A stretch of DNA of 64,000 bases from positions 4,361,738-4,425,737 of the forward strand of contig NZ_LR593886.1 in assembly GCF_901538265.1 (NCBI RefSeq), given 5' to 3'. Below the pieces are notes generated by a model. It had not been told where the DNA came from. It saw only the letters and a list, made by a program, of their open reading frames with translations, and ran no database searches. The position numbers and the translations under genes are program-made. Of the stretch, positions 1-64,000 are shown in pieces. How positions within the stretch are numbered: the first letter of the stretch is position 1; the number at the start of each line of letters is the position of its first letter. This stretch comes from Gemmata massiliana (GTDB lineage: Bacteria > Planctomycetota > Planctomycetia > Gemmatales > Gemmataceae).

Positions 1-524
1 CTGACCGCGGTGATATACGGCAGGATCATGACCGACAGCACTAACCCGGCCGCCAGAATCCCCTGGCCGGACGCGACGTTCGGTAACCCTAGCGCATCGA
101 AGAACGGTGCGAGCCCTTGTTTCGCCAGGAACTCGCGGCCCCAGAACCCGTACACGACGCTCGGAATGGCCGCGAGGAGTTCGAGCAGGAACGCGCACAC
201 TTTCCGCACCCGCGGCGGTGCCAGTTCCGAAAGGTAAGCGGCGGCGCCGACCCCGAGCGGTACCGCGACCAGCATCGCGATCAGGGACGTGACGACCGTG
301 CCATAAATGAACACCAGCGCCCCGTACTCGTTACCGTCCGGGAACCACTTGGTGCTCGTCAGCAGCCGGTATTTGCCCGGTTCGGACAGGACCGGCCACG
401 CCTTGTACACGAGAACGGCGATCAGTGCGGCCGCGACCGAGAGCACGAACCCGCCGGCAGACTGACACAGCCAGCGGAACACGAAGTCGCCGCGGGACGG
501 TGGGTGCGATTGGTGTGCGGTCAT
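1..524 (-). CDS. pstC: Phosphate ABC transporter permease PstC (3' part outside the window)
   Basis: This is a membrane permease subunit of the high-affinity phosphate ABC importer. It reads from an ATG at 522-524 and leaves the window at base 1, so only about 174 N-terminal residues are visible. A short cytoplasmic N-terminus is followed by a first membrane segment near residues 22-42. The permease core then includes LLAAIPSVVYGFWG near residue 120, which matches the conserved PstC segment around the ABC-ATPase coupling region. The gene follows pstS on the same strand after an 88-base gap, the usual pstS-pstC order. No Pho-box-like operator was seen. The family call is strong; the missing C-terminus prevents a length check. 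Confidence 0.9.
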   Translation of the reverse strand, partial: MTAHQSHPPSRGDFVFRWLCQSAGGFVLSVAAALIAVLVYKAWPVLSEPGKYRLLTSTKWFPDGNEYGALVFIYGTVVTSLIAMLVAVPLGVGAAAYLSELAPPRVRKVCAFLLELLAAIPSVVYGFWGREFLAKQGLAPFFDALGLPNVASGQGILAAGLVLSVMILPYITAV

Positions 525-612
525 GTGGGCCTTGCTCGAGGTCCGGACTTGCAGTCGAAGGGCGCCCGGGGCGGCGTGTGCCCCGAGCGAATGGTGGGTG
601 ACCGTCGACGGA

Positions 613-1680
613 TTACTCGAACGTCACTTGTCCGAGCTTCTCCTGGATCTTCTTGCCCAACTCTTCGGGGAGCGGGGCGTAGTCCATGTCCTTGGCGAAC
701 TTTTGCCCGTCGGTCGTCGCCCACTTCAGGAAGTCGACGATGGTCGGCCCGGTGTCTTTGGGCAACTTGGCGAACAGGATCGCGTAGCTGATCCCGGAGA
801 TCGGGTACGACTTCGCGCCCGCGGTGTCGGTCAGCGAGTACGTGAGATCGTGCAGCGAGTACGGCTCCTTGTCCGATTTCGTCTTGATCGCCTCGGCCGC
901 CGCCGCGGTCACGCCGTCGGCCTCCGCACCGACCCACTCGCCGGCCTTGTTTTTCAGCTTCGCGGTCGCCAGTTCGTTCTTCCGGGCGAACAGCAACTCG
1001 ACGTACCCGATGGTGCCCGCGTTGCCCTTAACGAACCCGGCCACGCCGTCGTTGCCCTCTTGCCCGACGACGCCCTGGACCCAGTCCGGCTTGGTGCTCG
1101 CCTTAATCTTGCCTCCGCTGGCCTTCGAGAGATACTCGGAGAAGATGTTCGAGGTTCCGCTCTTTTCGGCCCGCGCGACCACCACAATATCCTTGTCCGG
1201 GAGCGACAGGCCGGGGTTCAGATCGGAGATCCGCTTGGCGTTCCACTTCTGCACGCTCGGGTCACGGCGGTAGATGTCGGCCAGCACATCCCCGGTCAGT
1301 TTCAGCTCTTTCCCGCTAATTTCCGGCACGTTGTAGACCACCGCGACCGCGCCCATCGTCAGCGGGATGTGGACCACGTCGCCGCCCTTTTCTTTTGCGG
1401 TGGCGAGTTGTTCCTTCGTCAGCGGGGCGTCCGAGCACCCGAAGTCCTTGGTCTTCGCGGTCATCTGTTCGACACCGTACCCCGACCCTTTCGAGACGTA
1501 GTCGATCTCGACGTTCTTGGCCGTTTTGTATTCGCCCGACCATTTTTGCATGATCGGGTTTACGAACGTGGCGCCGCCGCCACTGACCCGTTGAGCCGGC
1601 TGCCCGCCCCCGCACCCGCCGCACCCGCTAAAGAAAGGTAGCGCGAACACCAACACGGCGAAGGCAAAGTACCGGGACAT
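613..1680 (-). CDS. pstS: Phosphate-binding lipoprotein PstS
   Basis: This is the periplasmic substrate-binding protein of the phosphate ABC transporter, 355 residues. The chosen ATG (1678-1680) gives a lipoprotein signal ending in a lipobox (FFSGC) about 19 residues in, and GGAG lies 8 bases upstream. A longer frame starting at 1740 would bury this signal. Typical phosphate-binding loops are visible: GGGATFVNPIMQKW near the mature N-terminus, SKGSGYGVEQ, and EKSGTSNIFSEYL. The neighbour pstC follows directly. Regulation by phosphate starvation is expected for the family but is not shown by the sequence. Confidence 0.94.
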   Translation of the reverse strand: MSRYFAFAVLVFALPFFSGCGGCGGGQPAQRVSGGGATFVNPIMQKWSGEYKTAKNVEIDYVSKGSGYGVEQMTAKTKDFGCSDAPLTKEQLATAKEKGGDVVHIPLTMGAVAVVYNVPEISGKELKLTGDVLADIYRRDPSVQKWNAKRISDLNPGLSLPDKDIVVVARAEKSGTSNIFSEYLSKASGGKIKASTKPDWVQGVVGQEGNDGVAGFVKGNAGTIGYVELLFARKNELATAKLKNKAGEWVGAEADGVTAAAAEAIKTKSDKEPYSLHDLTYSLTDTAGAKSYPISGISYAILFAKLPKDTGPTIVDFLKWATTDGQKFAKDMDYAPLPEELGKKIQEKLGQVTFE

Positions 1681-1987
1681 CAGGTATCTCCGTGGGGACG
1701 GATCGGGGCCAGTGTGCGCACAACTTATCGTTGCCGGCACTTGCGAACAGCCCGGGTTTCGTGAAGGTTTCGTGTAGCTCGCGGGCTACGCTCGAACACT
1801 TGATCCATCAACACGTTGCCTCTCGCTTAGAGTTAGTCCCAGGGCTGATTTGCAGCAAGGGAACGCTTGCCCGACGACCAACCGCGTGTTTTCCGCTCGG
1901 ATCTCCGTAGCTCGACGGGCTTGCTCTGCGCGCTAACCGTAGCTAGCGCGAAAGAGCCGCCGTCCAGCCATTTCGTGCTTCGGTCGT
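1681..1987. other. Intergenic stretch upstream of pstS
   Basis: About 307 bases lie between the pstS start and the end of the nucleoside transporter gene. It contains no convincing open frame, RNA gene or strong hairpin. It must hold the pst promoter, but no clear -35/-10 pair or Pho box could be picked out by eye. Confidence 0.5.
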
Positions 1988-3496
1988 TCACGTGTTCATC
2001 AGCATCCCGGCAACGGCCGCGTTGAGGAGCGTTGCGAGGAAGCCGATGAACAGCGCCTTCATCCCCAACTTCGCGAGGTCGGCCCGGCGCCCCGGGGCCA
2101 TCGCGCCGATCCCGCCGAGCTGAATACCCACCGACGCGAAATTGGCGAACCCTGTCAATGCATACACCGCGAGCAACCGGGAACGCTCTGTCAGTGGAGC
2201 GCCGCTCTGCGTCCACTCTTTTAGCGTCAAGTACGCGACGTGCTCATTTGCTGCGAGCTTGATCCCGAGAAGGCTCCCCACGCGCTCGCACTCTGCCGGT
2301 TGCACACCGAGGAGGAACGCGACCGGCGCGAACAGCCAACCGAAGATCGTTTCCAGTTTCAATCGGTCCGGCCACCAGTCCAGATCAGCGGTAGTGAATC
2401 CGAACCCGATGTTGTCTTTCAGCCACGAACCGCACCACCCAACACCGGGCTTGACCTCGGCCAGGCAGATGTCGAACAGAGCGATGAACGCGATGAACGC
2501 GATCAGCATCGCGGCCACGTTGAGCGCGAGCCACAGCCCGTCCTTCACCCCGCTTGCGGCGGCATCGATGATGTTTACGTAGGGCGTTTCGACCGCGATG
2601 GGTGCGGTACCGGCGGTCACTGGTTTGCCCGCTTCGGGGTAGACCAGTTTTGTGAGGTACAGACTGCACGGGCACGCCATCACACACGTGCAGAGGATCG
2701 CGACCGGGTCGGCGCCGTAGCTGATGTACACGGCCATCATCCCACCGCTGATGTGTGCCATCCCGCTCCCCATGAGTGCGAGCAACTCGGACCGGGTCAT
2801 CGTCGGAACGAACGGTTTCACGATCAGCGGGGCTTCGGTTTGGCCCATGAACACGTTCGCGGACACGGACAGAGTCTCCGCGCCGCTCGTTCCCATCAGG
2901 TACATCATCGCGCGGGCCATCAGGCGCACGAAGAACTGCAACACGCCCAGATAGTACAGCACGCTGAAGAACGACGACACGAAAATGATGGGCGGGAGCG
3001 CCTTGAACGCGAAGACGAAGCCGGACGGCCCGTCGACCTTGGCGAGTGACCCGAACACGAACTCTGCGCCTTTATCGGACGAGGTGATGAGCGCCTTGAT
3101 ACCGGCGCCGATCGCGCGGAACACGTCCCCGACCCAAACGAAGTTGAACCACCTGCTCTTAAACGGGTCGGGGTGAATGATGACGAGCGCGAGCGCGAAC
3201 TGCAAGCCGATGCCCCACAAAAGCGTCTTCCGGCTGACCGATTGTAGGCTCCTCGAAAACAGCGCTGCGATGCCGAAAAAGCACAGAATCCCGCACCCGG
3301 CCTGAACGCGGTACGCGACCTCGGGCCGATCCGCGACCGCGTTTCGACCGATGTATGCGAACGCACCGATCAGCAGAATTGCCGCCAGGATTGCAAGCCG
3401 CCACGTTTTCGGCGTCGGGGGAAGGGCGGTTTCGGGTGGAGTGGTATTGGTGTCCGAATCAGCGGTGGTCGTAGAGCCCGGCGCAGGCGCGATCAT
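1988..3496 (-). CDS. Concentrative nucleoside transporter (CNT/NupC family)
   Basis: This is a predicted cation-coupled nucleoside importer in the inner membrane, 502 residues. After a polar N-terminus of about 30 residues there are repeated hydrophobic segments. The CNT core is recognisable: SANVFMGQTEAPLIVKPF corresponds to the substrate-binding helix with GQ-E, and GSGMAHISGGMMAVYI to the following conserved segment. The C-terminal GFANFASVGIQLGGIGAMAP matches the family signature near the last helices. The ATG at 3494-3496 has only a weak Shine-Dalgarno sequence. The gene stands alone on the minus strand; the substrate (pyrimidine versus purine nucleosides) cannot be told from the sequence. 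Confidence 0.9.
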   Translation of the reverse strand: MIAPAPGSTTTADSDTNTTPPETALPPTPKTWRLAILAAILLIGAFAYIGRNAVADRPEVAYRVQAGCGILCFFGIAALFSRSLQSVSRKTLLWGIGLQFALALVIIHPDPFKSRWFNFVWVGDVFRAIGAGIKALITSSDKGAEFVFGSLAKVDGPSGFVFAFKALPPIIFVSSFFSVLYYLGVLQFFVRLMARAMMYLMGTSGAETLSVSANVFMGQTEAPLIVKPFVPTMTRSELLALMGSGMAHISGGMMAVYISYGADPVAILCTCVMACPCSLYLTKLVYPEAGKPVTAGTAPIAVETPYVNIIDAAASGVKDGLWLALNVAAMLIAFIAFIALFDICLAEVKPGVGWCGSWLKDNIGFGFTTADLDWWPDRLKLETIFGWLFAPVAFLLGVQPAECERVGSLLGIKLAANEHVAYLTLKEWTQSGAPLTERSRLLAVYALTGFANFASVGIQLGGIGAMAPGRRADLAKLGMKALFIGFLATLLNAAVAGMLMNT

Positions 3497-3578
3497 GAGT
3501 GTAACCTGAAGTGAAACGGCGACCCCGCCGGGATCGCCGCAGAACAGACTACTTGCGCGAGGAGAGGAGTGCTACTGC

Positions 3579-6500
3579 TTATCGCCCAAACAGTTCCTTT
3601 AAAATCGTATCGTCGTCCTTCGGCAGTGCCCACAGGTTCAACGCGAATCTCACGATCTTCTCGTCCTTCGCGCTGGGGAGCTTTAACACCGCGAGCCACC
3701 CGCCGTTCTTGGTCGGCACGAAGCGCCACGAACTCCCGTCCGGCGCGCCGGTGGCATCAACGAGCGTAGCCCGACCGTCCGCGGAGAGGATCACGCGGGC
3801 GGTTGCGGGAGAGGTTACTTCTTCGGCCTTCAGATCGAGCGTGATCGCCTTACCGGTTGCGTCGTAGAGGCGCGGTTCTTTGTTGGTTACCCCAGCAAGG
3901 AACCATACCTGGGAACTGCCCGGAATCACCAACTCGAACTTGCGGCCGAGTCCCGTGGCCACCGATCCCTTGAGCGGCACCGGCGTTTCGGCCACGGCGA
4001 GTTCTGGTTGCCCTTTCAGCGTCTCATCGAGTCGGTAGCGGAACGTCGGCTTGCCATCTTTGTCCAGGCTGTAGCCGTCGAATTTCACCGCCATCGGACC
4101 ATCGTAGATACGGGCCGGTTCGAGCGGCATGGGTAATCCGAACGCGGGGTTGCTCGCACGGGTGAGGAAATCCGGCGGTGCAGCACCAGCTTTCGTTAAT
4201 CCCCACGGGTGGCCGGGCGGAGCAGTCCAGAACTTCTGGCCGAGCAGTTTCGCCGGATTACCCCCGCGATTCGCCCACACCGGGGACGCATCGAGGAAGT
4301 TCCCGCCCCACGCATACGCGGTGCGGCACTGGTCCGCACTGAACGCGAGTGACACGTAACCCGGGTACCCCACCGCGACGGCCTTGCTGCCCGCGTCCGG
4401 CATGAACGTGCGGAGCACTTCCGGTCGATCTTTGACCGCGACCACCACGCCCCGCGGGGGTTCGAGGCCGTCCGGCAGCGGCAGATCCGGCCCGAGTGCG
4501 AGGTACGCCCACATTGCTTCGCCCTGCAAGTGCGGACTGGCGTTGAGCATTGTGGTGAGTGTAGATTTGCCGTCCACGAACGCTTGCGGCATCCGGGTTC
4601 CCGGGGCCATTCGGAGGGGCTGACTGAGCCAACGCTCGTACCACTCGTAGCGCACGCGCTGGTCGATCGTGGCGAGGTTCGGGCCGCGCGTTCCGGTGTT
4701 CGTGTACCCGCCGATGTCGTGACACGAGATGCACCCCAGCCCGCCCTTGCCGATGATTTCGCGCCCGGCCGCGACCTTCGCCGCGGTGCGCTCGACGACG
4801 TGAACTTTGTCGTCTGGTACTGTGCCTTCGAGCGCCGCAACTGCTTCGGGTAAGAACCCGACGTTCGGTTCGCCGTACTGCGGCATGCGGAGCTGCATCC
4901 ACGGCCGCGCCCGGCCGCTCTGAGTGAGAACTGCTTTCAGCCAACTTGTTCGCGTTTTGTGCCCGACGCCGGTGAGCATCGGCGGGCGCACGTCGTCTGC
5001 GTTCTCGGCTTTTTCGAGCTGGCGCATTTGGTCGGCGAGTTCGGTCGGAATGCCGCCCTCTCCGTCGCGCTGGTGGCAGTTAAGGCAGTTGAATCTGCGG
5101 AGCGCGACCCGTGCCTGGTACGCAGGAGCAGGCGCGCCATCACCCTCGAGACCGGTCCGGACGAACGCCGCAATGTCTTCGCGTTCTTTCGGGTCGAGTT
5201 TGTAGACGGGCGCTTTTGTCGCATTGGGCTTTTCGGTGAGGCAGCCCTTCGCGTCCGCCTTTTTGATCTGATCGAGTGTGGGCACCACATCTGTTTGCAG
5301 CGGCTGGACCGGCTTACCGTTTTGCTCGATGCTGTGGCAGTTCACGCAGCCCTTTGTGAGCGCGAGTTGTGCGCCCAATTCGGCCCACTGCGATTGCGGT
5401 TTGAGTCGTGCGAACCGCTTTTGTTCTTCGGCAGTGAGCTTTGGAAATACGGTCGGAAGAAGGGCGATGGGTGTAGATTCGGGTTCGGGCATCTCGGGCG
5501 TCACATTTTCGTCCGGCACGCGGCACAAGTACCGCGCGAGGTCGATGGCCTCGCCCGCGTTGAGGTTCATGTTCGGCATGCGCCCGTGCGGGTTCGTTTT
5601 CAGCGGGTTCGCGAGATACGCCGCCAGTGCTTCGGGGCGCGTCTTGCTGCCCAATCCGCCGAGGCTGTATTTGGGGGTGGGGCCGCTCAGCGTTCCGAGG
5701 CCGTACACGAAATCGACCGGCGCGAGCGGCTCTTTTTCCTCATCGTCGTCTTTTTTCTTCTTGGGGAGCGGGTCCGAGTGACATGCCGCGCAACCGGCCA
5801 CGCTGTACAGCACGCGCCCGCGGTCCATGCTTTGTTTGATTTGGTCCGAAGGGATAGTCGGCAGCTTGTAGACGTCGAGCGGCTTTCCCGAGAGCGAGAT
5901 CAAGTATTGGGTGACGGCGAAGCGCTCCGCGGCGCCGGTGGCGTCGTTGCGGAACGTCTTCGGCATCGTCGTGTGGGTGCGCAGTTTCGTGGGATCTTCG
6001 AGCCAAGTGTAGATCCACCCCGGGTACGCGCGCTTGGCGATTTCGGTCAGGTTCGGACCTGTGTGCTCGACGAGTCCCCGGGCCATCTTGTCGTCGGTGC
6101 TCGCGCGGTGGCACTTCACGCACCCGAGTTCCTCGAACTTGAAGCGCCCGTGTTCAAGTGCCGCGTCGGTCGTGAAGTGCTCGGGCCGGTCTTTCGCCAG
6201 GTGGCCGAGGAACTGGTTCGGGAGCGGTTCTTTGATGAACCCGGCCCCCTGCCAGAACAGTTCGACGCGGGCCGTTGGCTCGTTTCCGCGCACGAACCGC
6301 GCTTCAAACGATTGAACGCCGCCCTCCAGATTCACGACATCTTCGGTAGTTCCCTGCGGGCCGGCGGACGCTACCTGTTTCCCGCCTACTTTCACCGTTA
6401 GGGTGCCCCCGCGAACCAGGGCCGAAAACGAGTACTTCCCGGTTCGCGTGACGTTGATATACCCGGTCCACTCCGCGACTGCAGTGACGCCCAATTTGGG

Positions 6501-6701
6501 GTGAGCGGACTCACCTGCGTTGAGCGTGAATGCGACCGTCGGTTCGAGTCGAGTAACGGACGCGGCCTTCGTTACCGGGACGTTCGCGGGGGAACTAAAC
6601 GTCGCGACGAGTCCGGGTTTCAGGTCTGCGGGTTCGATCGCGCGGACGGATTGCGCAGGCAGGAGCGCGGCGAGCGCGAGGAGGATCTGGCGGTATCGCA
6701 T
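3579..6701 (-). CDS. Exported PA14 and multi-haem c-type cytochrome protein
   Basis: This large secreted protein of 1040 residues has a signal peptide (cleavage likely after SVRA, residue ~21). A PA14-like beta-domain covers about residues 25-150 (GYINVTRTGKYSFSALVRGG, FWQGAGFIKEPLP). It is followed by five CxxCH haem-attachment motifs near residues 196 (CVKCH), 305 (CAACH), 453 (CVNCH), 540 (CLNCH) and 657 (CISCH). The last ~300 residues lack CxxCH and look like a beta-rich domain. PA14 is generally carbohydrate-associated and cytochrome modules carry electrons, so a periplasmic or surface redox role is inferred. A KKKKDDDEEKEP stretch follows the second haem site. The gene has no obvious operon partner. 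Confidence 0.82.
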   Translation of the reverse strand: MRYRQILLALAALLPAQSVRAIEPADLKPGLVATFSSPANVPVTKAASVTRLEPTVAFTLNAGESAHPKLGVTAVAEWTGYINVTRTGKYSFSALVRGGTLTVKVGGKQVASAGPQGTTEDVVNLEGGVQSFEARFVRGNEPTARVELFWQGAGFIKEPLPNQFLGHLAKDRPEHFTTDAALEHGRFKFEELGCVKCHRASTDDKMARGLVEHTGPNLTEIAKRAYPGWIYTWLEDPTKLRTHTTMPKTFRNDATGAAERFAVTQYLISLSGKPLDVYKLPTIPSDQIKQSMDRGRVLYSVAGCAACHSDPLPKKKKDDDEEKEPLAPVDFVYGLGTLSGPTPKYSLGGLGSKTRPEALAAYLANPLKTNPHGRMPNMNLNAGEAIDLARYLCRVPDENVTPEMPEPESTPIALLPTVFPKLTAEEQKRFARLKPQSQWAELGAQLALTKGCVNCHSIEQNGKPVQPLQTDVVPTLDQIKKADAKGCLTEKPNATKAPVYKLDPKEREDIAAFVRTGLEGDGAPAPAYQARVALRRFNCLNCHQRDGEGGIPTELADQMRQLEKAENADDVRPPMLTGVGHKTRTSWLKAVLTQSGRARPWMQLRMPQYGEPNVGFLPEAVAALEGTVPDDKVHVVERTAAKVAAGREIIGKGGLGCISCHDIGGYTNTGTRGPNLATIDQRVRYEWYERWLSQPLRMAPGTRMPQAFVDGKSTLTTMLNASPHLQGEAMWAYLALGPDLPLPDGLEPPRGVVVAVKDRPEVLRTFMPDAGSKAVAVGYPGYVSLAFSADQCRTAYAWGGNFLDASPVWANRGGNPAKLLGQKFWTAPPGHPWGLTKAGAAPPDFLTRASNPAFGLPMPLEPARIYDGPMAVKFDGYSLDKDGKPTFRYRLDETLKGQPELAVAETPVPLKGSVATGLGRKFELVIPGSSQVWFLAGVTNKEPRLYDATGKAITLDLKAEEVTSPATARVILSADGRATLVDATGAPDGSSWRFVPTKNGGWLAVLKLPSAKDEKIVRFALNLWALPKDDDTILKELFGR

Positions 6702-6826
6702 TGGGTGGCGAGTGCGGGTCTGGGAGGGCCGGGGGAGTAGTTGATTATCCCGATGCCGGTGGCGGTCGCAAGGGGAAACGCTAGGTTAGCCGCGACTCAA
6801 CGCAGTGCGCCAGGAGCCACGATACC

Positions 6827-8008
6827 ATGTTCGATCTTTCTGCCGTTCAGTCCGCGATCCGCGAAGCCGGTTTTGATGGCTGGCTGCTGTACGATTTCCG
6901 CGGGCTGAACGTCCTCGCCCAGCGCGTCGCGGGCGTCGGTCCCAAGTTGTCGCGCCGGTGGTTTTACTTCGTCCCCGCGACCGGCGAACCCAAGAAACTC
7001 GTTCACGCCATCGAACCGAGTTCGCTCGACCACCTGCCCGGCGCGAACAAGACCGTGTACCGCAAGTGGCAGGATCTCGAAGCCGGGGTCGGGGCGCTCG
7101 TGAGCGGGGCGAAGCGCGTCGCGATGGAGTACAGCGAGCGCAACGCGAACCCCTACATCGGGCGCGTCGACGCGGGCACCATCGAGCTTGTGAAGTCGTT
7201 CGGCTGCGCGATCGCGGCGTCGGGGGATCTGATCCAGCAGTTCGAGGCCGTTTGGGACGACGACCAGGAGAAATCGCACTTCGAGGCCGCGAAGCTGTGC
7301 CGCGAAGCCTACGACGTCGCGTTCAATTTCATCGCGAGTGAGATCAAGGCGAAGGGCGGCGTGCTGGAAACGGCGGTTCAGGCCCGCATCATGAAGCACT
7401 TCGCGGACAACGGCATGACGACGTACAGCCCGCCAATCGTGGGTGTCGGGCCGCACAGCGGTGACCCGCACTTCGATACGGCCCCCGAGACGGACGTCCC
7501 GATCCAGCGCGGGTCGTGGGTGCTAATCGACCTGTGGGCGAAGATGAACCGCCCGCGCTCGGTGTACGCGGACTACACCCGCACCGCATACGTGGGTGAG
7601 ACGGTGCCGGAGCAGTACACGAAAATCTTCAACATTGTGGCCGCGGCCCGGGACGCGGGGATCAAGAAGGTGAAGGACACGTTCGCGAGCGGGAAGCCGC
7701 TCCTGGGCTGGGAAGTGGACAACGCGACCCGGGCCGTGATCGAGAGCGCCGGGTACGGGGAGTTCTACACGCACCGTACCGGGCACAACATCGGTCAGGA
7801 AGTTCACGGCAACGGGGCGCACATCGACGGACTCGAAACGCGCGAGGACCGGCGGATCATCCCGCGAACCTGTTTCAGCATCGAACCGGGGATCTATCTC
7901 CCCGAGTTCGGCGTTCGGAGCGAGGTAGACGTGTACATCGACAAGGACGGCAAGGTCCACGTTACCGGCGGGGAACCGCAGACGGAAGTACACCGAATTT
8001 TGGTGTAA
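6827..8008 (+). CDS. M24-family Xaa-Pro peptidase
   Basis: This is a cytoplasmic dinuclear-metal aminopeptidase P / prolidase-like enzyme of 393 residues, usual for the family. The N-terminal half resembles a creatinase-type domain. The C-terminal pita-bread fold has the five metal ligands in order: Asp in VLIDLWAK (~234), Asp in YADYTRTAY (~248), His in HRTGHNIGQ (~321), Glu in CFSIEPGIYL (~351) and Glu in VRSEVDVYI (~365). The start is supported by AGGAG ten bases upstream. Its 3' end overlaps the convergent transporter gene by 47 bases. Confidence 0.9.
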   Translation: MFDLSAVQSAIREAGFDGWLLYDFRGLNVLAQRVAGVGPKLSRRWFYFVPATGEPKKLVHAIEPSSLDHLPGANKTVYRKWQDLEAGVGALVSGAKRVAMEYSERNANPYIGRVDAGTIELVKSFGCAIAASGDLIQQFEAVWDDDQEKSHFEAAKLCREAYDVAFNFIASEIKAKGGVLETAVQARIMKHFADNGMTTYSPPIVGVGPHSGDPHFDTAPETDVPIQRGSWVLIDLWAKMNRPRSVYADYTRTAYVGETVPEQYTKIFNIVAAARDAGIKKVKDTFASGKPLLGWEVDNATRAVIESAGYGEFYTHRTGHNIGQEVHGNGAHIDGLETREDRRIIPRTCFSIEPGIYLPEFGVRSEVDVYIDKDGKVHVTGGEPQTEVHRILV

Positions 8009-8951
8009 CGACCACCACGGGGGAGTTGCGAAGCGGGTCGCGTCGGCGCTTCTGGCGGACTTGCAGTACCGCGTCCACGATGAAGATGCCGATGGCGGCC
8101 CACACGCACGCGAACGCGGCAATATTCTCCGGAGTGAGCCGGTGCTTCTCGCCGAGCCAGAGGATCGCGATCAGCATTTGCGCGGTCGGTGAGAGGAACT
8201 GAATGAAGCTGACCGCGAGGAGCGGCAGCCGGCGGAGCGAGAGCGTGTAGGTGAGCAGCGGGACCACGGTCACGATGCCGCTGAACGCGATGAGCGCGTT
8301 CAGCCCCCAATCGTTCGCGGACAAGTGATTTTCACCGCGAACCGAGAGATAGATCAGGAACCCGAGTGATACCGGGAGCATCAGGAGCGTTTCGATTGTT
8401 AACCCCGTCATGCTTTCGACGGGGGCTTGCTTCCGCATCAACCCGTAAACACCGAACGTGATCGGCAGCGCGACCGCGATCCACGGTAAGTAGCCCACCG
8501 CGACGCACGGGATCGCGACGCCAACGAGGACGAGCAAAAGGGCAGGGTAGTGCGCGGGGCGGAGGCACTCTTTGAGATAGAGCGTGGCGAACGCCGCATT
8601 CACGAGCGGGAGGATGTAATACCCGAGGCTCGCATCAACCACGCGCCCGGTCACGGTCGCGTAGATGTAGATGAGCCAGTTGAGCGCGAGGAACAGCGCG
8701 GACCCGAGGAGCGTGAGAACCAGCTTTCGCGAGCGCAGGACGCGAAACACATCACTCCAGCCCGCGGCCAACATCGTCAGCAGAAACATGATCGGCAGCG
8801 ACCACGCGATCCGATGCGCGAGAATCTCCCAGGCGGGTACCCCGAATTTCGCGAGCGCGGCGAAGTACAGCGGCACCATTCCCCACCACAGGTACGCGAC
8901 CAGGCCGTAGGTCAGACCGGACCGAAACTGTGCCGCGTTCGGATCGGACAC
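7962..8951 (-). CDS. EamA/RarD-like membrane transporter
   Basis: This is a predicted drug/metabolite-superfamily exporter of 329 residues with about ten hydrophobic helices in two EamA repeats. It matches the RarD type: an N-terminal GLVAYLWWGMVPLYFAAL, then AHRIAWSLPIMFLL, then a C-terminal VSFIQFLSPTAQMLIAIL. The start is a GTG (8949-8951) with GGAGG seven bases upstream. The last 16 codons overlap the convergent M24 peptidase gene. The substrate is unknown; RarD family names reflect early chloramphenicol-resistance reports and do not define one. Confidence 0.87.
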   Translation of the reverse strand: MSDPNAAQFRSGLTYGLVAYLWWGMVPLYFAALAKFGVPAWEILAHRIAWSLPIMFLLTMLAAGWSDVFRVLRSRKLVLTLLGSALFLALNWLIYIYATVTGRVVDASLGYYILPLVNAAFATLYLKECLRPAHYPALLLVLVGVAIPCVAVGYLPWIAVALPITFGVYGLMRKQAPVESMTGLTIETLLMLPVSLGFLIYLSVRGENHLSANDWGLNALIAFSGIVTVVPLLTYTLSLRRLPLLAVSFIQFLSPTAQMLIAILWLGEKHRLTPENIAAFACVWAAIGIFIVDAVLQVRQKRRRDPLRNSPVVVVTPKFGVLPSAVPRR

Positions 8952-9084
8952 CGAAAACCTCCGTAAGTGGTAGCCAACTGGTGCCAGTCAGCGCCTAAAG
9001 TGGTGAACGGTCGGCACGAGCCGACCGCGTGGGCGATTCTGGTCTGAAGGGCGAATCGACATTACGCCGCCTCGTTCAGACGGC

Positions 9085-10194
9085 TTATACCGGTGGACTG
9101 CTGTGTTGTTGCAGCACGCGCCCCAACTTCGTGTGGAAGTGGTGGGCGCCGTTCTCGCGTTTCACGCTGAAGCGCCCGCTCGTGTAACTGCGGCTGTGCA
9201 GGTTCCGCTGAACTTCCTCGCACACGCCAATGTCTTCGATCTGCACCTGTTCCGCGACCTCGATACTTTGCCGTTTGAAATCGTCCGGCAGTGATTCGGC
9301 AAAGTAGAAGTCGAAGATCACACGGCAGCGGTCCACACTGAGTGGCAGAACCAAATTGGTATCTAGCACACCCTCGTAAGAATTCAGCATGAAGTTCGGG
9401 TACAGCCACCAGTAAGCCGCGTCGCCGGTTCGCGTGCGCCCCGCGTCGCCGTCTGCGGGCTTGGTCGGGGCACTTTGCAGAACCGCGTTCCCGTCGCAGG
9501 TGGTGCGGTACTTGGTGTAGTCGAGCGATCCCGCCAGCGCCGGGTGAACCGTGTTCACGTGGTAGCCGCCGTCGAGATAGTTGTCGGCATACACCTTCCA
9601 GTTACACGCGAGATCGTAACTCTTCCGCGCGTACCACTTCAGACCACTAAACACCTGCTGCGATTCGGCCCATGCGGTTAACGGACCCAGGAACTCCGTC
9701 AACGGTTCGCGCGGTTCCGTGAGATGGACCCAAACGAACGCACCCCACTCTTCAACAGCAATTGGTGGAAGGCCGTTGTCCTCTCGGCGAAAGTTCTGAA
9801 CGCCATCGAATTCCGGTACGCCGCGAAGATTACCACTCAGGTCGTAGGTCCAACCGTGGTAGTGGCACCGGAGCTTCGTCACCGTGCCGCACTCGTCGGT
9901 GCAGAGCCGAGCGGCGCGGTGCCGGCACACGTTGAAGAACGCGCGCAACACGCCGTCTTCCCCTCGGACCACGAGCACCGGTTCTCCCGCGATGTCCGCG
10001 GTGAGAAACTGCCCCGGTTTCGCGACCCGCTCCCGCAAACCCACCATCTGCCACGCGCGGGCGAACACGAGGTCGCGTTCGAGGGCGTACACTTCCGGCG
10101 ACGTGTACCAAGTGTTTGGGACCGTGCTCCCGCGCTCCAGCGGCACGTCGGGATCGAATGCAGCGAGCAGACTGTGAAGTGTACCGGTCGGCAT
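9085..10194 (-). CDS. Rieske [2Fe-2S] aromatic-ring-hydroxylating-type oxygenase, alpha subunit
   Basis: This is a probable oxygenase alpha subunit of 369 residues, cytoplasmic. The ATG at 10192-10194 is preferred over an earlier frame start because AGGTG lies just upstream and the frame before it is cysteine-rich and unlike the family. The Rieske centre is complete: CRHRA (Cys-x-His) and CHYHGW (Cys-x2-His) about 20 residues later. The mononuclear iron site is visible as DNYLDGGYHVNTVHPAL, giving the Asp and two His ligands. The family includes dioxygenases and choline/betaine/carnitine monooxygenase-like enzymes, so the substrate is open. No reductase or beta subunit gene lies nearby. An 18-bp hairpin separates it from the upstream gene. 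Confidence 0.88.
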   Translation of the reverse strand: MPTGTLHSLLAAFDPDVPLERGSTVPNTWYTSPEVYALERDLVFARAWQMVGLRERVAKPGQFLTADIAGEPVLVVRGEDGVLRAFFNVCRHRAARLCTDECGTVTKLRCHYHGWTYDLSGNLRGVPEFDGVQNFRREDNGLPPIAVEEWGAFVWVHLTEPREPLTEFLGPLTAWAESQQVFSGLKWYARKSYDLACNWKVYADNYLDGGYHVNTVHPALAGSLDYTKYRTTCDGNAVLQSAPTKPADGDAGRTRTGDAAYWWLYPNFMLNSYEGVLDTNLVLPLSVDRCRVIFDFYFAESLPDDFKRQSIEVAEQVQIEDIGVCEEVQRNLHSRSYTSGRFSVKRENGAHHFHTKLGRVLQQHSSPPV

Positions 10195-10221
10195 GGGGCA
10201 CCTTACGAGAGTCACCGTAGC

Positions 10222-10267
10222 GCAGTCACAAATGCACAGAGCTCCCGCCCTGTGCATTTGTGACTGC
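10222..10267 (-). terminator. Perfect 18-bp hairpin after the C45 hydrolase gene
   Basis: Arms 10222-10239 and 10250-10267 are exact reverse complements of 18 bases around a 10-base loop. The stem begins two bases past the stop codon of the upstream minus-strand gene and lies 27 bases before the Rieske oxygenase start. There is no T-tract, so it is either a non-canonical terminator, an RNA-stabilising hairpin, or one of the long palindromes common in this window. Confidence 0.7.
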
Positions 10268-10269
10268 AA

Positions 10270-11406
10270 TCACTTCTCGTCAAAGATCTTGCCCAGTTCC
10301 AACTTCGTGGGTGGGATCTTCGTCGCGGGTCCAGTGCCGTAGGCGAGATGAAGGACGCGGTCGGCGGGCTCGAACACCATGCACTGCAGCGTGTGCGTCC
10401 CCTGTTGCACTTTGGCCAGTTCCGCGAGCACGTCCTTCACACCCAGTTTCGGTGCGTCCTTCTTTTGAAGGGGCAGAAGCGCGTCGTACCGCTCGCACTT
10501 GTTGTCCACGCACAATTTTTCGCTGCGGAAGTGATTCGTGCAGCAGCACACGCCGTTCTCGTGCGTGCGGACTTCCAGGTTCTTCGGCGTCATCTCGAAC
10601 ACCGCGCCGCCGGTCTTGTCGCAGATCGTCATGCAGCAGGTCGAGGTGCGGGGCATGTTCCGCAGGAGCTTTTCGGCCTCGGCAACCGTGCCGCACTCTT
10701 CCAACACGCGGCGGAAGCTCAGGAGCAGCGGCGTGCCCTTCCAGTTGAATTCGGAGTTATCTTTACTCTGCTTGATGCTGATTTCGTTGATGGTAACGCA
10801 CAGCCCCGCGTCGTTCATGCCGCTAATCACGCCCTCGATCGGGGCGATCGTAACCGCAGCGAACGCGCGCTTGCCCTCGCCCTTGTAGACGACGACGAGT
10901 GTGTGTTCGGTGATCCCCTTCGTGGGCACCCAGTCGAAGTTGCGGCCGAAGATCGGTGAACCGGTTTTGCTCCGGTCCTTCTCCACGATGACCGTCGAGC
11001 ACCCCATTCCGCTCGTGAGGTCCGCGACGGTGTTCGCGAACAGCAGGAACCCTTCCGTGCGCCCGGACGCCTTCGCGACCGCTTCGAGTTCGGTCGCGAT
11101 GTGCGGAGGGAAGCTCTGCTTCAGCCGCTTCGCCATGATCTCGATGAACGGGTACTTTTTCGTTTGTCCCGCGTCTTCGAGAAACTGTGCGTGGAGTTTC
11201 GTGAGGTCCGGTGCATTTGCGACGGCGAGTTTACCGAACTGCTCGCCCATCTCCGCCGGTTTTCCCTTCACGACGAGGACCGGCACCTTCCCCACGAATT
11301 TCAGTTCGCCCGCACCGTGTTTCGCGGCCGGGAACGATTTCGGCTCCTCCGCCCGTGCGACGGGGACGATGGCAATGAATAGCGCGGAGAGCAGGAATCG
11401 CTTCAT
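10270..11406 (-). CDS. Exported C45-family acyltransferase/peptidase (Ntn-hydrolase fold)
   Basis: This is a 378-residue protein with a signal peptide (MKRFLLSALFIAIVPVARA). It resembles the C45 (acyl-CoA:6-aminopenicillanate acyltransferase-like) hydrolases, which self-cleave to expose a catalytic N-terminal cysteine. The expected nucleophile is the Cys in SGMGCSTVIV (~137), followed by GSPIFGRNFDW with the conserved Asn/Asp and by GMNDAGLCVTIN. The ATG at 11404-11406 is chosen because it opens the signal peptide. Several extra cysteines (STCCMTIC, VCCCTNHF) are unusual and could form disulfides. The natural substrate is unknown; bacterial members often act on amide bonds. It may be co-transcribed with the oxygenase downstream. 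Confidence 0.78.
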   Translation of the reverse strand: MKRFLLSALFIAIVPVARAEEPKSFPAAKHGAGELKFVGKVPVLVVKGKPAEMGEQFGKLAVANAPDLTKLHAQFLEDAGQTKKYPFIEIMAKRLKQSFPPHIATELEAVAKASGRTEGFLLFANTVADLTSGMGCSTVIVEKDRSKTGSPIFGRNFDWVPTKGITEHTLVVVYKGEGKRAFAAVTIAPIEGVISGMNDAGLCVTINEISIKQSKDNSEFNWKGTPLLLSFRRVLEECGTVAEAEKLLRNMPRTSTCCMTICDKTGGAVFEMTPKNLEVRTHENGVCCCTNHFRSEKLCVDNKCERYDALLPLQKKDAPKLGVKDVLAELAKVQQGTHTLQCMVFEPADRVLHLAYGTGPATKIPPTKLELGKIFDEK

Positions 11407-11525
11407 ACCGATTTCCCCTACGAAATGACTCAAATGGTGGCACGGCCCGAAGGCTATGCCACCAGAGTAGAATAATCTCCGTCACATCCGGTGCCGAGAG
11501 CGAATTGCGCGGTCCGGACCGGAAC

Positions 11526-13370
11526 TCAGCTCTCGTTCGGTTGAGCGGTGCGCCCGAGCGACACGTCGAAGTCGGTCACGAGCGGGAACAGCATCGAGAA
11601 GATGGCGAACCCGAACGCGGCCCCGAGCATGAGGAACGGGATGAGCGGGTCGCCCGATTCGTCCGTGCCCGGCTTGCCGCCGATCAGGACGTTCACCACG
11701 CAGTAGAACATGGCGAGCGGGCACACCACACTCGCGATCGTGAGGGCGGTGGCCGGTCGGTCGGCGCTGAGCACGTAGAGCAACCCGCCGATACCGAGAA
11801 TGAGGAACGAGATGAAGCTGAACCACTGATTCCCGAAGCTACCACCGTTGATGACGATCAGGTAGATGCTGATGAGCGTACCGACCGAGAGGAAGAAGAC
11901 GGTACCCAGCGTGTGCGCGATCGCGAGCCGGCTCTGCACGATGCGGAGCGAGACGTGCAACCCGAGTGTAACCGCGAATCCGAACAACACGATCAGCGCG
12001 CCGCACACCGCGACGAGCGGGCCGAGGTTTGTGGCGAGCGCTTCGGCCGTCGGTGTTCCCGGTGGTGTGCGCGTGAGTGCCCCACGGATCGCGTAGAACG
12101 CCGCGAGTAACAGTGGCGGAATGATGTACTCTTTCGTGTTGTAGAGCACACCGAGGAGCTTGCCGAAGACGAACTCTTTCGGCGAAACGTCGGTCACCAG
12201 CAGGACGTCGAGCGCACCGCCGTCGCGCTCGGACGTGATCGAGGTGACGGCCTGCGCCGCAACGAGCAGGAGGCTCAGTACGGCGACCGGAACGAGTCCG
12301 TAAGCGGCGGCGAAGCTGGGGCGCCCGCCGGGGCGGTTCAGTTCGCTCACGGCGAAGTACAGGATGAGCGCGAGCACGATCCCGAACGCGAACTTCACGA
12401 GCAACGGGCGCCGACCGTAAGCGAGCGTGCGGGTTTCGCGCCACAGGATCGGGTTGGGCCACACTTGTCGGACTTCGCCCGGCGCCGCGTGCGCCTTGGC
12501 TCGCTTCTCGGCCGCGATTGCCACGTCCGATTCGAGGTCTTCGACTTCCGCCGCGCCCTCGCGCTGCATGATCGGTTCGCCACTCGGGTTCCACTTCCGC
12601 AGTTTCCAGATCCCCACGCCGTTCATCGCGGCGCACAGCACGAACATCACCACCAAGAAGCCGTAAGCGGGGGCAATTCCCTGCCAGCCGTCGGTCGGCG
12701 GTTCGAGCACCGATTGCATGGCGATAAACGGGTCGAGCCACGCTTGCGCGCTGGACCAATCCACGCCACTCGAAACGAGCGGCCCGACCGAAGTGACGCC
12801 CTGAGTGACGCAGACGTATAGGACGAGGAACAGTACCGAAAGGGCGAGGGCCTGATAGGTCTTCTCGCGCCACAGCGCGATCAACCCGCCGAGCGAACCG
12901 GCCGCAATCGCCGACGAGAACAGAACCAGAACCGCTTGAAGTACCTGTTCGGGACTGATACCGCCGAGCAACAAGAGCATGGACAACACGGGCGCGCTTA
13001 CAAAGAGCAGGATCAGAATCGGCAGCAGCGCACCGATGAGCTTCCCGAGCACGATTTCGTAGTCGCGCATGTCCGTGAGCAGGAGCAGCACGAACGTCCG
13101 GCGGTCTTTTTCCTGCGAAACCGCACTGGCGGCCGAGAGGGTGGCGAAGAACAGCGTGAGGAGCAACTGGACGAACGCGACGATTTGGAACAGGAGCAGC
13201 CCGACGTTCGCGGCTTCACCGAGGGTCGCGTCGCGTGCGAACCCGATTGTGGCCTGCCAGGTGGTGATGCCCAGAATCCCGAGCAGCCCGATGAGTGCCA
13301 CGCGCTGGGCGTAGTGGCCGCTGCGGCGCGGCACGGTCACGAGTTCCCGCGAAAAGATCGGACCGAGCAC
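11526..13370 (-). CDS. ABC-2-type transporter permease, two-unit
   Basis: This is a 614-residue membrane protein with two sets of about six helices, apparently two ABC-2 permease units in one chain. The N-terminal FSRELVTVPRRSGHYAQR followed by a helix, then SAASAVSQEKDRRTFVLLLLT, is the ABC-2 permease signature. It recurs in the second half as TSITSERDGGALDVLLVTDV before EFVFGKLLGVLYN. The linker between the halves is polar (residues ~265-305). No ATP-binding subunit gene lies within the window next to it, so the partner ATPase must be encoded elsewhere. The substrate is unknown. Confidence 0.84.
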   Translation of the reverse strand: MLGPIFSRELVTVPRRSGHYAQRVALIGLLGILGITTWQATIGFARDATLGEAANVGLLLFQIVAFVQLLLTLFFATLSAASAVSQEKDRRTFVLLLLTDMRDYEIVLGKLIGALLPILILLFVSAPVLSMLLLLGGISPEQVLQAVLVLFSSAIAAGSLGGLIALWREKTYQALALSVLFLVLYVCVTQGVTSVGPLVSSGVDWSSAQAWLDPFIAMQSVLEPPTDGWQGIAPAYGFLVVMFVLCAAMNGVGIWKLRKWNPSGEPIMQREGAAEVEDLESDVAIAAEKRAKAHAAPGEVRQVWPNPILWRETRTLAYGRRPLLVKFAFGIVLALILYFAVSELNRPGGRPSFAAAYGLVPVAVLSLLLVAAQAVTSITSERDGGALDVLLVTDVSPKEFVFGKLLGVLYNTKEYIIPPLLLAAFYAIRGALTRTPPGTPTAEALATNLGPLVAVCGALIVLFGFAVTLGLHVSLRIVQSRLAIAHTLGTVFFLSVGTLISIYLIVINGGSFGNQWFSFISFLILGIGGLLYVLSADRPATALTIASVVCPLAMFYCVVNVLIGGKPGTDESGDPLIPFLMLGAAFGFAIFSMLFPLVTDFDVSLGRTAQPNES

Positions 13371-13471
13371 GCTGAACCTCCCGTCCTGATACGGACCCCG
13401 CTAGCTTATCATCAAAGACCGCAGAGAATAGTCTTCGCGAACCTACTCGCACCCGGAAGAATCCGTCTCGT

Positions 13472-14872
13472 ATGAAAGTCATCTTCTTCGCGCTGAACGG
13501 GTGCCCGGCCAGTTGGCTGGGCGCTTACGGTAACGATTGGGTCGGCACCCCGCACCTCGACCGCCTCGCGTCCGAAGCCGTCACGTTCGACCGGCACATC
13601 AGTGACTGCCCCGAACCGTCCGCCGCGCGCCGGGCGTGGCTGGGGGCAGGTTGTGGCTCGAACCCCTCCCCAACCCCTCCCCTAAATGGAGAGGGGCTTA
13701 AAAGCAGTGAGAGCGGCGTGGCGCCGGTTGCGTTTGGTTCTGTTCCCCCTTCCTTCCTAGGGAAGGGGGGAAGGGGGTTAGGTTCTGCTCCCCGATCCAT
13801 TCTCATTCGCGCGAATCACCCCGATACGGACGCTCCCGACTGGTTCTACGCCGGCTGGGACGAAGTGTTCGACGCCCGACCGCAAGCGACCGATGATTCC
13901 CCGCTCGACGCGCTGCTCCGCGCGTTCCCCGCAATCCTCGACCGACTTGCTGACGTTCCCGATTTCCTGCTCTGGGTCGAGACCGATCGACTCATTCCGC
14001 CGTGGGACGTGCAGCAGGACGTGTTTGAAGCGTACTTGGAAGACGCGGAAGAGCCGGAACCCGAAGAGGATTCGGACCACCAAAGCGAGGATGACCCGGA
14101 CGACGCGGACGAAATTGACGCCGAGACGGAAACCGCTGAACAAGAAACTGAGGATCTTGAGGAACCGGACGTTGAGGCCGAAGCTGATCAGCCATTACCC
14201 GAGGAAGAGCCGGTCACGCCGTTCGCGGACCCGCCTACCGGACCGTTCGATCGGAGCGATCTCGACGCTTGGGACTGGCTGCACCGCACGTTCGCGGCCG
14301 TCGTGACGAAACTCGACGCCGAACTCGGGGGCCTTTTCGAGCACCTGCGCGAGCGCGGACTGGATCAATCTGCGGCGTGGATCGTGACATCTGATTACGG
14401 TCATCCGCTCGGCGAACACGGGCAGATCGGGTTGCATCGTCCCTGGCTTCATGAAGAATTCGTCCACCTGCCTCTCATCATGCGCCTCCCCCAAGGCAAA
14501 CAAGCCGGGCGCCGCGTTTTGGGCTTCACGCAACCGCCGGACGTGTGCCACACTCTTCACGCGCTCTTTGGGACTACTCCACCTACCAACTCGAACGGTT
14601 TCAGCCTTCTCCCGCTCGCGCACGGCGAAGCGGAATCGTTGCGCCCCTTCGTCTGCACCAAACTCGAGCTTGGTGACGCGACTGAGATTGCCATCCGCAC
14701 GGAGGATTCGGCCCTGTTGGTGCCGGTCCGTGTGCCCGAAGGCGATACTCCGCGTGAGCCGCTGTTGTACGAGAAGCCCGACGACCGTTGGGAGGTCAAT
14801 GACATCCGCGCGCGAAACATTGACCGAGCCGACGAACTCGAAGCGAAATTACGCGCGGAACTACAGAAATGA
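13472..14872 (+). CDS. Sulfatase/alkaline-phosphatase-superfamily-like protein with degenerate active site
   Basis: This 466-residue protein has the sulfatase scaffold at both ends but not the chemistry. The N-terminus MKVIFFALNGCPASWLGAYG lacks the usual metal-binding Asp pair. The formylglycine region reads SDCPEPSAARRAWLG, a loose version of CxPSR. The C-terminal part keeps WIVTSDYGHPLGEHGQ and FVHLPLIMRLP, but the usual DHG is DYG. Residues ~64-105 are the translation of a repeat element inserted in frame (13661-13784). Residues ~190-250 are very acidic (EEPEPEEDSDHQSEDDPDD). A non-catalytic role is inferred; a diverged hydrolase is possible. Confidence 0.68.
   Translation: MKVIFFALNGCPASWLGAYGNDWVGTPHLDRLASEAVTFDRHISDCPEPSAARRAWLGAGCGSNPSPTPPLNGEGLKSSESGVAPVAFGSVPPSFLGKGGRGLGSAPRSILIRANHPDTDAPDWFYAGWDEVFDARPQATDDSPLDALLRAFPAILDRLADVPDFLLWVETDRLIPPWDVQQDVFEAYLEDAEEPEPEEDSDHQSEDDPDDADEIDAETETAEQETEDLEEPDVEAEADQPLPEEEPVTPFADPPTGPFDRSDLDAWDWLHRTFAAVVTKLDAELGGLFEHLRERGLDQSAAWIVTSDYGHPLGEHGQIGLHRPWLHEEFVHLPLIMRLPQGKQAGRRVLGFTQPPDVCHTLHALFGTTPPTNSNGFSLLPLAHGEAESLRPFVCTKLELGDATEIAIRTEDSALLVPVRVPEGDTPREPLLYEKPDDRWEVNDIRARNIDRADELEAKLRAELQK
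13661..13784. repeat. In-frame palindromic repeat element inside the sulfatase-like gene
   Basis: The segment begins with C-rich sequence (two CCCCTCCCC-type blocks) and ends with G-rich sequence (GGGAAGGGGGGAAGGGGG). These outer parts form an imperfect inverted repeat, each with a smaller internal hairpin. Translated in the gene frame it gives low-complexity text such as NPSPTPPLNGEG and SFLGKGGRGLG with no stop. Its length keeps the frame open. It looks like a small REP/MITE-type insertion tolerated by the protein. Confidence 0.65.
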
Positions 14873-14890
14873 AGAGCGGCAAGCCCAGAA

Positions 14891-15053
14891 GACAGAGCCA
14901 CGGATAACGCAGATTACGCGGATCAGACACGAGAACGATTTCTAGCCCCGTGGTGTTGAAGCGAGCTATGCGAGCGCAATCTCTGGCGGACTTTCAGCCT
15001 TCTGATCTCTGTCTTCTGTCTGATCCGCGTAAGCTGCGTTATCCGCGGCTCTT
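14891..15053. repeat. Imperfect inverted repeat between convergent genes
   Basis: The sequence at 14891-14929 (containing CGGATAACGCAG and ACGCGGATCAGACA) returns in reverse-complement at 15017-15053 with only a few mismatches. The arms are separated by about 87 bases. They sit between the ends of the convergent sulfatase-like and reductase genes. Such 'ACGCAGATTACGCGGAT' motifs resemble dispersed bacterial intergenic repeats; a transcription-termination role is possible. Confidence 0.6.
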
Positions 15054-15084
15054 TTCCTGCTTTTGCTCCGCTTGGTCCGCGCGT

Positions 15085-16089
15085 TCACATGCTCATAACA
15101 ATTTTGCCGAAGTGCGAGCCGCTTTCCAGGTACCTGAACGCGGCTGGCGCCTCGGTGAACGGGAATACGCGATCGATGACGGGCCGAATTTGCTTCTCCG
15201 CAATCACGCGATTCATTTGCTCGAACATCGCGCGCGAGCCTACGAACACGCCTTGGAGTCGGACCGCTTTCATCAGGATCGGCAACGGATTGAACGCTCC
15301 CATACCGGAAAGAACTCCGATTAGCGCGACGTGTCCACCCGTTTTGACCGCCTTGACCGAGTGCTCCAGCGTTCCCGCGCCGCCGACTTCCACGACCACA
15401 TCCACACCCACTCCGCCGGTCTGTTGACGCGCCCACTTATCCCAGTCCGCGTTCGTGCGGTAGTTCACGCCTGCGGTTGCACCGAGTGCCGCCGCGCGCG
15501 CGAGCTTTTCGTCGCTGCTGGATGTAATGAGCGCGCGTGCTCCGAGCGCATGCGCGAGTTGCAGCGCGAAGATAGACACGCCCCCGGTTCCTTGCAAAAG
15601 TACGGTTGTTCCGGCACTCGTTCCCGCGGTCGTCAGTGCGTTCCACGCGGTCACCGCCGCGCACGGGAGCGTCGCGGCTTCCTCGAATGTGAGGTGGGCG
15701 GGAATGGCGACCAGTGCGCGTTCTTCGACCGCCACAAGTTCGGCGAACACGCCGTCGCGGTCGTTACCGAACGTCGATTTCGCCGCCGCGTCGCTGATCG
15801 GCCCGTCTTCCCAGTCGGGCATGAAGCAGTTCGCGATGCGATCGCCCGCCTTGAATCGCGTCACGCCGCTGCCGACTGCGATAACTTCACCCGCAGCGTC
15901 GGAGCCGAGGATTCGGGGGAACTGGAGCTTGGGGTTGTACAACCCCTTCGCAAGCAACAGATCGCGAAAGTTCAGCGACGCGGCCCGCACGCGGACCAGC
16001 ACCTGACCCGGTCCCGGGCTTGGGTCGGGGCGGTCCACGACGGCGAGATTTTCTAATCCGAACGCGGGTTGGATGACGAGTGCCTTCAA
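15085..16089 (-). CDS. Zinc-independent medium-chain dehydrogenase/reductase (quinone oxidoreductase-like)
   Basis: This is a cytoplasmic NAD(P)H-dependent oxidoreductase of 334 residues in the MDR superfamily. The N-terminal GroES-like domain has RVRAASLNFRDLLLAKG and GSDAAGEVIAVGSGV. The Rossmann domain nucleotide loop reads LLQGTGGVSIFALQLA (~150-165). The catalytic-zinc cysteine ligand expected in true alcohol dehydrogenases is absent, pointing to the quinone-reductase branch. The start is an unusual TTG (16087-16089) supported by GAGGAA eight bases upstream; no ATG fits the conserved N-terminus. It is divergent from the kinase gene across a ~230-base promoter region. Confidence 0.87.
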   Translation of the reverse strand: MKALVIQPAFGLENLAVVDRPDPSPGPGQVLVRVRAASLNFRDLLLAKGLYNPKLQFPRILGSDAAGEVIAVGSGVTRFKAGDRIANCFMPDWEDGPISDAAAKSTFGNDRDGVFAELVAVEERALVAIPAHLTFEEAATLPCAAVTAWNALTTAGTSAGTTVLLQGTGGVSIFALQLAHALGARALITSSSDEKLARAAALGATAGVNYRTNADWDKWARQQTGGVGVDVVVEVGGAGTLEHSVKAVKTGGHVALIGVLSGMGAFNPLPILMKAVRLQGVFVGSRAMFEQMNRVIAEKQIRPVIDRVFPFTEAPAAFRYLESGSHFGKIVMSM

Positions 16090-16318
16090 GGTATTGTTCC
16101 TCGGGGACGGGCCACGGCTTTCGACATGTGCTACGGAAGACGACCCGTTTGTGAAGAAAACGGCGCGCCGCTCGCAATTTCGTGCTTCATACCGGGCGCG
16201 ATTTTGGCGGACGCGGAGCGGTTTTCACGGAATTCACGATTCTGTCGTCCGGATTACCTATGGTAAACTGAGCACAATCTGGCTGACGAATCGTCCACTC
16301 GCGTCTGGTTACTCGCTG

Positions 16319-19300
16319 ATGGATTCGTCCGATTCGCTGAAAATTGACGAGAACCTTGCGCGCTTTCTGGCCGCCTACGACCAGGGGCTTGAGGGCGGGG
16401 ACACAGACGCGCTGACCGTCAACGTCCCATTTCAACCGGCCAACTCGTCCTCGGTCACCACCGAGCGCCCGGTCACGCCGATGCGCCCGGACGCCCCGAA
16501 CGAGGGTTCGCTCGGCGAACTGCTCCCGGACCCGGGATACCGGGGCGGGCGCTCGTCTTTTACACCACCTCCTTCTCTCGCCGGTAACCCTCACCGCATC
16601 GGCCGGTTCGAGTTGCGCCGGCAACTCGGTAAGGGCGGTTGCGGCATCGTGTTCCTTGCCTACGACCCAAAGCTCCGGCGCGAAATCGCGCTGAAGATCC
16701 CGCGCCCCGAGATGCTGCTCAACCTGGACGCGAAGCGCCGGCTCAAGCTCGAAGCACTCGCGGCCTCGGAGTTCGATCACCCGAACCTCGTGCCGGTTTA
16801 CGAGTGGGGCGAGATCGGCCCGCTCTGCTTTATCGCGACGGCGTTCTGCCCGGGTCTGACGCTCGCGGAGTGGATCGACCGGCAGGCGTTTCCGGTTCCC
16901 CTGCGGCAAGCGGCCCGGTTGGTCGCCACGGTCGCCGATGCGGTGCAGCACGCGCACGACCGCGGCGTGTTACACCGTGACCTGAAACCGAACAACGTGA
17001 TTCTCCAGGAAGTGAAGGTCGAGGAGAACGACGAGGCACCGGCGGGTGGCGTTCAGATGCGCGGGGAGTATTTCATACCGCGCGTGGTGGACTTTGGGCT
17101 GGCGAAACTAGCCGAACGCGGCGGCCCCTCGGAAACCGCCACGCGCCAGATCCTCGGTACGCCGAAGTACATGGCTCCGGAACAAGCTCAGGCCCGGCGC
17201 GAGGACATCGGCCCGCCGGCCGACGTGTACGCGCTCGGGGTCGTTCTGTACGAACTGGTCGCCGGCCGCGCGCCCTACGACGGCGCGAGCGACGTGGAAG
17301 TGCTCCGACAGTCCGTTGAGGGGAAGGCCGCGCCCCCGCGCCACTTCCGACCTGATCTCCCGCGAGACCTGGAAGCGATTTGCCTCAAGGCGATGGCGCG
17401 GACCACGACCGAACGGTACCGTACCGCGATCGACTTCGCCGACGACCTGCGCCGGTTCCTCGACGGGCGCCCGACGATCGCGCGCCCGCTCGCGTGGTCC
17501 GGGCGCGCGATCCGGTGGCTCCGCCGTAACGACCAGATCGTGGCCATCGCAGTGCTCGCGGTGATCGCCCTGTTCGTCACGCTCCTCGGCACGTGGAACT
17601 CGTGGCAGAACCGGAACCTCCGCAGTACCCACAACAAAGAACTCAATGACGTCCTTAGTAGTCAGGCCGAGCGCAACCGCTTCGATCAGCAGCGAGAGTA
17701 CGCGCGTCACGTGCGTGACGCCTTTTACGCCTGGCGGGGCGGGAGCACCGGGGTCGCGACCGATTCGCTAGATTCGGCCCGGCGCGCCGCGAACGCGCTC
17801 GTGGAGCCGAACGACTTCCCGCTCGATTACCTCTCGCGCCTGGTCAAAGCGGAGCGGCTCCACATCGAGTGCCCCGCGGGAGCCGTCACTGCGCTCGCGG
17901 TCGCGCCTGATGGGACGCGGCTCGCCACCGGCCATGCCGACGGGACGCTCACCGTGTGGGACCGCGCGACGGGGAACCAGCTCGGTACGCTGAAGGCGCA
18001 CGCGGGCGCTGTAACGCACGTCGCGTTCGGCCTGGATGGGGCCGTGATCGTAACCGTCGGGCGGTTCGACGATTCCTCCTCGAATTTGACCACGTGGAGC
18101 GTCACACGGGCCGGGATCGTGGCCCCCGAATCGGGCGGCCGGCGCATCGCCATTGCAGACGCGACCTGCTGTGCAGTATCGCCCGACGGAAAGACCGTGT
18201 TCGTCGGTGACGCCGGTGGTTCTGTGGTGAAAGTGCAACTCGCGAACCCGCAGGTGCGGCTTGCGGCTTCCAGCACCATAGGCGGGGCAATTGTGGCCGT
18301 TTCGGTCACCCCGGATGGTGCGAAGGTGCTAGTGGCCGATTCGAGCGGGATCACGTGTCGTCGGACCGCTGATTTGAAACACGAAGCGCTGCCGACTCCG
18401 GTATTACGTGCGGATGTCACAGCGGTTGCAGCAAATACGAGCGGTGCGCCCGTGATTGGGACCGAAGGCGGGGCCGTGTTCGTTTCGGGCACGGCACCTT
18501 CGGGCGCGGGTAGCAGGCGCATTTCGTGGGTTGCAGTTAGTGGAGCTAACATCGCGGCGAACGGGAAACCGGGCCGTGTGCGAATTGGTGACGCGGATCT
18601 CGCGACGGGCGATACGGGTGCGGTCCTCGCAGGGGCGTTTTCGCCCGACGGGAAGACCTTCTTCACGGGAAGCGAGGACGGGATCGTTCGGTCGTGGGAC
18701 GTGGGGCGCGATTTATCCGAGCGGGCGGCGTGGGCTGAGGGGCGGGTCGTTTCGATTACTGTTTCGTCTGCGGGTAGCGAGTTCGTCGTTGCGACCGATC
18801 GCGCCGTCCATCGTCACGGGACGGGGCCGCGGGTGAAAATAGCCGGTACGGTGCGGGTGATTCAAGTCCTCAGTACCGGAGCCACGCGCGCGGTCGCGTT
18901 CGAGGGGAAATCGGTCGTCGTGTCCGACTTCGCCGGGAGCGCGTCGCGCGAACAGTTCCGAGTTGCTGTACCCGGGCGCCGGGCACCGACCGCGGTCGCG
19001 TTGACACCGGACGGCACGCGACTGGCGGTCGGTGACGACTCGGGACACATCACAGTGTGGTCGATCGCGGACCGGGCCGTGATCGAGACGATCGATACCG
19101 GTTCGCGGTACGCGGTGCGCGAGCTGATTATCTCGGACGACGGCCGGCTCGTTGCAACTCGCACTCCTGTCGGTGTGTGCGTGTGGGCACTCGGTACGCC
19201 GGGGCAGTTCACGACGATCTACGCCGACGACCGCGCGGTGTTTCAGTTCCTTCCCGGCGGCGACCGGGTCGTGACCGCGGGACGCGACGGCGGGCTGATC

Positions 19301-19567
19301 GTGTGGTCCGTGAGCGGTCGAGAGGAGATGCGGTTGCTCGGGCACGTCGGGCGCGTGACCGGCCTGGGCGTGTCCCCCGACGGGCGCACGCTCGTCAGCG
19401 GGTACGCAACGGGCGAGGTCGCGTTCTGGGATCTGAAGACGGGTCAGGATCTGTTCGCGTTCCGGCGGCACTCCACTCCGGTAACCACCATCGAGTTTTC
19501 CGCCGACGGCAAGTTCATGATCACGGGTGGGGACGGTCAAATCGCAGTGTGGGATGCTCGGGAATAG
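16319..19567 (+). CDS. Membrane-anchored Ser/Thr protein kinase with WD40 sensor domain
   Basis: This 1082-residue kinase has, in order, a variable N-terminus, a Hanks-type kinase domain (~95-395), one transmembrane helix (~408-430, VAIAVLAVIALFVTLLG) and WD40 repeats to the C-terminus. Kinase motifs are intact: LGKGGCGIVFLAYD (P-loop), ALKI (Lys), HRDLKPNNV (~218), VDFGLAK (~256) and YMAPEQA. The WD repeats often end in VWD or WSI and begin with VTALAVAPDG-type text. The ATG at 16319-16321 is chosen because upstream codons give basic non-conserved sequence; no good Shine-Dalgarno was seen. An insert (EVKVEENDEAPAGG) separates the catalytic loop from DFG. Substrates are unknown; the WD40 part probably binds ligands or proteins outside the membrane. 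Confidence 0.88.
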   Translation: MDSSDSLKIDENLARFLAAYDQGLEGGDTDALTVNVPFQPANSSSVTTERPVTPMRPDAPNEGSLGELLPDPGYRGGRSSFTPPPSLAGNPHRIGRFELRRQLGKGGCGIVFLAYDPKLRREIALKIPRPEMLLNLDAKRRLKLEALAASEFDHPNLVPVYEWGEIGPLCFIATAFCPGLTLAEWIDRQAFPVPLRQAARLVATVADAVQHAHDRGVLHRDLKPNNVILQEVKVEENDEAPAGGVQMRGEYFIPRVVDFGLAKLAERGGPSETATRQILGTPKYMAPEQAQARREDIGPPADVYALGVVLYELVAGRAPYDGASDVEVLRQSVEGKAAPPRHFRPDLPRDLEAICLKAMARTTTERYRTAIDFADDLRRFLDGRPTIARPLAWSGRAIRWLRRNDQIVAIAVLAVIALFVTLLGTWNSWQNRNLRSTHNKELNDVLSSQAERNRFDQQREYARHVRDAFYAWRGGSTGVATDSLDSARRAANALVEPNDFPLDYLSRLVKAERLHIECPAGAVTALAVAPDGTRLATGHADGTLTVWDRATGNQLGTLKAHAGAVTHVAFGLDGAVIVTVGRFDDSSSNLTTWSVTRAGIVAPESGGRRIAIADATCCAVSPDGKTVFVGDAGGSVVKVQLANPQVRLAASSTIGGAIVAVSVTPDGAKVLVADSSGITCRRTADLKHEALPTPVLRADVTAVAANTSGAPVIGTEGGAVFVSGTAPSGAGSRRISWVAVSGANIAANGKPGRVRIGDADLATGDTGAVLAGAFSPDGKTFFTGSEDGIVRSWDVGRDLSERAAWAEGRVVSITVSSAGSEFVVATDRAVHRHGTGPRVKIAGTVRVIQVLSTGATRAVAFEGKSVVVSDFAGSASREQFRVAVPGRRAPTAVALTPDGTRLAVGDDSGHITVWSIADRAVIETIDTGSRYAVRELIISDDGRLVATRTPVGVCVWALGTPGQFTTIYADDRAVFQFLPGGDRVVTAGRDGGLIVWSVSGREEMRLLGHVGRVTGLGVSPDGRTLVSGYATGEVAFWDLKTGQDLFAFRRHSTPVTTIEFSADGKFMITGGDGQIAVWDARE

Positions 19568-19634
19568 TCTTGGGGCGAAAGTCACAAGGTCATAAGTCTT
19601 AACCGTCCGAGGTCGTTTAGTTCTCGTAGCCCAC

Positions 19635-19698
19635 CCGCTCGTTGACACTCGCGGTTCGCCAAGAAACCTCCGGGCGAACCGCGAGTGTCAACGAGCGG
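19635..19698. terminator. Perfect 26-bp inverted repeat between convergent genes
   Basis: Arms 19635-19660 and 19673-19698 match perfectly over 26 bases with a 12-base loop. The hairpin sits between the 3' ends of the kinase gene (+) and the APC-type transporter gene (-), which end at 19567 and 19712. This is the position of a bidirectional terminator. There is no T-run, so a repeat-element origin is equally possible. Confidence 0.72.
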
Positions 19699-19711
19699 AT
19701 GGTTCCTCCAC

Positions 19712-21730
19712 TTACGCAGTGCCCGCGATGATAATGAGCGGGCGCTTCGACTCGTCGGGCTGCGCGCGGCGAATCAGGTCGCGCACCATCCACGGCACGT
19801 TGCCCTCACCGAAGAGAAGGAAGCCGAGCGTGCCGGATACCGGGCTGTCGTCGGTCCACCCGAAGTGGACCTCTGGGGGGCGCCCGACCTTCGCCATTTC
19901 TAGCGCGAGCGCCGCGAGCGTGTGCGCGATCGACGCGGCCCCCGTAATCTTCACCACGTAGCGCCCCTCCTCGCGCGTGACTCGCAGTTCCGGCTCGTTC
20001 ACGAAGTCGCTCGTATCGTCCAGTTCCACCTCGACGAACACGATCATCAGGTCGCGCGGGATGCGGTGCTCGCGCCGGATCTGACCCTCCTTGTTGGCGA
20101 GGCTCCGGCGCCCGGGGCGGTGCGGCACGAGCACGGTGAGTTCCAGGTCGCGGATCGTGTCCCACATGAGGCGCGATTCCGCGTCCGGGAGCTTGAACCC
20201 GGCGAACCGCAGCTCGCGGCTCCGCGCCCACCGCGACCAGAACGACGTGACGAGAATCGCGAGGATGAAGAACGCCGCGATCTTGATCCCGTCCGGCTTC
20301 TCGAACACGTTGGCGATCGTGGTGTAGACGAACACCAGCGTGATGAGCAAAAACGGCCAGCACAACCGCGAATACCACCGGCCCGTGCGCCGTTGCCAGA
20401 TGTCGATGACGCTGGCGACGCAACCGCTCGTGATGAGCACCAGTACGCCGGTGGCGTAGGCCGCGCTCTGGGCGTCCACGTTCGCTCTGAAGATCACCGT
20501 CACAATAAGGTTGATGACCGTGAACATCAGCACGAGCGGGCGCGTCGCGCGGGTCCACTCGGGGGCCATGCCGTAGCGCGGGAGGTACTGTGGGACGAGA
20601 TTGAGCAACCCCGCCATCGCGCTCGCCCCGGCGAACCACAGAATGATGACGGTCGCAATGTCGTAGACGGTCCCGAACTCGTCGCCGAAGAACGGGAGCA
20701 ACTTGCCCTCCCGGTTCTCGCCGTGCGCCAGGTACGCGAGCGCGCGGTCCTTGGCCTTCAGTTCCTTGTCGGCGACCCCGTCCCGTTCCGCCCCGGCCGC
20801 GTTCACTTTCACGAGGTGTTCGGGGGGCACTAAGCATGCGACCACAACCGACGAGCAGACGAGGTAAACAGACATGATCGCGGCCGCGGTGATGAGCAAC
20901 TTGCGCGTGTTCGCGACCCGGCCCTTTGGGTCTTTCGGGTCGTCGGTCGGGCGCCCCTTCACGAGCGGCATAACCGCAACGCCCGTTTCAAACCCCGAGA
21001 GGCCGAGGGCCAGCTTGGGGAAAATAATCAGGCTGATCGCGATGATCGTGAACAGCCCGGTGCCCGCGAGCGGGCGCTCCGATTCTTTCAGGTACCACTC
21101 GCCCGCGCGGATGTGCTCGATCAGTTGGTGGAACGCCTCCGGGTGCTTGACCAGGTGGGCCACGCCCGCCCCGATCACGATCCCACTTAACAGCAGGTAC
21201 GCGCCGACGATCACGACCGCCAGTCCGATGACCTCGCGGAACCCGCGCATAAACGACGCGCCGAGGAGCATGAGTAGGAACCCGGTCACGTAGATCGCCT
21301 GCCGGGTCTTCTCGTCGTCGTCGGGGACCTCAAGCGGCCAGTTCGGGTTGGTAATTAAGTGGACGGCCGCGTCCGCGCCCGAGAGCGTCTTCGTGATGAC
21401 AAAGTCGGTGGCCGCGAACCCGAGCAGCGTCAGGACGAGCACCTTCCCGCCCCACCCGGAGACGAGCTTCGCGAGCATCCCGATCGACCCCTGGCCCCCG
21501 TGGGAGCGCCCGCACACGTACCAGTAGATGGGTAACGCGCCGAACAGCGTGACGAGGACGAGGACGATCGTCGCGAGCGGCGCGAGCAGGCCCGCGTTCT
21601 CGTAAGCGATGGACGGCTGGTAGCCGAGGGTGGAGAAGTAGTCGACGCCGGTCAGACACATCACCCACAGCCAGAAGGACTGGTGGTGCGGTTTGGCCGG
21701 CTCCGCGTGGGCACCGGGTTGATCGCTCAT
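19712..21730 (-). CDS. APC-superfamily amino-acid/cation permease
   Basis: This 672-residue membrane protein has about twelve helices followed by a soluble C-terminal domain of ~150 residues. The N-terminus (GVDYFSTLGYQPSIAYENAG) resembles the first helix of APC-type amino-acid permeases and also KUP potassium transporters. The sequence IIFPKLALGLSGFETGVAVMPLVKG resembles the APC helix-6 substrate region. The cytosolic tail contains DLELTVLVPHRPGRRSLANKE and ends in HFGWTDDSPVSGTLGFLLFGEGNVPWMVRDLI, a conserved-looking regulatory or nucleotide-binding-like domain. The substrate cannot be assigned. Confidence 0.75.
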   Translation of the reverse strand: MSDQPGAHAEPAKPHHQSFWLWVMCLTGVDYFSTLGYQPSIAYENAGLLAPLATIVLVLVTLFGALPIYWYVCGRSHGGQGSIGMLAKLVSGWGGKVLVLTLLGFAATDFVITKTLSGADAAVHLITNPNWPLEVPDDDEKTRQAIYVTGFLLMLLGASFMRGFREVIGLAVVIVGAYLLLSGIVIGAGVAHLVKHPEAFHQLIEHIRAGEWYLKESERPLAGTGLFTIIAISLIIFPKLALGLSGFETGVAVMPLVKGRPTDDPKDPKGRVANTRKLLITAAAIMSVYLVCSSVVVACLVPPEHLVKVNAAGAERDGVADKELKAKDRALAYLAHGENREGKLLPFFGDEFGTVYDIATVIILWFAGASAMAGLLNLVPQYLPRYGMAPEWTRATRPLVLMFTVINLIVTVIFRANVDAQSAAYATGVLVLITSGCVASVIDIWQRRTGRWYSRLCWPFLLITLVFVYTTIANVFEKPDGIKIAAFFILAILVTSFWSRWARSRELRFAGFKLPDAESRLMWDTIRDLELTVLVPHRPGRRSLANKEGQIRREHRIPRDLMIVFVEVELDDTSDFVNEPELRVTREEGRYVVKITGAASIAHTLAALALEMAKVGRPPEVHFGWTDDSPVSGTLGFLLFGEGNVPWMVRDLIRRAQPDESKRPLIIIAGTA

Positions 21731-21925
21731 TTGAGGGGGAGGCGAGCCGCGAGCGAGTCCGCGCGACGGGCGCGGGCAGCGAGCGGTGAGAAGGGGCAGT
21801 TACAGGTGGATTCGCACCGCCCCAAAACCGAACGTTAGTCTATTGGGAGAAGCGACGAGAATCCATCGCCACACCCAATTCATCGGGGCGCGGCTCGAAT
21901 GTTGGCCGTGCCGTAACTACTGACG

Positions 21926-22465
21926 TCACATCGCGTTCCACAACCACTTCACGGCATACACGGTACCAACGATCCCTCCACCGACGATCAGGGCGAACGC
22001 CCCAAATGTGCCGATCAGCTTGAACCAACTCGAAGCTGCGGCCGTCCGCCGATTTTCGATGGCCCGTTCGATCAGGGCGACGTTTTTCACGTTCGCCTTG
22101 TACAGCACGTCGAGGTAGTCACCGAAAATTGGGACCATTCCCAGTACGGCATCGATCAGCAGGTTGAGGAGCATCTGGGCGATGACGACTGACGGAACCC
22201 CGAGTCGCGTGGCAGCGCGGAGAATGTACGCGCCGATCGCCGCGCTACTCAGGTCGCCCACAACGGGCAGGAGTCCGAGTAGCGCGTCGAGTCCGACCTT
22301 GAGGTTCGTGTTGGGAAGGGTGACGGCTTCGTCCATCACCTTTGCCAGTGCCCGGATGATCGCGAGTTCGGCCTGTTCCGCCTGCGTGGGAAGAATCCGG
22401 ACGGTGGTCAGTTCCGGTACTTCTTGGGGTCCACGCTGTGGTACTTGATATGTGTTCGCTTCCAC
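21926..22465 (-). CDS. DUF4112 membrane protein (start uncertain)
   Basis: This small protein carries the DUF4112 signature: KVMDEAVTLPNTNLKVGLDALLG, then LLPVVGDLSS, then NLLIDAVLGMVPIFGDYLDVLYKANVKNV. A C-terminal hydrophobic helix (FGAFALIVGGGIVGTVYAV) follows. The start is unclear because the 5' end overlaps the sialidase gene, which stops at 22408. A GTG at 22465 with GGAG upstream is used here. A CTG at 22411 overlaps the neighbour's TGA and could be translationally coupled. An ATG at 22336 would trim the domain edge. Function is unknown; the domain occurs in small integral-membrane proteins. Confidence 0.72.
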   Translation of the reverse strand: MEANTYQVPQRGPQEVPELTTVRILPTQAEQAELAIIRALAKVMDEAVTLPNTNLKVGLDALLGLLPVVGDLSSAAIGAYILRAATRLGVPSVVIAQMLLNLLIDAVLGMVPIFGDYLDVLYKANVKNVALIERAIENRRTAAASSWFKLIGTFGAFALIVGGGIVGTVYAVKWLWNAM

Positions 22466-23337
22466 GTGTACGTGATCTCCAGCGTTCCCGCAGCGGCCTG
22501 AATGATGGCAGGGTACGAGTATTCGCCCGGTTCGGTTTCGAGGTCCACGACCTTGGTCCACGTTTTACCGTCGTCGGTCGAACGGGCGAGGCTGATCGGC
22601 GTGCGGAGCAGGGCGGTAGGGTTGTAAATCAGGAATATGTCCCCCTCTTTTGTCTTCACGCAGTCGATCCCCGAACTCGGGTTCGCGAGCTTCGTTTCCT
22701 CGGCCGGTGAAAACGTGGCGCCGCCGTCCGCAGATTCCGCCCGGCAAATCATGCGCGGGTTGCTCGATCGCATCAGCGCGACGATCTTCCCGTCTTTCGC
22801 TTCAAACAGGGTCGGCTGAATCTGGTGGAACTTCTCCGGGACCGGGAACGGGTTCGAGCGCTTCCAGGTTTTACCTTCGTCGGTAGAGCGATCCACGAAC
22901 GGCGTCCAGTTGCGATAACTCTCCCACGAAGTGCCAGCGAGAATCGTGCCGTTCGCGAGCTGGATAGGCTTCGCGCGCACGGGACCGACGAGCGAACTGG
23001 GCATGATTTCGGGCTTCGTCCACGTTTTACCGTTGTCCGTCGAAGTGCGGACGTACCCGGTCCAGTTGTCCGGCTTCGGACCGGCCTTATACCAGAGGAA
23101 GAGCGTTCCCTTCGCGGTTTTGAACAGCACCGGGTTCCAGCACGGTTGGCCCGGTTCGGTGCCGAGCACCTTCGGCTCGCTCCACGCTTTCCCCTCGAAG
23201 GTGCTGGCCCAGATTTGTACGTCCTTCGCCCCTTCGTCTTTGCCGCCGAACCACGCGGCCATGAGCTTGCCTTCTTCGTGCTCCACGAGGGTGGAGGCGT
23301 GGCAGGACGGGAAGGGGGCTTTCTCGAATATGAACAT
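22408..23337 (-). CDS. Exo-sialidase-like BNR-repeat protein
   Basis: This 309-residue protein has the six-bladed sialidase fold signature. Four Asp-box motifs (SxDxGxTW type) are visible: STDNGKTW, STDEGKTW, SADGGATF and STDDGKTW. An N-terminal FPSCHASTLVEHEEGKLMAAWFGG matches planctomycete exo-alpha-sialidase-like proteins. No signal peptide is visible from the ATG at 23335-23337, so it is cytoplasmic as annotated unless a start was missed. The true substrate may not be sialic acid, since many members act on other glycans or are lectin-like. It overlaps the DUF4112 gene, suggesting one transcript. Confidence 0.83.
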   Translation of the reverse strand: MFIFEKAPFPSCHASTLVEHEEGKLMAAWFGGKDEGAKDVQIWASTFEGKAWSEPKVLGTEPGQPCWNPVLFKTAKGTLFLWYKAGPKPDNWTGYVRTSTDNGKTWTKPEIMPSSLVGPVRAKPIQLANGTILAGTSWESYRNWTPFVDRSTDEGKTWKRSNPFPVPEKFHQIQPTLFEAKDGKIVALMRSSNPRMICRAESADGGATFSPAEETKLANPSSGIDCVKTKEGDIFLIYNPTALLRTPISLARSTDDGKTWTKVVDLETEPGEYSYPAIIQAAAGTLEITYTWKRTHIKYHSVDPKKYRN

Positions 23338-23361
23338 GGGGAGAATTGGGGTTGAAGGAGG

Positions 23362-23838
23362 TCAGGGTCTGGAAGGAGCAATGCTCAAGGCAAAATAATC
23401 CCAACGTCGGACACGCTCACATACTTGCGAGGCTGCCTCAAACGAAATCCGCGACAACAGCGGCTGCGAAATGTTTCGGAAAGCGAGGTTGTCAATAATC
23501 GCTCTCGCTTCGCCAAAACTACAACCGGTGAGTTCGCGAATAAATCGGGTGGTTTGGATAGCGTCACCATCCCAGAACCGGGTGAGCAGGAGGTCGAATC
23601 GCGAACCGACTTTCGTTCTCCATTCTTCTGCGAGTGCGACACCGAAACCCACGAATCGTTCTGCACCTGTGGCCGCAGCCAGATTTCCTTCGTTCCGGGC
23701 GGTGGTGACCACGAACCGCAGATACTCCGCCCTCACTGGCTCACCGTTCTCGTCGAGCCAATCGGCGTAGACGAGCCGCGCCGTATCGTCGACGGGGTTC
23801 GCCTTGAGCGCGGCCAGAAACGCGGCTTCATCGGACAT
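23362..23838 (-). CDS. TIGR02996-domain protein
   Basis: This 158-residue protein begins with the TIGR02996 signature, MSDEAAFLAALKANPVDD followed by TARLVYADWLDENGE and RAEYLRF. That domain is abundant in Gemmata-type planctomycetes and often sits at the N-terminus of leucine-rich or WD proteins; here it is followed by an alpha-helical tail (ELTGCSFGEARAIIDNL). The function is unknown. It starts five bases after the oxidoreductase gene ends, so the two are likely co-transcribed. The ATG at 23836-23838 is the natural domain start. Confidence 0.85.
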   Translation of the reverse strand: MSDEAAFLAALKANPVDDTARLVYADWLDENGEPVRAEYLRFVVTTARNEGNLAAATGAERFVGFGVALAEEWRTKVGSRFDLLLTRFWDGDAIQTTRFIRELTGCSFGEARAIIDNLAFRNISQPLLSRISFEAASQVCERVRRWDYFALSIAPSRP

Positions 23839-23843
23839 GGGCC

Positions 23844-25067
23844 TCACCCACTGACGATCTGTTCCTTCGCTGCGTCCCACACCACTTTCTTGCCAGTTCT
23901 GTATGCGACGTTCGCGAGGTGCGCCGCGGTGATGACGCGGTGCCCCAACTCGATCGGCGAACTCGGGTCTTTGTTGTCCTTCACCGCGCTGAGCCAGTTG
24001 CGGACGTGGAGCGGCGTTTCGTTCTCCACTTTCCACTCGGCCTTCGGCTTCATGGTGGAGGAGAACTTGTCGATGGTGTCGTAGAGCCGGATCATCCCGC
24101 CCGGGTCCGCGTCGCACTGGAGGGTCTGTTTCGTGCCGTAGAACGTGGCCCCCACACCGTCGTAGCCGTTGATGAATTCGACCGCGAACGTGGCCGTAAA
24201 CTTGCCGTAGTCCCACACGCCGTGGACCACGTCCGGCGTTTCCCAGTGCTTGAAGTGGTAGGTACCACCGTTGGCGGTCACGCTCTTGGGCATCTCGACC
24301 CCGCCGAGCCACTGCACGATGTCGAGTTGGTGCGCGCCGATGTCAGTGAGCAGCCCGCCCGCATAGTCCCAATACCAGCGCCACGCCCAGTAGCGCACCG
24401 GGTCGAACGATACCTTCTTCGCGGTGCCGAGGAACGCTTCCCAGTTCACGCCCTTCTGTTGGGCTTCGTCGAACGTTTTCGGCGGCGCGAACGGGTCGCG
24501 CTTGAGCCAGTTGCGGCAATCCCACACCTTCACCCACACCAGATCGCCGAAATCGCCGGACTGAATCACGTCCTTACAGCGCGCCCAGTGTTCGCCGCTG
24601 TGCCGCTGGTTGCCGACCTGCACGATCTTCTTCGCCTTCCGCACGGCCGTGACCATCTCCTTGCCCTGCTCGATGCTGTGGCTGAGCGGCTTTTCGCAGT
24701 AGGCGTGCTTGCCCGCGGCCATCGCCGCGAGGAGCTGCTCTTTGTGGTGGTGGTCGGGGGTCGCGATGATGACCGCGTCGAGTCCCTTGTGGTCCAGCAA
24801 CTCGCGGTAGTCGTCGTAAATAGCGGGTTTCGGGCCTCGGACCTTCGCCAGTTCCCCGATGATGAAGTCGTGGCGGAACTTGGCCACGTCCGCGACCGCG
24901 ACGATGTTGTGCCCGGCCTTCACGCACTCAGTGCTGATCGTGCGCCCGCGGTTCCCACTACCGATGAGGCCGATATTGAGGCACTCATTGGCGCCGAGGG
25001 CGTGAACGGCGGGCGCCCCAAGTGCGAGGGCACTCGCGATGAACGTGCGGCGGTCGGGAGAGGACAT
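23844..25067 (-). CDS. Tat-exported Gfo/Idh/MocA-family oxidoreductase
   Basis: This NAD(P)-dependent sugar-type oxidoreductase has 407 residues. The ATG at 25065-25067 gives a twin-arginine leader (DRRTFIASALALGAPAVHA), a common arrangement in planctomycetes. The Rossmann domain follows: IGLIGSGNRGRTIS, then VAVADV, ATPDHHH and CEKPLSHS with the catalytic Lys of the EKP motif. The C-terminal domain has WYWDYAGGLLTDIGAHQLDIVQW, typical for the family. The substrate is unknown; relatives act on sugar acids, inositols or glycosides. It is followed immediately by the TIGR02996 gene. Confidence 0.9.
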   Translation of the reverse strand: MSSPDRRTFIASALALGAPAVHALGANECLNIGLIGSGNRGRTISTECVKAGHNIVAVADVAKFRHDFIIGELAKVRGPKPAIYDDYRELLDHKGLDAVIIATPDHHHKEQLLAAMAAGKHAYCEKPLSHSIEQGKEMVTAVRKAKKIVQVGNQRHSGEHWARCKDVIQSGDFGDLVWVKVWDCRNWLKRDPFAPPKTFDEAQQKGVNWEAFLGTAKKVSFDPVRYWAWRWYWDYAGGLLTDIGAHQLDIVQWLGGVEMPKSVTANGGTYHFKHWETPDVVHGVWDYGKFTATFAVEFINGYDGVGATFYGTKQTLQCDADPGGMIRLYDTIDKFSSTMKPKAEWKVENETPLHVRNWLSAVKDNKDPSSPIELGHRVITAAHLANVAYRTGKKVVWDAAKEQIVSG

Positions 25068-25171
25068 GGCGTGAAGCTCCGTCTCGGCGGGGGGAATCGG
25101 AGGAGATGCTAACCGAAGATGTGCCCGGCGCGAAGCGCTGGCAGTCGGAATCAGTCGTGTTTTGGTGAACC

Positions 25172-25288
25172 CTGCCCGCAAGGGCAGCGGGTGATGTGAG
25201 TGGTGATGGCTGTGACTCTATGGTGCCGCGGTAAGTTGATACGAACCCACCGCCCTTGCCGGCGGGATTCACCTGCAAGGGCGGTGGG
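25172..25288 (-). terminator. Two hairpins downstream of the gamma-glutamyltransferase gene
   Basis: A 13-bp stem with arms 25246-25258 and 25276-25288 lies 35 bases past the transferase stop. Further on, CTGCCC (25172-25177) and GGGCAG (25182-25187) close a GCAA tetraloop. Both stems share a 'CGCAAGGG'-type core also seen in the repeat at 30592-30696. They lie between the transferase and the next minus-strand gene and could terminate or stabilise its transcript. Confidence 0.6.
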
Positions 25289-25322
25289 GATTAATACGCA
25301 AGAGCACCAAAACGCGGTCGAA

Positions 25323-26996
25323 TTACTCCCCGGCGGCTTTGCCGTCCAAGCGCTTATCGGCCGCTCCGGTCCGTACTCCCGTCTTGGGGTCGATCCAGAT
25401 CGAGTGCCCGTCGCCTTGTCGCGCTTCGGTGACGGTGTGTCCGAGTGCTTTCAGCTTCGCTACCAGATCCGGGTGCGACTTTAGTCCCTCGAACCGTGCT
25501 GCGTCTGGGAACCACTGGTGGTGCAGGCGCGGGGCGCTCACCGCATCGCCGACGGACATCTCGAACTCGGTGACGTTCAGCACGATGCAAAGCACTGTGT
25601 TGATGATCGTGCGCCCGCCGGGACTGCCCGCGACGAGGACCGGCTTGCCGTCCTTGAACACAATCACCGGCGTCATGGACGACAGCATACGCTTGCCCGG
25701 TGCGATCTGGTTCGGCTTGGTGCCGATGTCACCCTTTGTGCTCGTGAACCCCGGGCGCGTGTTGAAGTCGGTCATCTCGTTGTTGAGGATGTAACCCGCG
25801 CCGCGAACCACGACGCGGTTGCCGTAGCTGTTTTCGAGCGTGTACGTGTTGCTCACCGCCAGCCCGTCTTTATCGACGACCGAGAAGTGTGTGGTGCTGT
25901 CGCTTTGCTTGTCGAGCGGGATTTCCGGTGCGAGTTCCGCGCTCGGGGTGGCTTTCTTGAGGTCGATCGTCGCAGCGAGTTTCTTCGCGTAATCCTTGGT
26001 CGTGAGTTCGGCGGGGATCTTGGTGAAGTCCGGGTCGCCGAGGTGCCGCGCGCGGTCCACGTAAGCGCGTTTCATCGCTTCGATCATGATGTGCGACGTT
26101 TCGGGTGCCCAGCGCCCCTGCTTCTTGAGATCGAAGTTTTCGAGGATGTTGAGCATCTCGGCAATGACTACCCCGCCGGAACTCGGAGGGGGTGGGCCGT
26201 ACACGTCGAACCCGCGGAACGTGGTGTGGATCGGCTTGCGCTCGTTCGCTTTGTAGGCTTCCAGGTCCGCTTTCGTAATCAGCCCGCCTTCGGCCTTCAT
26301 CTCTTTTTCGAGCAGGTCCGCGAGTTCACCGGTGTAGAACCCATCCGCGCCCCTCTCCGCGATTACCCGCAAGGTACGGCCGAGGTCTTTCAGAACGAGC
26401 GTATCACCCCCGCGCCACTTCTCGCCGCCCGGCTTACCGTACACGCGCTTGAATTCTGCGTTCGTCGTCTTCGTGTCCGCAAGCACGCGGTTAAGCCCGC
26501 CTGCGAGAGCCGCGTTCACGGTGAAACCGTTCTCGGCGAGTTCCGCTGCCGGCAGCACGAGTGCCTTCCATTCGAGTTTGCCGTACTTCTTGTGAGCCAG
26601 AGCGAGTCCGCGCACTGTTCCGGGCACACCCGCGGCCTTGTGGTTCAACCACGTCACTTTGCCGTCCGCGAACAGGTCGGGCTTCGCGGCAACTGGGGAC
26701 GTTTCGCGGTACTCGATGCACGTCGGGTCTTTACCGGGCGCCGCGATCATCATGAACCCGCCGCCGCCGATGTTCCCGGCCTCGGGCCACGTGACGGCCA
26801 TCGCGAACGCGGTCGCGACGGCCGCGTCCACCGCGTTGCCGCCGGATTTCAGCACTTTCAGCCCCACATCGGCCGCGGGCGGCGAGACACAGACCACCAC
26901 GCCGCCCTTGGACGTAACGGTTTCTGCTTGAGGTTGTGCGTGGACCGTGAGCGGGGCGAAAAACAGCAACGCGACGAGTATGGCAGCGCGAATCAT
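25323..26996 (-). CDS. ggt: Gamma-glutamyltransferase
   Basis: This exported enzyme cleaves or transfers the gamma-glutamyl group of glutathione and related peptides. It is 557 residues, normal for the family, with a signal peptide (MIRAAILVALLFFAPLTVHA). The precursor self-cleaves before a catalytic Thr, visible in SDSTTHFSVVDKDG. Other family marks are GGNAVDAAVATAFAMAVTWPEAGNIGGGGFM, ENSYGNRVVVRGAGYILNNEMTDF and the glycine-rich MLSSMTPVIVFKDGKP with AGSPGGRTIINTV. The start at 26994-26996 is chosen for the signal peptide; the Shine-Dalgarno is poor. The gene follows metF by 80 bases. Confidence 0.93.
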   Translation of the reverse strand: MIRAAILVALLFFAPLTVHAQPQAETVTSKGGVVVCVSPPAADVGLKVLKSGGNAVDAAVATAFAMAVTWPEAGNIGGGGFMMIAAPGKDPTCIEYRETSPVAAKPDLFADGKVTWLNHKAAGVPGTVRGLALAHKKYGKLEWKALVLPAAELAENGFTVNAALAGGLNRVLADTKTTNAEFKRVYGKPGGEKWRGGDTLVLKDLGRTLRVIAERGADGFYTGELADLLEKEMKAEGGLITKADLEAYKANERKPIHTTFRGFDVYGPPPPSSGGVVIAEMLNILENFDLKKQGRWAPETSHIMIEAMKRAYVDRARHLGDPDFTKIPAELTTKDYAKKLAATIDLKKATPSAELAPEIPLDKQSDSTTHFSVVDKDGLAVSNTYTLENSYGNRVVVRGAGYILNNEMTDFNTRPGFTSTKGDIGTKPNQIAPGKRMLSSMTPVIVFKDGKPVLVAGSPGGRTIINTVLCIVLNVTEFEMSVGDAVSAPRLHHQWFPDAARFEGLKSHPDLVAKLKALGHTVTEARQGDGHSIWIDPKTGVRTGAADKRLDGKAAGE

Positions 26997-27076
26997 GGTG
27001 AGTTTGGTACCCGCGAGTGGTGGATGTGCAGGAGCACAGCGGGCCTGAGTAAAGCTCAGACCCGTCCGAACGAAGA

Positions 27077-27982
27077 TCACCCGGCGCGCAACGCAGCCGA
27101 GCTTTCGACCCCGAGGTTCTGATAGATCTGGCGCGTCGCGTCGGACTTGTTGAGCGTGTAGAAGTGAATCCCGCGCACGTTATTGTGCAACAGGTCGGCG
27201 CACTGTTCGGTCGCCCAACTGATCCCCACGCGGGCCACCGCGTCGTCGTCCGCGCACCGACCGACCGCGCGAATGAGTTTCGCGGGGAAGTGCGCCCCGG
27301 CCGCGAGTTCCGCCATACGGACCATGCCCGATTTCGACGTGATCGGCATGATGCCCGCGATGATCGGAACCTTGATCCCGGCCAGGTCACAGCGCTCGCG
27401 GAAGTCGTAGAAGTCGCGGTTCTCGAAGAACAGTTGGGTGCAGATGTAGTCCGCGCCCGCGTCCACCTTGCGCTTCAAGTTGTCCATTTCCTGGAGCCGG
27501 TTCGGGCACCCGGGGTGCCCCTCGGGGAACCCGGCGACGCCGATCCCGAACCCGCGCCCGTTCGCCCCGGGCCGGTTGCGGAGGAACTTCACCAGTTCTT
27601 CCGCGTAGTGGAACGCATCTTTCGTGCGGTCGTAGTTCGCGAGGTTCTTGGGTGGGTCGCCGCTCAGCGCGAGCACGTTCTCGATGCCACTGGTCGCGTA
27701 GCGGTCGAGGATGGCGGTCATTTCCGGCAGCGAGTGGCACACGCAGGTGAGGTGTGACACCGCGGTGAGGTTGGTGTCGCGCTCGATGCGCACCACGAGG
27801 TCGTGCGTGCGGTCACGTGTCGACCCGCCGGCCCCGTAGGTCACCGACACGAACGATGGCTGGAGCGATTGTAGCGCCGCGATCGTTCGGAACAGTTCCT
27901 CGCTCGCCTCGTCGGTCTTTGGAGGGAAGAACTCGAAACTGAACGTGGTCCGGTGCTGGGCGAAAATGTCCTGTATGTGCAT
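27077..27982 (-). CDS. metF: Methylenetetrahydrofolate reductase
   Basis: This cytoplasmic FAD enzyme reduces 5,10-methylene-THF to 5-methyl-THF for methionine synthesis. It is 301 residues, the bacterial length. Family motifs are clear: FSFEFFPPKTDEA near the N-terminus with the catalytic Glu, VSVTYGAGGSTRDRT, HLTCVCHS, NVLALSGDPP and ADYICTQLFFENRDFY. The ATG at 27980-27982 starts the conserved region. It precedes the gamma-glutamyltransferase gene on the same strand, so both may belong to one sulfur/thiol-related transcript, though this is inference. No SAM or cobalamin riboswitch was recognised upstream. Confidence 0.95.
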   Translation of the reverse strand: MHIQDIFAQHRTTFSFEFFPPKTDEASEELFRTIAALQSLQPSFVSVTYGAGGSTRDRTHDLVVRIERDTNLTAVSHLTCVCHSLPEMTAILDRYATSGIENVLALSGDPPKNLANYDRTKDAFHYAEELVKFLRNRPGANGRGFGIGVAGFPEGHPGCPNRLQEMDNLKRKVDAGADYICTQLFFENRDFYDFRERCDLAGIKVPIIAGIMPITSKSGMVRMAELAAGAHFPAKLIRAVGRCADDDAVARVGISWATEQCADLLHNNVRGIHFYTLNKSDATRQIYQNLGVESSAALRAG

Positions 27983-28085
27983 GGCGTGTGCGCCGAAGTT
28001 CGCGTGGTTGTGGAAGAGTCTTGTACGAGAAGTTTACCCAATTCGGCGGGCGCTGACAGGTGGAGTTACCCGCGTGTGAAGAACG

Positions 28086-30551
28086 CTACTTCAACGGAAA
28101 CAGCACCGGGAATTTTGGTAGACGGCCCGCGTTGAGTGCGAGTTGCACGCCGGCGGCCGATTCTGTACCAGAAGTAGATTTTGTGAGGCGCGGTTCGCGT
28201 GTGAGGCGGTCGAACTGAAATGTGTTTGTCGCGCCGGCTTCCCAGAGCAGCTTCAAATCGCGCGTACCGGCCCGAATCGGCAGTTCCGCACGCAGACCGT
28301 CGCCGGCGCGGTACGCGAGTTTCGTGGGACCGTCCGGTAGTAACTGATACACGGTCGTGGTCCCGCGCATTACGCCCTTGCCGACCGTGAATTTCGCGAC
28401 GTCGGACGTCTGGTTCGCGTGCGTGACGGTTACCGTGAACGGTCCGCTCGGTTCCACGCGGTCGATCGTCAGGTCGAGTGGGATCGTGAGCTGGAATCCT
28501 TGTAAATCGAGGTCGAACACCTTCTTGTCGAGCCCGCGGAGGAAATCGGCTAGTTCCCCAACGGGGTCGGGGGCGGTCGGGTCTTGGAGGCGGGCCAGAA
28601 GGTGTAAGAGCTTGCCCCAATCACCGAATTTCGGTTCCGGAAGGGACTCCCCGAGCGCCTTCCAGCCTTCGGTGGTGTCTTTCACCGTGAATAGCTTTTG
28701 AACGTGCTTGGCGCCGACCCCGAACGACTTCCGGAGGCGCGCGAGAAGTTCCCCTCGCACCGGGTCCGGGAACCGTTGCGCCTCCCACTCGGAGAAGTCT
28801 TCGGATTGCCGTGTGTAGGTCCGCGTAAGTGCTTGTAAGCGCGTGGTCGCGAGCGCGGCGGAGTCGCTGCCGTTTGGTTCCGGAAGTACGAGTACGGCTT
28901 CGGGCCGGTTCGGAGCGGCGATCAGCCCGAGTGCGCCGGCGAGATCGCGTAAGTGGATGATCTGATCGTGCGTTTGCTCCCAGTATCGGCGTGCCTTGTA
29001 CGCTTCGTCGAATTCGTAAGGGACGCTGTACGTGATCGCTTCGCCGCGCGGCTGGCGCACTGTGGGCGAGTTCGGGATCGGATCATTCAGAGGGAAGGGC
29101 GGTTTTTCGGCAGTTGCGAACAGGGCGTCGATGTCCTTCAACCAGTTCTCGTCGAACGTCCGCTTCAGCATGAGCGCGGTGCCGTCGCGATCGAGGGCAC
29201 GATACCGGTCCACGAACGCGGCCTGTGCGACCTCAAGCGCGGCGCAGTCCGCGAGCCACTTGTCGCGGAGTTGCGCTGCGGCGGTTTCGCCCCAGGAGTA
29301 TTCAGCGGGCAGCGCGAGTTCGGTCCGCAGTGATTCTTTGATCTTCTTCAGTTCCGGTAGGCTGCGCGCTCCGGTCGGAGCGATCGCGCCCGCGAGCTTC
29401 GCGCGGTACGCACGGTAGTCGTCGATCTCTTTCAGTCGGCTCGTGACGAACGTTCGGCGGTCTTCGGAGAGGCGTGCGAACGCACTGTCCCCTGCGAACC
29501 GGCTCAGGGCCGTTTTGTTGCGCTCGATGTGTTCGTCCGCGAGGCGCTCCGCGGCGGGGCGCTCCTGGCGCTCGTAGTCGTCGATTTTGGCCGCGAGATC
29601 GGGACCGGTCGTTTCAGGCGGGAACAAGGCGATCGTACCGAGCGTAAGGAGCAGGAACGTCAGTCCGGTCAGTGTACCGCGGACCGTCCAGCGCAATCGC
29701 TTTTCGGACTGGCGCACGCGATCGTGGTGTGACTTCGCTCCAGAAAAACAATCGCGGAACAATTCGGCGACCTGATACGGTTGGTCGCCCGGGGCGGGGT
29801 GCTCGGCGAGCGGTGGTCGACGAATGGCGACCGCGGACACTTCGAGATCCACGCTGCCGAACGCCAAAAACGGCGAGTCACGCCCCTCTTCCGGGTCCGC
29901 GTCCTTCAGGTACTCCTCGAACGCCTTCCATGCGTAATCGACGCGGTCTTTAACTCGGGCTTCCCAGGTTTTCTGCGTGTCCCGGGGCTGCGCGAGTCGG
30001 TCGCACTGCGTCAGAACGAGGAAGATCGGGAACCCGCCGACGGAGCGGCTATCGGTCTTCGCGCTTTCGACCGTCGAGAGGAACGCATCGAATTCGTCGA
30101 ACGCCTCGGTCAGTTCTTCGCGCGTGCTGGAAGCGTCCACGAGCAGCACGATAGCATCGGTTTCGACCACGGCTCGCGCGAGCGCGCTACCCGGAGCGCG
30201 CTGCGTGATCGGGGCGGGGTGCTTCATTAGCGCTTCGGCCGCTTTCCCGTCGCAGTCGTCGAGCACGACCGTGAGCGGCTCCATCAGCGGTTGCTTGCCG
30301 ACGCGCCAGGGGCGCAAGCGGATCGTGAAACTCGAAAGTTCGGTGTTCGTAGATTCGAGCTTCCCGCTGTACGCCGCCTCACGGATGCGCGGGAGATCCA
30401 CCGACGAACTGACGACCTCACCTCGAAGCGTCTCGCCCTGCGTTTCGCCCGCCTGCAATAGCGCACCAATGAGCGCGGACTTCCCCGATCCGCGGTGCCC
30501 GAACAGCAGCACGCGGGGGACGTCGAACGGAGGGGGATCGGGTGTCTCCAT
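28086..30551 (-). CDS. Large membrane-anchored P-loop GTPase-like protein
   Basis: This 821-residue protein has an N-terminal P-loop domain (~12-260): the Walker A is GHRGSGKS (18-25), a Walker-B-like stretch reads LTVVLDDCDG, and LVLTQCDRL sits where the guanine-specificity NKxD motif would be. A single transmembrane helix (GLTFLLLTLGTIALF, ~300) leads to a long presumably periplasmic part. That part is helical at first (RLKEIDDYRAYRAKLAG), then beta-rich (LDLTIDRVEPSGPFTVTVTHANQ). The plan resembles TssM/IcmF in outline (GTPase, helix, periplasmic body), but I see no clear sequence match. It is the last gene after TolQ/TolR-like genes, separated from them by a 28-bp palindrome. Confidence 0.7.
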   Translation of the reverse strand: METPDPPPFDVPRVLLFGHRGSGKSALIGALLQAGETQGETLRGEVVSSSVDLPRIREAAYSGKLESTNTELSSFTIRLRPWRVGKQPLMEPLTVVLDDCDGKAAEALMKHPAPITQRAPGSALARAVVETDAIVLLVDASSTREELTEAFDEFDAFLSTVESAKTDSRSVGGFPIFLVLTQCDRLAQPRDTQKTWEARVKDRVDYAWKAFEEYLKDADPEEGRDSPFLAFGSVDLEVSAVAIRRPPLAEHPAPGDQPYQVAELFRDCFSGAKSHHDRVRQSEKRLRWTVRGTLTGLTFLLLTLGTIALFPPETTGPDLAAKIDDYERQERPAAERLADEHIERNKTALSRFAGDSAFARLSEDRRTFVTSRLKEIDDYRAYRAKLAGAIAPTGARSLPELKKIKESLRTELALPAEYSWGETAAAQLRDKWLADCAALEVAQAAFVDRYRALDRDGTALMLKRTFDENWLKDIDALFATAEKPPFPLNDPIPNSPTVRQPRGEAITYSVPYEFDEAYKARRYWEQTHDQIIHLRDLAGALGLIAAPNRPEAVLVLPEPNGSDSAALATTRLQALTRTYTRQSEDFSEWEAQRFPDPVRGELLARLRKSFGVGAKHVQKLFTVKDTTEGWKALGESLPEPKFGDWGKLLHLLARLQDPTAPDPVGELADFLRGLDKKVFDLDLQGFQLTIPLDLTIDRVEPSGPFTVTVTHANQTSDVAKFTVGKGVMRGTTTVYQLLPDGPTKLAYRAGDGLRAELPIRAGTRDLKLLWEAGATNTFQFDRLTREPRLTKSTSGTESAAGVQLALNAGRLPKFPVLFPLK

Positions 30552-30591
30552 AAACGCAGATCGTCGTATTCGGGCAGTTTTGGAGTCTCAT

Positions 30592-30696
30592 AACGAGCCG
30601 CGACCGCAAGGGAGCGGGAGGCAGTGCCTCCCTTTCGCGGTCGTAGCGCTATCCATGAGAGCCGTAGTTCCCGCTCCCTTGCGGTCGCGGCTCGTT
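30592..30696. repeat. Perfect 28-bp inverted repeat between tol-like genes and the GTPase gene
   Basis: Arms 30592-30619 and 30669-30696 are exact 28-base complements. The 49-base interior holds a smaller GGAGGCAGTGCCTCC hairpin and a partial echo of the arm (TTTCGCGGTCG). It lies in the 168-base space before the GTPase start. It could attenuate transcription into the GTPase gene or be an inserted palindromic element. Confidence 0.78.
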
Positions 30697-30719
30697 CGAT
30701 CATCGCTCCCTCGGTCGCG

Positions 30720-31385
30720 TCACTCGAAGCGGCTGAGCACTTTGGCCTCTTGCACCCACGCGCTGAGCCGCTTCATTTCCGGGTGACTGTTGGACAGCGG
30801 ATCTTTTGCGAAGCGGAACACCAGCGTCAGTTCAGTCTTGGTGCTCGTGCGACGGTCGGTGATCGCCTTCTTCAGTTCGTCGAAGGTCTTTGCGGTCGTT
30901 TCGTTGTCGAGCACGTAGAACTTGCCGTCACGAACGTCCGCCCCGCTGAGGATCGCGACTCGCACGTCGCCCGGAGTCGGCTTCGGGTCCGGCGGCTTGG
31001 GTTCAACCTTCGGTAGTACGAGCTTCGGCTCTTCCTGCGGAGGGACGGACGGGGACGGCTGTTGCTTGTCTTTGTTCTCCGTAGCCGGCGCTCCCTTTCC
31101 GTCGCCCGGCGCTCCGCCCCCGCCGAACAACCCGCCGCCGTCGCCGAACACGATCAGCGCGACGACGATGGCCAGCACGAGGCCGCAGAGCATCGAGCAC
31201 AGCTTCTTGAGTTGAACGGGGGCTTTGTGCGCGAAGACCCAGCGGTCGAGCGCCCACGCGAGCACGCTGCCCGCGAAGTACCCGACGAGGAACCCGCCGC
31301 CCACGGCCAAGCACTTGATGACGTACCCGGCGAGTTTCTCGCTCAGCCCGGACGTGAGTCCGTCGGCGATCAGAGTTTCACACAT
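30720..31385 (-). CDS. Membrane protein with proline-rich linker, possible TolA-like or TolR-fold partner
   Basis: This 221-residue protein of unknown family has two hydrophobic segments (~20-45 GGGFLVGYFAGSVLAWAL and ~62-80 MLCGLVLAIVVALIVFG). A glycine- and proline/lysine-rich linker follows (~82-140, including PKVEPKPPDPKPTPG). The C-terminal ~80 residues form a small domain: RVAILSGADVRDGKFYVL, then TFDELKKAITDRR and LTLVFRFAKD. That pattern resembles the ExbD/TolR periplasmic fold; the linker layout recalls TolA. Both are inferences. It starts 24 bases after the TolR-like gene ends. The frame holds a CDS-like codon pattern and an ATG at 31383-31385. Confidence 0.72.
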   Translation of the reverse strand: MCETLIADGLTSGLSEKLAGYVIKCLAVGGGFLVGYFAGSVLAWALDRWVFAHKAPVQLKKLCSMLCGLVLAIVVALIVFGDGGGLFGGGGAPGDGKGAPATENKDKQQPSPSVPPQEEPKLVLPKVEPKPPDPKPTPGDVRVAILSGADVRDGKFYVLDNETTAKTFDELKKAITDRRTSTKTELTLVFRFAKDPLSNSHPEMKRLSAWVQEAKVLSRFE

Positions 31386-31409
31386 GGCGGCTGCGCCTCG
31401 TCGTGCGGG

Positions 31410-31922
31410 CTACTGGAACTCGTGCGGGATGTCGCGGAACCAGTGGTGGATCTGGTCTTCTTGCGCCTTGGTCGGGAACCCCAGCGAGTTTTCCGGGTAG
31501 AGGATCAGGAAGTAGAGATCCTTCACCCCGCCGGCCTTGCTCGCGAGCGTCTTCTGGTGGATCACGAACCGCTGGGCATCGGCCTCGGTGCGAATTTCTT
31601 GCCGGTCCGGGTCGAAGTAGTAGAGCGTGCCGTCTTTCCGATCGGTGTGGAGCACTCGCACCACGAGTCGGTCGGTTACGCGAGCTTGTGCGAGTTTTTC
31701 CGTTCGCGCGAGGCGGTCCCGGGCCTCGGCGAGTTGGCGCTGTAGTTCCTGCACGTTGTCGGGCAGCGGGTCTTTCGGCGGGGCCGGTTTCGTGTCCGTC
31801 TGCTCGGGAGCGGACCCGCCGCTGACGAAGGGCATCAGCAGGAATATGCAAAACAGCAGAATGAGGACGTCGATGAGGGGAATGAAGAACCGGGTTACGG
31901 CCCGGCGCGGCGGGGTAATCAC
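31410..31922 (-). CDS. TolR/ExbD-like proton-channel subunit
   Basis: This 170-residue protein has a short cytoplasmic N-terminus and one membrane helix, RFFIPLIDVLILLFCIFLL, with a conserved-type Asp (Asp18) at the position used for proton transfer in ExbD/TolR. A coiled coil (NVQELQRQLAEARDRLARTE) and a periplasmic domain follow. The start is a GTG at 31920-31922 that overlaps the TGA of the TolQ-like gene (GTGA), a sign of translational coupling. The periplasmic domain is longer and more charged than in classical TolR. With its upstream partner it probably harvests proton motive force. Confidence 0.82.
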   Translation of the reverse strand: MITPPRRAVTRFFIPLIDVLILLFCIFLLMPFVSGGSAPEQTDTKPAPPKDPLPDNVQELQRQLAEARDRLARTEKLAQARVTDRLVVRVLHTDRKDGTLYYFDPDRQEIRTEADAQRFVIHQKTLASKAGGVKDLYFLILYPENSLGFPTKAQEDQIHHWFRDIPHEFQ

Positions 31923-32458
31923 AGCTTGGCCCCCGGCGCGCCGGGCGGCTCGGGGGGCGGCGCGATGCCCGCCAACGAGCGGATCAGGTCGCGCCCGATG
32001 GCGACCACCCACACCGGCAGAATGTTAATGAACGCCATGTACAGCCCGCCGCCGGTCGCGGTGATCGCGGGGGCGTACTTGCGGATGATGTCCTGCGGGG
32101 TCGGGTTCGCGCCCGGGGTGATCGAGCTGAACGTTTGCAGGATCGCCGCGACCGTCCCGATGAGGCCCAGGAGCGGGAACCACTCCGCGGCCTGGCACAG
32201 GTGGCTGAGCCAGCGGTCGGCCTTGAGGTCGAAGTCCGCGGACTGCCAGCGCATCGCGCGCCACGCGAGGACGGTCTGCGCCACGAACAGCGTGAAGCCG
32301 ATGCCCAGGATGATCCAGTCGATCGGGGACGTTTCGACGCGCGCGAGGTAGTCGCGGCGCGCATCGGCGGGCACCGCGACGAAGACGAGCGCCGCGGCCA
32401 GCACCGGGACCGCGGCGAATACCGCCGGGAGCACCTGATGAATCCAGAAGCGGCGCAC
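31919..32458 (-). CDS. TolQ/ExbB/MotA-family proton-channel subunit
   Basis: This 179-residue inner-membrane protein has three to four helices. The family core is visible: AAEWFPLLGLIGTVAAILQTF (like the GLxGTV helix of TolQ/ExbB) and YAPAITATGGGLYMAFINILP (like the second channel helix with its conserved small residues). The cytoplasmic loop between the first helices is short. The start is a GTG (32456-32458) with a strong GGAGG five bases upstream. It partners with the TolR-like gene by a GTGA overlap. The gene follows a YbgC-type thioesterase, as in tol-pal operons. Confidence 0.82.
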   Translation of the reverse strand: MRRFWIHQVLPAVFAAVPVLAAALVFVAVPADARRDYLARVETSPIDWIILGIGFTLFVAQTVLAWRAMRWQSADFDLKADRWLSHLCQAAEWFPLLGLIGTVAAILQTFSSITPGANPTPQDIIRKYAPAITATGGGLYMAFINILPVWVVAIGRDLIRSLAGIAPPPEPPGAPGAKL

Positions 32459-32547
32459 GGAACCTCCCTGCGTTGGCGACCGGCCGGTGTGGGCCGGTCC
32501 GTGAGCGAGTCGTTACTTCGCGCGTCGGTTCCACCGACGGCACCCGC

Positions 32548-32934
32548 CTATTTCGTTTCCGACAACCACTGCGGCATCTCGCGCAGCTTCCCGTCGCGCC
32601 CCACGCACGCGAGCGTCGTCGCGCCCTCGGTAATGAGCGCGCCGTCGCGGAACACTTCGTACTTGTGTTCCAGTCGGACGGCGCTAGTCCGAGTCACGGT
32701 CGTGCGAATCGTCAGGACGTCGTCGTAGTGCGCGGGGTTTTTGAACTTCACCTCGGCCTTCGCAACGACCAAGAAGTACCCCTGGTCTTCCAATTCCTTA
32801 TACGATGCGTGGCGCCCGCGGAGCAACTCCGTTCGGGCCTGCTCGAAGTACACTAGGTAGTTCGCGTGGTGGAGCAGGCCCATTCGGTCCGTCTCGGCGT
32901 ACCGCACGCGAATCTGGATCTCGCCGGTTAGCAT
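32548..32934 (-). CDS. YbgC-type acyl-CoA thioesterase (hot-dog fold)
   Basis: This 128-residue cytoplasmic thioesterase is of normal family length. The catalytic signature YAETDRMGLLHHANYLVYFEQART contains the Asp of the 4-hydroxybenzoyl-CoA thioesterase/YbgC active site. The middle DDVLTIRTTVTRTSAVRLEHKYEV matches the hot-dog sheet. The ATG has GGAGGGAG just upstream. Its position just before TolQ- and TolR-like genes repeats the ybgC-tolQ-tolR order known from proteobacteria, which supports reading the downstream genes as a Tol-like system. The acyl substrate is not known. Confidence 0.92.
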   Translation of the reverse strand: MLTGEIQIRVRYAETDRMGLLHHANYLVYFEQARTELLRGRHASYKELEDQGYFLVVAKAEVKFKNPAHYDDVLTIRTTVTRTSAVRLEHKYEVFRDGALITEGATTLACVGRDGKLREMPQWLSETK

Positions 32935-33004
32935 CGTGCTCCCTCCAACCGCTCCGGGTAACCGTCCGGAGCGATCCGAGCCCTATGTTTTTGAGCCGTG
33001 TAGA

Positions 33005-34771
33005 TTACTTGATGAACCCGACGCGGTTCTTCTCCTGGTTGAAGCGGACCGGGGGCCATCCGAGCTTCCAGTCCAGGGCCACCGGGAAGAACACGAATAC
33101 GGCCTTGCCGAGCATCAAGCGGTCAGGAACCACGCCCCACTCGCGGCTGTCGGAGCTGTGGGCGCTGTTGTCGCCCATGCAGAAATAGTGCCCGGGCTGC
33201 ACGTAGAAAATGTCGGCTTCGTTGAAGTCGTTCGGAAGCGATTGGGTGCCGGGCGGGGACCACGTGTAGTAGATGTCGCGCTGGAGCTTGAGGTGACGGA
33301 TCGCGGTCACTTGGCCCTTCGCGCCAATTTTGGCCGGAGCCTCGATGTCGTTGGCCCGGATCCAACCCTGCTTTTGTTGGTCGTCTTGCTCGTATTCCGA
33401 TTCTTTCAGTTGGGTCGGCTCGTAGTCGGCTTCGGCACCGAAGTCGATTCGCTTCCCGTCCACCCACACCCATAGCCGCGCGTCCACATTCGCGAACCGG
33501 AGTTTGTAGGTGCCGGCCGTCACCTTGCACGACTTGCTCCCCATCCCGCCCGCTTTTGGCCCGGACCGCGTGAGCGTCACTTTGCCGTTGCCGAACGTCG
33601 CTCGGAACCGGTCCAGACCCTTCGAGAGGTCGATCGCAACTTCCGCACCAGCCGTGAGTTCGGCCTCACACTCCAGACACAGATCACCGACCCACGATTG
33701 CTCGTGTGCGCCGGTCGAACGTCCGACGTTGTAGCCGAGGAAGTTGTCGACGTATGTTGGCTTCTGGGTTTTCAAAGCTTCCGAATCGGTTGCGGGGGTG
33801 TCGTCGATTTTGTTGGCTGGTGCTGTTTTCCACTGCATCGAGAGGTGCTGGTACCGAATCCAATCGAACGAGTCTCCTGTGTGACCGAACGCGCGGGGCG
33901 AGCGCGGGTCGTCCGCGCGCCATTGGGCCGCTCCCTCGGGGGCGGCTTGCCACCGGGATTTCAACTGTCCGGCCAACTCGGTCGGTTGTTTGTCGTTGTC
34001 CCAAACGATCCGGAGGTCGGCGAGCATTTGTTCCTCGCCCTTCCGCACGATTTGGAACCCACCGGGAACGGTACCGGTGAACCCGGCCGCGCGCGACGCA
34101 GCGAACAGGGTAACAGCCTTCGTACTGTTCCGGTAACGGTACTCGGGCTTCCACAAATCGAGCGGGTCTTCCGGTCGGGCGAAGGCCGGATCATCGGCCG
34201 GGTACGTCAGCGAGGACGTCACGAACAGGTCGCCACGGTGGACCGCGATCGTTTCGCCCCCGAAACCCATTGCCCGCTTGATATAGTTCTGGGCGGTTTG
34301 TTGAGTTTGCGGGGCCTGCGGGTACTTGAACACGACCACGTCGCCGCGCCGCGGGTCGCGAATGTGGTACAGCGGCTTGAGCACGAGTACGCGGTCACCG
34401 CTGTTGTTCGCCGGGCGGGGGTTGAGATCGCTGATCAGTCCGTAGTGTCGGCAGTTCGGGCAAATGTACTTGGTGAGCGGAACGATCTCTTTCCTGCCGT
34501 TGGGGTTGTTCGGTGGCGCGACCCCTTCGACCTCGTCGTGCGAGTTGATCGGGAACGAGTGACCGCACTTCGGGCAAGCGATGACCTTCTGGTAGCCGTA
34601 GAGCGTTTCGGCCATTGACCCGGTGGGGATGACGAATGCTTCCGTGACGAACAGTTTCAGCAGGAGAACCAGAACCACGACGAAAACGACCGTCTCGATG
34701 ACCTCACGGGCCGGGTCGCGGGGCTGGTGCTTCTTCTTGTCGTCGGTCGTCTGGGCGGAAGCGGTGGACAT
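33005..34771 (-). CDS. lepB: Signal peptidase I with zinc-ribbon and large insert (copy 1)
   Basis: This membrane-bound leader peptidase of 588 residues is more than twice the usual length. One N-terminal helix (~27-45) precedes the catalytic Ser52 in VIPTGSMAETL. The general-base Lys165 is in YIKRAMGFGGET. Between them lies an insert with CPKC (66-69) and CPNC (104-107), a zinc-ribbon-like pair. A second insert of ~300 residues, beta-rich with DFGAEADYEPTQL and similar text, separates the Lys box from the C-terminal GHYFCMGDNSAHSSDSREWG box. The ATG at 34769-34771 has GAGG seven bases upstream. The neighbour is a second copy of the same design. Confidence 0.9.
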   Translation of the reverse strand: MSTASAQTTDDKKKHQPRDPAREVIETVVFVVVLVLLLKLFVTEAFVIPTGSMAETLYGYQKVIACPKCGHSFPINSHDEVEGVAPPNNPNGRKEIVPLTKYICPNCRHYGLISDLNPRPANNSGDRVLVLKPLYHIRDPRRGDVVVFKYPQAPQTQQTAQNYIKRAMGFGGETIAVHRGDLFVTSSLTYPADDPAFARPEDPLDLWKPEYRYRNSTKAVTLFAASRAAGFTGTVPGGFQIVRKGEEQMLADLRIVWDNDKQPTELAGQLKSRWQAAPEGAAQWRADDPRSPRAFGHTGDSFDWIRYQHLSMQWKTAPANKIDDTPATDSEALKTQKPTYVDNFLGYNVGRSTGAHEQSWVGDLCLECEAELTAGAEVAIDLSKGLDRFRATFGNGKVTLTRSGPKAGGMGSKSCKVTAGTYKLRFANVDARLWVWVDGKRIDFGAEADYEPTQLKESEYEQDDQQKQGWIRANDIEAPAKIGAKGQVTAIRHLKLQRDIYYTWSPPGTQSLPNDFNEADIFYVQPGHYFCMGDNSAHSSDSREWGVVPDRLMLGKAVFVFFPVALDWKLGWPPVRFNQEKNRVGFIK

Positions 34772-34947
34772 TCGGACCTCATTTCGGACAGCGTCCGGGC
34801 GTAACGGCGATACAGAGTGTTCGCCCGTGCGGAGTCGAAATTCTGTGGCGAACGGCCGGTGTGAGCCGGCCGGCGGGACCAATCGCGATCTCACCGGTTC
34901 GAGTTCAATGGCGAGGCCAAACTTACCGGCCGTTCGTCCGGGCCGCA

Positions 34948-36573
34948 CTAGTGCAGCCACCGCAAGCGGGACCAGTCGAGCGTTTGAAACACGCGCTCGC
35001 GCCCGCCGACCGACACCCGGCCGAGCCGGAGCGGTTGGTGAATGAGGAATGGTTTACCGATGAACGCGCTTTCCGGCACGCCCGGCGCCGGCCATTTCCG
35101 GCTGTCCTCGGAGTTCCCGCTGTTGTCGCCGAGCACGTAGTATTCGTGCGGCCCGAGCACCGCAGGGTGTCGGGTGCCGTGCTCGCCGTAGTCCGACATG
35201 TAGTGGATGTCGCGGTACAGGCGGATGTCGCGGATCACCGCGCGGCAGCCGCGGGCGCTGAATCGCACCGGGCGGGACACGTCCCCGCGCTTCTGCGCCG
35301 GTTCCAGGTCCGCGTGGGGCACGACCTCGCGCTCGTCGAGGGCGAGACTCGCCCGACGGTCCACGAAAGCGAACTCCAGGCGGTACTTGCGCTTCAGTTC
35401 GAGGGCGACGCCGCTCTTGATCCCCAATCCGCCGTGGTATTCGTGGATGAGTTGCGCGCGCCCCGTGGCTTTTGGTCCCACCGCGATGTCGGCCGTGATC
35501 GCGTCCGCACCGTCGACCAGCCGACACTCGAAACTGGCCTCGCCCGCGGTGCCGGACGTCGCGGTGATCTCCACTTCGCACGTCAGGTAGAAGTCGTGTG
35601 CCGCCGGGAGGTCGTTCGGGCGCCGAGGAGATCCGTCGTAGGCGCTCCACACGCGGACCGGGTTCTCCCGGTGGTCGTCCAGGTGCCAGTGCCGGTACCA
35701 CGCGGTGAGCGTCGATTGCGGCGCGTCGGACGCATCCAGCACCAGTGCGCCGTTCTCGATTACGGGCGGCCCAGTAGAGTTCGGAGCCGCAGTCAACGGC
35801 AACCGCGGGTCGCCGGAACTGACGAGCCAGCGGTCGCTCCAACTGCCGGGGTTCGGCGCAAAGTTCATGTCGAAGACCGGCGTGAGCGTTTCGCGCACTT
35901 CGGCCAGACCCTTGCGCGCGATCTCGCCGACGGCGGAGGTGTCGCCCGGGCGCTTCACGTAAACGTCGCCGTCCCGAATGAGGATCGTTTCGCCGGGCAA
36001 CCCGATGAGCCGCTTCACATACGGTTTCCCGAACTCCGTGGGGTTCGGGTTCGGGCACCGGAAAACGACCATTTCCCAGCGCCGTGGGGACCGCAGATCG
36101 TAGATGTTTTTGTCCACGAGGAGTCGGTCACCGCTAAGGTCGCGCGCGTCCGCCAGTGACATGTCGCGGTCGCAGTTCGGGCACGTGACCTTCCGGAAGT
36201 GCTCGCTGGCGCCGCCCGAACCGGGGCGCCCGACGCGGACCGTGTACCCGCACCGCGGGCATGGCCCGTCGCGGTGGTGCCCACTGAGCGCCGGGGCCAT
36301 ACTGCCCGTCGGCACGCCGAACGGCTCGACCGCGATCGTTCGGAGCACGAGAAATAGGCCAATGAACCCCGACGCCACCACAATCAGAGCGCGGAACGGG
36401 CTTGTGTTTCGTGTGGGGAGGCGTCCGGCTCGCGCCAAGGCGGGGCCCGTCGCTTCGGGGGAACTGGGTGCGGGGAAGGGGGAACGTAGCGGAACCGTCG
36501 CATCTCCCGGCACCACCGGCTCTTCCGGCGGCAGGTCCATTGCGACAGGTGGCGGAGGATCGGTGTGGTCCAT
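34948..36573 (-). CDS. lepB: Signal peptidase I with zinc-ribbon and large insert (copy 2)
   Basis: This is a second leader peptidase of 541 residues. A proline-rich cytoplasmic N-terminus (~55 residues) precedes one helix (~62-80). Catalytic Ser91 lies in GVPTGSMAPAL and Lys187 in YVKRLIGLPGET. The zinc-ribbon-like cysteines are 105/108 and 131/134, between the two catalytic residues. A ~250-residue insert follows, resembling a concanavalin-like beta domain (FYLTCEVEITATSGTAGEASFECRL), before HEYYVLGDNSGNSEDSRKW. It is only moderately similar to copy 1, so the duplication is not recent. It sits between lepA and copy 1, echoing the classic lepA-lepB linkage. Confidence 0.9.
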   Translation of the reverse strand: MDHTDPPPPVAMDLPPEEPVVPGDATVPLRSPFPAPSSPEATGPALARAGRLPTRNTSPFRALIVVASGFIGLFLVLRTIAVEPFGVPTGSMAPALSGHHRDGPCPRCGYTVRVGRPGSGGASEHFRKVTCPNCDRDMSLADARDLSGDRLLVDKNIYDLRSPRRWEMVVFRCPNPNPTEFGKPYVKRLIGLPGETILIRDGDVYVKRPGDTSAVGEIARKGLAEVRETLTPVFDMNFAPNPGSWSDRWLVSSGDPRLPLTAAPNSTGPPVIENGALVLDASDAPQSTLTAWYRHWHLDDHRENPVRVWSAYDGSPRRPNDLPAAHDFYLTCEVEITATSGTAGEASFECRLVDGADAITADIAVGPKATGRAQLIHEYHGGLGIKSGVALELKRKYRLEFAFVDRRASLALDEREVVPHADLEPAQKRGDVSRPVRFSARGCRAVIRDIRLYRDIHYMSDYGEHGTRHPAVLGPHEYYVLGDNSGNSEDSRKWPAPGVPESAFIGKPFLIHQPLRLGRVSVGGRERVFQTLDWSRLRWLH

Positions 36574-36697
36574 GTCACGTTTCGGCAGAGCCGCACACCG
36601 AAGGGACGATTGTTTGTTACGTAATCCGGGAGCCGCGTTAGGAATCCCGGACGCGCCCGCGGCGCGGGCTCTGGGGTTCTTCGGATACCCAGAGAGG

Positions 36698-38500
36698 TTA
36701 TTCGTCCGATTCGAGAACCGCGAGGAACGCTTCCTGCGGCACCTCCACTTGCCCGATCTGCTTCATGCGCTTCTTGCCCTCGGCCTGCTTCGCCCAGAGC
36801 TTGCGCTTCCGCGTGATGTCGCCGCCGTAACACTTCGCGGTCACGTTTTTGCGCATCGCGGCGATGTTCTCCCGCGCGACCACCCGCGCGCCGATTGCGG
36901 CTTGGAGCGCGACCTCGAACAGGTGTCGGTCGATTTCCTCTCGCAGTTTCTTGAGAATCAGGCGCCCGCGGCGCTCGGCGCTCGACCGGTGGACGATGAC
37001 CGAGAGCGCGTCCACTTTTTGCCCGTGAACGAGGATGTCCATCTTCACGAGGTCCGCGGGCTTGAAGCCCAGGATCTCGTAGTCCATCGTGCCGTACCCG
37101 TGGGTGACGGACTTCAGCTTGTCGTACAGGTCGTAAATGACTTCCGCGAGCGGCATTTCGTACACGAGGATGACGCGCTGTTGGCTCAGGTACTCGGTCC
37201 GCACGAACGTCCCGCGGCGCTCGGTACACATGCCCATCAGGGCGCCGATGTTCCCCGCCGGGATCAGGAAACTGATGCGGACGATGGGCTCGCGGAACTC
37301 GTCGATCAATCCCGCGTCGGGCACTTCCTGTGGGCCGTGAACCGTGACGACCTCGCCGTCGCGCTTCTTGATCTCGAAACTCACGTTCGGGGCGGTCTGC
37401 ACGAGGTTCAGGTTGCTGTCCTGTTCGAGCCGCTGCTGGATGATCTCGCGGTGGAGCATCCCGAGGAAGCCGCAGCGGAACCCGAACCCCAGCCCGTCGG
37501 ACACTTCCGGCTGGAACGTGAACGAGCTGTCGTTGAGTTTCAGCTTGCCGAGCGCCTCGCGCAAGTCTTCAAACTCGTTGTTGTTGACCGGGAACAGCCC
37601 GGAATAAACCATCGGCTTCGGCTCTTTGTACCCCGCGAGCGGTTCGGCCGTCGGGTTCGAGGCGTCCGTCACGGTGTCGCCGATGTTCACGTTCTCGATG
37701 TTCTTGATGTTGGCCGTGAAGAACCCGACCTGACCCGCCGAGAGCTCGTCGCACTTCTGCATCTCGGGCCGGAACTGGCCCATTTCGGTGATGACGTACT
37801 CGCGGCCCGTGCGCATCAGTTTGATGCGCTGGCCGGGTTTAATGATGCCGTCGATCATCCGGATGTAGACGACGACGCCCTTGTAGGTGTCGAAGTGACT
37901 GTTGTAAATGAGCGCCTTCACGGGTGCGGTCGGATCACCGGGCGGCGGCGGAACGCGCTCCACGATCGCCGCGAGCATGTCCTCGATGCCGATCCCGGCC
38001 TTCCCGCTGACGCGGAGCACGTCGTCTGGGTTCACCATCAGCGCCTGTTCCATTTCGCCAATGACGAAATCCGGGCGCGCGTGCGGCAGGTCGATCTTGT
38101 TCAGCGTGGGGAGGATCTTCAGCCCGCCGTCCATCGCGAGGAAGGCGTTCGCGACCGTTTGTGCCTGGACGCCCTGGAACGCATCGACGAGCAGGATCGC
38201 GCCCTCGCACGCGGCGAGGCTGCGGCTCACTTCGTAGTTGAAGTCGACGTGGCCGGGGGTGTCGATCAGGTTCAGCTCATAGCGCGTGCCGTTCAGCGTG
38301 TAGTAGACCGTGACCGGGTGCATCCGGATCGTGATCCCGCGCTCGCGCTCGAGGTCCATGCTGTCGAGCGTCTGGGCCTTGATGTCGCGCTCGGAGATCG
38401 TGCCAGTTTTAAGCAGGAACTGGTCGGCCAGCGTGCTCTTGCCGTGGTCGATGTGTGCGATGATGCAGAAGTTGCGTATGATCGCGGTCGGCGTCGGCAT
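36698..38500 (-). CDS. lepA: Elongation factor 4 (LepA)
   Basis: This ribosome-associated translational GTPase of 600 residues is the standard length. The G1 motif AHIDHGKST opens the protein; DTPGHVDF (G3) and NKIDLP (G4) follow. The LepA C-terminal domain is visible (GYGTMDYEILGFKPADLVKMDILVHG and the terminal KCYGGDITRKRKLWAKQAEGKKRMKQIG). The ATG at 38498-38500 begins the conserved MPTPTAIIRNFCIIAHIDHG region. The gene heads a minus-strand series with two signal peptidase genes. Confidence 0.97.
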   Translation of the reverse strand: MPTPTAIIRNFCIIAHIDHGKSTLADQFLLKTGTISERDIKAQTLDSMDLERERGITIRMHPVTVYYTLNGTRYELNLIDTPGHVDFNYEVSRSLAACEGAILLVDAFQGVQAQTVANAFLAMDGGLKILPTLNKIDLPHARPDFVIGEMEQALMVNPDDVLRVSGKAGIGIEDMLAAIVERVPPPPGDPTAPVKALIYNSHFDTYKGVVVYIRMIDGIIKPGQRIKLMRTGREYVITEMGQFRPEMQKCDELSAGQVGFFTANIKNIENVNIGDTVTDASNPTAEPLAGYKEPKPMVYSGLFPVNNNEFEDLREALGKLKLNDSSFTFQPEVSDGLGFGFRCGFLGMLHREIIQQRLEQDSNLNLVQTAPNVSFEIKKRDGEVVTVHGPQEVPDAGLIDEFREPIVRISFLIPAGNIGALMGMCTERRGTFVRTEYLSQQRVILVYEMPLAEVIYDLYDKLKSVTHGYGTMDYEILGFKPADLVKMDILVHGQKVDALSVIVHRSSAERRGRLILKKLREEIDRHLFEVALQAAIGARVVARENIAAMRKNVTAKCYGGDITRKRKLWAKQAEGKKRMKQIGQVEVPQEAFLAVLESDE

Positions 38501-38654
38501 TCTGCAGTGCTCACGGGGAAGGCGGGGCGCCGGGGTCGTTCGGCCGCCCGGTCGGTCCCTCATATCCTAGCACTACCGACCGGCGCTGAATAGTCCGCGC
38601 CCGTGGCGCCGGTCGCCTATTATTCCTCATCGGTTCCCTCCGGAGTGCCCGACC

Positions 38655-39188
38655 ATGCGAACGCTCGGTGTCGTGGTTCTGTTGGTGCTGGCGGTCACGA
38701 CGGGGTGCCAGCCGCGCGTGGCTCTCCCAGAACCCGTCGCGGCAATTCCCGTGGCCGTGACCGAAGCGGACCACAACGGGCTCAATAAGTTTTTGAAGCA
38801 ACAAAAAGGCAAAGTTGTTCTGGTGGATTTTTGGGCGACGTGGTGCGGGCCGTGCCGGGACAAGTTCCCGAAGTTCGTGAACCTTCACAAGAAGTACGCG
38901 GACCAAGGGCTCGTGTGTCTAAGCGTTAACATGGATAAGGCGTGGCCCAATATGGACTACGACAAGGCCCGGGTTCTGACGTTCCTCGAAGAAAAGGGCG
39001 CGACGTTCCCGAATTACGTTGCCGCCGAACGAGACGACGAGATGTACGAGCGGCTGTTTGGCCTCGCCAACAGTATCCCGTTCAAGGCTCTGTTCGATAA
39101 GACGGGGGACAAAGTCTGGGACGACAAGATGAAGCGTTTAACCGACGCGGAACTCGACAAGCTCGTCGCCACCGAACTGGCCAAGTAA
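38655..39188 (+). CDS. TlpA-like thioredoxin lipoprotein
   Basis: This 177-residue protein has a lipoprotein signal with lipobox VTTGC at about residue 18. It carries a thioredoxin fold with the redox-active VDFWATWCGPCRDKFP. The cis-proline region is NSIPFKALFD. TlpA/ResA-type proteins act outside the cytoplasm as thiol-disulfide reductases, often in cytochrome c maturation, which would suit the many c-type haem proteins of this organism; that link is inference. It is followed 42 bases later by a paralogue. Confidence 0.9.
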   Translation: MRTLGVVVLLVLAVTTGCQPRVALPEPVAAIPVAVTEADHNGLNKFLKQQKGKVVLVDFWATWCGPCRDKFPKFVNLHKKYADQGLVCLSVNMDKAWPNMDYDKARVLTFLEEKGATFPNYVAAERDDEMYERLFGLANSIPFKALFDKTGDKVWDDKMKRLTDAELDKLVATELAK

Positions 39189-39230
39189 CGGGGCTCACCG
39201 ATCGATCCCTTATTTCAACAGGAGTTTCTC

Positions 39231-39761
39231 GTGCGCCGATTCGTGATTCTCGCGGGGGTGTTGGCGGCCGGCGGACTCGTCGCGGCTCTCGGGCGCGCGG
39301 CCGACGAACCGAAGGCCGTCACGATGGCCGAGGTGAAGTTCGACGCGCTCGACAAGGCCGTCGCCGACCAGAAGAAGAAGGTCGTTCTGGTGGACTTTTG
39401 GGCGACGTGGTGCGGGCCGTGCGTGAAGGGGTTCCCGCACTTCGTGGCGACGCACAAGAAGTATTCCGGCAAGGGGCTGGTGTGCGTGAGCGTGAGCCTG
39501 GACCCGAAAGGGAAGGAAGACAAGTACGACAAGGACGCGGTACTCAAGTTCCTGAAGGACAAGGAGGCAGCGTTCCCGAACTTCGTCTTACTCGGGTTCC
39601 GGGACGATGAAGACAAGGTTACGAAGCGCTTCGGGTTGGACGGCGGTATCCCGTTCAAGGCCCTGTTCGGGAAGGACGGGAAGCGGGTGTGGACCAGCGA
39701 GGAGAAGGAACTGACCGACGAGGAACTCGATAAACTCATCGAGACCGAACTGGCCAAGTAG
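39231..39761 (+). CDS. TlpA-like thioredoxin, tandem paralogue
   Basis: This 176-residue exported thioredoxin-fold protein has the active site VDFWATWCGPCVKGFP and cis-proline region GGIPFKALFG. A signal peptide (MRRFVILAGVLAAGGLVAALGRA) replaces the lipobox of its neighbour, so one copy is lipid-anchored and the other soluble. The start is GTG at 39231 with AGGAG eight bases upstream. Both copies end in the same ELDKLxxTELAK, showing tandem duplication. A hairpin terminator follows. Confidence 0.9.
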   Translation: MRRFVILAGVLAAGGLVAALGRAADEPKAVTMAEVKFDALDKAVADQKKKVVLVDFWATWCGPCVKGFPHFVATHKKYSGKGLVCVSVSLDPKGKEDKYDKDAVLKFLKDKEAAFPNFVLLGFRDDEDKVTKRFGLDGGIPFKALFGKDGKRVWTSEEKELTDEELDKLIETELAK

Positions 39762-39779
39762 CATCGGGCTAAAAACACC

Positions 39780-39823
39780 GCGGCCGGCCTCCTCGCAAGG
39801 TGGGACCGGCCGCTCGTATTTTG
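39780..39823 (+). terminator. Hairpin terminator after the thioredoxin pair
   Basis: GCGGCCGG (39780-39787) pairs with CCGGCCGC (39806-39813), followed by CGTATTTTGG. It lies 18 bases after the stop of the second thioredoxin gene and before the end of the convergent pilin gene. Confidence 0.72.
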
Positions 39824-39839
39824 GAGTACGGAGCCCGAC

Positions 39840-40028
39840 TCAGCTACCGGTCGGCGGCGCGACGGATGAGCCGACGAAGCTGAAGGTGCTGTTGGCGTTG
39901 GAGCCGAGGGTGGTGATGGCGGCGATGCACACCACGACGATGAGGGCCAACATCACCGCGTACTCAACGGCCGTCGGGCCGTCTTCCGCCTTCACGAACG
40001 CGACGAGCTTCTTGGCAACAGTACGCAT
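39840..40028 (-). CDS. Flp-family type IVb pilin (copy 1)
   Basis: This 62-residue pre-pilin has the Flp signature: a short basic leader, AEDGPTAVEYAVMLALIVVVC, then a polar tail. The Gly-Pro-Thr-Ala-Val-Glu-Tyr context corresponds to the prepilin peptidase site and the conserved Glu/Tyr of Flp pilins. It is secreted and assembled into adhesive pili by a Tad machinery, which is not in this window. A GGAG sits ten bases before the ATG (40026-40028). It shares 123 identical bases with copy 2. Confidence 0.92.
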   Translation of the reverse strand: MRTVAKKLVAFVKAEDGPTAVEYAVMLALIVVVCIAAITTLGSNANSTFSFVGSSVAPPTGS

Positions 40029-40280
40029 AGCAGGGACTCCGTGTGGGGTTCGGCAGCCGTGCGCTGGCCCCGAACTATGTGAAGGAAGGTGAACCGGGCG
40101 AGTCGCGCCGGCCCCCCGGTGGTCAGGGGCGCGCCGTTCGCGTCGACACATAGACTTAGAAGCGCGAATTCGACGTGTGGGAATTTTCTGTCGATTTCTC
40201 CGGTCGTGTCGGATCGTCCCGTCCGGATGGTCGACACCACGGTGCGGCGCGCGGGCGAATTGATGTGCCGGTACGAAATG

Positions 40281-40313
40281 AAACGACCCCGCCAAAAAAC
40301 GGCGGGGTCGTTT
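40281..40313 (-). terminator. Intrinsic terminator after pilin copy 2
   Basis: Stem arms 40281-40293 and 40301-40313 pair perfectly over 13 bases with a 7-base loop. It sits 20 bases past the stop of the minus-strand pilin gene. T-rich sequence flanks the stem on both strands, so it may work in both directions. Confidence 0.85.
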
Positions 40314-40332
40314 TAATTGCAGTAGCGCGAAC

Positions 40333-40533
40333 TTAGCTGGCGGTGCCACCACCGGTCGGCGGCTTGATGGATGAGCCGACGAAGCTGAAGGTGCTGTTGG
40401 CGTTGGAGCCGAGGGTGGTGATGGCGGCGATGCACACCACGACGATGAGGGCCAACATCACCGCGTACTCAACGGCCGTCGGGCCGTCTTCGGCCTTCAG
40501 GAACGACACCAAGTTCTTGGTCAGACTGCGCAT
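40333..40533 (-). CDS. Flp-family type IVb pilin (copy 2)
   Basis: This 66-residue Flp pre-pilin is nearly identical to copy 1 from KAEDGPTAVEYAV through the tail. The leader (MRSLTKNLVSFL) and the C-terminal residues (SIKPPTGGGTAS) differ. AGGAG lies seven bases before the ATG (40531-40533). The upstream position and its own terminator suggest the two pilins are transcribed separately and can be expressed at different levels. Confidence 0.93.
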   Translation of the reverse strand: MRSLTKNLVSFLKAEDGPTAVEYAVMLALIVVVCIAAITTLGSNANSTFSFVGSSIKPPTGGGTAS

Positions 40534-40807
40534 CAAACACTCCTGGATTGAAGGGTCGGGCACCTCGCCCTGCCGTTCGCCGTTCGCTCGTGATTGGGTG
40601 AGCGAGAACACCAAATACCTAGTTCACTTGCGGAATCGGTGCAAACGTTCGAGTCGCATTTCCCGATACAATCCGGCCCGTTCGCGCTTCCCGGAAAAGT
40701 CGCCCGCGCTCTCGTGGCCGGCGCGAGCCCAATCCGGATAACAGAGAGAATCGGGTTGCACTGTGGAAATCCGTTCGTTTGACGCGAACGGTTACGAGGG
40801 TCTCTCC

Positions 40808-42490
40808 ATGTCCGACGGATCGACACGCACCAGTCTCACCACCACCGGCGGCTCCGGCCGCGCGCCGAACCGGGCCATGCTCCGCGCGGTCGGGTTCACC
40901 GACGAGGACTTCGACAAGCCGGTCGTGGGCATCGCGTCCCTGTTCAGCGACATCACGCCGTGCAACGCGCACCTGGACCGGCTCGCGGAAAAGGGGCGCG
41001 AGGGCGTGCGCGCCGCTGGCGGGGTACCCCAGACGTTCGGCGCCCCCACCGTCTCCGACGGGATCAGCATGGGGCACAAGGGGATGCGGTACTCGCTCGT
41101 GTCGCGCGAGGTGATCGCCGACTCGATCGAGACCGTTGCGGGCGCGATGAACCACGACGGGCTGGTCGCGTTCGGCGGGTGCGACAAGAACATGCCCGGG
41201 TGCGTGATGGCGATGGCCCGGCTCAACATCCCGAGCGTGTTCGTCTACGGCGGGAGCATCATGCCCGGCGTCGGGCCGACCGGCGAGGACGTGGACATCG
41301 TGTCCATCTTCGAGGCGGTCGGGAAGTACCAAGCCGGCACGATCGACGAGAAGACGCTCCACAAAGTGGAGTGTTCGAGTTGCCCCGGGCACGGCTCATG
41401 CGGCGGCATGTACACCGCCAACACGATGTCCAGTGCGATCGAGGCGCTGGGGCTGTCTCTCCCGTATGGGGCGAGCAACCCGGCCGTGGGCGCGGCGAAG
41501 GAGCGCGAGGCGTTCCTCGCGGGCAAGGCCGTGATGAAGTGCATCGAGAAGAACATCCGGCCCCGGGACATCATCACGCGCAAGAGCCTGGAGAACGCCT
41601 ACACTTTCGCACTCGCGCTCGGCGGGAGTACGAACGCGGTGCTGCACTTGATGGCGATCGCGCGCGAGGCCGGGGTGCCCTGGACCCTCGAAGACTTCGA
41701 CCGGCTCGCGGCGAAGGTTCCGCACCTCGCGGACCTGAAGCCGGGCGGGAAGTACGTGATGTTCGACCTCTACCGGGTCGGCGGAACCCCGCCGGTGCTC
41801 AAGGCGCTGCTCGAAAAGGGCTACCTGCACGGCGACTGCATCACGGTGACGGGGAAGACGCTCGCGGGGAACCTCGCGGACGTGCCGAGCGTGTACGCGA
41901 AGCCGCAAAAGGTGGTGCGCTCGTTCGAGGACCCGCTCTTCAGCCACGGCATCCATGTCATCCTGAAGGGGAACCTCGCGCCGGAGGGCGCGGTCGCGAA
42001 GGTCGCCGGGCTGAAGCAGCGCTCGATCACCGGCCCTGCCAAGGTTTTTGACGGCGAAGAGGCGTGCTTCGAGGCGATCCAGGCGCGGAAGATCGTGGCC
42101 GGTGACGTGGTCGTGATTCGCGGCGAGGGACCGGTGGGCGGACCCGGGATGCGCGAAATGCTGAGCATCACCGGCGCGCTGATGGGGCAGGGCTTGGGCG
42201 AGAGTGTGGGCCTCATCACCGACGGCCGGTTCAGCGGTGGGACGCACGGCCTCGTTGTGGGGCACGTGGCGCCGGAAGCGTGGGTGGGCGGACCGATCGC
42301 GCTCGTGCAGAACGGCGACTCGATCACCATCGACGGGGATGCGAAGCTCCTCACGCTGAACGTTCCGGACGCGGAGCTTGAGGCGCGGAAGGGCAAGTGG
42401 AAGGCTCCTGCCCTCCGCGTCGAGCGCGGGGTGCTCGCGAAGTACGCCCGGCTCGTAAAGTCGGCGAGCGAAGGTGCGGTCACGAGTTAA
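40808..42490 (+). CDS. ilvD: Dihydroxy-acid dehydratase
   Basis: This Fe-S enzyme converts dihydroxy acids to 2-keto acids in valine, leucine and isoleucine synthesis. It is 560 residues, the usual length. Family motifs are intact: [29 protein letters not shown] with the cluster Cys residues, [21 protein letters not shown], and the C-terminal [21 protein letters not shown]. The ATG at 40808 with GAGGG eight bases upstream is preferred to an in-frame GTG at 40763. It stands alone here with its own hairpin terminator. Confidence 0.96.
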
Positions 42491-42524
42491 CATTCGGGGT
42501 ACGTGAACTCCCTCGAACACAACA

Positions 42525-42562
42525 GCCTCGAACTCGCGCGCAGAGGCGCGCGAGTTCGAGGC
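42525..42562 (+). terminator. 16-bp hairpin after ilvD
   Basis: Arms 42525-42540 and 42547-42562 are perfect complements with a 6-base loop, 34 bases past the ilvD stop. No T-tract follows, but the position is that of a terminator. Confidence 0.75.
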
Positions 42563-43096
42563 CCGCATCTCGTCGAAGTATTGGAAATTGAATGATCGCG
42601 CCGATCGGTTTGGCAGTACGGTGTGGTAGTGGCATCAGTTGATGGCACCGGTCGCAGGGTCGAATGAAGTACCACAGTTCCGAAGACACTTGGAGAACGT
42701 CAAGGTCTTTTGAACGAATCGGGCGCATCGCTGCTTCCGGGTGAACCAGAATCGCTTGATGTGTGCAGTGCGCCCGGCGCCTTTACCCACGGGCCTCGGT
42801 ATCGGATTGCGGGGATCGCGGCCCGATACCGAGGTGAGGAAGCTGGTGTGTACGGTCCCCGGTTCGGTACCCGTGGGTCAACGTATTCTAGGGCCGCTTA
42901 GCTGGTGCCAATCTCAACGCTCGAACCGTTTGGGCCCGACGTGGTGACATGTGCAATGGGTTCGCGACCGTCCGGCGCTTGGTGGTCAGCACTGCGTCGA
43001 CCGGGAGGGCAGAGAGGCGTTAGTATTTGGTCCGTCGCTCGATGTCGGGTATGAAGCAGGCGGTGACCTGACGGTCACCCAAATCGGAGGCACGGA
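42563..43096. other. Intergenic stretch between ilvD and the IS remnants
   Basis: No convincing gene is seen. The only clear structure is the nested inverted repeat at 42785-42878. The stretch marks the passage from conserved chromosomal genes to mobile-element debris. Confidence 0.5.
42785..42878. repeat. Nested inverted repeat
   Basis: An inner 12-bp pair (42794-42805 and 42823-42834) is enclosed by an outer 9-bp pair (42785-42793 and 42870-42878). The left members are directly adjacent, while the right members are 35 bases apart. The fold would be a long stem with an asymmetric bulge. It could be a small-element end, a regulatory RNA fold or chance within repeat-rich DNA. Confidence 0.5.
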
Positions 43097-43330
43097 TGCC
43101 GAGGGCCACTGCGAAGCGCCAGATCATCCTCTCGGGCGATCAGCCCGTTGATCACTGCCGTAGTCCAGGTTTTCGTCCGACAACTCGAGCGCGTCGGCAA
43201 GAAATTCGTCCAGAGTAGGATGGACTGCGCGCCGCGGTGCCGGTGCGCCTCAACTTCTCGACGGCAAGGCCGAAGCCCACTTCATCACGCTCCGCGATCT
43301 TCCCCACGAGGGGTGGAGGCGAGGTTAGCG
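43097..43330 (+). pseudogene. Possible IS630-type transposase N-terminal remnant
   Basis: Short plus-strand pieces in different frames recall the start of IS630 transposases: MPRATAKRQIILSGDQ from 43097, and later LDGKAEAHFITLRDLPHEG near 43250-43310. They are separated by frameshifts and stops. The match is weak and rests on pattern memory only. Confidence 0.3.
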
Positions 43331-43344
43331 GCGTTTCGGGTTGC

Positions 43345-43765
43345 GTCCGTTCAAACTACTCGGGTGTTAGAATCCCAGAGAGGAATGCAAGCGGACGCGG
43401 TTGTTGAACACTTCCAGCTATCCGAAGATCCCGGCCCGTGACCAGGTACGGGCGGCGAACGCCTCATCAGACACGAGCTCGCATTTGAGTCGTCCGAAGA
43501 GCGGCTCCACTGACGCGTTGTCCCAGCACGGACCCACGCCGCTCATACGGCCCACGATCCCTTCCGCGCTCAGTGCTCGCTGGTAATGCGCGCTCGCATA
43601 GGGGCTCCCGCGACCCGAGCGCGCCACCAATCCCACGCTCGGGCGCCGGCGAGTGATCGCCATCTCCAGCGCGTCCACAATCAATGCTCTCCGCCGTCGC
43701 GCCATCGACCCGCCCACGTTCAGGCGGTTGAACAGGTCCTCAACGGCGGCCTCCACAATACCCGA
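43345..43765 (-). pseudogene. IS3-family transposase (OrfB) 3' remnant with nonsense codons
   Basis: This is the C-terminal half of an IS3-type integrase-fold transposase. In frame from about 43765 it reads AAVEDLFNRLNVGGSM, ALIVDALEMAITRRRP, ARSGRGSPYASAHYQRAL and CWDNASVEPLFGRLKCE, which match the second and third catalytic segments of the family. The first Asp region is missing, cut off at the IS5 remnant boundary. After SRAGIFG a TAG (43418-43420) interrupts, but the same frame continues as LEVFNNRVRLHSSLGF, the family C-terminus; more stops follow. The HSDRG motif has become ARSGRG, another inactivating change. It is a dead fragment. Confidence 0.75.
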
Positions 43766-43770
43766 GCGAC

Positions 43771-44330
43771 GTGACCGACGAGCAATGGGCTTTAGCAAGC
43801 CGTTCATTCCCGTGTACCCCGGCGGACAGCCCGAAAGGCCTCGGCCCGGGACGTACTCGATGCCCCAACGCCGTCGGCGGGAAGTACCGACGCCCAAGCC
43901 GTTCCGGCCACCGAGGGCGGAGAGGCGCGGGTACGACGCACACAAGAAGGTCAAGGGGTTCAAAAGGCGCGTCGTGGTAGACACGATGGGCCTGCTCGTA
44001 GCCGTGACCGTCGTCAGCGACGCCGACGGGACCACGACTCCGTGCGTGCTGGGGAAGGTTCCGGGGCCGAGTTCCCCAGGCTGTAGTTGCTGTGGGCGGA
44101 CCACAAGTACCACAACCACGGCCTGTATGCGTGGGTCGCACCGCGCGCGGTATGCGATCGCAGTGGTGAGCCGGCCCGAGGGGAAGAAGGGTTGGGTCAA
44201 GTTGCCCCGGCGCGCGCCGGGGCTCGAGCGGTGCTGGCGGTTGACCGCGGACCGGGATGAGGAGTACTCGCTCGAGCGAGGCCATGATTCGGTTGGCCAT
44301 GATCCGGCTCATGCTCCGGCGCCTCCACCC
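43771..44330 (+). pseudogene. IS5-family transposase remnant, frameshifted
   Basis: A GTG at 43771 opens VTDEQWALASRSFP, the classic IS5 start, but the frame soon loses the family. In another frame YDAHKKVKGFKRRVVVDTMGLLVAVTVVSDADGT (~43930-44030) is the first catalytic segment, with the Asp in VVDTMG. The C-terminal family segment SSEAMIRLAMIRLMLRRL appears in a third frame near 44267-44320. At least two frameshifts and an internal loss separate these pieces. The element also cuts the adjacent IS3 remnant, so it arrived later. Confidence 0.72.
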
Positions 44331-44398
44331 GATCAACGACGACCCCCGTTTCGCTATCGAAAAACCTCGTGGCCGCACATATGGGACAACCCTTACTG

Positions 44399-44445
44399 GC
44401 GATCACCTGACGCGGGGCCGTCCGGTTCCCGCGTCAGGTGATCGC
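44399..44445. repeat. 18-bp perfect palindrome at the IS5/IS66 remnant junction
   Basis: Arms 44399-44416 and 44428-44445 are exact complements with an 11-base loop. The right arm overlaps the first codons of the IS66 fragment frame, so that frame starts inside the palindrome. It marks the seam between two dead elements. Confidence 0.75.
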
Positions 44446-44887
44446 ACTGTTTACAGAGGCGGGCCACTGGCGCAACGGGTATGTGCCGGGTACATGGACC
44501 GACAACCAACTCGACGCGCACCGGGTTTCGTTCGACGAGCGCCTGCTGAAGTTGGTGCGCTGGCCCCGTTCGGTGCCGGATTACATGTCCCTGGCGAAAC
44601 ACTTGCGGAACCACTTCAAGCAGTGGTTCGTGTTCGCTCCGCGGATCGGGCCGACCAACCGGAAGGCTGAACAGGCTATCCGCCCGGCGGTGGTGAACCG
44701 CAAGGTGTGGGGCGGGAACCAGGCGGACGCGGGCGCGAAGGCACAAAGCATATTAATGTCCGTCCTGGAGACGTGTCATCGCCGTGCGCGGTCTGTTGTG
44801 GATCACGTCAGCCAGACGTTGCGCTGGTTCGGCAACTGGCTATTACCTCGCCCTGCACTGCTGCCGGGCGCTAAACAAGCACCGTGA
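44438..44887 (+). pseudogene. IS66-family transposase C-terminal fragment
   Basis: This 149-residue open frame matches only the C-terminal part of IS66 transposases, normally ~500 residues. Diagnostic text is KAEQAIRPAVVNRKVWGGNQ followed by AGAKAQSILMSVLETC and VSQTLRWFG. The catalytic domain is missing. The nominal GTG start lies inside an 18-bp palindrome, so it is a truncation product rather than a gene start. The IS701 element begins 25 bases after its stop. Confidence 0.78.
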
Positions 44888-44965
44888 CGGTACCTTCGAG
44901 GAGGTCGATAACACTACTCCGTTAGAAGCCCGCACCGGCGGTCGGGTTCGGGTCTCTAACTGGTC

Positions 44966-46261
44966 ATGAAGACATACACCCCGAACCTCGACGCGGCCGT
45001 TCTCGAGCGCCTGCGCGAGTACGCGGCCCTATTTGCCCCCGACTTTCCCCAGGCCAAGCCCGCACGGTGGGCCGGGGTATACCTGCACGGGCTGCTCACC
45101 GACGGCGATCGGAAAAGCATCGAACCCCTGTCCCACCGGGTACCGCTGCCCGCCGGGCTGACCAGCACGGACCCCGAACAGGCGCTCCAGCAGTTCGTGA
45201 GCCAGAGCCCGTGGGACCACGAGGCCGTCCTGCGCCGCTACCGCGCCCAAGTGGGCGCCACGTTCGCCCACCCCGACGCGGTGTTCGTGATCGACACCAC
45301 GTTCCCGAAGCAAGGGCGGCACTCGGTCGGGGTGCAAAGGCAATACTGCGGGGCGCTCGGGAAGAAGGCCAATTGCCAGGCCGCGGTCTCGATCCACTAC
45401 GCCGCCCCGATGGGGCACTACCCACTCGCCTTGCGGCTGTTCCTTCCCGAGTCGTGGGTGGCCGACGCCGGCCGCCTGAAGCGGGCCGGGGTGCCGCAAG
45501 AGCACCGCCGGGAGCGCACGAAGGGGCAAATCGCGCTGGACCTGTTGGACCGGGTTCGGGGCGAGGGGTTGCCGGGCCGTGTGGTCCTGGCCGACGCCGG
45601 GTACGGTGTGTCCGGGGACTTCCGTCAAGCCCTGGCCGATCGCGGGCTACACTACATCGTCGGGGTGACGGACGAGGCCGTTGTGTTCACCACCCCGCCG
45701 GTCTGGGATCGACCGGCGGGACGCGGCAGGGTCGGACCAGCCGGCGGGCGGCCGCAGTCCAACCCCCAGTTGCGGCCAGACTCGCCCCGCCCGGTCCGGT
45801 TGCGAGACGTGGCCGCCCGCACCCCGCTCCGGCGGGTGACTTGGCGCGTGGGGACGAAGGGGCGGATGTCGGGCCGGTTCGCCTGGGTGCGGGTATGGCC
45901 CGGGTTCGGGTGGAAGCGGGGTGCGTGCGCCGGTTCCGACCCGGTGTGGTTGCTAATCGAGGAGCAGGCCGACGGCGTCAAGTACGCCTTCTCGAACCTG
46001 CCGACGGGGACGAGCCGCCTGCGGGCCGTCCGCCTGTGGAAGAGCCGGTGGCATGTGGAACAGGGGTACCAGCAGATGAAGGAGGAGTTGGGTCTGGACC
46101 ACTTCGAGGGGCGCTCGTGGCGCGGGTTCCACCACCACGCCGCGATGGTTATGCTGGCTTACGGGTTCCTGCTCTTGGAGCGGGAGCGTGCTCGCGTCGA
46201 ACGGGAGCGGGCGGCCGACGGGCCGAGCCCGCGAAAAAAGGGGAGCCCGAGCCGCCGCTGA
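44966..46261 (+). CDS. IS701-family DDE transposase (possible -1 frameshift extension to 46365)
   Basis: This 431-residue transposase catalyses cut-and-paste movement of its element. The first Asp is in FVIDTTFPKQGRHSVGVQRQYCG, the second in VVLADAGYGVSGDF and the Glu region is WHVEQGYQQMKEELGLDHFEGRSW. In the zero frame it ends at 46261 after a basic tail. At 46234-46240 a slippery heptamer A AAA AAG lies in the right phase; the -1 frame continues through EPPLTLPGIRRALQQLLRP and PDCAYCRSR to a TAA inside the terminal repeat. LTLPxIRRALQQLL-type tails are usual for this family, so the long form is probably ancestral. It may be programmed frameshifting or a recent indel. Confidence 0.85.
   Translation: MKTYTPNLDAAVLERLREYAALFAPDFPQAKPARWAGVYLHGLLTDGDRKSIEPLSHRVPLPAGLTSTDPEQALQQFVSQSPWDHEAVLRRYRAQVGATFAHPDAVFVIDTTFPKQGRHSVGVQRQYCGALGKKANCQAAVSIHYAAPMGHYPLALRLFLPESWVADAGRLKRAGVPQEHRRERTKGQIALDLLDRVRGEGLPGRVVLADAGYGVSGDFRQALADRGLHYIVGVTDEAVVFTTPPVWDRPAGRGRVGPAGGRPQSNPQLRPDSPRPVRLRDVAARTPLRRVTWRVGTKGRMSGRFAWVRVWPGFGWKRGACAGSDPVWLLIEEQADGVKYAFSNLPTGTSRLRAVRLWKSRWHVEQGYQQMKEELGLDHFEGRSWRGFHHHAAMVMLAYGFLLLERERARVERERAADGPSPRKKGSPSRR
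46234..46240 (+). other. Slippery heptamer for possible -1 ribosomal frameshifting
   Basis: AAAAAAG sits with zero-frame codons AAA-AAG, the phase needed for a simultaneous -1 slip. Downstream, GCCCG (from 46245) can pair with CGGGC about 20 bases on, offering a weak stem. A purine-rich stretch precedes it. Confidence 0.5.
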
Positions 46262-46375
46262 CACTGCCGGGCATTCGCCGAGCGTTACAGCAGTTGCTCC
46301 GACCGGTGGCCAAACCAGATTGCGCCTACTGTCGCTCACGGCGGTCGCACCCGCTCCAGATGTAACGGAGTAGTG

Positions 46376-46649
46376 CTAAAGGCCTCCCTTTTAACAGCCG
46401 GTCTTCGGCGTAGCAAACGGTCGAATAGCACGACACCTTCTTCAAACCCAAGTCGTCGCGGAGTTCGGTAAAGTCCTTGAGGAACGCGACGCCCCGATAG
46501 TCGGTCCTGAGGAATGTCCTCAGGGCCAGAACTGCGAACAGTTGGTGCAGCGTGAACTCCTTGCGACTGGTCACCGCCGAATACAACGGCAGCGCGCCCT
46601 GAGTCAGGCGCAGAGCGGCCTGCCCCACGGCACGAGAGGATTTGGTCAC
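46376..46649 (-). pseudogene. DDE transposase N-terminal fragment cut by the IS701 element
   Basis: From a GTG at 46647-46649 the frame reads SRKEFTLHQLFAVLALRTFLRTDYRGVAFLKDF and LRDDLGLKKVSCYSTVCYAEDRLLKGRPL, like the N-terminal domain of a planctomycete DDE transposase family (HQLFA..LRTDYRG). Beyond the IS701 boundary the family sequence is lost. The catalytic part is not recognisable on the far side of the insertion. Confidence 0.65.
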
Positions 46650-47183
46650 CGGCGTTAGGGCCTTCGTGCATTATTGGAGCCCTTCACTGACCCGAAAGAT
46701 TCAACAGAGCATCACTGTCTGCCAGCGGAGAAGATTTTTGCACAAGACGGGTGAGGTGGGTAGGTCCACGAGCGCCGAACATGGACGCGTTTACGGAACC
46801 GTGGTGGTGGGGGAACCGCCACATGATCTAGCGGATCAGCCACACATGTTCCCCGTAGTGGGTGCCTCGTGAAACATATCCGCTTTCCAGTCTCAATGCC
46901 CTGCAGGAATCCGTATGGCCGAGCGTTGGCAAGTCCTATTGTCTCGCTCACTCGTCGCCGTTCGCCGGTGCTGACGCCGGGGGGGGGCCGAGGTCACCGC
47001 GTTCGGTGAGGTGCGGAAGTGAGTAGACGGTTGTCTGCGAGTGTGAGAAAGAGATGAAAGCACCCAGGCCGGTTCGAGATTTCGGTTGAGCGCGAAGCCA
47101 GGGTTGAGCAATATGGTGTGTACGCTCAATCCTCCCGCGGCTGCGGGCAATGGTGACTCCCCCTCCGTTGTGCAGGACCGCGA
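46650..47183. other. Intergenic stretch upstream of the DUF1592 gene
   Basis: No gene, tRNA or clear repeat is visible. It contains a run of about ten G bases near 46980. The promoter for the downstream three-gene unit should lie here, but no box could be assigned with confidence. Confidence 0.5.
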
Positions 47184-49454
47184 GTGAAACCCGTCCAGGC
47201 GCTGGCGCTCGTTCTCATCCCGTGCGCGTGTCTCGTATCCCGGGGCGATCCGCCGACACCCGCGTCCGCCCCGGCCAAAGGCAGCGACGCCAAGCCCGCC
47301 GCCTATCAGAAGGACGTTCTCCCCTTCCTGAAAGCCCACTGCCTCGATTGCCACGGGGCGGGAAAGGGTAAGCCGAAGGCCGATCTGTCCTTCGCCAAGT
47401 ACACGGACGACGCCTCGCTGGTCGCCGACCGGAAGGTGTGGGACAACGTCCAACACATGATCAAGTCGCGCGAGATGCCGCCGAAAGAGCGGCCCCAGCC
47501 AAAGGCGGAGGAAATCGACGCGGTGTCCGCTGCGATTCAGGGGGTGTTCGACCGGGCCGACGCGAGCGCCAAGCCGAACGCCGGGCGCGTAACGATGCGG
47601 CGGCTCAACCGCACCGAGTACAACAACACCGTCCGCGACCTGATCGGCGTGACCTTCAAGCCGGCCGAAGACTTCCCGGCCGATGATGTGGGTTACGGGT
47701 TCGACAACATCGGCGACGTGCTGTCGGTGTCGCCACTTTTGCTGGAAAAGTACCTGGCGGCGGCGGAGGCCATTCTCGACGAAGCCATCGTCATCGCCGA
47801 ACCGCCCAAATTCGCCAAACAGACCTTCGGCGTCATCCGTACCAACTCCACCACCGCGGGCGAGCTGGGCAAGGTGGTTTCGTTCGAGGCCGGCGAATAC
47901 CGCGTGCGGTGTACCGTCGGTGGCGATCACGTCGGCCCCGACCCGGTGAAGGTGATGCTGCGGGTGATGGGCGAGGACGTGAAGGCGTTCGAGGTGAAGG
48001 CGCCCGCCGACAAGCCCGAGGTGATCGAGGCGAAGCTGAAAGTGAAGTTGGGCACCGGCCGCGTCGGGGTGGCGATCCTCAACCCCGACCCCGACAAGAA
48101 ACGGGTGCTACACCTGAAAGCGGTCGAGGTGGAAGGGCCGTTCGACCCGCCGCCGGTGACGTACCCGGAGGTCCACAAGCGGCTGATGGCCCACAAACCC
48201 GACGCGCCGCCCAGGGAAGCGGCCCGCGAGATCGTCACCCGGTTCGCCACCCGCGCGTTCCGCCGGCCGGTGCGGGCCGAAGAGGTGGAGAAGTGCCTCG
48301 CCCTGTACGACGCGGCCGAGAAGAAGGGGCAGCGGTTCGAGGTGCGGGTGCGGGCGGCACTGTACCGCGTGCTGGTCTCTCCGCATTTTCTCTTCCGCGT
48401 CGAACTCGACCCACCGAACGTCGCCCCCGGCACCACCTACCAGATCATCGAGTACGAACTGGCCAGCCGGCTCTCGTACTTCCTCTGGAACAGCATGCCG
48501 GACGACGAGCTGTTCGCGCTGGCCGGTCAGGGGAAGTTGCGCCAGAACCTGGAAGCCCAGGTGCGGCGGATGGTGAGGGATCCGAAGTCGCAGTCGTTCC
48601 TGCACGGCTTCGCCGAACAGTGGTTGACCCTGCGGAAGCTCGACCTGGCGTCGCCCGACCCGAAATTGTTTCCCAGTTTCACCCCGGCACTCCGCGAGGC
48701 GATGCTCCGCGAGAGCCTGCTGTTCTTCGAGGCCGTCGTGCGGGACGACCGGAGCATCCCGGACCTGCTCGACGCCGACTTCACGTTCGTGAACGAGGAG
48801 TTGGCTCGGCACTACGGCATCGAGGGAGTGAAGGGGGCGGAGTTCGTGCGGGTGAAGGCCCCGGCCCACCGCGGCGGGATGCTCACCCACGCCGGCATCC
48901 TCACTCTGGCGTCGAACGCGACCCGCACGTCGCCGGTGAAGCGGGGCAAGTTCGTACTCGATCAACTGCTGAACACCCCCCCGCCGCCCCCGCCGCCCGA
49001 ACTGAACATCCCCGAGCTGGAAGAGCAAAAACAACTGAAGGGGACGCTGCGGCAGCAAATGGAGCAGCACCGGGCGAACGCCGTGTGCGCCTCGTGCCAC
49101 CAGCGGATGGACCCGATCGGGTTCGCGTTCGAGAACTTCGACGCTGTGGGGGCGTGGCGGGAGAAAGACGGTAAGGCCGCGATCGACGCTTCCGGCGTGC
49201 TACCCGACGGGCGAAAGTTCGACGGCCCCAACGGGTTGCGGAAACTGATGCGGGCGGACAAGACCGCGTTCGTGAAGTGCGTGACCGAGAAGTTGTTCAC
49301 CTACGCCCTCGGCCGCGGGCTGGAAGACTACGACCGCCGGGCGGTAAGCGCGATCGTGGCGGCGACCGGCAAGGCCGACGACAAGTTCTCCGCCCTGCTC
49401 ACCGAGATCATCAAGAGCGACCCGTTCCAGAAGCGAACCTCTCCGGAGAAGTGA
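47184..49454 (+). CDS. DUF1592-type exported c-type cytochrome
   Basis: This 756-residue planctomycete protein has a signal peptide (MKPVQALALVLIPCACLVSRG) and a PSCyt1-like haem domain with CLDCHGAGKGKPKADLSF (~55). DUF1587 follows (MRRLNRTEYNNTVRDLIGV). Later parts match DUF1595/1592 (EIVTRFATRAFRRP, LASRLSYFLWNSMPDDELF) and DUF1588 (AHRGGMLTHAGILTLASNATRTSPVKRG). The end matches DUF1585 (LFTYALGRGLEDYDRRAV). CASCHQRMDP near residue 634 is a second CxxCH. The start is a GTG with AGGA eight bases upstream. The family is redox-linked but its role is not established. DUF1552 follows one base after the stop. Confidence 0.92.
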   Translation: MKPVQALALVLIPCACLVSRGDPPTPASAPAKGSDAKPAAYQKDVLPFLKAHCLDCHGAGKGKPKADLSFAKYTDDASLVADRKVWDNVQHMIKSREMPPKERPQPKAEEIDAVSAAIQGVFDRADASAKPNAGRVTMRRLNRTEYNNTVRDLIGVTFKPAEDFPADDVGYGFDNIGDVLSVSPLLLEKYLAAAEAILDEAIVIAEPPKFAKQTFGVIRTNSTTAGELGKVVSFEAGEYRVRCTVGGDHVGPDPVKVMLRVMGEDVKAFEVKAPADKPEVIEAKLKVKLGTGRVGVAILNPDPDKKRVLHLKAVEVEGPFDPPPVTYPEVHKRLMAHKPDAPPREAAREIVTRFATRAFRRPVRAEEVEKCLALYDAAEKKGQRFEVRVRAALYRVLVSPHFLFRVELDPPNVAPGTTYQIIEYELASRLSYFLWNSMPDDELFALAGQGKLRQNLEAQVRRMVRDPKSQSFLHGFAEQWLTLRKLDLASPDPKLFPSFTPALREAMLRESLLFFEAVVRDDRSIPDLLDADFTFVNEELARHYGIEGVKGAEFVRVKAPAHRGGMLTHAGILTLASNATRTSPVKRGKFVLDQLLNTPPPPPPPELNIPELEEQKQLKGTLRQQMEQHRANAVCASCHQRMDPIGFAFENFDAVGAWREKDGKAAIDASGVLPDGRKFDGPNGLRKLMRADKTAFVKCVTEKLFTYALGRGLEDYDRRAVSAIVAATGKADDKFSALLTEIIKSDPFQKRTSPEK

Positions 49455-49455
49455 G

Positions 49456-50790
49456 ATGACAACCCGGCTCCTCTCCCGTCGGACGGTGTTACGCGGCACG
49501 GGCACGGTGGTGGCCCTGCCGCTGTTGGAGTCACTACTGCCCCGTGGTATGGGGGCGGAAAAGGCCGCCACAGCCCCGCGGCGGATGGCGTTCATTTACT
49601 CGCCGAACGGGGCGGTCATGCCCCACTGGACGCCGAAGAAGGAGGGGAGCGATTTCGAGTTGCCGACCTGCCTGGAACCGATGGCCGACCACCGCAAGGA
49701 CATGCTCGTGTTCAGCGGGCTGACGTGCGACAAGGCGCGGGCCAACGGCGACGGGGCCGGCGACCACGCCCGGGCGAGCGGGGCGTTCCTCACCGGCGCG
49801 CAGGCGAAGAAGACCGCCGGGGCCAACTTCAAGGCCGGCCTGTCGGCCGACCAGCACGCGGCCCAAAAGCTCGGCGACCGCACCCGGTTGCCGTCGCTGG
49901 AACTGGCCGTCGAGAAGTACCGCGGGGCGGGCAACTGCGACAGCGGGTACTCGTGCGTGTACGAGCACACGATGTCGTGGCGTGACGCCACCACACCGGT
50001 GCCGCCGGAGGTGAACCCGCGGGCGGTGTTCGACCGCCTGTTCGCCGACAAGCCGAACGACCCGGAGACGGTCGCCCGGAACGAGCTGCGGGCGAGTGTG
50101 CTCGACGCCGTTCTCGACGACGCGAGGGATCTCGACCGCCGCCTCGGTGGGAGCGACAAGAAGAAGCTCGACCAGTACCTGTCGAGCGTGCGGGAACTGG
50201 AGAAGCGGGTGGCCCGCGCCGAACCGCTCTCCCCGACCGTCCTGCCGGACGACGTGTCCCGGCCGGCCGGTGTGCCCGCCGACCTGACCGACCACATCCG
50301 CTTGTTGTACGACCTGATGGTGCTCGCATTCCAAACCGACACCACCCGCGTCTGCACGTTTATGCTCGGCCGCGAGGGGAGCGAGCAGAAGTACCGGATG
50401 ATCGGGGTGAACGAGGGGCACCACACCATCTCGCACCACATGAACAAGAAGGACAACCTGGACAAGCTCAAGCTCATCAACGGTTACCTGGTCACGCAGT
50501 TCGCCTACTTCACGAGCAAGTTGAAGGAGGTCAAGGAGGGCAACGGCACCCTGCTCGACAACTGTATGATCGCCTACGGCAGCGCCATCGCCGACCCGAA
50601 CCAGCACGCCCACCACGACCTGCCGCTGCTGCTGGTCGGTCGCGGCGGCGGCACGATCAGGACCGGTCGCCACGTCCGCTACAAGAGCGACACCCCACTG
50701 AACAACCTGTGGCTGGCGATGCTCGACCGCTTCGGCGCGCCGGCCAAACAGCTCGGCGACAGTACCGGCGTGTTGGACGGGTTGGCGTGA
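49456..50790 (+). CDS. DUF1552 Tat-exported protein
   Basis: This 444-residue protein has a twin-arginine leader (LSRRTVLRGTGTVVALPLL). The DUF1552 body is recognisable by FIYSPNGAVMPHWTPK, FSGLTCDKA, GDHARASGAFLTGAQAKKT and SCVYEHTMSWRD. Also present are HIRLLYDLMVLAFQTDTTRV and GNGTLLDNCMIAYGSAIADPNQHAHHDLPLLLVG. It is almost always encoded next to a DUF1592 cytochrome, as here with a one-base gap, so the two probably form one functional unit. DUF1552 resembles DUF1501/alkaline-phosphatase-like folds, but the activity is unknown. Confidence 0.92.
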   Translation: MTTRLLSRRTVLRGTGTVVALPLLESLLPRGMGAEKAATAPRRMAFIYSPNGAVMPHWTPKKEGSDFELPTCLEPMADHRKDMLVFSGLTCDKARANGDGAGDHARASGAFLTGAQAKKTAGANFKAGLSADQHAAQKLGDRTRLPSLELAVEKYRGAGNCDSGYSCVYEHTMSWRDATTPVPPEVNPRAVFDRLFADKPNDPETVARNELRASVLDAVLDDARDLDRRLGGSDKKKLDQYLSSVRELEKRVARAEPLSPTVLPDDVSRPAGVPADLTDHIRLLYDLMVLAFQTDTTRVCTFMLGREGSEQKYRMIGVNEGHHTISHHMNKKDNLDKLKLINGYLVTQFAYFTSKLKEVKEGNGTLLDNCMIAYGSAIADPNQHAHHDLPLLLVGRGGGTIRTGRHVRYKSDTPLNNLWLAMLDRFGAPAKQLGDSTGVLDGLA

Positions 50791-50858
50791 CGGGCGGAGA
50801 CACGACGGTACGCGGGTGGCGCGGACCAAAGCACGCAGATCAACGCAGGAACAGAACC

Positions 50859-53288
50859 GTGACCTCCGACCATCGCCGCGTTCACCCGCGGTTCTTTCTC
50901 GCGTCACCCGCGTGCCGTTTTCTGCTAATAGTTGGCCTCTTCTTCGCCCGGACTGCGCTCCTGCCGGCCCAGGATCAACCAGCGCCCACCGCCACACTGG
51001 AACTGCTCCTTCCCGCCGGGGCGACGGCCACCGCGGACGGCAAGGCGGTCGAGAGCCCCCGCGATTTCACTGTTGCTGACCTCATGCCGGGCGAAATCCG
51101 CCGCGTCAAAGTGGCCGTGAAGTTCGCCGACGGCACATCCGACGAGCGACAGATCGACGTCTCTGCCGGCCAGCGGCTCCGGATTGCCGTCCCTCAACCG
51201 GGGCCGGAAAGGGCCGCCGTCATCGGGTCACACCCGCTCGTGCCGATCAACTCGGCCGCGGTGTCGTCGGACGGGAAGTACATTGCCCTCGGTCTGGACG
51301 CCCGCACCGTCGTGCTGTGGGGCACCGCCGCCGGGCGCCCCGTGCGGACTCTCGCCGGCCACCAGAAGCCGGTCCTGTCGGTCGCGTTCTCCCCCGACGG
51401 CACCAAACTGCTCTCCGGCTCGGCCGACACGACCGTCGTGCTGTGGGACGTCGAGACCGGCAAACCGTTGCGGACCTACAAGGGCCACGCCGGGGCCGTT
51501 GTGTCGGTCGCGTTCTCCCCCGACGGCAAGCGGTTCATTAGTGGATCGCCCGAGGGGTTAGCGATCCACTGGGAGGCGGACACCGGTGAACAGGTCCACA
51601 AGCTCAAGTGGCGGGACATCCTGAGCGTGGCGTACAGCCCGAACGGGAACACGCTGGCCACGGCGTCGGTGGATTTCACCGCGACGCTGTGGGACGCCAA
51701 GACCGGCAAACAAAACGTTGTGTTGCGGGGCCACCGGGAGGACGTGAACTGCGTCACCTTCAGTCCGGACAGCAAGCGGGTGGCCACCGGGTCGTCCGAT
51801 GACACCGGCGCGGTGTGGAACGCGGACACTGGCACCCGGGTCACCCGCGCCGGGCGACACACCGTCAACGTTCACTCGGTCGCGTTCACCCCGGACGGCC
51901 GGCGGGTCGTGACCGGCGAGCGGGAAGAACTCGTCATGATGTCGGACGCGGCCACGGGGGCACTCGTCCGCACGTTCGTCGGCCACGGCGCGGAAATTCT
52001 GTCGATCGTGCCCGCCCGCGACGGGAAGACCATGCTGACCGGTTCCCGCGACGGCACGGCACGGATTTGGGATCTGACCACCGGCCGCGAACTGCTCGCG
52101 CTCACCACCGACGGCACCGGGAAGGGGTGGGCGGTGGTCAGTCCCGACGGCCTGTTCGACGGGTCCGAGGGCGGGCGCAAGGCGCTCGGCTACCGCTTCC
52201 CAAGGGGCGGATTCGGCGAGGTCGATCGGTTCTTCGCCGACGGCTTTCGCCCCGGCTTGTTGGCCGAAGTGTGGCGGGGCGAACGGCCGTTCCCGGCCAA
52301 GCCGCTCGGCCGGAACAAGCCCCCGCTCGTGAAACTCGCCGCACAGAAAGGGCGGGCTTCGACCGACCCGACGGCGACTCTCACGGCCGACATCACCGAC
52401 CAGGGGAGCGGCACCGGTGCCGTCACAATCGAGAACAATGGCGTCCCCCTCAGCGTCCCGACGAAGGCGGAACCCGGATCGAAAGCGAACGTCACCCGCG
52501 TCACCTTCACCGTGCCGCTCGCACCCGGGGTGAACCGGATCAGCGTGCGGGCGGCCGACCGCGACAATTCGCGGGAGTCACCCGCGGCGGAGGTCGAGGT
52601 GACCCGACCGGGCGTTCCGGGGCAGCGGGGCCGGATGTATGTCGTCGCGGTCGGTGTCGGTGACGGCGCGAAGGGCGCCAAAGCGATCGCCGAACTTCTG
52701 CGGGACCGCGGCGGAAAGCTGTTCGACCGCGTGGACGTGGTTCCGGTGCTGGACAAAGAGGCCACCCGGACAACCATTGAGGACACCATCAAGGACGTGG
52801 CCGAACTGTCCCGGCCGCAAGACACGCTCGTGGTGCTGCTGTGCGGGCGTGGGGTCGTCGGCGAAAAGGCGCATTTCGCCCCGCATGACCTCCGCGCCGA
52901 AGAGGGGCTCTCGAAAAGCGGTGTGCCCACCGACGACGTCGCGGCGGCACTGGGCGCCGCTCGCGCGCTGAACCGGGTGCTGGTGGTCGATGCCACCGCG
53001 TTTGGCGGGGATCAGAAGGGGCGGTCGGAGTTCGGACTGCGCGGAGCGGTCGAACGGTGGGGGAGGTCGCACGGCATTCACTCGCTCGTCGCGGTCGGCT
53101 CGGCGGCTCCGGTACTCGCCCAGGCGCTATCGAACGCGGCGGGCGGTGACGCAGCCGATGTGACGGACTGGCTCCGCTCCGCCGCCGACCGAGTGGAACG
53201 CTCGGGGGGGAAAGCGACCGGTGTCCGCCCGGACGTGTACGCCGGCACGAAAACGAAGGGCTTCCCTCTCCTCGTCCCTGGCAAATAA
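50859..53288 (+). CDS. Exported WD40 protein with inactive caspase-like domain
   Basis: This 809-residue protein is placed third in the DUF1592 unit. A GTG at 50859 with AGGA seven bases upstream opens a signal peptide (CRFLLIVGLFFARTALLPAQ). WD40 repeats cover ~125-430 (VLSVAFSPDGTKLLSGSADTTVVLWD and similar). An Ig-like beta domain follows (~490-585). The C-terminal ~200 residues have a caspase p20-like order: YVVAVGVGDGAKGAKAIAELL, then TLVVLLCGRGVVG, then VPTDDVAAALGAARALNRVLVVDATAFGG. The His expected in SGHG is Arg664 and the Cys expected in DACxSG is Thr713, so it is probably a pseudo-peptidase. Confidence 0.82.
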   Translation: MTSDHRRVHPRFFLASPACRFLLIVGLFFARTALLPAQDQPAPTATLELLLPAGATATADGKAVESPRDFTVADLMPGEIRRVKVAVKFADGTSDERQIDVSAGQRLRIAVPQPGPERAAVIGSHPLVPINSAAVSSDGKYIALGLDARTVVLWGTAAGRPVRTLAGHQKPVLSVAFSPDGTKLLSGSADTTVVLWDVETGKPLRTYKGHAGAVVSVAFSPDGKRFISGSPEGLAIHWEADTGEQVHKLKWRDILSVAYSPNGNTLATASVDFTATLWDAKTGKQNVVLRGHREDVNCVTFSPDSKRVATGSSDDTGAVWNADTGTRVTRAGRHTVNVHSVAFTPDGRRVVTGEREELVMMSDAATGALVRTFVGHGAEILSIVPARDGKTMLTGSRDGTARIWDLTTGRELLALTTDGTGKGWAVVSPDGLFDGSEGGRKALGYRFPRGGFGEVDRFFADGFRPGLLAEVWRGERPFPAKPLGRNKPPLVKLAAQKGRASTDPTATLTADITDQGSGTGAVTIENNGVPLSVPTKAEPGSKANVTRVTFTVPLAPGVNRISVRAADRDNSRESPAAEVEVTRPGVPGQRGRMYVVAVGVGDGAKGAKAIAELLRDRGGKLFDRVDVVPVLDKEATRTTIEDTIKDVAELSRPQDTLVVLLCGRGVVGEKAHFAPHDLRAEEGLSKSGVPTDDVAAALGAARALNRVLVVDATAFGGDQKGRSEFGLRGAVERWGRSHGIHSLVAVGSAAPVLAQALSNAAGGDAADVTDWLRSAADRVERSGGKATGVRPDVYAGTKTKGFPLLVPGK

Positions 53289-53518
53289 TTTCCCGGCTCG
53301 CGTTTCAGCACCCCCTTTGCTGAGGTCAAGAGGGGGCACTTCGGCATTTCGTTTCTCCTGACTCTCTGGTTCATCCTGTCGACCGCGCCCGCCCCGCGGG
53401 TAACGAGCCCGTGTCGTGCGTGGTCAGGTTGTCCGTTACCAACACTACCCGCAACGACTTCGGTGCCCAAGTTCGTCGCGGCGTTTGCGGTACAGTGATA
53501 CCGAATCGTTTTGAAAGG

Positions 53519-54082
53519 TTACCGTTCGAGCCCGACGGCCCCGCGAAAGCCGACGCGCGGTTGCACCTCGTCGGGATGTTCGGTCCGGTAGTTCCAACGG
53601 TCGCGCACAACGTTGCGGAGCCGGTCGATACGACCCCGCGACCGTTTGGCGACCGCCTCGCGGCCGAACGGCCACAGGGGTTCGGCCGGTTGTAGCTCTG
53701 GGGTACACGGGGGCCGGAAGTGGAGCACCACGTTGGGCGGCACCACCAGTGCCTTGGCCTTGTGCCACCCGGCGTTATCGACCAGTACCACCCGCATCTT
53801 CTCGCCCTCGAGCGGGCGCGTCTTCCGGGGCGCCAGCCGTTGCGTGCGTTGATCGTCGGTGAGCTTGGATTCCGAGCCGTTGTTCTTGCGCCCGTCGGCC
53901 AACCCGTCGGGGCCGTGCTCGTTCCACCGCTCGAGGACATCACGGGTGGTGATGACCGACAACCCCACGAGGTCGCCCACTTGGGCCGGGGTGCGGACCG
54001 GGTCCGTGCGAAGTAACAGCCAGATCGCGTGCCACCGCACCTTCTCGATCGGGGGCCCGCTCGGCTTCTGCACGCGCGGCAC
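53519..54082 (-). pseudogene. IS630-family transposase with internal deletion
   Basis: The 187-residue frame joins the two ends of an IS630 transposase. The N-terminal helix-turn-helix part (MPRVQKPSGPPIEKVRWHAI, DLVGLSVITTRDVLERWNEHG) is followed directly by MRVVLVDNAGWHKAKALVVPPN and CTPELQPAEPLWPFGRE, the late catalytic part. The region with the first catalytic Asp is missing, about 100 residues compared with the usual ~340. A shifted frame continues to 53371. The product would not be active. Confidence 0.8.
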
Positions 54083-54470
54083 TCAGGTGCCGTACCACGG
54101 GCAAACGCTTCGTGGCCCTACCCCCTCCCGGATTAACCACTATGGTAGGGATTCGCACTGATACGGTATTAGTAGGTGAGTGAACAGATATCGTCTTCGC
54201 GCGACAGGGCCAACGACATGGCTCTCCCCGATGGTTCTGATGATGGCGTTCTTTCGGTTTCCACCCTGTCCCAACACGAAAACCCGCAATCATCGCGCTC
54301 CAAAACAGCGGCGCACGAGTTCGTATCTCGCTCGGGGCGCGAGGCGAACCCGGTGTTAACCCGCGTGTCGGTCTCTGCGCGAGTCTCCGAGACTTTTCCG
54401 GAGAGAAATCTCGGGTTCGAGCGAGACATCTCGGGGTCCAAGCCGAACCCCGAGATGTCTCGCTCCGCCC
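54083..54470. other. Intergenic stretch between two insertion sequences
   Basis: No gene is supported. It includes the palindrome at 54411-54465 and several TCTCGGG-type short repeats before it. It forms the left flank of the ISAs1 element. Confidence 0.5.
54411..54465. repeat. Palindrome whose outer right arm was split off by the ISAs1 insertion
   Basis: Arms 54419-54437 and 54447-54465 match over 19 bases with a 9-base loop. The left arm continues outward from 54411; the matching 8 further bases are found not next to the right arm but beyond the ISAs1 element, at 55676-55683. CGCTC occurs on both sides of the element (54461-54465 and 55671-55675). Confidence 0.8.
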
Positions 54471-55670
54471 CAGGGTTGGCGCACTATGAACCCGTGACGG
54501 CAGCCGCATTTACGTCTATATCGGGGTTGTTATGGAGGAACCCCGATGAGTATTCCGCTGCTGGCGGTGTTTGCGGATGTGCCAGACCCGCGCCGCGAAA
54601 CGAAGAACAAGTTGCATGAGCTGGTGGATATCCTCACGTTGGCCACGTGTGCGGTGATCGCCGGGGCCGACGGGTGGGACCAGGTGGCCGCGTTCGGTCG
54701 GGCCAAGCAAACGTTGTTCGCCCCGTACCTGCGGTTGCCCCACGGGGTTCCGAGCCCGGACACGTTCGAGCGCGTGTTCGCCAAGCTGGACCCGGACGCG
54801 TTCGCGGACCGGTTCGGGCGCTGGATGGCAGCCGCATGCGAGAGTACCGGCCTGGTGCACGTGGCGATCGATGGTAAGAGCGCCCGGCGGTCCACCAAGA
54901 ACACGTTCACCGGGTGCTTGCATCTGGTCGAGGCGTGGGCCGTGGAGAACCGGTTGATCCTGGGCCAGCGGTCCGTGCCCGAGGGCGGACACGAGATCAC
55001 CACGGCCCCAGATCTGTTGGGCGCCCTGGATCTGACGGGCGCGGTGGTGACCGTCGACGCGGCCTTTTGCCAGAAGGAGTTGGTGTCCCAGATCCGCACC
55101 CAGGGCGGGCATTACGTGGTGTGCGTGAAGGGGAACCAGAAGGGGTTGCGCGGCGCGGTGGCGGAGGTGTTCGCGCGGGCCGGGGAGGACGCGTTCGCCG
55201 GGTGTGACATGGGGTCCGCGGTCGAGGACGGGCGCGAGGAAGAGCGGTACGTGACGGTGGTTGAAGATCCGGAAGGGCTACCGAGCGGGTGGGCCGATGT
55301 TGGGGCCGTGGCCCTGGTGTGCCGGGAGCGGGTGGTGAACGGGAAGCCGAATGAGAGCACCGCCCATTACTACCTCACCAGCTTGCGGATCGGGGCGGTC
55401 GAGCTGGCGGGGTACATCCGCAACCATTGGGGCATTGAGAACGGGCTCCATTGGTGTCTGGACATCGCGTTCCGGGAAGACGACAGCCGGGCTCGGGCCG
55501 GACACGCCGGGGCCAACCTGGGCATGATTCGCCGGGTTGCCCTGTCCCTGCTCCAGCGGGCGGACACCAAGGGCAGCATTCGTACTCGACGCATGAAGGC
55601 CGCCTGGGACGATCAATACCTGCTCAAAGTGCTTAAGATTCTGACGACTAAATGAAGTGCGCCGGCCCTG
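54471..55670 (+). mobile_element. ISAs1-family insertion sequence, 1200 bp
   Basis: The ends are 15-bp inverted repeats of the form CAGGGNNGGCGCACT at 54471-54485 and (complement) 55656-55670, with two mismatches. One full transposase gene fills the element. The flanks CGCTCCGCCC and CGCTCGAACC match at 7 of 10 positions, compatible with a decayed 8-10 bp target duplication, which is known for this family. Confidence 0.83.
54546..55655 (+). CDS. ISAs1-family transposase
   Basis: This 369-residue transposase is full length for the family. The N-terminal FADVPDPRRETKNKLHELVDIL is typical. Catalytic segments are HVAIDGKSARRS (first Asp), VVTVDAAFCQKE (second Asp) and NHWGIENGLHWCLDIAFREDD (Glu). 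No frameshift or stop interrupts it, and it fits neatly between matching terminal repeats, so the element may still be mobile. The ATG lies 60 bases inside the left end. Confidence 0.93.
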   Translation: MSIPLLAVFADVPDPRRETKNKLHELVDILTLATCAVIAGADGWDQVAAFGRAKQTLFAPYLRLPHGVPSPDTFERVFAKLDPDAFADRFGRWMAAACESTGLVHVAIDGKSARRSTKNTFTGCLHLVEAWAVENRLILGQRSVPEGGHEITTAPDLLGALDLTGAVVTVDAAFCQKELVSQIRTQGGHYVVCVKGNQKGLRGAVAEVFARAGEDAFAGCDMGSAVEDGREEERYVTVVEDPEGLPSGWADVGAVALVCRERVVNGKPNESTAHYYLTSLRIGAVELAGYIRNHWGIENGLHWCLDIAFREDDSRARAGHAGANLGMIRRVALSLLQRADTKGSIRTRRMKAAWDDQYLLKVLKILTTK

Positions 55671-56162
55671 CGCTCGAACCCGATACTTTTGCCGCGATTG
55701 GAATGTGGGCCAAAGTGCCTGAAAACGTGTAGAAAACGACGGCAGCCGGGAGCACTCACTCCCGGCTGTGCGCGTTAACCCCTGTGTGCGATTCTTCCGC
55801 ACCTGCTGACTCAACTCCCCGAGCACAACACTCCTCGAACTTCCAACACTCTCCGCGCGCGCGACTTTTCTGCCTCGCGCATCAATAAAACACTGAAAAT
55901 GATAAATTATTATGAGAAATAATCGCGGACGAACGCTGTTCAGTGATCGCGAGTTCGGATCTCGTTCGGTATCCGAGCCGAACACTCCTCGAAACTCGCG
56001 CGCTCTATTCGCTGTTAACCGGTAGGTTCGATTGTCACGTCAGAAAAACTGACACTAGTTCTGGTTAACACGCGCGAGGGGCTACACTGATGATTACACG
56101 GCATTGTGGGAACAGTGTCGTGGCCGATACTTATAATTAAAAATATTTTGTATATAAAGTTA
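55671..56162. other. AT-rich intergenic stretch
   Basis: No gene is supported in this ~490-base stretch. It includes a 10-bp hairpin (55743-55768) and two AT-rich islands (about 55880-55920 and 56125-56162) that contrast strongly with the GC-rich surroundings. Three GTTAAC sites occur. The second island lies just past the stop of the WD40 kinase gene. Confidence 0.55.
55743..55768. terminator. 10-bp hairpin near the ISAs1 right flank
   Basis: CAGCCGGGAG (55743-55752) pairs exactly with CTCCCGGCTG (55759-55768) around a 6-base loop. It could stop readthrough from the ISAs1 transposase; no T-run follows. Confidence 0.55.
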
Positions 56163-59100
56163 TTAGTCGGTATATTCATGCCAATCGAGTCCGCAGTTGT
56201 GCAGTGCGTCTTTCAACCGGACGAGATCCCAGACCTGGACCGCGCCGCGGACGGTGACCGCGGCCACGTACCGCCCATCCGGACTGAATTCGTATGCGGC
56301 CAGGTTGTGCGAGTCGGGCACCGGCAGTAAGGCCCGCGCTTCACCCGTCTGTAGGCCGGCCAGGCACAGCGCGACCCGGTCGTGGGCGTATGCAACCGTT
56401 CTGTGGTCCGGGTGAAATGCCATCCGCAGCCCGCGTGTGAATCCCGCTAGCGGATTCGACCGCTCTCGTAGGGGCTCGAACGTGTTCGCCGCATGCACCT
56501 TGTAGGTACCGTCCGCGCTCAGCACCAAGAGGTTGCCGTTGAGGTCGAACGTTACCCCGGCCGTTTCACCCGTCGGGAGTTCCTGTTCCAATACTCCGTC
56601 GGCCGTGCGCCACACGCGCACGTGGGCGCCGCGCCACGGCCCGCAGGCCACCCAGCGCCCGTCCGGGCTCACGGCGACGAAGGATACTCGTGGGTGGCCT
56701 CCCAAATAGAGCGCCGTGCCGGTCGCTCGTGGTAGGACAACGCGCCGGAACCGGTCTACCACCGCGACCACATCGCCCGATCGGTCGGCGCCGTACTGGA
56801 ACGGTGCGGCGATGTCTGCCGGCCACGTTTCGCTCTTACCCAAGTGCCACCCGACTTCGTCGCGCCGCAGGGCGAAACGGTGAGTCCGGGCCATCGGCCC
56901 ACCAGTGAGTAACCACCGCCCCTGCGGGTCGAACCGCACGTCCGTCAGTGTCCCGAGTGGCTCGTGTGCAGTCACCCGCCCGGTTCTCACGTCCCACAAC
57001 GTCAGCCCCCCGGCACCGGCCGCGCTCAGTGTCGTCCCATCCGGGCTGAACGACAGTGCGGCGTGAACCTGCTGGGTCAGCCCGTGCGGTGCGTACAGCA
57101 CCCGACAGATGTCCCCGCCGACCAACTCCCATACACCCAACCGGGCGGTCGAATACCCGCGGTACCCGACCCGGCGCCCGTCCCGCGACACTTGCAGGAA
57201 ACTCGCCCCGCGTACCCGTAGCAGTTCGCGCCCGTCGACCGGGTCCCACAGTCGAGTGGTCCCGTCCCATCCGCGGCTCAGGAGTACGGTTCCGTCCGGG
57301 GTAAACGCGATCTCGCGGGCCTCGAACTGGTGCCCCCGGAGCACCGCGCGGGGCGCTTCGGTACGCGGGTCGAAGGTGTACACGTTCCCGTCCTGGCCGG
57401 ACGCGGCTAGTAGCCCGCCGTCGGGACGCCACGCCACCGCGTACACGCCGGTCGGTAGATCGGGCCAGTCGGACGTGCCCGCGCGCGCCGCCCACGGGAC
57501 GATCCGCACGCGGCGCTCACCGGCCACCGCTAATCGGTCGCCGCCCGGCGCGAACGCGAGCCAACAGGGGGCGAACCCGATCGGGATCTCCCGCACCTTC
57601 GTCCCGCTCGACAGGTCGTAACATTCCACGCGCCCGCGCCCGCCGACCACCGCCGACCGGCCGTCCGGGTGGAAGTCGAACGACAACATCGGCTGCGGGG
57701 TGTTCGGGAGGTCAAGCACCACGCGCCCGCCCCGCCAGTCCCAGACCCGCAACGGGCGCCGCTCCGATGGGCTGGTGAACCGGGCCGCGAGGTACCGACC
57801 GTCCGGGCTGAACCGGAGGTAGTCGGCCGGGAACCCGGGGCCGTCGAACCGGTCCGCAACGCGACCGTCGGCGGCGCGGACGGTGATCGCTCCGGTTGCA
57901 TCCGTGTGGGCAGAGTGAGCGAGATCCGGATCGAACGCTGCTCCCGTACTGTAAGTGAGCCCGGCGCTTTCGAGGGCCTCGTCCCACTCCCGCTCGGTGC
58001 GCAGGTCGTGTAGGGCCAGGCACGCGCACGCCTCGTCGCGCAGCAGCGCTCCGGGACGGATAGCCGCGGCCTCGGCGATCGCGTCCAGCCCCCGGAGCCG
58101 TTGACCGGGCAGTCGACTCACCCGCACTGCCCGCGCCTCGGCTATCCGCGCCTCCCACAGTCGCTCCGTCATCTCCTGCTTGGCTTGGGTTACTTCTGTT
58201 ACCTGGGCCTTCAGCGCACCGGCGGCCCACCACCCGCCGATAGCGGCCGATACGATCAGGAGAACCACCAGCGCCGACAGTGCCGCCACCGAGGGGCGCC
58301 GGCGCGCCCACCGCCACGCGAGTTCGGCCGCGGACGCCCGGCGGGCGCGGACCGGGCGGCCGTCGAGGAAGCGACCGAGGTCGTCGGCCAGGTCCGTTGC
58401 GGTCGAATACCGGTCCACCGGGCGGCGGGCCATCGCCTTGCGAACGATGGTGTCGAGGTCGCGCGGGACCGCCGGGTTGAGCCGCCGCAACGGTTCCGGT
58501 TCGCCCCGACCGATTCGCCCGATCAGTCGGAGCCGGTCGGGGTCGTCGAACGCTGGGCGCAGGGCGAGCAGTTCGTACAGGGTGGCCCCGACCGCGTACA
58601 CGTCGCCCCGAGCGTCGCACTCGCCCCGGAATCGCTCCGGGGCCATGTACCGCAGGGTGCCGACGAGGTCACCGGTTTCGGTCAACCCCGCCGCGGGCGC
58701 GGCTGAGGATTTGGCCAGTCCGAAGTCGGCCACCCAGACCGATCCGCGGGCGTCCAGCAGCAGGTTACTCGGCTTCACATCGCGATGCACGACCCCTTGT
58801 GCGTGCGCGTAGTGGAGCGCGTCCGCGGCTTGCCGGCCGAGCCGAGCAACGGACCTGCAGTACCCTTCTCCCGCTTGGAGCAGTAGTGCGGCCGAAGCCG
58901 CTAGATCAACCGGTGATTCCGACGAAACGGGTACACCGGCGTCGAACCGGCCGGTGAGCAGCCCGTGTGCCAGGGCCGAGGGGCCGGCCAGAGCCGGCGC
59001 GATAGTCGCCTCGCGGAGCCGCTGCACCTCGAACAGGACGCGATCCAGGCCGTGCCCGTCGATGTACTGCATCACATAGAAGTGCGTGTCGCCGTGCTGA

Positions 59101-59513
59101 CCGATCCCGAACACCGGTACGATGTTGGTGTGGTGGAGCTGTGCCGCGGCCTGAGCCTCGCGCCGGAACCGCTCCAGCCACACGCCGCGGCACCGGTCGG
59201 CCGGGAGCACTTTCAGCGCGACCCGCCGCCCGAGTGATTCTTGCACCGCTTCCAGCACCACACCCATCCCGCCGCGACCCAACTCGCGCACCAACCGGTA
59301 TTCACCGAGCCGATCGGGTGCGGGATCATTGGGTTCCGGTGCCACTCGCTCCATGAGCACGAGTGCGGGGAACAGGCGCCGGATCCGATCCGACAGTTCC
59401 GGGCGCCGGGCGGCGAACTCGGATACCGACGGTCGCTCGCCCCGGCGAAAGCGGGCGACGAATTCCTCGGCCAGCTCGTCGAGCGGATCGCGGTCGTGTT
59501 CGTGCTGGGTCAC
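56163..59513 (-). CDS. Ser/Thr protein kinase with WD40 domain, coupled to an ECF sigma factor
   Basis: This 1116-residue protein has an N-terminal helical lead (~1-70), a Hanks-type kinase domain (~70-380), one membrane helix (~410-432, ALSALVVLLIVSAAIGGWW) and a WD40 region to the end. Motifs are intact: LGRGGMGVVLEA, VALKVL, HRDVKPSNLLL (~241), VADFGLAK (~262) and YMAPERF. WD units such as FSPDGRYLAARF and AWRPDGGLLAASG recur. The GTG start (59511-59513) overlaps the sigma factor TGA as GTGA, so the two are translationally coupled. It probably phosphorylates, and so controls, the sigma factor or its regulators, by analogy with other planctomycete ECF-kinase pairs. Confidence 0.9.
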   Translation of the reverse strand: MTQHEHDRDPLDELAEEFVARFRRGERPSVSEFAARRPELSDRIRRLFPALVLMERVAPEPNDPAPDRLGEYRLVRELGRGGMGVVLEAVQESLGRRVALKVLPADRCRGVWLERFRREAQAAAQLHHTNIVPVFGIGQHGDTHFYVMQYIDGHGLDRVLFEVQRLREATIAPALAGPSALAHGLLTGRFDAGVPVSSESPVDLAASAALLLQAGEGYCRSVARLGRQAADALHYAHAQGVVHRDVKPSNLLLDARGSVWVADFGLAKSSAAPAAGLTETGDLVGTLRYMAPERFRGECDARGDVYAVGATLYELLALRPAFDDPDRLRLIGRIGRGEPEPLRRLNPAVPRDLDTIVRKAMARRPVDRYSTATDLADDLGRFLDGRPVRARRASAAELAWRWARRRPSVAALSALVVLLIVSAAIGGWWAAGALKAQVTEVTQAKQEMTERLWEARIAEARAVRVSRLPGQRLRGLDAIAEAAAIRPGALLRDEACACLALHDLRTEREWDEALESAGLTYSTGAAFDPDLAHSAHTDATGAITVRAADGRVADRFDGPGFPADYLRFSPDGRYLAARFTSPSERRPLRVWDWRGGRVVLDLPNTPQPMLSFDFHPDGRSAVVGGRGRVECYDLSSGTKVREIPIGFAPCWLAFAPGGDRLAVAGERRVRIVPWAARAGTSDWPDLPTGVYAVAWRPDGGLLAASGQDGNVYTFDPRTEAPRAVLRGHQFEAREIAFTPDGTVLLSRGWDGTTRLWDPVDGRELLRVRGASFLQVSRDGRRVGYRGYSTARLGVWELVGGDICRVLYAPHGLTQQVHAALSFSPDGTTLSAAGAGGLTLWDVRTGRVTAHEPLGTLTDVRFDPQGRWLLTGGPMARTHRFALRRDEVGWHLGKSETWPADIAAPFQYGADRSGDVVAVVDRFRRVVLPRATGTALYLGGHPRVSFVAVSPDGRWVACGPWRGAHVRVWRTADGVLEQELPTGETAGVTFDLNGNLLVLSADGTYKVHAANTFEPLRERSNPLAGFTRGLRMAFHPDHRTVAYAHDRVALCLAGLQTGEARALLPVPDSHNLAAYEFSPDGRYVAAVTVRGAVQVWDLVRLKDALHNCGLDWHEYTD

Positions 59514-60151
59514 GTTAGCCACCCATCGATCAGCCCCGGATCGGCCGCGAGGATGTCCTGGAGCCGTTCCAGCGCGCGGACGTAGCGCTTGCTGGCGGTT
59601 CCGTCGGCCAGCCCGAGCGTGCGCGCGATTTCGGCGTTGGTGAGTTGCTCGAAGTGCCGGAGCGCGAGCACCTCGCGGTCGATCGGGTCCATCTCGTCGA
59701 GAGCGGCGCGGAGGCGGTCTCGCAACTCCTGTCGGGCGGCGGCTTCGCTCGGTCGCGGACCCGCGGCCGTCAGGTGTTCCGCTAGCGCGACCGATGAAGC
59801 GGCCGGAGCCGGTTCCGGTCGCGCTTCCCGCCGGACGTCGCGAGCGGCGGTGCCCAGGTGCGCGCGGTGCGCCTTCGCCAACCGCGTGCCGACGAGCTGG
59901 CGGAGCCACAGAAAGAAGGGCAGCGGCGGCGCCTCAAGGTACTCGGGGAGCCGTCGAGCGGCGTCCAGGTACGCCTCTTGAAGCACATCAGACGGATCCA
60001 CCCGCCCGCGCAGCCGCGGATCGAGACGAAGGCCGGCCATGCGCCTCAGACGCGCGTGGTGGCGCTCGACCAGCACGCGCCACGCGCGCGCGTCCCCGGC
60101 CGCGGCCTCCCGCAAGCCGGGCTCGAGCAGATTGTCCGACACGTCAGTCAT
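59510..60151 (-). CDS. ECF-subfamily RNA polymerase sigma factor
   Basis: This 213-residue sigma factor has sigma region 2 (WRVLVERHHARLRRMAGLRL, then RVDPSDVLQEAYLDAARRL) and region 4 (LDEMDPIDREVLALRHFEQLTNAEIARTLGLADGTASKRYVRALERLQ) joined by a ~50-residue linker rich in Ala and Pro. It directs RNA polymerase to a specific regulon. No anti-sigma gene is adjacent; instead a membrane kinase follows with an overlapping start. A WD40 gene ends 10 bases upstream. The pattern suggests control by phosphorylation rather than by a classical anti-sigma factor. Confidence 0.94.
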   Translation of the reverse strand: MTDVSDNLLEPGLREAAAGDARAWRVLVERHHARLRRMAGLRLDPRLRGRVDPSDVLQEAYLDAARRLPEYLEAPPLPFFLWLRQLVGTRLAKAHRAHLGTAARDVRREARPEPAPAASSVALAEHLTAAGPRPSEAAARQELRDRLRAALDEMDPIDREVLALRHFEQLTNAEIARTLGLADGTASKRYVRALERLQDILAADPGLIDGWLT

Positions 60152-60161
60152 GTGACATCCA

Positions 60162-61064
60162 CTAACGCTCCGCTACCCCGACCGGATCCGTCACCAGCCG
60201 CGCCGTACCGTCCATGTACGCGATAACGAGTTTTCTCCCGCCCGGCGCGTGCGCGGCCTGTCGAATGGCCTGACCGGACAATCGCCCTAATACCTGCGGC
60301 GGCCCGCCCGCCCGCCCGCGCGTCACGTACCCGTCAGTGTCTACGGCCTCCAGCGTGGCACCATCGGCCGTGAACCGGAGACCGCGGGCGTGGAACTCGG
60401 GGCTAACAGGGACGCGCTCGTCCCCGGCTGATCCGCGGCGCCACACGACCGCGTCCCCGTTGCCGCTGCTGCTGGCAGCAATTGTCCCTCCGTTCGCCGA
60501 AAACGTTACGGCGTTGATGGGAAAAGCAGGCGCAGTCAGTTCGGCCACCGGTGTGAGTGCGGACGAGTCCGCGTGCCACAGCGTAACGCGCCCCACGCAC
60601 CCAACCGCCACGGTTTTCCCGTCCGGAGCCGCTGCTGCGGATATCGCCGGCCCTCCCCCCTGCGCCTCGGCCCTTAGCACCGCCGCACCTGTCGAAAGGG
60701 ACCACATCCGTAGCGTGCCTTCCCGGTCGACCGATACCAGCGACTGAGAATCGGTCAGGAAGCAGAGCGCGCAGACCGGCTTCGGGTGCGCCTGCCAAAC
60801 TAGGAATCGGTCACCAGTCGCGGTCCACACGGTCACTTGCCCGGCGCGAGTACCGGTCGCAACGGCGCGCCCGTCGGGGGCAAATGCGACCCCGAGAACG
60901 TGCTCGTCTACCGACACGTTAAGGCTCCCGAGCACCACTTCGGCCGACGAATCGAAACCGCTCGGACCGCGCGGGCGCTCGGAACGGAGCGAGGCTCGGT
61001 AGACGGCAGCCAGTACCGCGACGGCCAGAACTACGTAACCGGTTCGTGTGAGACAGTTTAACAC
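60162..61064 (-). CDS. Membrane-anchored or exported WD40 repeat protein
   Basis: This 300-residue protein has an N-terminal hydrophobic segment (TGYVVLAVAVLAAVYRA) that may be a signal or an anchor. WD40 units follow: LGVAFAPDGRAVATGTRAGQVTVW, then LCFLTDSQSLVSVDREGTLRMW, then AAAAPDGKTVAVGCVGRVTLW. About five units are visible, so it may need partners to close a propeller. The start is GTG with GAGGA six bases upstream. It heads the operon with the sigma factor (10-base gap) and the WD40 kinase. Its job is unknown; a sensor or scaffold for the kinase is a plausible inference. Confidence 0.82.
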   Translation of the reverse strand: MLNCLTRTGYVVLAVAVLAAVYRASLRSERPRGPSGFDSSAEVVLGSLNVSVDEHVLGVAFAPDGRAVATGTRAGQVTVWTATGDRFLVWQAHPKPVCALCFLTDSQSLVSVDREGTLRMWSLSTGAAVLRAEAQGGGPAISAAAAPDGKTVAVGCVGRVTLWHADSSALTPVAELTAPAFPINAVTFSANGGTIAASSSGNGDAVVWRRGSAGDERVPVSPEFHARGLRFTADGATLEAVDTDGYVTRGRAGGPPQVLGRLSGQAIRQAAHAPGGRKLVIAYMDGTARLVTDPVGVAER

Positions 61065-61147
61065 GATCGTCCTCGCTGGTCGAGCGGTGGCGGGCGAAGT
61101 GCCAGAACCGCTCTATTCTCTTACCGTCCGGACGGAGCCGGGGCGTA

Positions 61148-61186
61148 GACACGATCGCGCCGATTCGTGATCGGCACGATCGTGTC
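61148..61186. repeat. 17-bp near-perfect hairpin upstream of the WD40/sigma operon
   Basis: Arms 61148-61164 and 61170-61186 pair at 16 of 17 positions around a 5-base loop. It lies 84 bases upstream of the WD40 start and 33 bases before the transposase remnant. It could be an operator for the operon or an end of decayed mobile DNA. Confidence 0.65.
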
Positions 61187-61218
61187 GCAAGCCGAGGCGT
61201 CCGAAGCCGGCTCCAGAC

Positions 61219-62380
61219 GTGCGGGCGCTATCTAAAATGGGCACAGATGTTCGGAGAGCTGAAGAACCTCGTGATCACGGTTGGTATCCCGCGTCACCAC
61301 TCGGCGGTAACCGTCCTCCTGGACCGGTACGACGGGTTGCGGGCCACGTCCCTCACCGACGGCGCAAGGCGGGGCGCCCAGGGGAAGGGGATCCGGGCCC
61401 TCGACGGGTCGCAGCCGAACGTCGGGCACGAGATCCTGTGGGTCATCCGCGATGTGCTCGGCGATCTCCGACGGCCAGCATTCGATCCGCAAAGCGGTGG
61501 CCCAGGCGCTCCTCGGTGTGCCCTACCCGCGGGGGCCGTTTTAGGTCCGGTGCGAGGCCGCCGGGCCCATTTATGAGGCCGATCGGCATGCCGAGGTGGG
61601 GCTCAAGAAGAAGGTCCGCGGGGTGCGCCAGGTCGCGCGGTCGAGGGGCGAACCGATCCCGAGGCCGAGGTGGTGCGCGGGTACGGCTCGTCGGCGCTCG
61701 GAGGTGCGCGGGCTGAAACACCACGCCCGGCGGAGCGCGGTGGTGGTGAGCTGGAGTCGGGTGAAGGCGACGGGTGCGCGGCGCCCGAGCGCACCCGTCC
61801 GGAGGGGATCCTCCGCGACGCCTTTCGGTCGGCCGGCGGTGCGTTCGCACCGGTGTACGCGGCGCTCGGGCGGGCCCACCGGGCGCCTCACGCCCTCGGC
61901 CAGAAGGGCGTCCCGGGCCGACGGTCCGGGGCCAACGGAGCGGGTTGCGGGGTGCCGTGATGCGACACCGGGCCGCGGTCGGCGAGTCGGGTGCGGCGGG
62001 GGCCGTTCGTGGAGGTGAGTCGGGGCGACGGCCCGGGGCGGTTCGCGCGTTACGACACGGCCGGGTTGCCGCGCCCCAACAACGACCTGGAGCGGGCGCT
62101 CGGGCGCCATACTATGCGCGCCGGGGCACCGGGCGCTCGGAGCCCCGTCCGGCGCTGGTGCTCAGGGGCGCGCCTACGTGGATCGCCGGATTGGCGACCC
62201 GGCCCCGGAGGTCACGGCGACCGACGCGGCCGGCGCGGATCGGGCGGCGTGGAACCGGTTGCGGGCCGAACGGGAGACGCGGCGCGAGCGCCGGCGGTTC
62301 CGGCGTGACCCGACGGCGATCCGAATGCCCTCGAAAACAAGCTCATCCCGTCACGTTTGCCGGACTAGAAAAAAGGGATC
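61219..62380 (+). pseudogene. Decayed transposase, many frameshifts
   Basis: Pieces of one planctomycete transposase family appear in order but in different frames. They include LDRYDGLRATSLTDGARRG and IRALDGSQPNVGHEILWVIRD (~61310-61455), then ISDGQHSIRKAVAQALLGVPYPRG (~61460-61535), then IYEADRHAEVGLKKKVRGVRQV (~61567-61635). The end is RPNNDLERALGRHTMRAG (~62070-62130) followed by a helical tail. At least four frameshifts are needed to join them. The family name is uncertain; the gene is dead. Confidence 0.68.
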
Positions 62381-62439
62381 CAGGCCCTGGGCCGTAGCCG
62401 CGGTGAGTGGGGGGCTAAGGTCCACGGGAGCGTGACCGG

Positions 62440-62818
62440 GTGGCCACCCGGTGGTGCTCAAGCTCACCCGGGCAGGCCGGGGACGCCCCGCACGCGGCCG
62501 ACCTGTTGGCCGGGCGGCGCGGGCCGGTGAGAGTGGTGATCAGGGATCGGGAGTACGACAGCGACGCCAATGTGGCTCTGGTCTGCCGATTACGGGCTCG
62601 GGTAGTCATCCCACCCGTCGCCCGCCGGACTCACCAGCGGCGGTATAGCCGTCGGCTGTACTGGGGCGGAATGTGGTCGAGCGGTTCTGGAACAAGGTCA
62701 AGCAATACCGGCGGGTGGCGAATCGGTACGACAAGTCGGCCACCAACTACTTGGCGTTCGTCCACCTGGCCGCCGTCTTCGTAGTGCTGCGGCACCCCAG
62801 AACTGTCCACACGCCCTA
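62440..62818 (+). pseudogene. IS5-like transposase C-terminal fragment
   Basis: SSPGQAGDAPHAADLLAGRRGPVRVVIRDREYDSDANVALV (62465-62585) matches the second catalytic Asp segment of IS5-type transposases. After a frameshift, NVVERFWNKVKQYRRVANRYDKSATNYLAFVHLAAVFVVLRH (62670-62795) is the family C-terminus with the Glu. The N-terminal half is absent; the sequence ends abruptly against the minus-strand fragment. Confidence 0.72.
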
Positions 62819-63195
62819 GCCCTGGCGTATCCTTCAACAGCGCCGGCGGTCGCTTGCGCCGGGCCACGCCGGGGGGGGCGGGCACCCGCATGGTGCCCTG
62901 GCCAGCCTGCTCCAACGCCGCCAAGCATCGGGTCCGCACCCGGCTCGCGGTCGAATCGGGCACCCCGAACAGAACCCCGAGCATCTCGTTGGTCGGGGTC
63001 CTGTTCGGGGTGCCCGATGACGGCCAGTAGCAGTTGGTCGGTGGTCGCCAAGTCGAAGTCGTCACCACCGCCGATGGCCCGCTTGCGGTCCGGCCGGTCG
63101 AGCCGTCTGCGGTGAGCGCTCTCGACCGCCGGGGCTACTTGCGCGGCCAGTTCGTCGAACACGGCCACGGTCCGTCCGATTAAGTGCTCGAACAC
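62815..63195 (-). pseudogene. DDE transposase N-terminal fragment, frameshifted
   Basis: From an ATG at 63193-63195 the frame reads MFEHLIGRTVAVFDELAAQV, AVESAHRRRLDRPDRKRAIGGGDDFDLATTDQLLLAV, the N-terminal domain of an IS5-type family. It then shifts to TNEMLGVLFGVPDSTASRVRTRCLAALEQAG in another frame, ending near DTPGLG at 62815. There it abuts the oppositely oriented C-terminal fragment. Both are dead relics. Confidence 0.68.
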
Positions 63196-63323
63196 GTAAG
63201 TGCTCTAGCACGACCGGGTGCGCACGCAAATGAGCCGAGCGAGCGATTGTCGCTGCGATCCAAAGGAGGCGGAATGCGTTCCGACATCCTACTCATCCGC
63301 CGCTATCGTGAATACGGTCTACT

Positions 63324-63790
63324 TCATTGCAGCTCGGCCTTTGCTTCCTGCACCAACTTCTCGACTTTCGCCTACCGCTTGATGCGGTCCACGGTAGTCT
63401 TGCGAAGTATTCAGAGGAAGAGCACCACGCCGAGGTTGACGAAGCCGTACTCGTATGCGGCGCCTGGTCCATCAGGGCGAAGTACATGAGCCCCGCAAGC
63501 AACTGCTCCTGGACGTAGGGCATGACGTCCAGGAGCAGTTCGGCATCGTGCTGAGTAACCAGGCTTTCGGCACCATCAAGAGCGAGACCACCACCGCGGG
63601 GAAGAAGACCAAGAAGGTAGAGCCAAAGGCGGTGCGAACCCCGTCGGCATCAAGGCACGCACTGGTGGCATCAACAATGGGAACACGAAGGCAGCGGACC
63701 TGGCTTGTGCGGTGAAGTAGCTCGTCTAACACAGCTGCGCGTCCGAGGTCCAGGGAATGGTCAAAGTGCTCGCTGAGTAATGACAGGAGT
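63324..63790 (-). pseudogene. Decayed membrane-protein gene
   Basis: Minus-strand frames, joined by two frameshifts, read FKLLSLLSEHFDHSLDL, then GVRTAFGSTFLVFFPAVVVSLLMV (hydrophobic), then VTQHDAELLLDVMPYVQEQLLAGLMYFALMDQA, then EYGFVNLGVVLFL-stop-ILRKTTVDRIKR-stop-AKVEKLVQEAKAELQ. Two nonsense codons (a TGA and a TAG) lie inside otherwise coding-like sequence. The RTAFGSTF...FPAVVVSLL pattern loosely recalls MotA/TolQ/ExbB channel proteins, but this is weak. Confidence 0.45.
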
Positions 63791-63797
63791 TTGAATG

Positions 63798-63839
63798 AAG
63801 CCCCGTGCGCTGCTGCGTGCGGGGGCTTTTGTCGTTTTT
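63798..63839 (+). terminator. Intrinsic terminator-like hairpin
   Basis: AAGCCCC (63798-63804) pairs with GGGGCTT (63822-63828) and is followed by TTGTCGTTTTT. It would stop plus-strand transcription leaving the transposon debris before the minus-strand gene at the window end. Confidence 0.72.
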
Positions 63840-63891
63840 GGCCTCTGAATCCGTCAACGGGTTGAACGTGCGTCGGGTCGGAAGCGATTGC

Positions 63892-64000
63892 TCAGTCGTC
63901 CTTACGCTCGCCCAGATAATTGGCAGCCGAACGGCGGTCCACGAAAATATGGTGAGCTAGAGTGGGCTTAGATTCGATCACCCAGCGGAGCAGATCTTTC
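63892..64000 (-). CDS. C-terminal end of an unidentified gene
   Basis: About 35 residues are visible, reading KDLLRWVIESKPTLAHHIFV, then DRRSAANYLGERKDD and a TGA at 63892-63894. The rest lies beyond the window. The codon pattern looks coding, but the fragment is too short to name. Confidence 0.5.
   Translation of the reverse strand, partial: KDLLRWVIESKPTLAHHIFVDRRSAANYLGERKDD

Follow-up and report, generated by a model that had tools for sequence, protein, structure and literature searches.

Why should a large membrane GTPase be encoded directly after genes that resemble the beginning of a tol operon, and do the five proteins work as one machine? The locus that raises this question lies in the genome of Gemmata massiliana, inside a window comprising the whole 64,000-nucleotide stretch of DNA analysed. 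The first-pass annotation had described a run of five genes, and the reading-frame check bore this out: all five frames are present on the minus strand, in the order YbgC, TolQ-like, TolR-like, fourth protein and GTPase, and the TolR-like GTG start sits on the TolQ-like TGA stop, which agrees with the proposed GTGA coupling. The features of the locus and its upstream neighbours are as follows.

32548..32934, minus strand: YbgC/FadM-family acyl-CoA thioesterase, 128 aa (TIGR00051 over cut-off)
31919..32458, minus strand: TolQ/ExbB/MotA-family proton-channel subunit, 179 aa, GTG start (PF01618; alignment to TolQ 8odt)
31410..31922, minus strand: TolR/ExbD-like subunit, 170 aa, GTG start (transmembrane motif L-I-D18-V-L)
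30720..31385, minus strand: fourth protein, 221 aa, with two predicted transmembrane helices, a Pro-rich linker and a predicted ExbD/TolR-fold domain (AlphaFold2, Foldseek, VIA)
30592..30696: 28-bp perfect inverted repeat, arms 30592-30619 and 30669-30696, between the fourth gene and the GTPase gene
28086..30551, minus strand: predicted membrane GTPase, 821 aa, with G domain, transmembrane helix and modules A and B (AlphaFold2, VIA, alignments)
33005..34771, minus strand: LepB1, signal peptidase I-like, conserved upstream neighbour (PF10502, E 5.7e-32, longer frame)
34948..36573, minus strand: LepB2, second signal-peptidase-like neighbour (by position; name from sequence)
36698..38500, minus strand: conserved upstream neighbour, by position, which we take to be LepA/EF4-like (name from sequence)

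The TolQ-like and TolR-like proteins retain the proton-channel signature of E. coli TolQR. The TolQ-like protein matches the Pfam MotA_ExbB family PF01618 (E 4.2e-9; 36.7 bits against a cut-off of 22.9), with TolQ models outscoring ExbB models slightly, and its Thr102 and Thr135, which correspond to Thr145 and Thr178 of E. coli TolQ in a profile alignment to TolQ 8odt, occur in all 61 aligned sequences. Asp18 of the TolR-like protein, the putative proton-binding residue of a transmembrane P-x-x-D-V-L motif whose E. coli counterpart is L21LDVLLVLLL30, is present in 60 of 60 aligned sequences. The identity of this subunit rests on the invariant aspartate motif because the window protein stays below the cut-off of the Pfam ExbD profile PF02472 (10.6 vs 25.4 bits). 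That profile is matched at E<=0.1 by 19 of 48 TolR-like rows (best 9.5e-5), the window row not being among them; a PDB profile match is MotB 6ykp (E 0.0018), and hhalign to four ExbD proteins matches the Asp-motif segment only.

The fourth protein had been called TolA-like, and its layout upholds that comparison while its predicted fold does not. Two transmembrane helices, predicted by AlphaFold2, and a proline-rich linker at about residues 88-137 (13 prolines in 50 residues) precede a C-terminal domain (138-221) with a predicted ExbD/TolR periplasmic fold, on which AlphaFold2, Foldseek and VIA agree. ExbD/TolR heads the fold lists, and the best five VIA rows are all ExbD or TolR (Z 7.6-8.1, rmsd 2.4-3.1, 71-82 aligned residues) against Z 5.8 for the best unrelated row, although the tool itself warns that a Z under 8 may mean little and this domain scores about 8. 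The Foldseek ExbD matches have E values of 0.09-0.94. A match to ExbD is seen by predicted fold only; hhalign gave no match to the four ExbD proteins of this genome and 19.7% probability for the TolR of the locus itself, and Pfam, NCBIfam and PADLOC supply no name. The aligned relatives have no conserved acidic position in the helices, and the single transmembrane helix with a proton-binding aspartate that characterizes TolR and ExbD is not found in this protein. Judged by eye, the window protein does not carry the SHLS motif that the accessible part of PMC12204202 assigns to the transmembrane helix of TolA and TonB. TolA, TonB and TssM are not among the matches listed in the fold comparisons, where an unlisted family is not an excluded one.

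The fifth protein is a predicted small GTPase of Ras/Rag/Arf-like fold with G1, G3 and G4 motifs (GHRGSGKS, DCDG and TQCD). An AlphaFold2 model built from 37 homologues (mean pLDDT 87.3) places the G-domain fold at about residues 9-280, a long helix at 261-309 and a body at 319-821, with a predicted transmembrane helix at about 285-309, module A at 312-540 and module B at 541-821. In VIA the G domain aligns with RagC 3llu (Z 17.8, rmsd 2.6, 177 aligned residues), and RagC and RagD head a list that, for the whole model, reaches only the G domain. G16, K17, D92 and D177 are invariant among 28 aligned G domains of the 31 listed, a set that does not include proteins without a G domain, and DCDG is mostly followed there by K or R; Ras has Gln after the corresponding motif. 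The earlier description of a P-loop GTPase with one helix stands as a prediction, and the long body would lie in the periplasm. Searched as profiles against PDB sequences, modules A and B gave nothing beyond weak, unrelated matches (best E 0.008 and 0.08), and the body received no name from Pfam, NCBIfam or PADLOC.

Whether these genes belong together was addressed in 73 genomes of the order Gemmatales, all at least 90% complete. TolQ was found in 69 (including G039, whose match is a short sister-type TolQ), the fourth protein in 66 and the GTPase family in 66, or 63 once three weak matches are dropped (G259, 6.7e-4; G091, 7.3e-4; G125, 3.0e-6). All three occur together in 61 of the 73, being adjacent in 43 and split in 18, partly through contig ends. 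In five genomes with TolQ and the fourth protein the GTPase match is weak or absent; one of these, G143, carries beside its fourth gene a diverged P-loop-less homologue that the family search missed and that is not in the counts. Among 70 loci found via TolQ alone, 29 have the full order from YbgC to GTPase, a few with an unlabelled frame in between, and another 7 are complete except that no YbgC is called. Of the 62 named loci in which a TolQ is called, 53 have YbgC at most two genes upstream of it. Among 180 class genomes sampled from outside the order, a single one carries the TolQ subfamily at E<=1e-12. The neighbours are conserved outside this genome, and the unit is nearly confined to one order and co-retained within it, so that the gene order is not accidental. 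G091 (100% complete, its weak GTPase match set aside), G038 and G042 have none of TolQ, the fourth protein and the GTPase, and the unit is therefore dispensable. It was not found described in open-licence papers.

The same genomes bear on a different division of labour, in which the motor consists solely of TolQ, TolR and the fourth protein and the GTPase, though in the same operon, is a separate envelope or export factor, perhaps tied to the signal peptidases and LepA. In 9 of the 61 genomes (some through contig ends), TolQ and the fourth gene are linked and the GTPase gene lies apart from them; the five genomes with no or weak GTPase match point the same way, and a gap of 168 bases holding the inverted repeat precedes the GTPase gene. 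The exact repeat core occurs in 6 of 193 loci, three in this genome and three in the relative G012; promoter and terminator scans stayed near chance level and no tandem repeats were found. The first Foldseek row for the GTPase, SRP receptor beta, also fits an export role, but this rank is common to many small GTPases and VIA puts Rag GTPases first. Against such a separation, the GTPase family is present in 62 of the 69 TolQ-positive genomes, and the fourth gene and GTPase are adjacent in 8 genomes with TolQ elsewhere. On the one main contig of G200, TolQ lies at 3.13 Mb and the fourth gene and GTPase at 9.36 Mb, and in G150 the two parts lie on two contigs, away from their ends, so that neither is a contig-end effect; in G028, TolQ and the fourth gene remain together and the GTPase sits inside another contig. 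Operons that are split and whose pieces are nevertheless retained count in favour of one machine, and a separate GTPase appears unlikely to us.

Variation within the fifth protein bears on the role of GTP. Of 13 genomes selected for odd matches, 7 lack the P-loop, a ratio that is not a frequency because the 20 stretches behind it were picked for partial, split or missing matches. Among 41 named loci that have the GTPase family, a set overlapping the first, the P-loop is absent from 5 and module B from 12. Several lineages without the P-loop keep the transmembrane part, the body and the rest of the unit, so that GTP is not universally required. The annotation's GTP-gated motor is not supported. 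In a TolQ tree of 69 rows, 11 of the 12 rows without module B fall in one supported clade, together with the unassigned L118, while L135, also without it, is placed elsewhere and G-domain-less forms occupy several separate branches. The tree is midpoint-rooted, has long branches and open forks, and does not separate loss from ancestral absence or give the number of losses.

The GTPase had also been proposed to stand in for TolB and Pal. The Pal and TolB models (TIGR02802 and TIGR02800) exceed their cut-offs in 0 of 198 class genomes, this one included, a sample that includes families without the locus; sub-threshold matches occur in 105 and 194 of the 198, respectively, and neither of two OmpA-domain matches in this genome looks like Pal. 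Both proteins being unrecognised class-wide, their lack is not tied to the locus, and the GTPase is not a lineage-specific replacement. These data also weigh on the idea of a Tol-Pal system for outer-membrane constriction with a one-for-one substitute for each of TolA, TolB and Pal. The YbgC-TolQ-TolR order of classical tol operons, the Thr/Thr/Asp proton path, the slight lead of TolQ models and the unrecognised Pal and TolB all suit it. However, the other genomes of the class sample do not carry this locus, and Pal and TolB go unrecognised there to the same extent; the TolR-like protein is below its Pfam cut-off, the fourth protein's domain models as ExbD/TolR, and there is an extra membrane GTPase. 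Moreover, the YbgC-like protein passes the YbgC/FadM subfamily model TIGR00051 (92.7 bits against 68.7) but not the Tol-Pal-specific TIGR02799 (98.5 against 141.35). We consider one-for-one replacement improbable.

We favour, with moderate confidence, an inner-membrane envelope motor of TolQR type, recruited or switched by the GTPase. The TolQ-like and TolR-like proteins would form a TolQ5TolR2-type proton-driven motor, with the stoichiometry taken from relatives, joined by a second subunit of ExbD fold, tethered flexibly through its proline-rich linker, and by a small GTPase that is anchored in the membrane and bears a large body in the periplasm. Protons would pass Asp18 of TolR and the TolQ threonines, moving TolR against TolQ, and the tethered ExbD-like domain together with modules A and B may pass this motion to the wall or the outer membrane. 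By analogy with MglA in Myxococcus, the G domain in the cytoplasm most likely serves to recruit or switch the assembly, as an add-on missing in some lineages. A bolder version, which we regard as doubtful, is that a transmembrane small GTPase, sensing the wall or pulling on it through its periplasmic body, switches the coupling between motor and envelope, and that this machine, nearly confined to Gemmatales, could shape the deep membrane invaginations typical of Gemmata; an elaborate, invaginated membrane system of Gemmata is described in the accessible part of PMC3660258.

With no genome of the class sample reaching the Pal or TolB cut-off, the mechanical link between the two membranes gains interest, and the locus offers a defined, order-wide candidate envelope motor. 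Nature already supplies forms with no G domain, forms with no module B and split operons, and comparing these could show what each part does. If the bolder version is true, one bacterial complex would combine a proton-driven stroke with an inside-out GTP signal.

Several known systems resemble parts of this unit. TssM/IcmF proteins of type VI secretion comprise a P-loop domain, a transmembrane helix and a large periplasmic helical and beta body, and PF14331 (TssM/IcmF) is matched by 3 of the 28 G domains (best 7.3e-5); IcmF_C PF06744 was found in 0 of 98 class genomes, this one included. DO-GTPases (PF19975/PF19993) share a TRAFAC-type G domain, a membrane context and weak Pfam similarity, and they are proposed as conflict systems in the accessible part of PMC7159879, which makes no mention of TolQ, MotA, ExbB or a proton channel. 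A DO-GTPase-like conflict or defence system with a borrowed proton channel would accord with the weak DO-GTPase2 matches seen for 21 among the 28 G domains (best 7.2e-7) and with G025, where a diverged second cluster of TolQ and TolR includes a GTPase passing the DO-GTPase1 PF19975 cut-off. The renewed association of TolQ and TolR with a GTPase in this cluster also counts in favour of the motor reading. Single-sequence searches with this sister cluster in 392 phylum genomes, a sample in which known carriers were not established, returned 0 for the GTPase and 1 for TolQ (this genome), a result that is uninformative for that reason. The window GTPase has no match to PF19993 or PF19975 at E<=1, and five full-length relatives are below cut-off. 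Order-wide conservation beside lepA and lepB, and the lack of any PADLOC match at E<=0.01 among 6 proteins scanned, make a defence role very improbable.

The vWA force transducers of the PVC group, according to the accessible part of PMC12204202, combine tolQ and paired tolR with an unusual transducer and occur in planctomycetes. Here the locus differs, with no vWA match in the proteins scanned and a GTPase in its place.

In Myxococcus, MglA is soluble and encoded apart from AglRQS, whereas the Gemmata GTPase is predicted to span the membrane. Both Agl partners match Pfam ExbD, in contrast to the second ExbD-fold protein of Gemmata, with its two predicted helices and no membrane aspartate. The pairing of a TolQR-type motor with a GTPase, which had been thought new, nonetheless has a precedent in the AglRQS gliding machinery: as given in the accessible part of PMC3169522, it has a TolQ homologue, two ExbD/TolR-type partners and the Ras homologue MglA in its machinery, and a reference title in PMC13104615 likewise links AglRQS with MglA.

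Our preferred reading of the unit is an envelope motor of TolQR type, specific to the order, to which a further partner of ExbD fold and a membrane GTPase that would recruit or switch the motor are added; the open-licence papers searched yielded no prior description of it. In the 10.1-Mb, single-contig genome of Gemmata massiliana, whose closest named relative judged by TolQ is Gemmata sp. IIL30, it is followed by metF and laid out as follows:

38500-36698, minus strand: LepA, upstream, then two signal-peptidase-like genes, then the five-gene unit
32934-32548, minus strand: YbgC/FadM-type thioesterase
32458-31919, minus strand: TolQ-like protein, 179 aa
31922-31410, minus strand: TolR-like protein, 170 aa, its GTG overlapping the TolQ stop
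31385-30720, minus strand: fourth protein, two-helix, 221 aa
30551-28086, minus strand: GTPase, 821 aa

The gap between the last two genes holds a perfect 28-bp inverted repeat (30592-30696, arms 49 bases apart), whose 18-base core is present in two copies in the window, where 0.02 would be expected. It recurs at the equivalent place in the relative G012 (locus L040), with a third copy there between YbgC and TolQ, and no exact match was found in G009 (L039), a closer relative than G012; the repeat may be a hairpin or a small mobile element.

The five-gene order proposed in the first-pass annotation proved to be a genuine unit. Among 70 named loci, located via TolQ alone and then annotated, the full set was present in 29 and lacked only a called YbgC in a further seven; the fourth gene stood without the GTPase in 13 (seven near a contig end), TolQ-TolR stood alone in nine (four near a contig end), other partial sets made up four, and TolQ was uncalled in eight. 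Of 73 genomes of the order (Gemmatales, a name taken from the matched records) at least 90% complete, 69 have TolQ, 66 the fourth protein and 66 the GTPase family (63 without three weak matches). All three occurred together in 61 genomes, as neighbours within 5 kb in 43, with the GTPase apart in nine, TolQ apart in eight and all scattered in one; such splits are partly due to contig breaks, but not in G200, G150 and G028. Within a class sample, 63/248 genomes carried the TolQ subfamily: 62/68 inside the order and 1/180 outside it (G186, E 7e-16).

The suggestion that the GTPase replaces TolB/Pal did not hold, since no Pal or TolB model match exceeded the cut-off in any of 198 class genomes, so that this lack is not tied to the unit; in controls, each model exceeded it in 2/14, and below-cut-off matches numbered 105/198 for Pal and 194/198 for TolB. 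The window's genome has two OmpA matches: a 776-aa protein with OmpA-type and peptidoglycan-binding domains in a contractile-tail-like cluster (L074, 9164-11494), and a 400-aa protein, MlaD-like by eye.

The large membrane GTPase itself was borne out by its AlphaFold2 model (mean pLDDT 87.3), which comprises a small-GTPase domain, matching RagC and RagD (VIA, Z 17.8), a single long helix and an extensive body, divided by us into modules A (312-540) and B (541-821). All 28 aligned G domains share G16, K17, D92 and D177 (domain numbering), and the G4 motif is TQCD here and TKCD in many relatives. In Ras, the catalytic Gln follows the DCDG-equivalent motif; here the residue after DCDG is in most cases K or R, so this Gln is absent, and we infer that hydrolysis is slow or needs an activator from outside.

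Not every member of the family would bind GTP, as P-loop-less forms occur both among the named loci and in 13 genomes picked for partial, split or missing GTPase matches, two overlapping sets. At the 41 named loci with the GTPase, G domain, A and B are present in 23, G and A in 12, and A or A-B without a G domain in four, while L122 is degenerate and L078 cut by a contig end; module A is found in 39/41 and the P-loop in 36/41. The picked genomes kept the P-loop in five cases and lacked it in seven, one being cut by a contig end, and in G036, G037, G143 and G203 the P-loop-less protein lies directly 3' of the fourth gene. The GTP part is dispensable in some lineages, a pattern that favours a putative function for the membrane and body portion over and above GTP. 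Directly after a short GTPase, a separate 247-aa reading frame (L135, 13490-14233) repeats module A alone, and G197 has two similar neighbouring matches.

Five more MotA_ExbB loci lie in the window's genome; one of them stands beside flagellar-looking genes, and two adjoin ExbD gene pairs. In one cluster (L069, 7539-12973) an ExbB-like gene and two ExbD genes are accompanied by genes for proteins of 497 and 544 aa. The 544-aa protein begins with a helix that by eye looks TonB-like and has a terpene-cyclase-like match slightly under the cut-off; the cluster is possibly a different force transducer. Another (L073, 6605-10282) encodes a MotA_ExbB protein together with proteins of 412 and 518 aa; the latter is a vWA protein that is hydrophobic near its N-terminus, reminiscent of the vWA motor partners described in PMC12204202.

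Hints of a wider pairing of TolQR-type motors with GTPases come from a second cluster in G025 (L193, 6592-11583), with a short TolQ, TolR, membrane proteins that faintly resemble the fourth protein (E 0.0003-0.002), a protein of 636 aa that exceeds the Pfam DO-GTPase1 cut-off and a further protein of faint fourth-protein likeness. In G039 a similar short TolQ occurs with two faint matches to the fourth protein (E 0.009), whereas in G186 the TolQ match is the sole recognised part; no GTPase was recognised in either. The text of the DO-GTPase paper (PMC7159879) does not mention TolQ, MotA, ExbB or a proton channel.

The TolQ-like protein belongs to Pfam MotA_ExbB, and a gapless profile alignment with E. 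coli TolQ places Thr102 and Thr135, kept in 61/61 aligned sequences, on Thr145 and Thr178, the channel threonines according to PMC12583513. The TolR-like protein is strongly diverged, with a Pfam match below cut-off only, apart from its Asp motif: Asp18 is kept in 60/60 aligned sequences and shares the L-x-D-V-L context of E. coli TolR Asp23 in that same source. The pair likely conducts protons; this motor may be gated by GTP.

The TolA-like character first assigned to the fourth protein stands for its layout, which resembles TolA/TonB, and not for its domain. In the AlphaFold2 model (46 sequences), helices at 4-49 and 57-80 are followed by a linker modelled with low confidence and, at 140-220, a b-b-a-b-a-b domain modelled with high confidence. 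Foldseek placed ExbD in the top row and 8vgd, 8vgc, 5by4 and 8p9r (ExbD, TolR) within the first 16, at E 0.09-0.94 with unrelated rows interspersed; VIA gave ExbD or TolR in all five top rows (Z 7.6-8.1), a likeness undetected by sequence methods. No conserved acid was found in the helices, so this is not a second proton-carrying ExbD; on the predicted structure, it is ExbD/TolR that leads the matches to its C-terminal domain.
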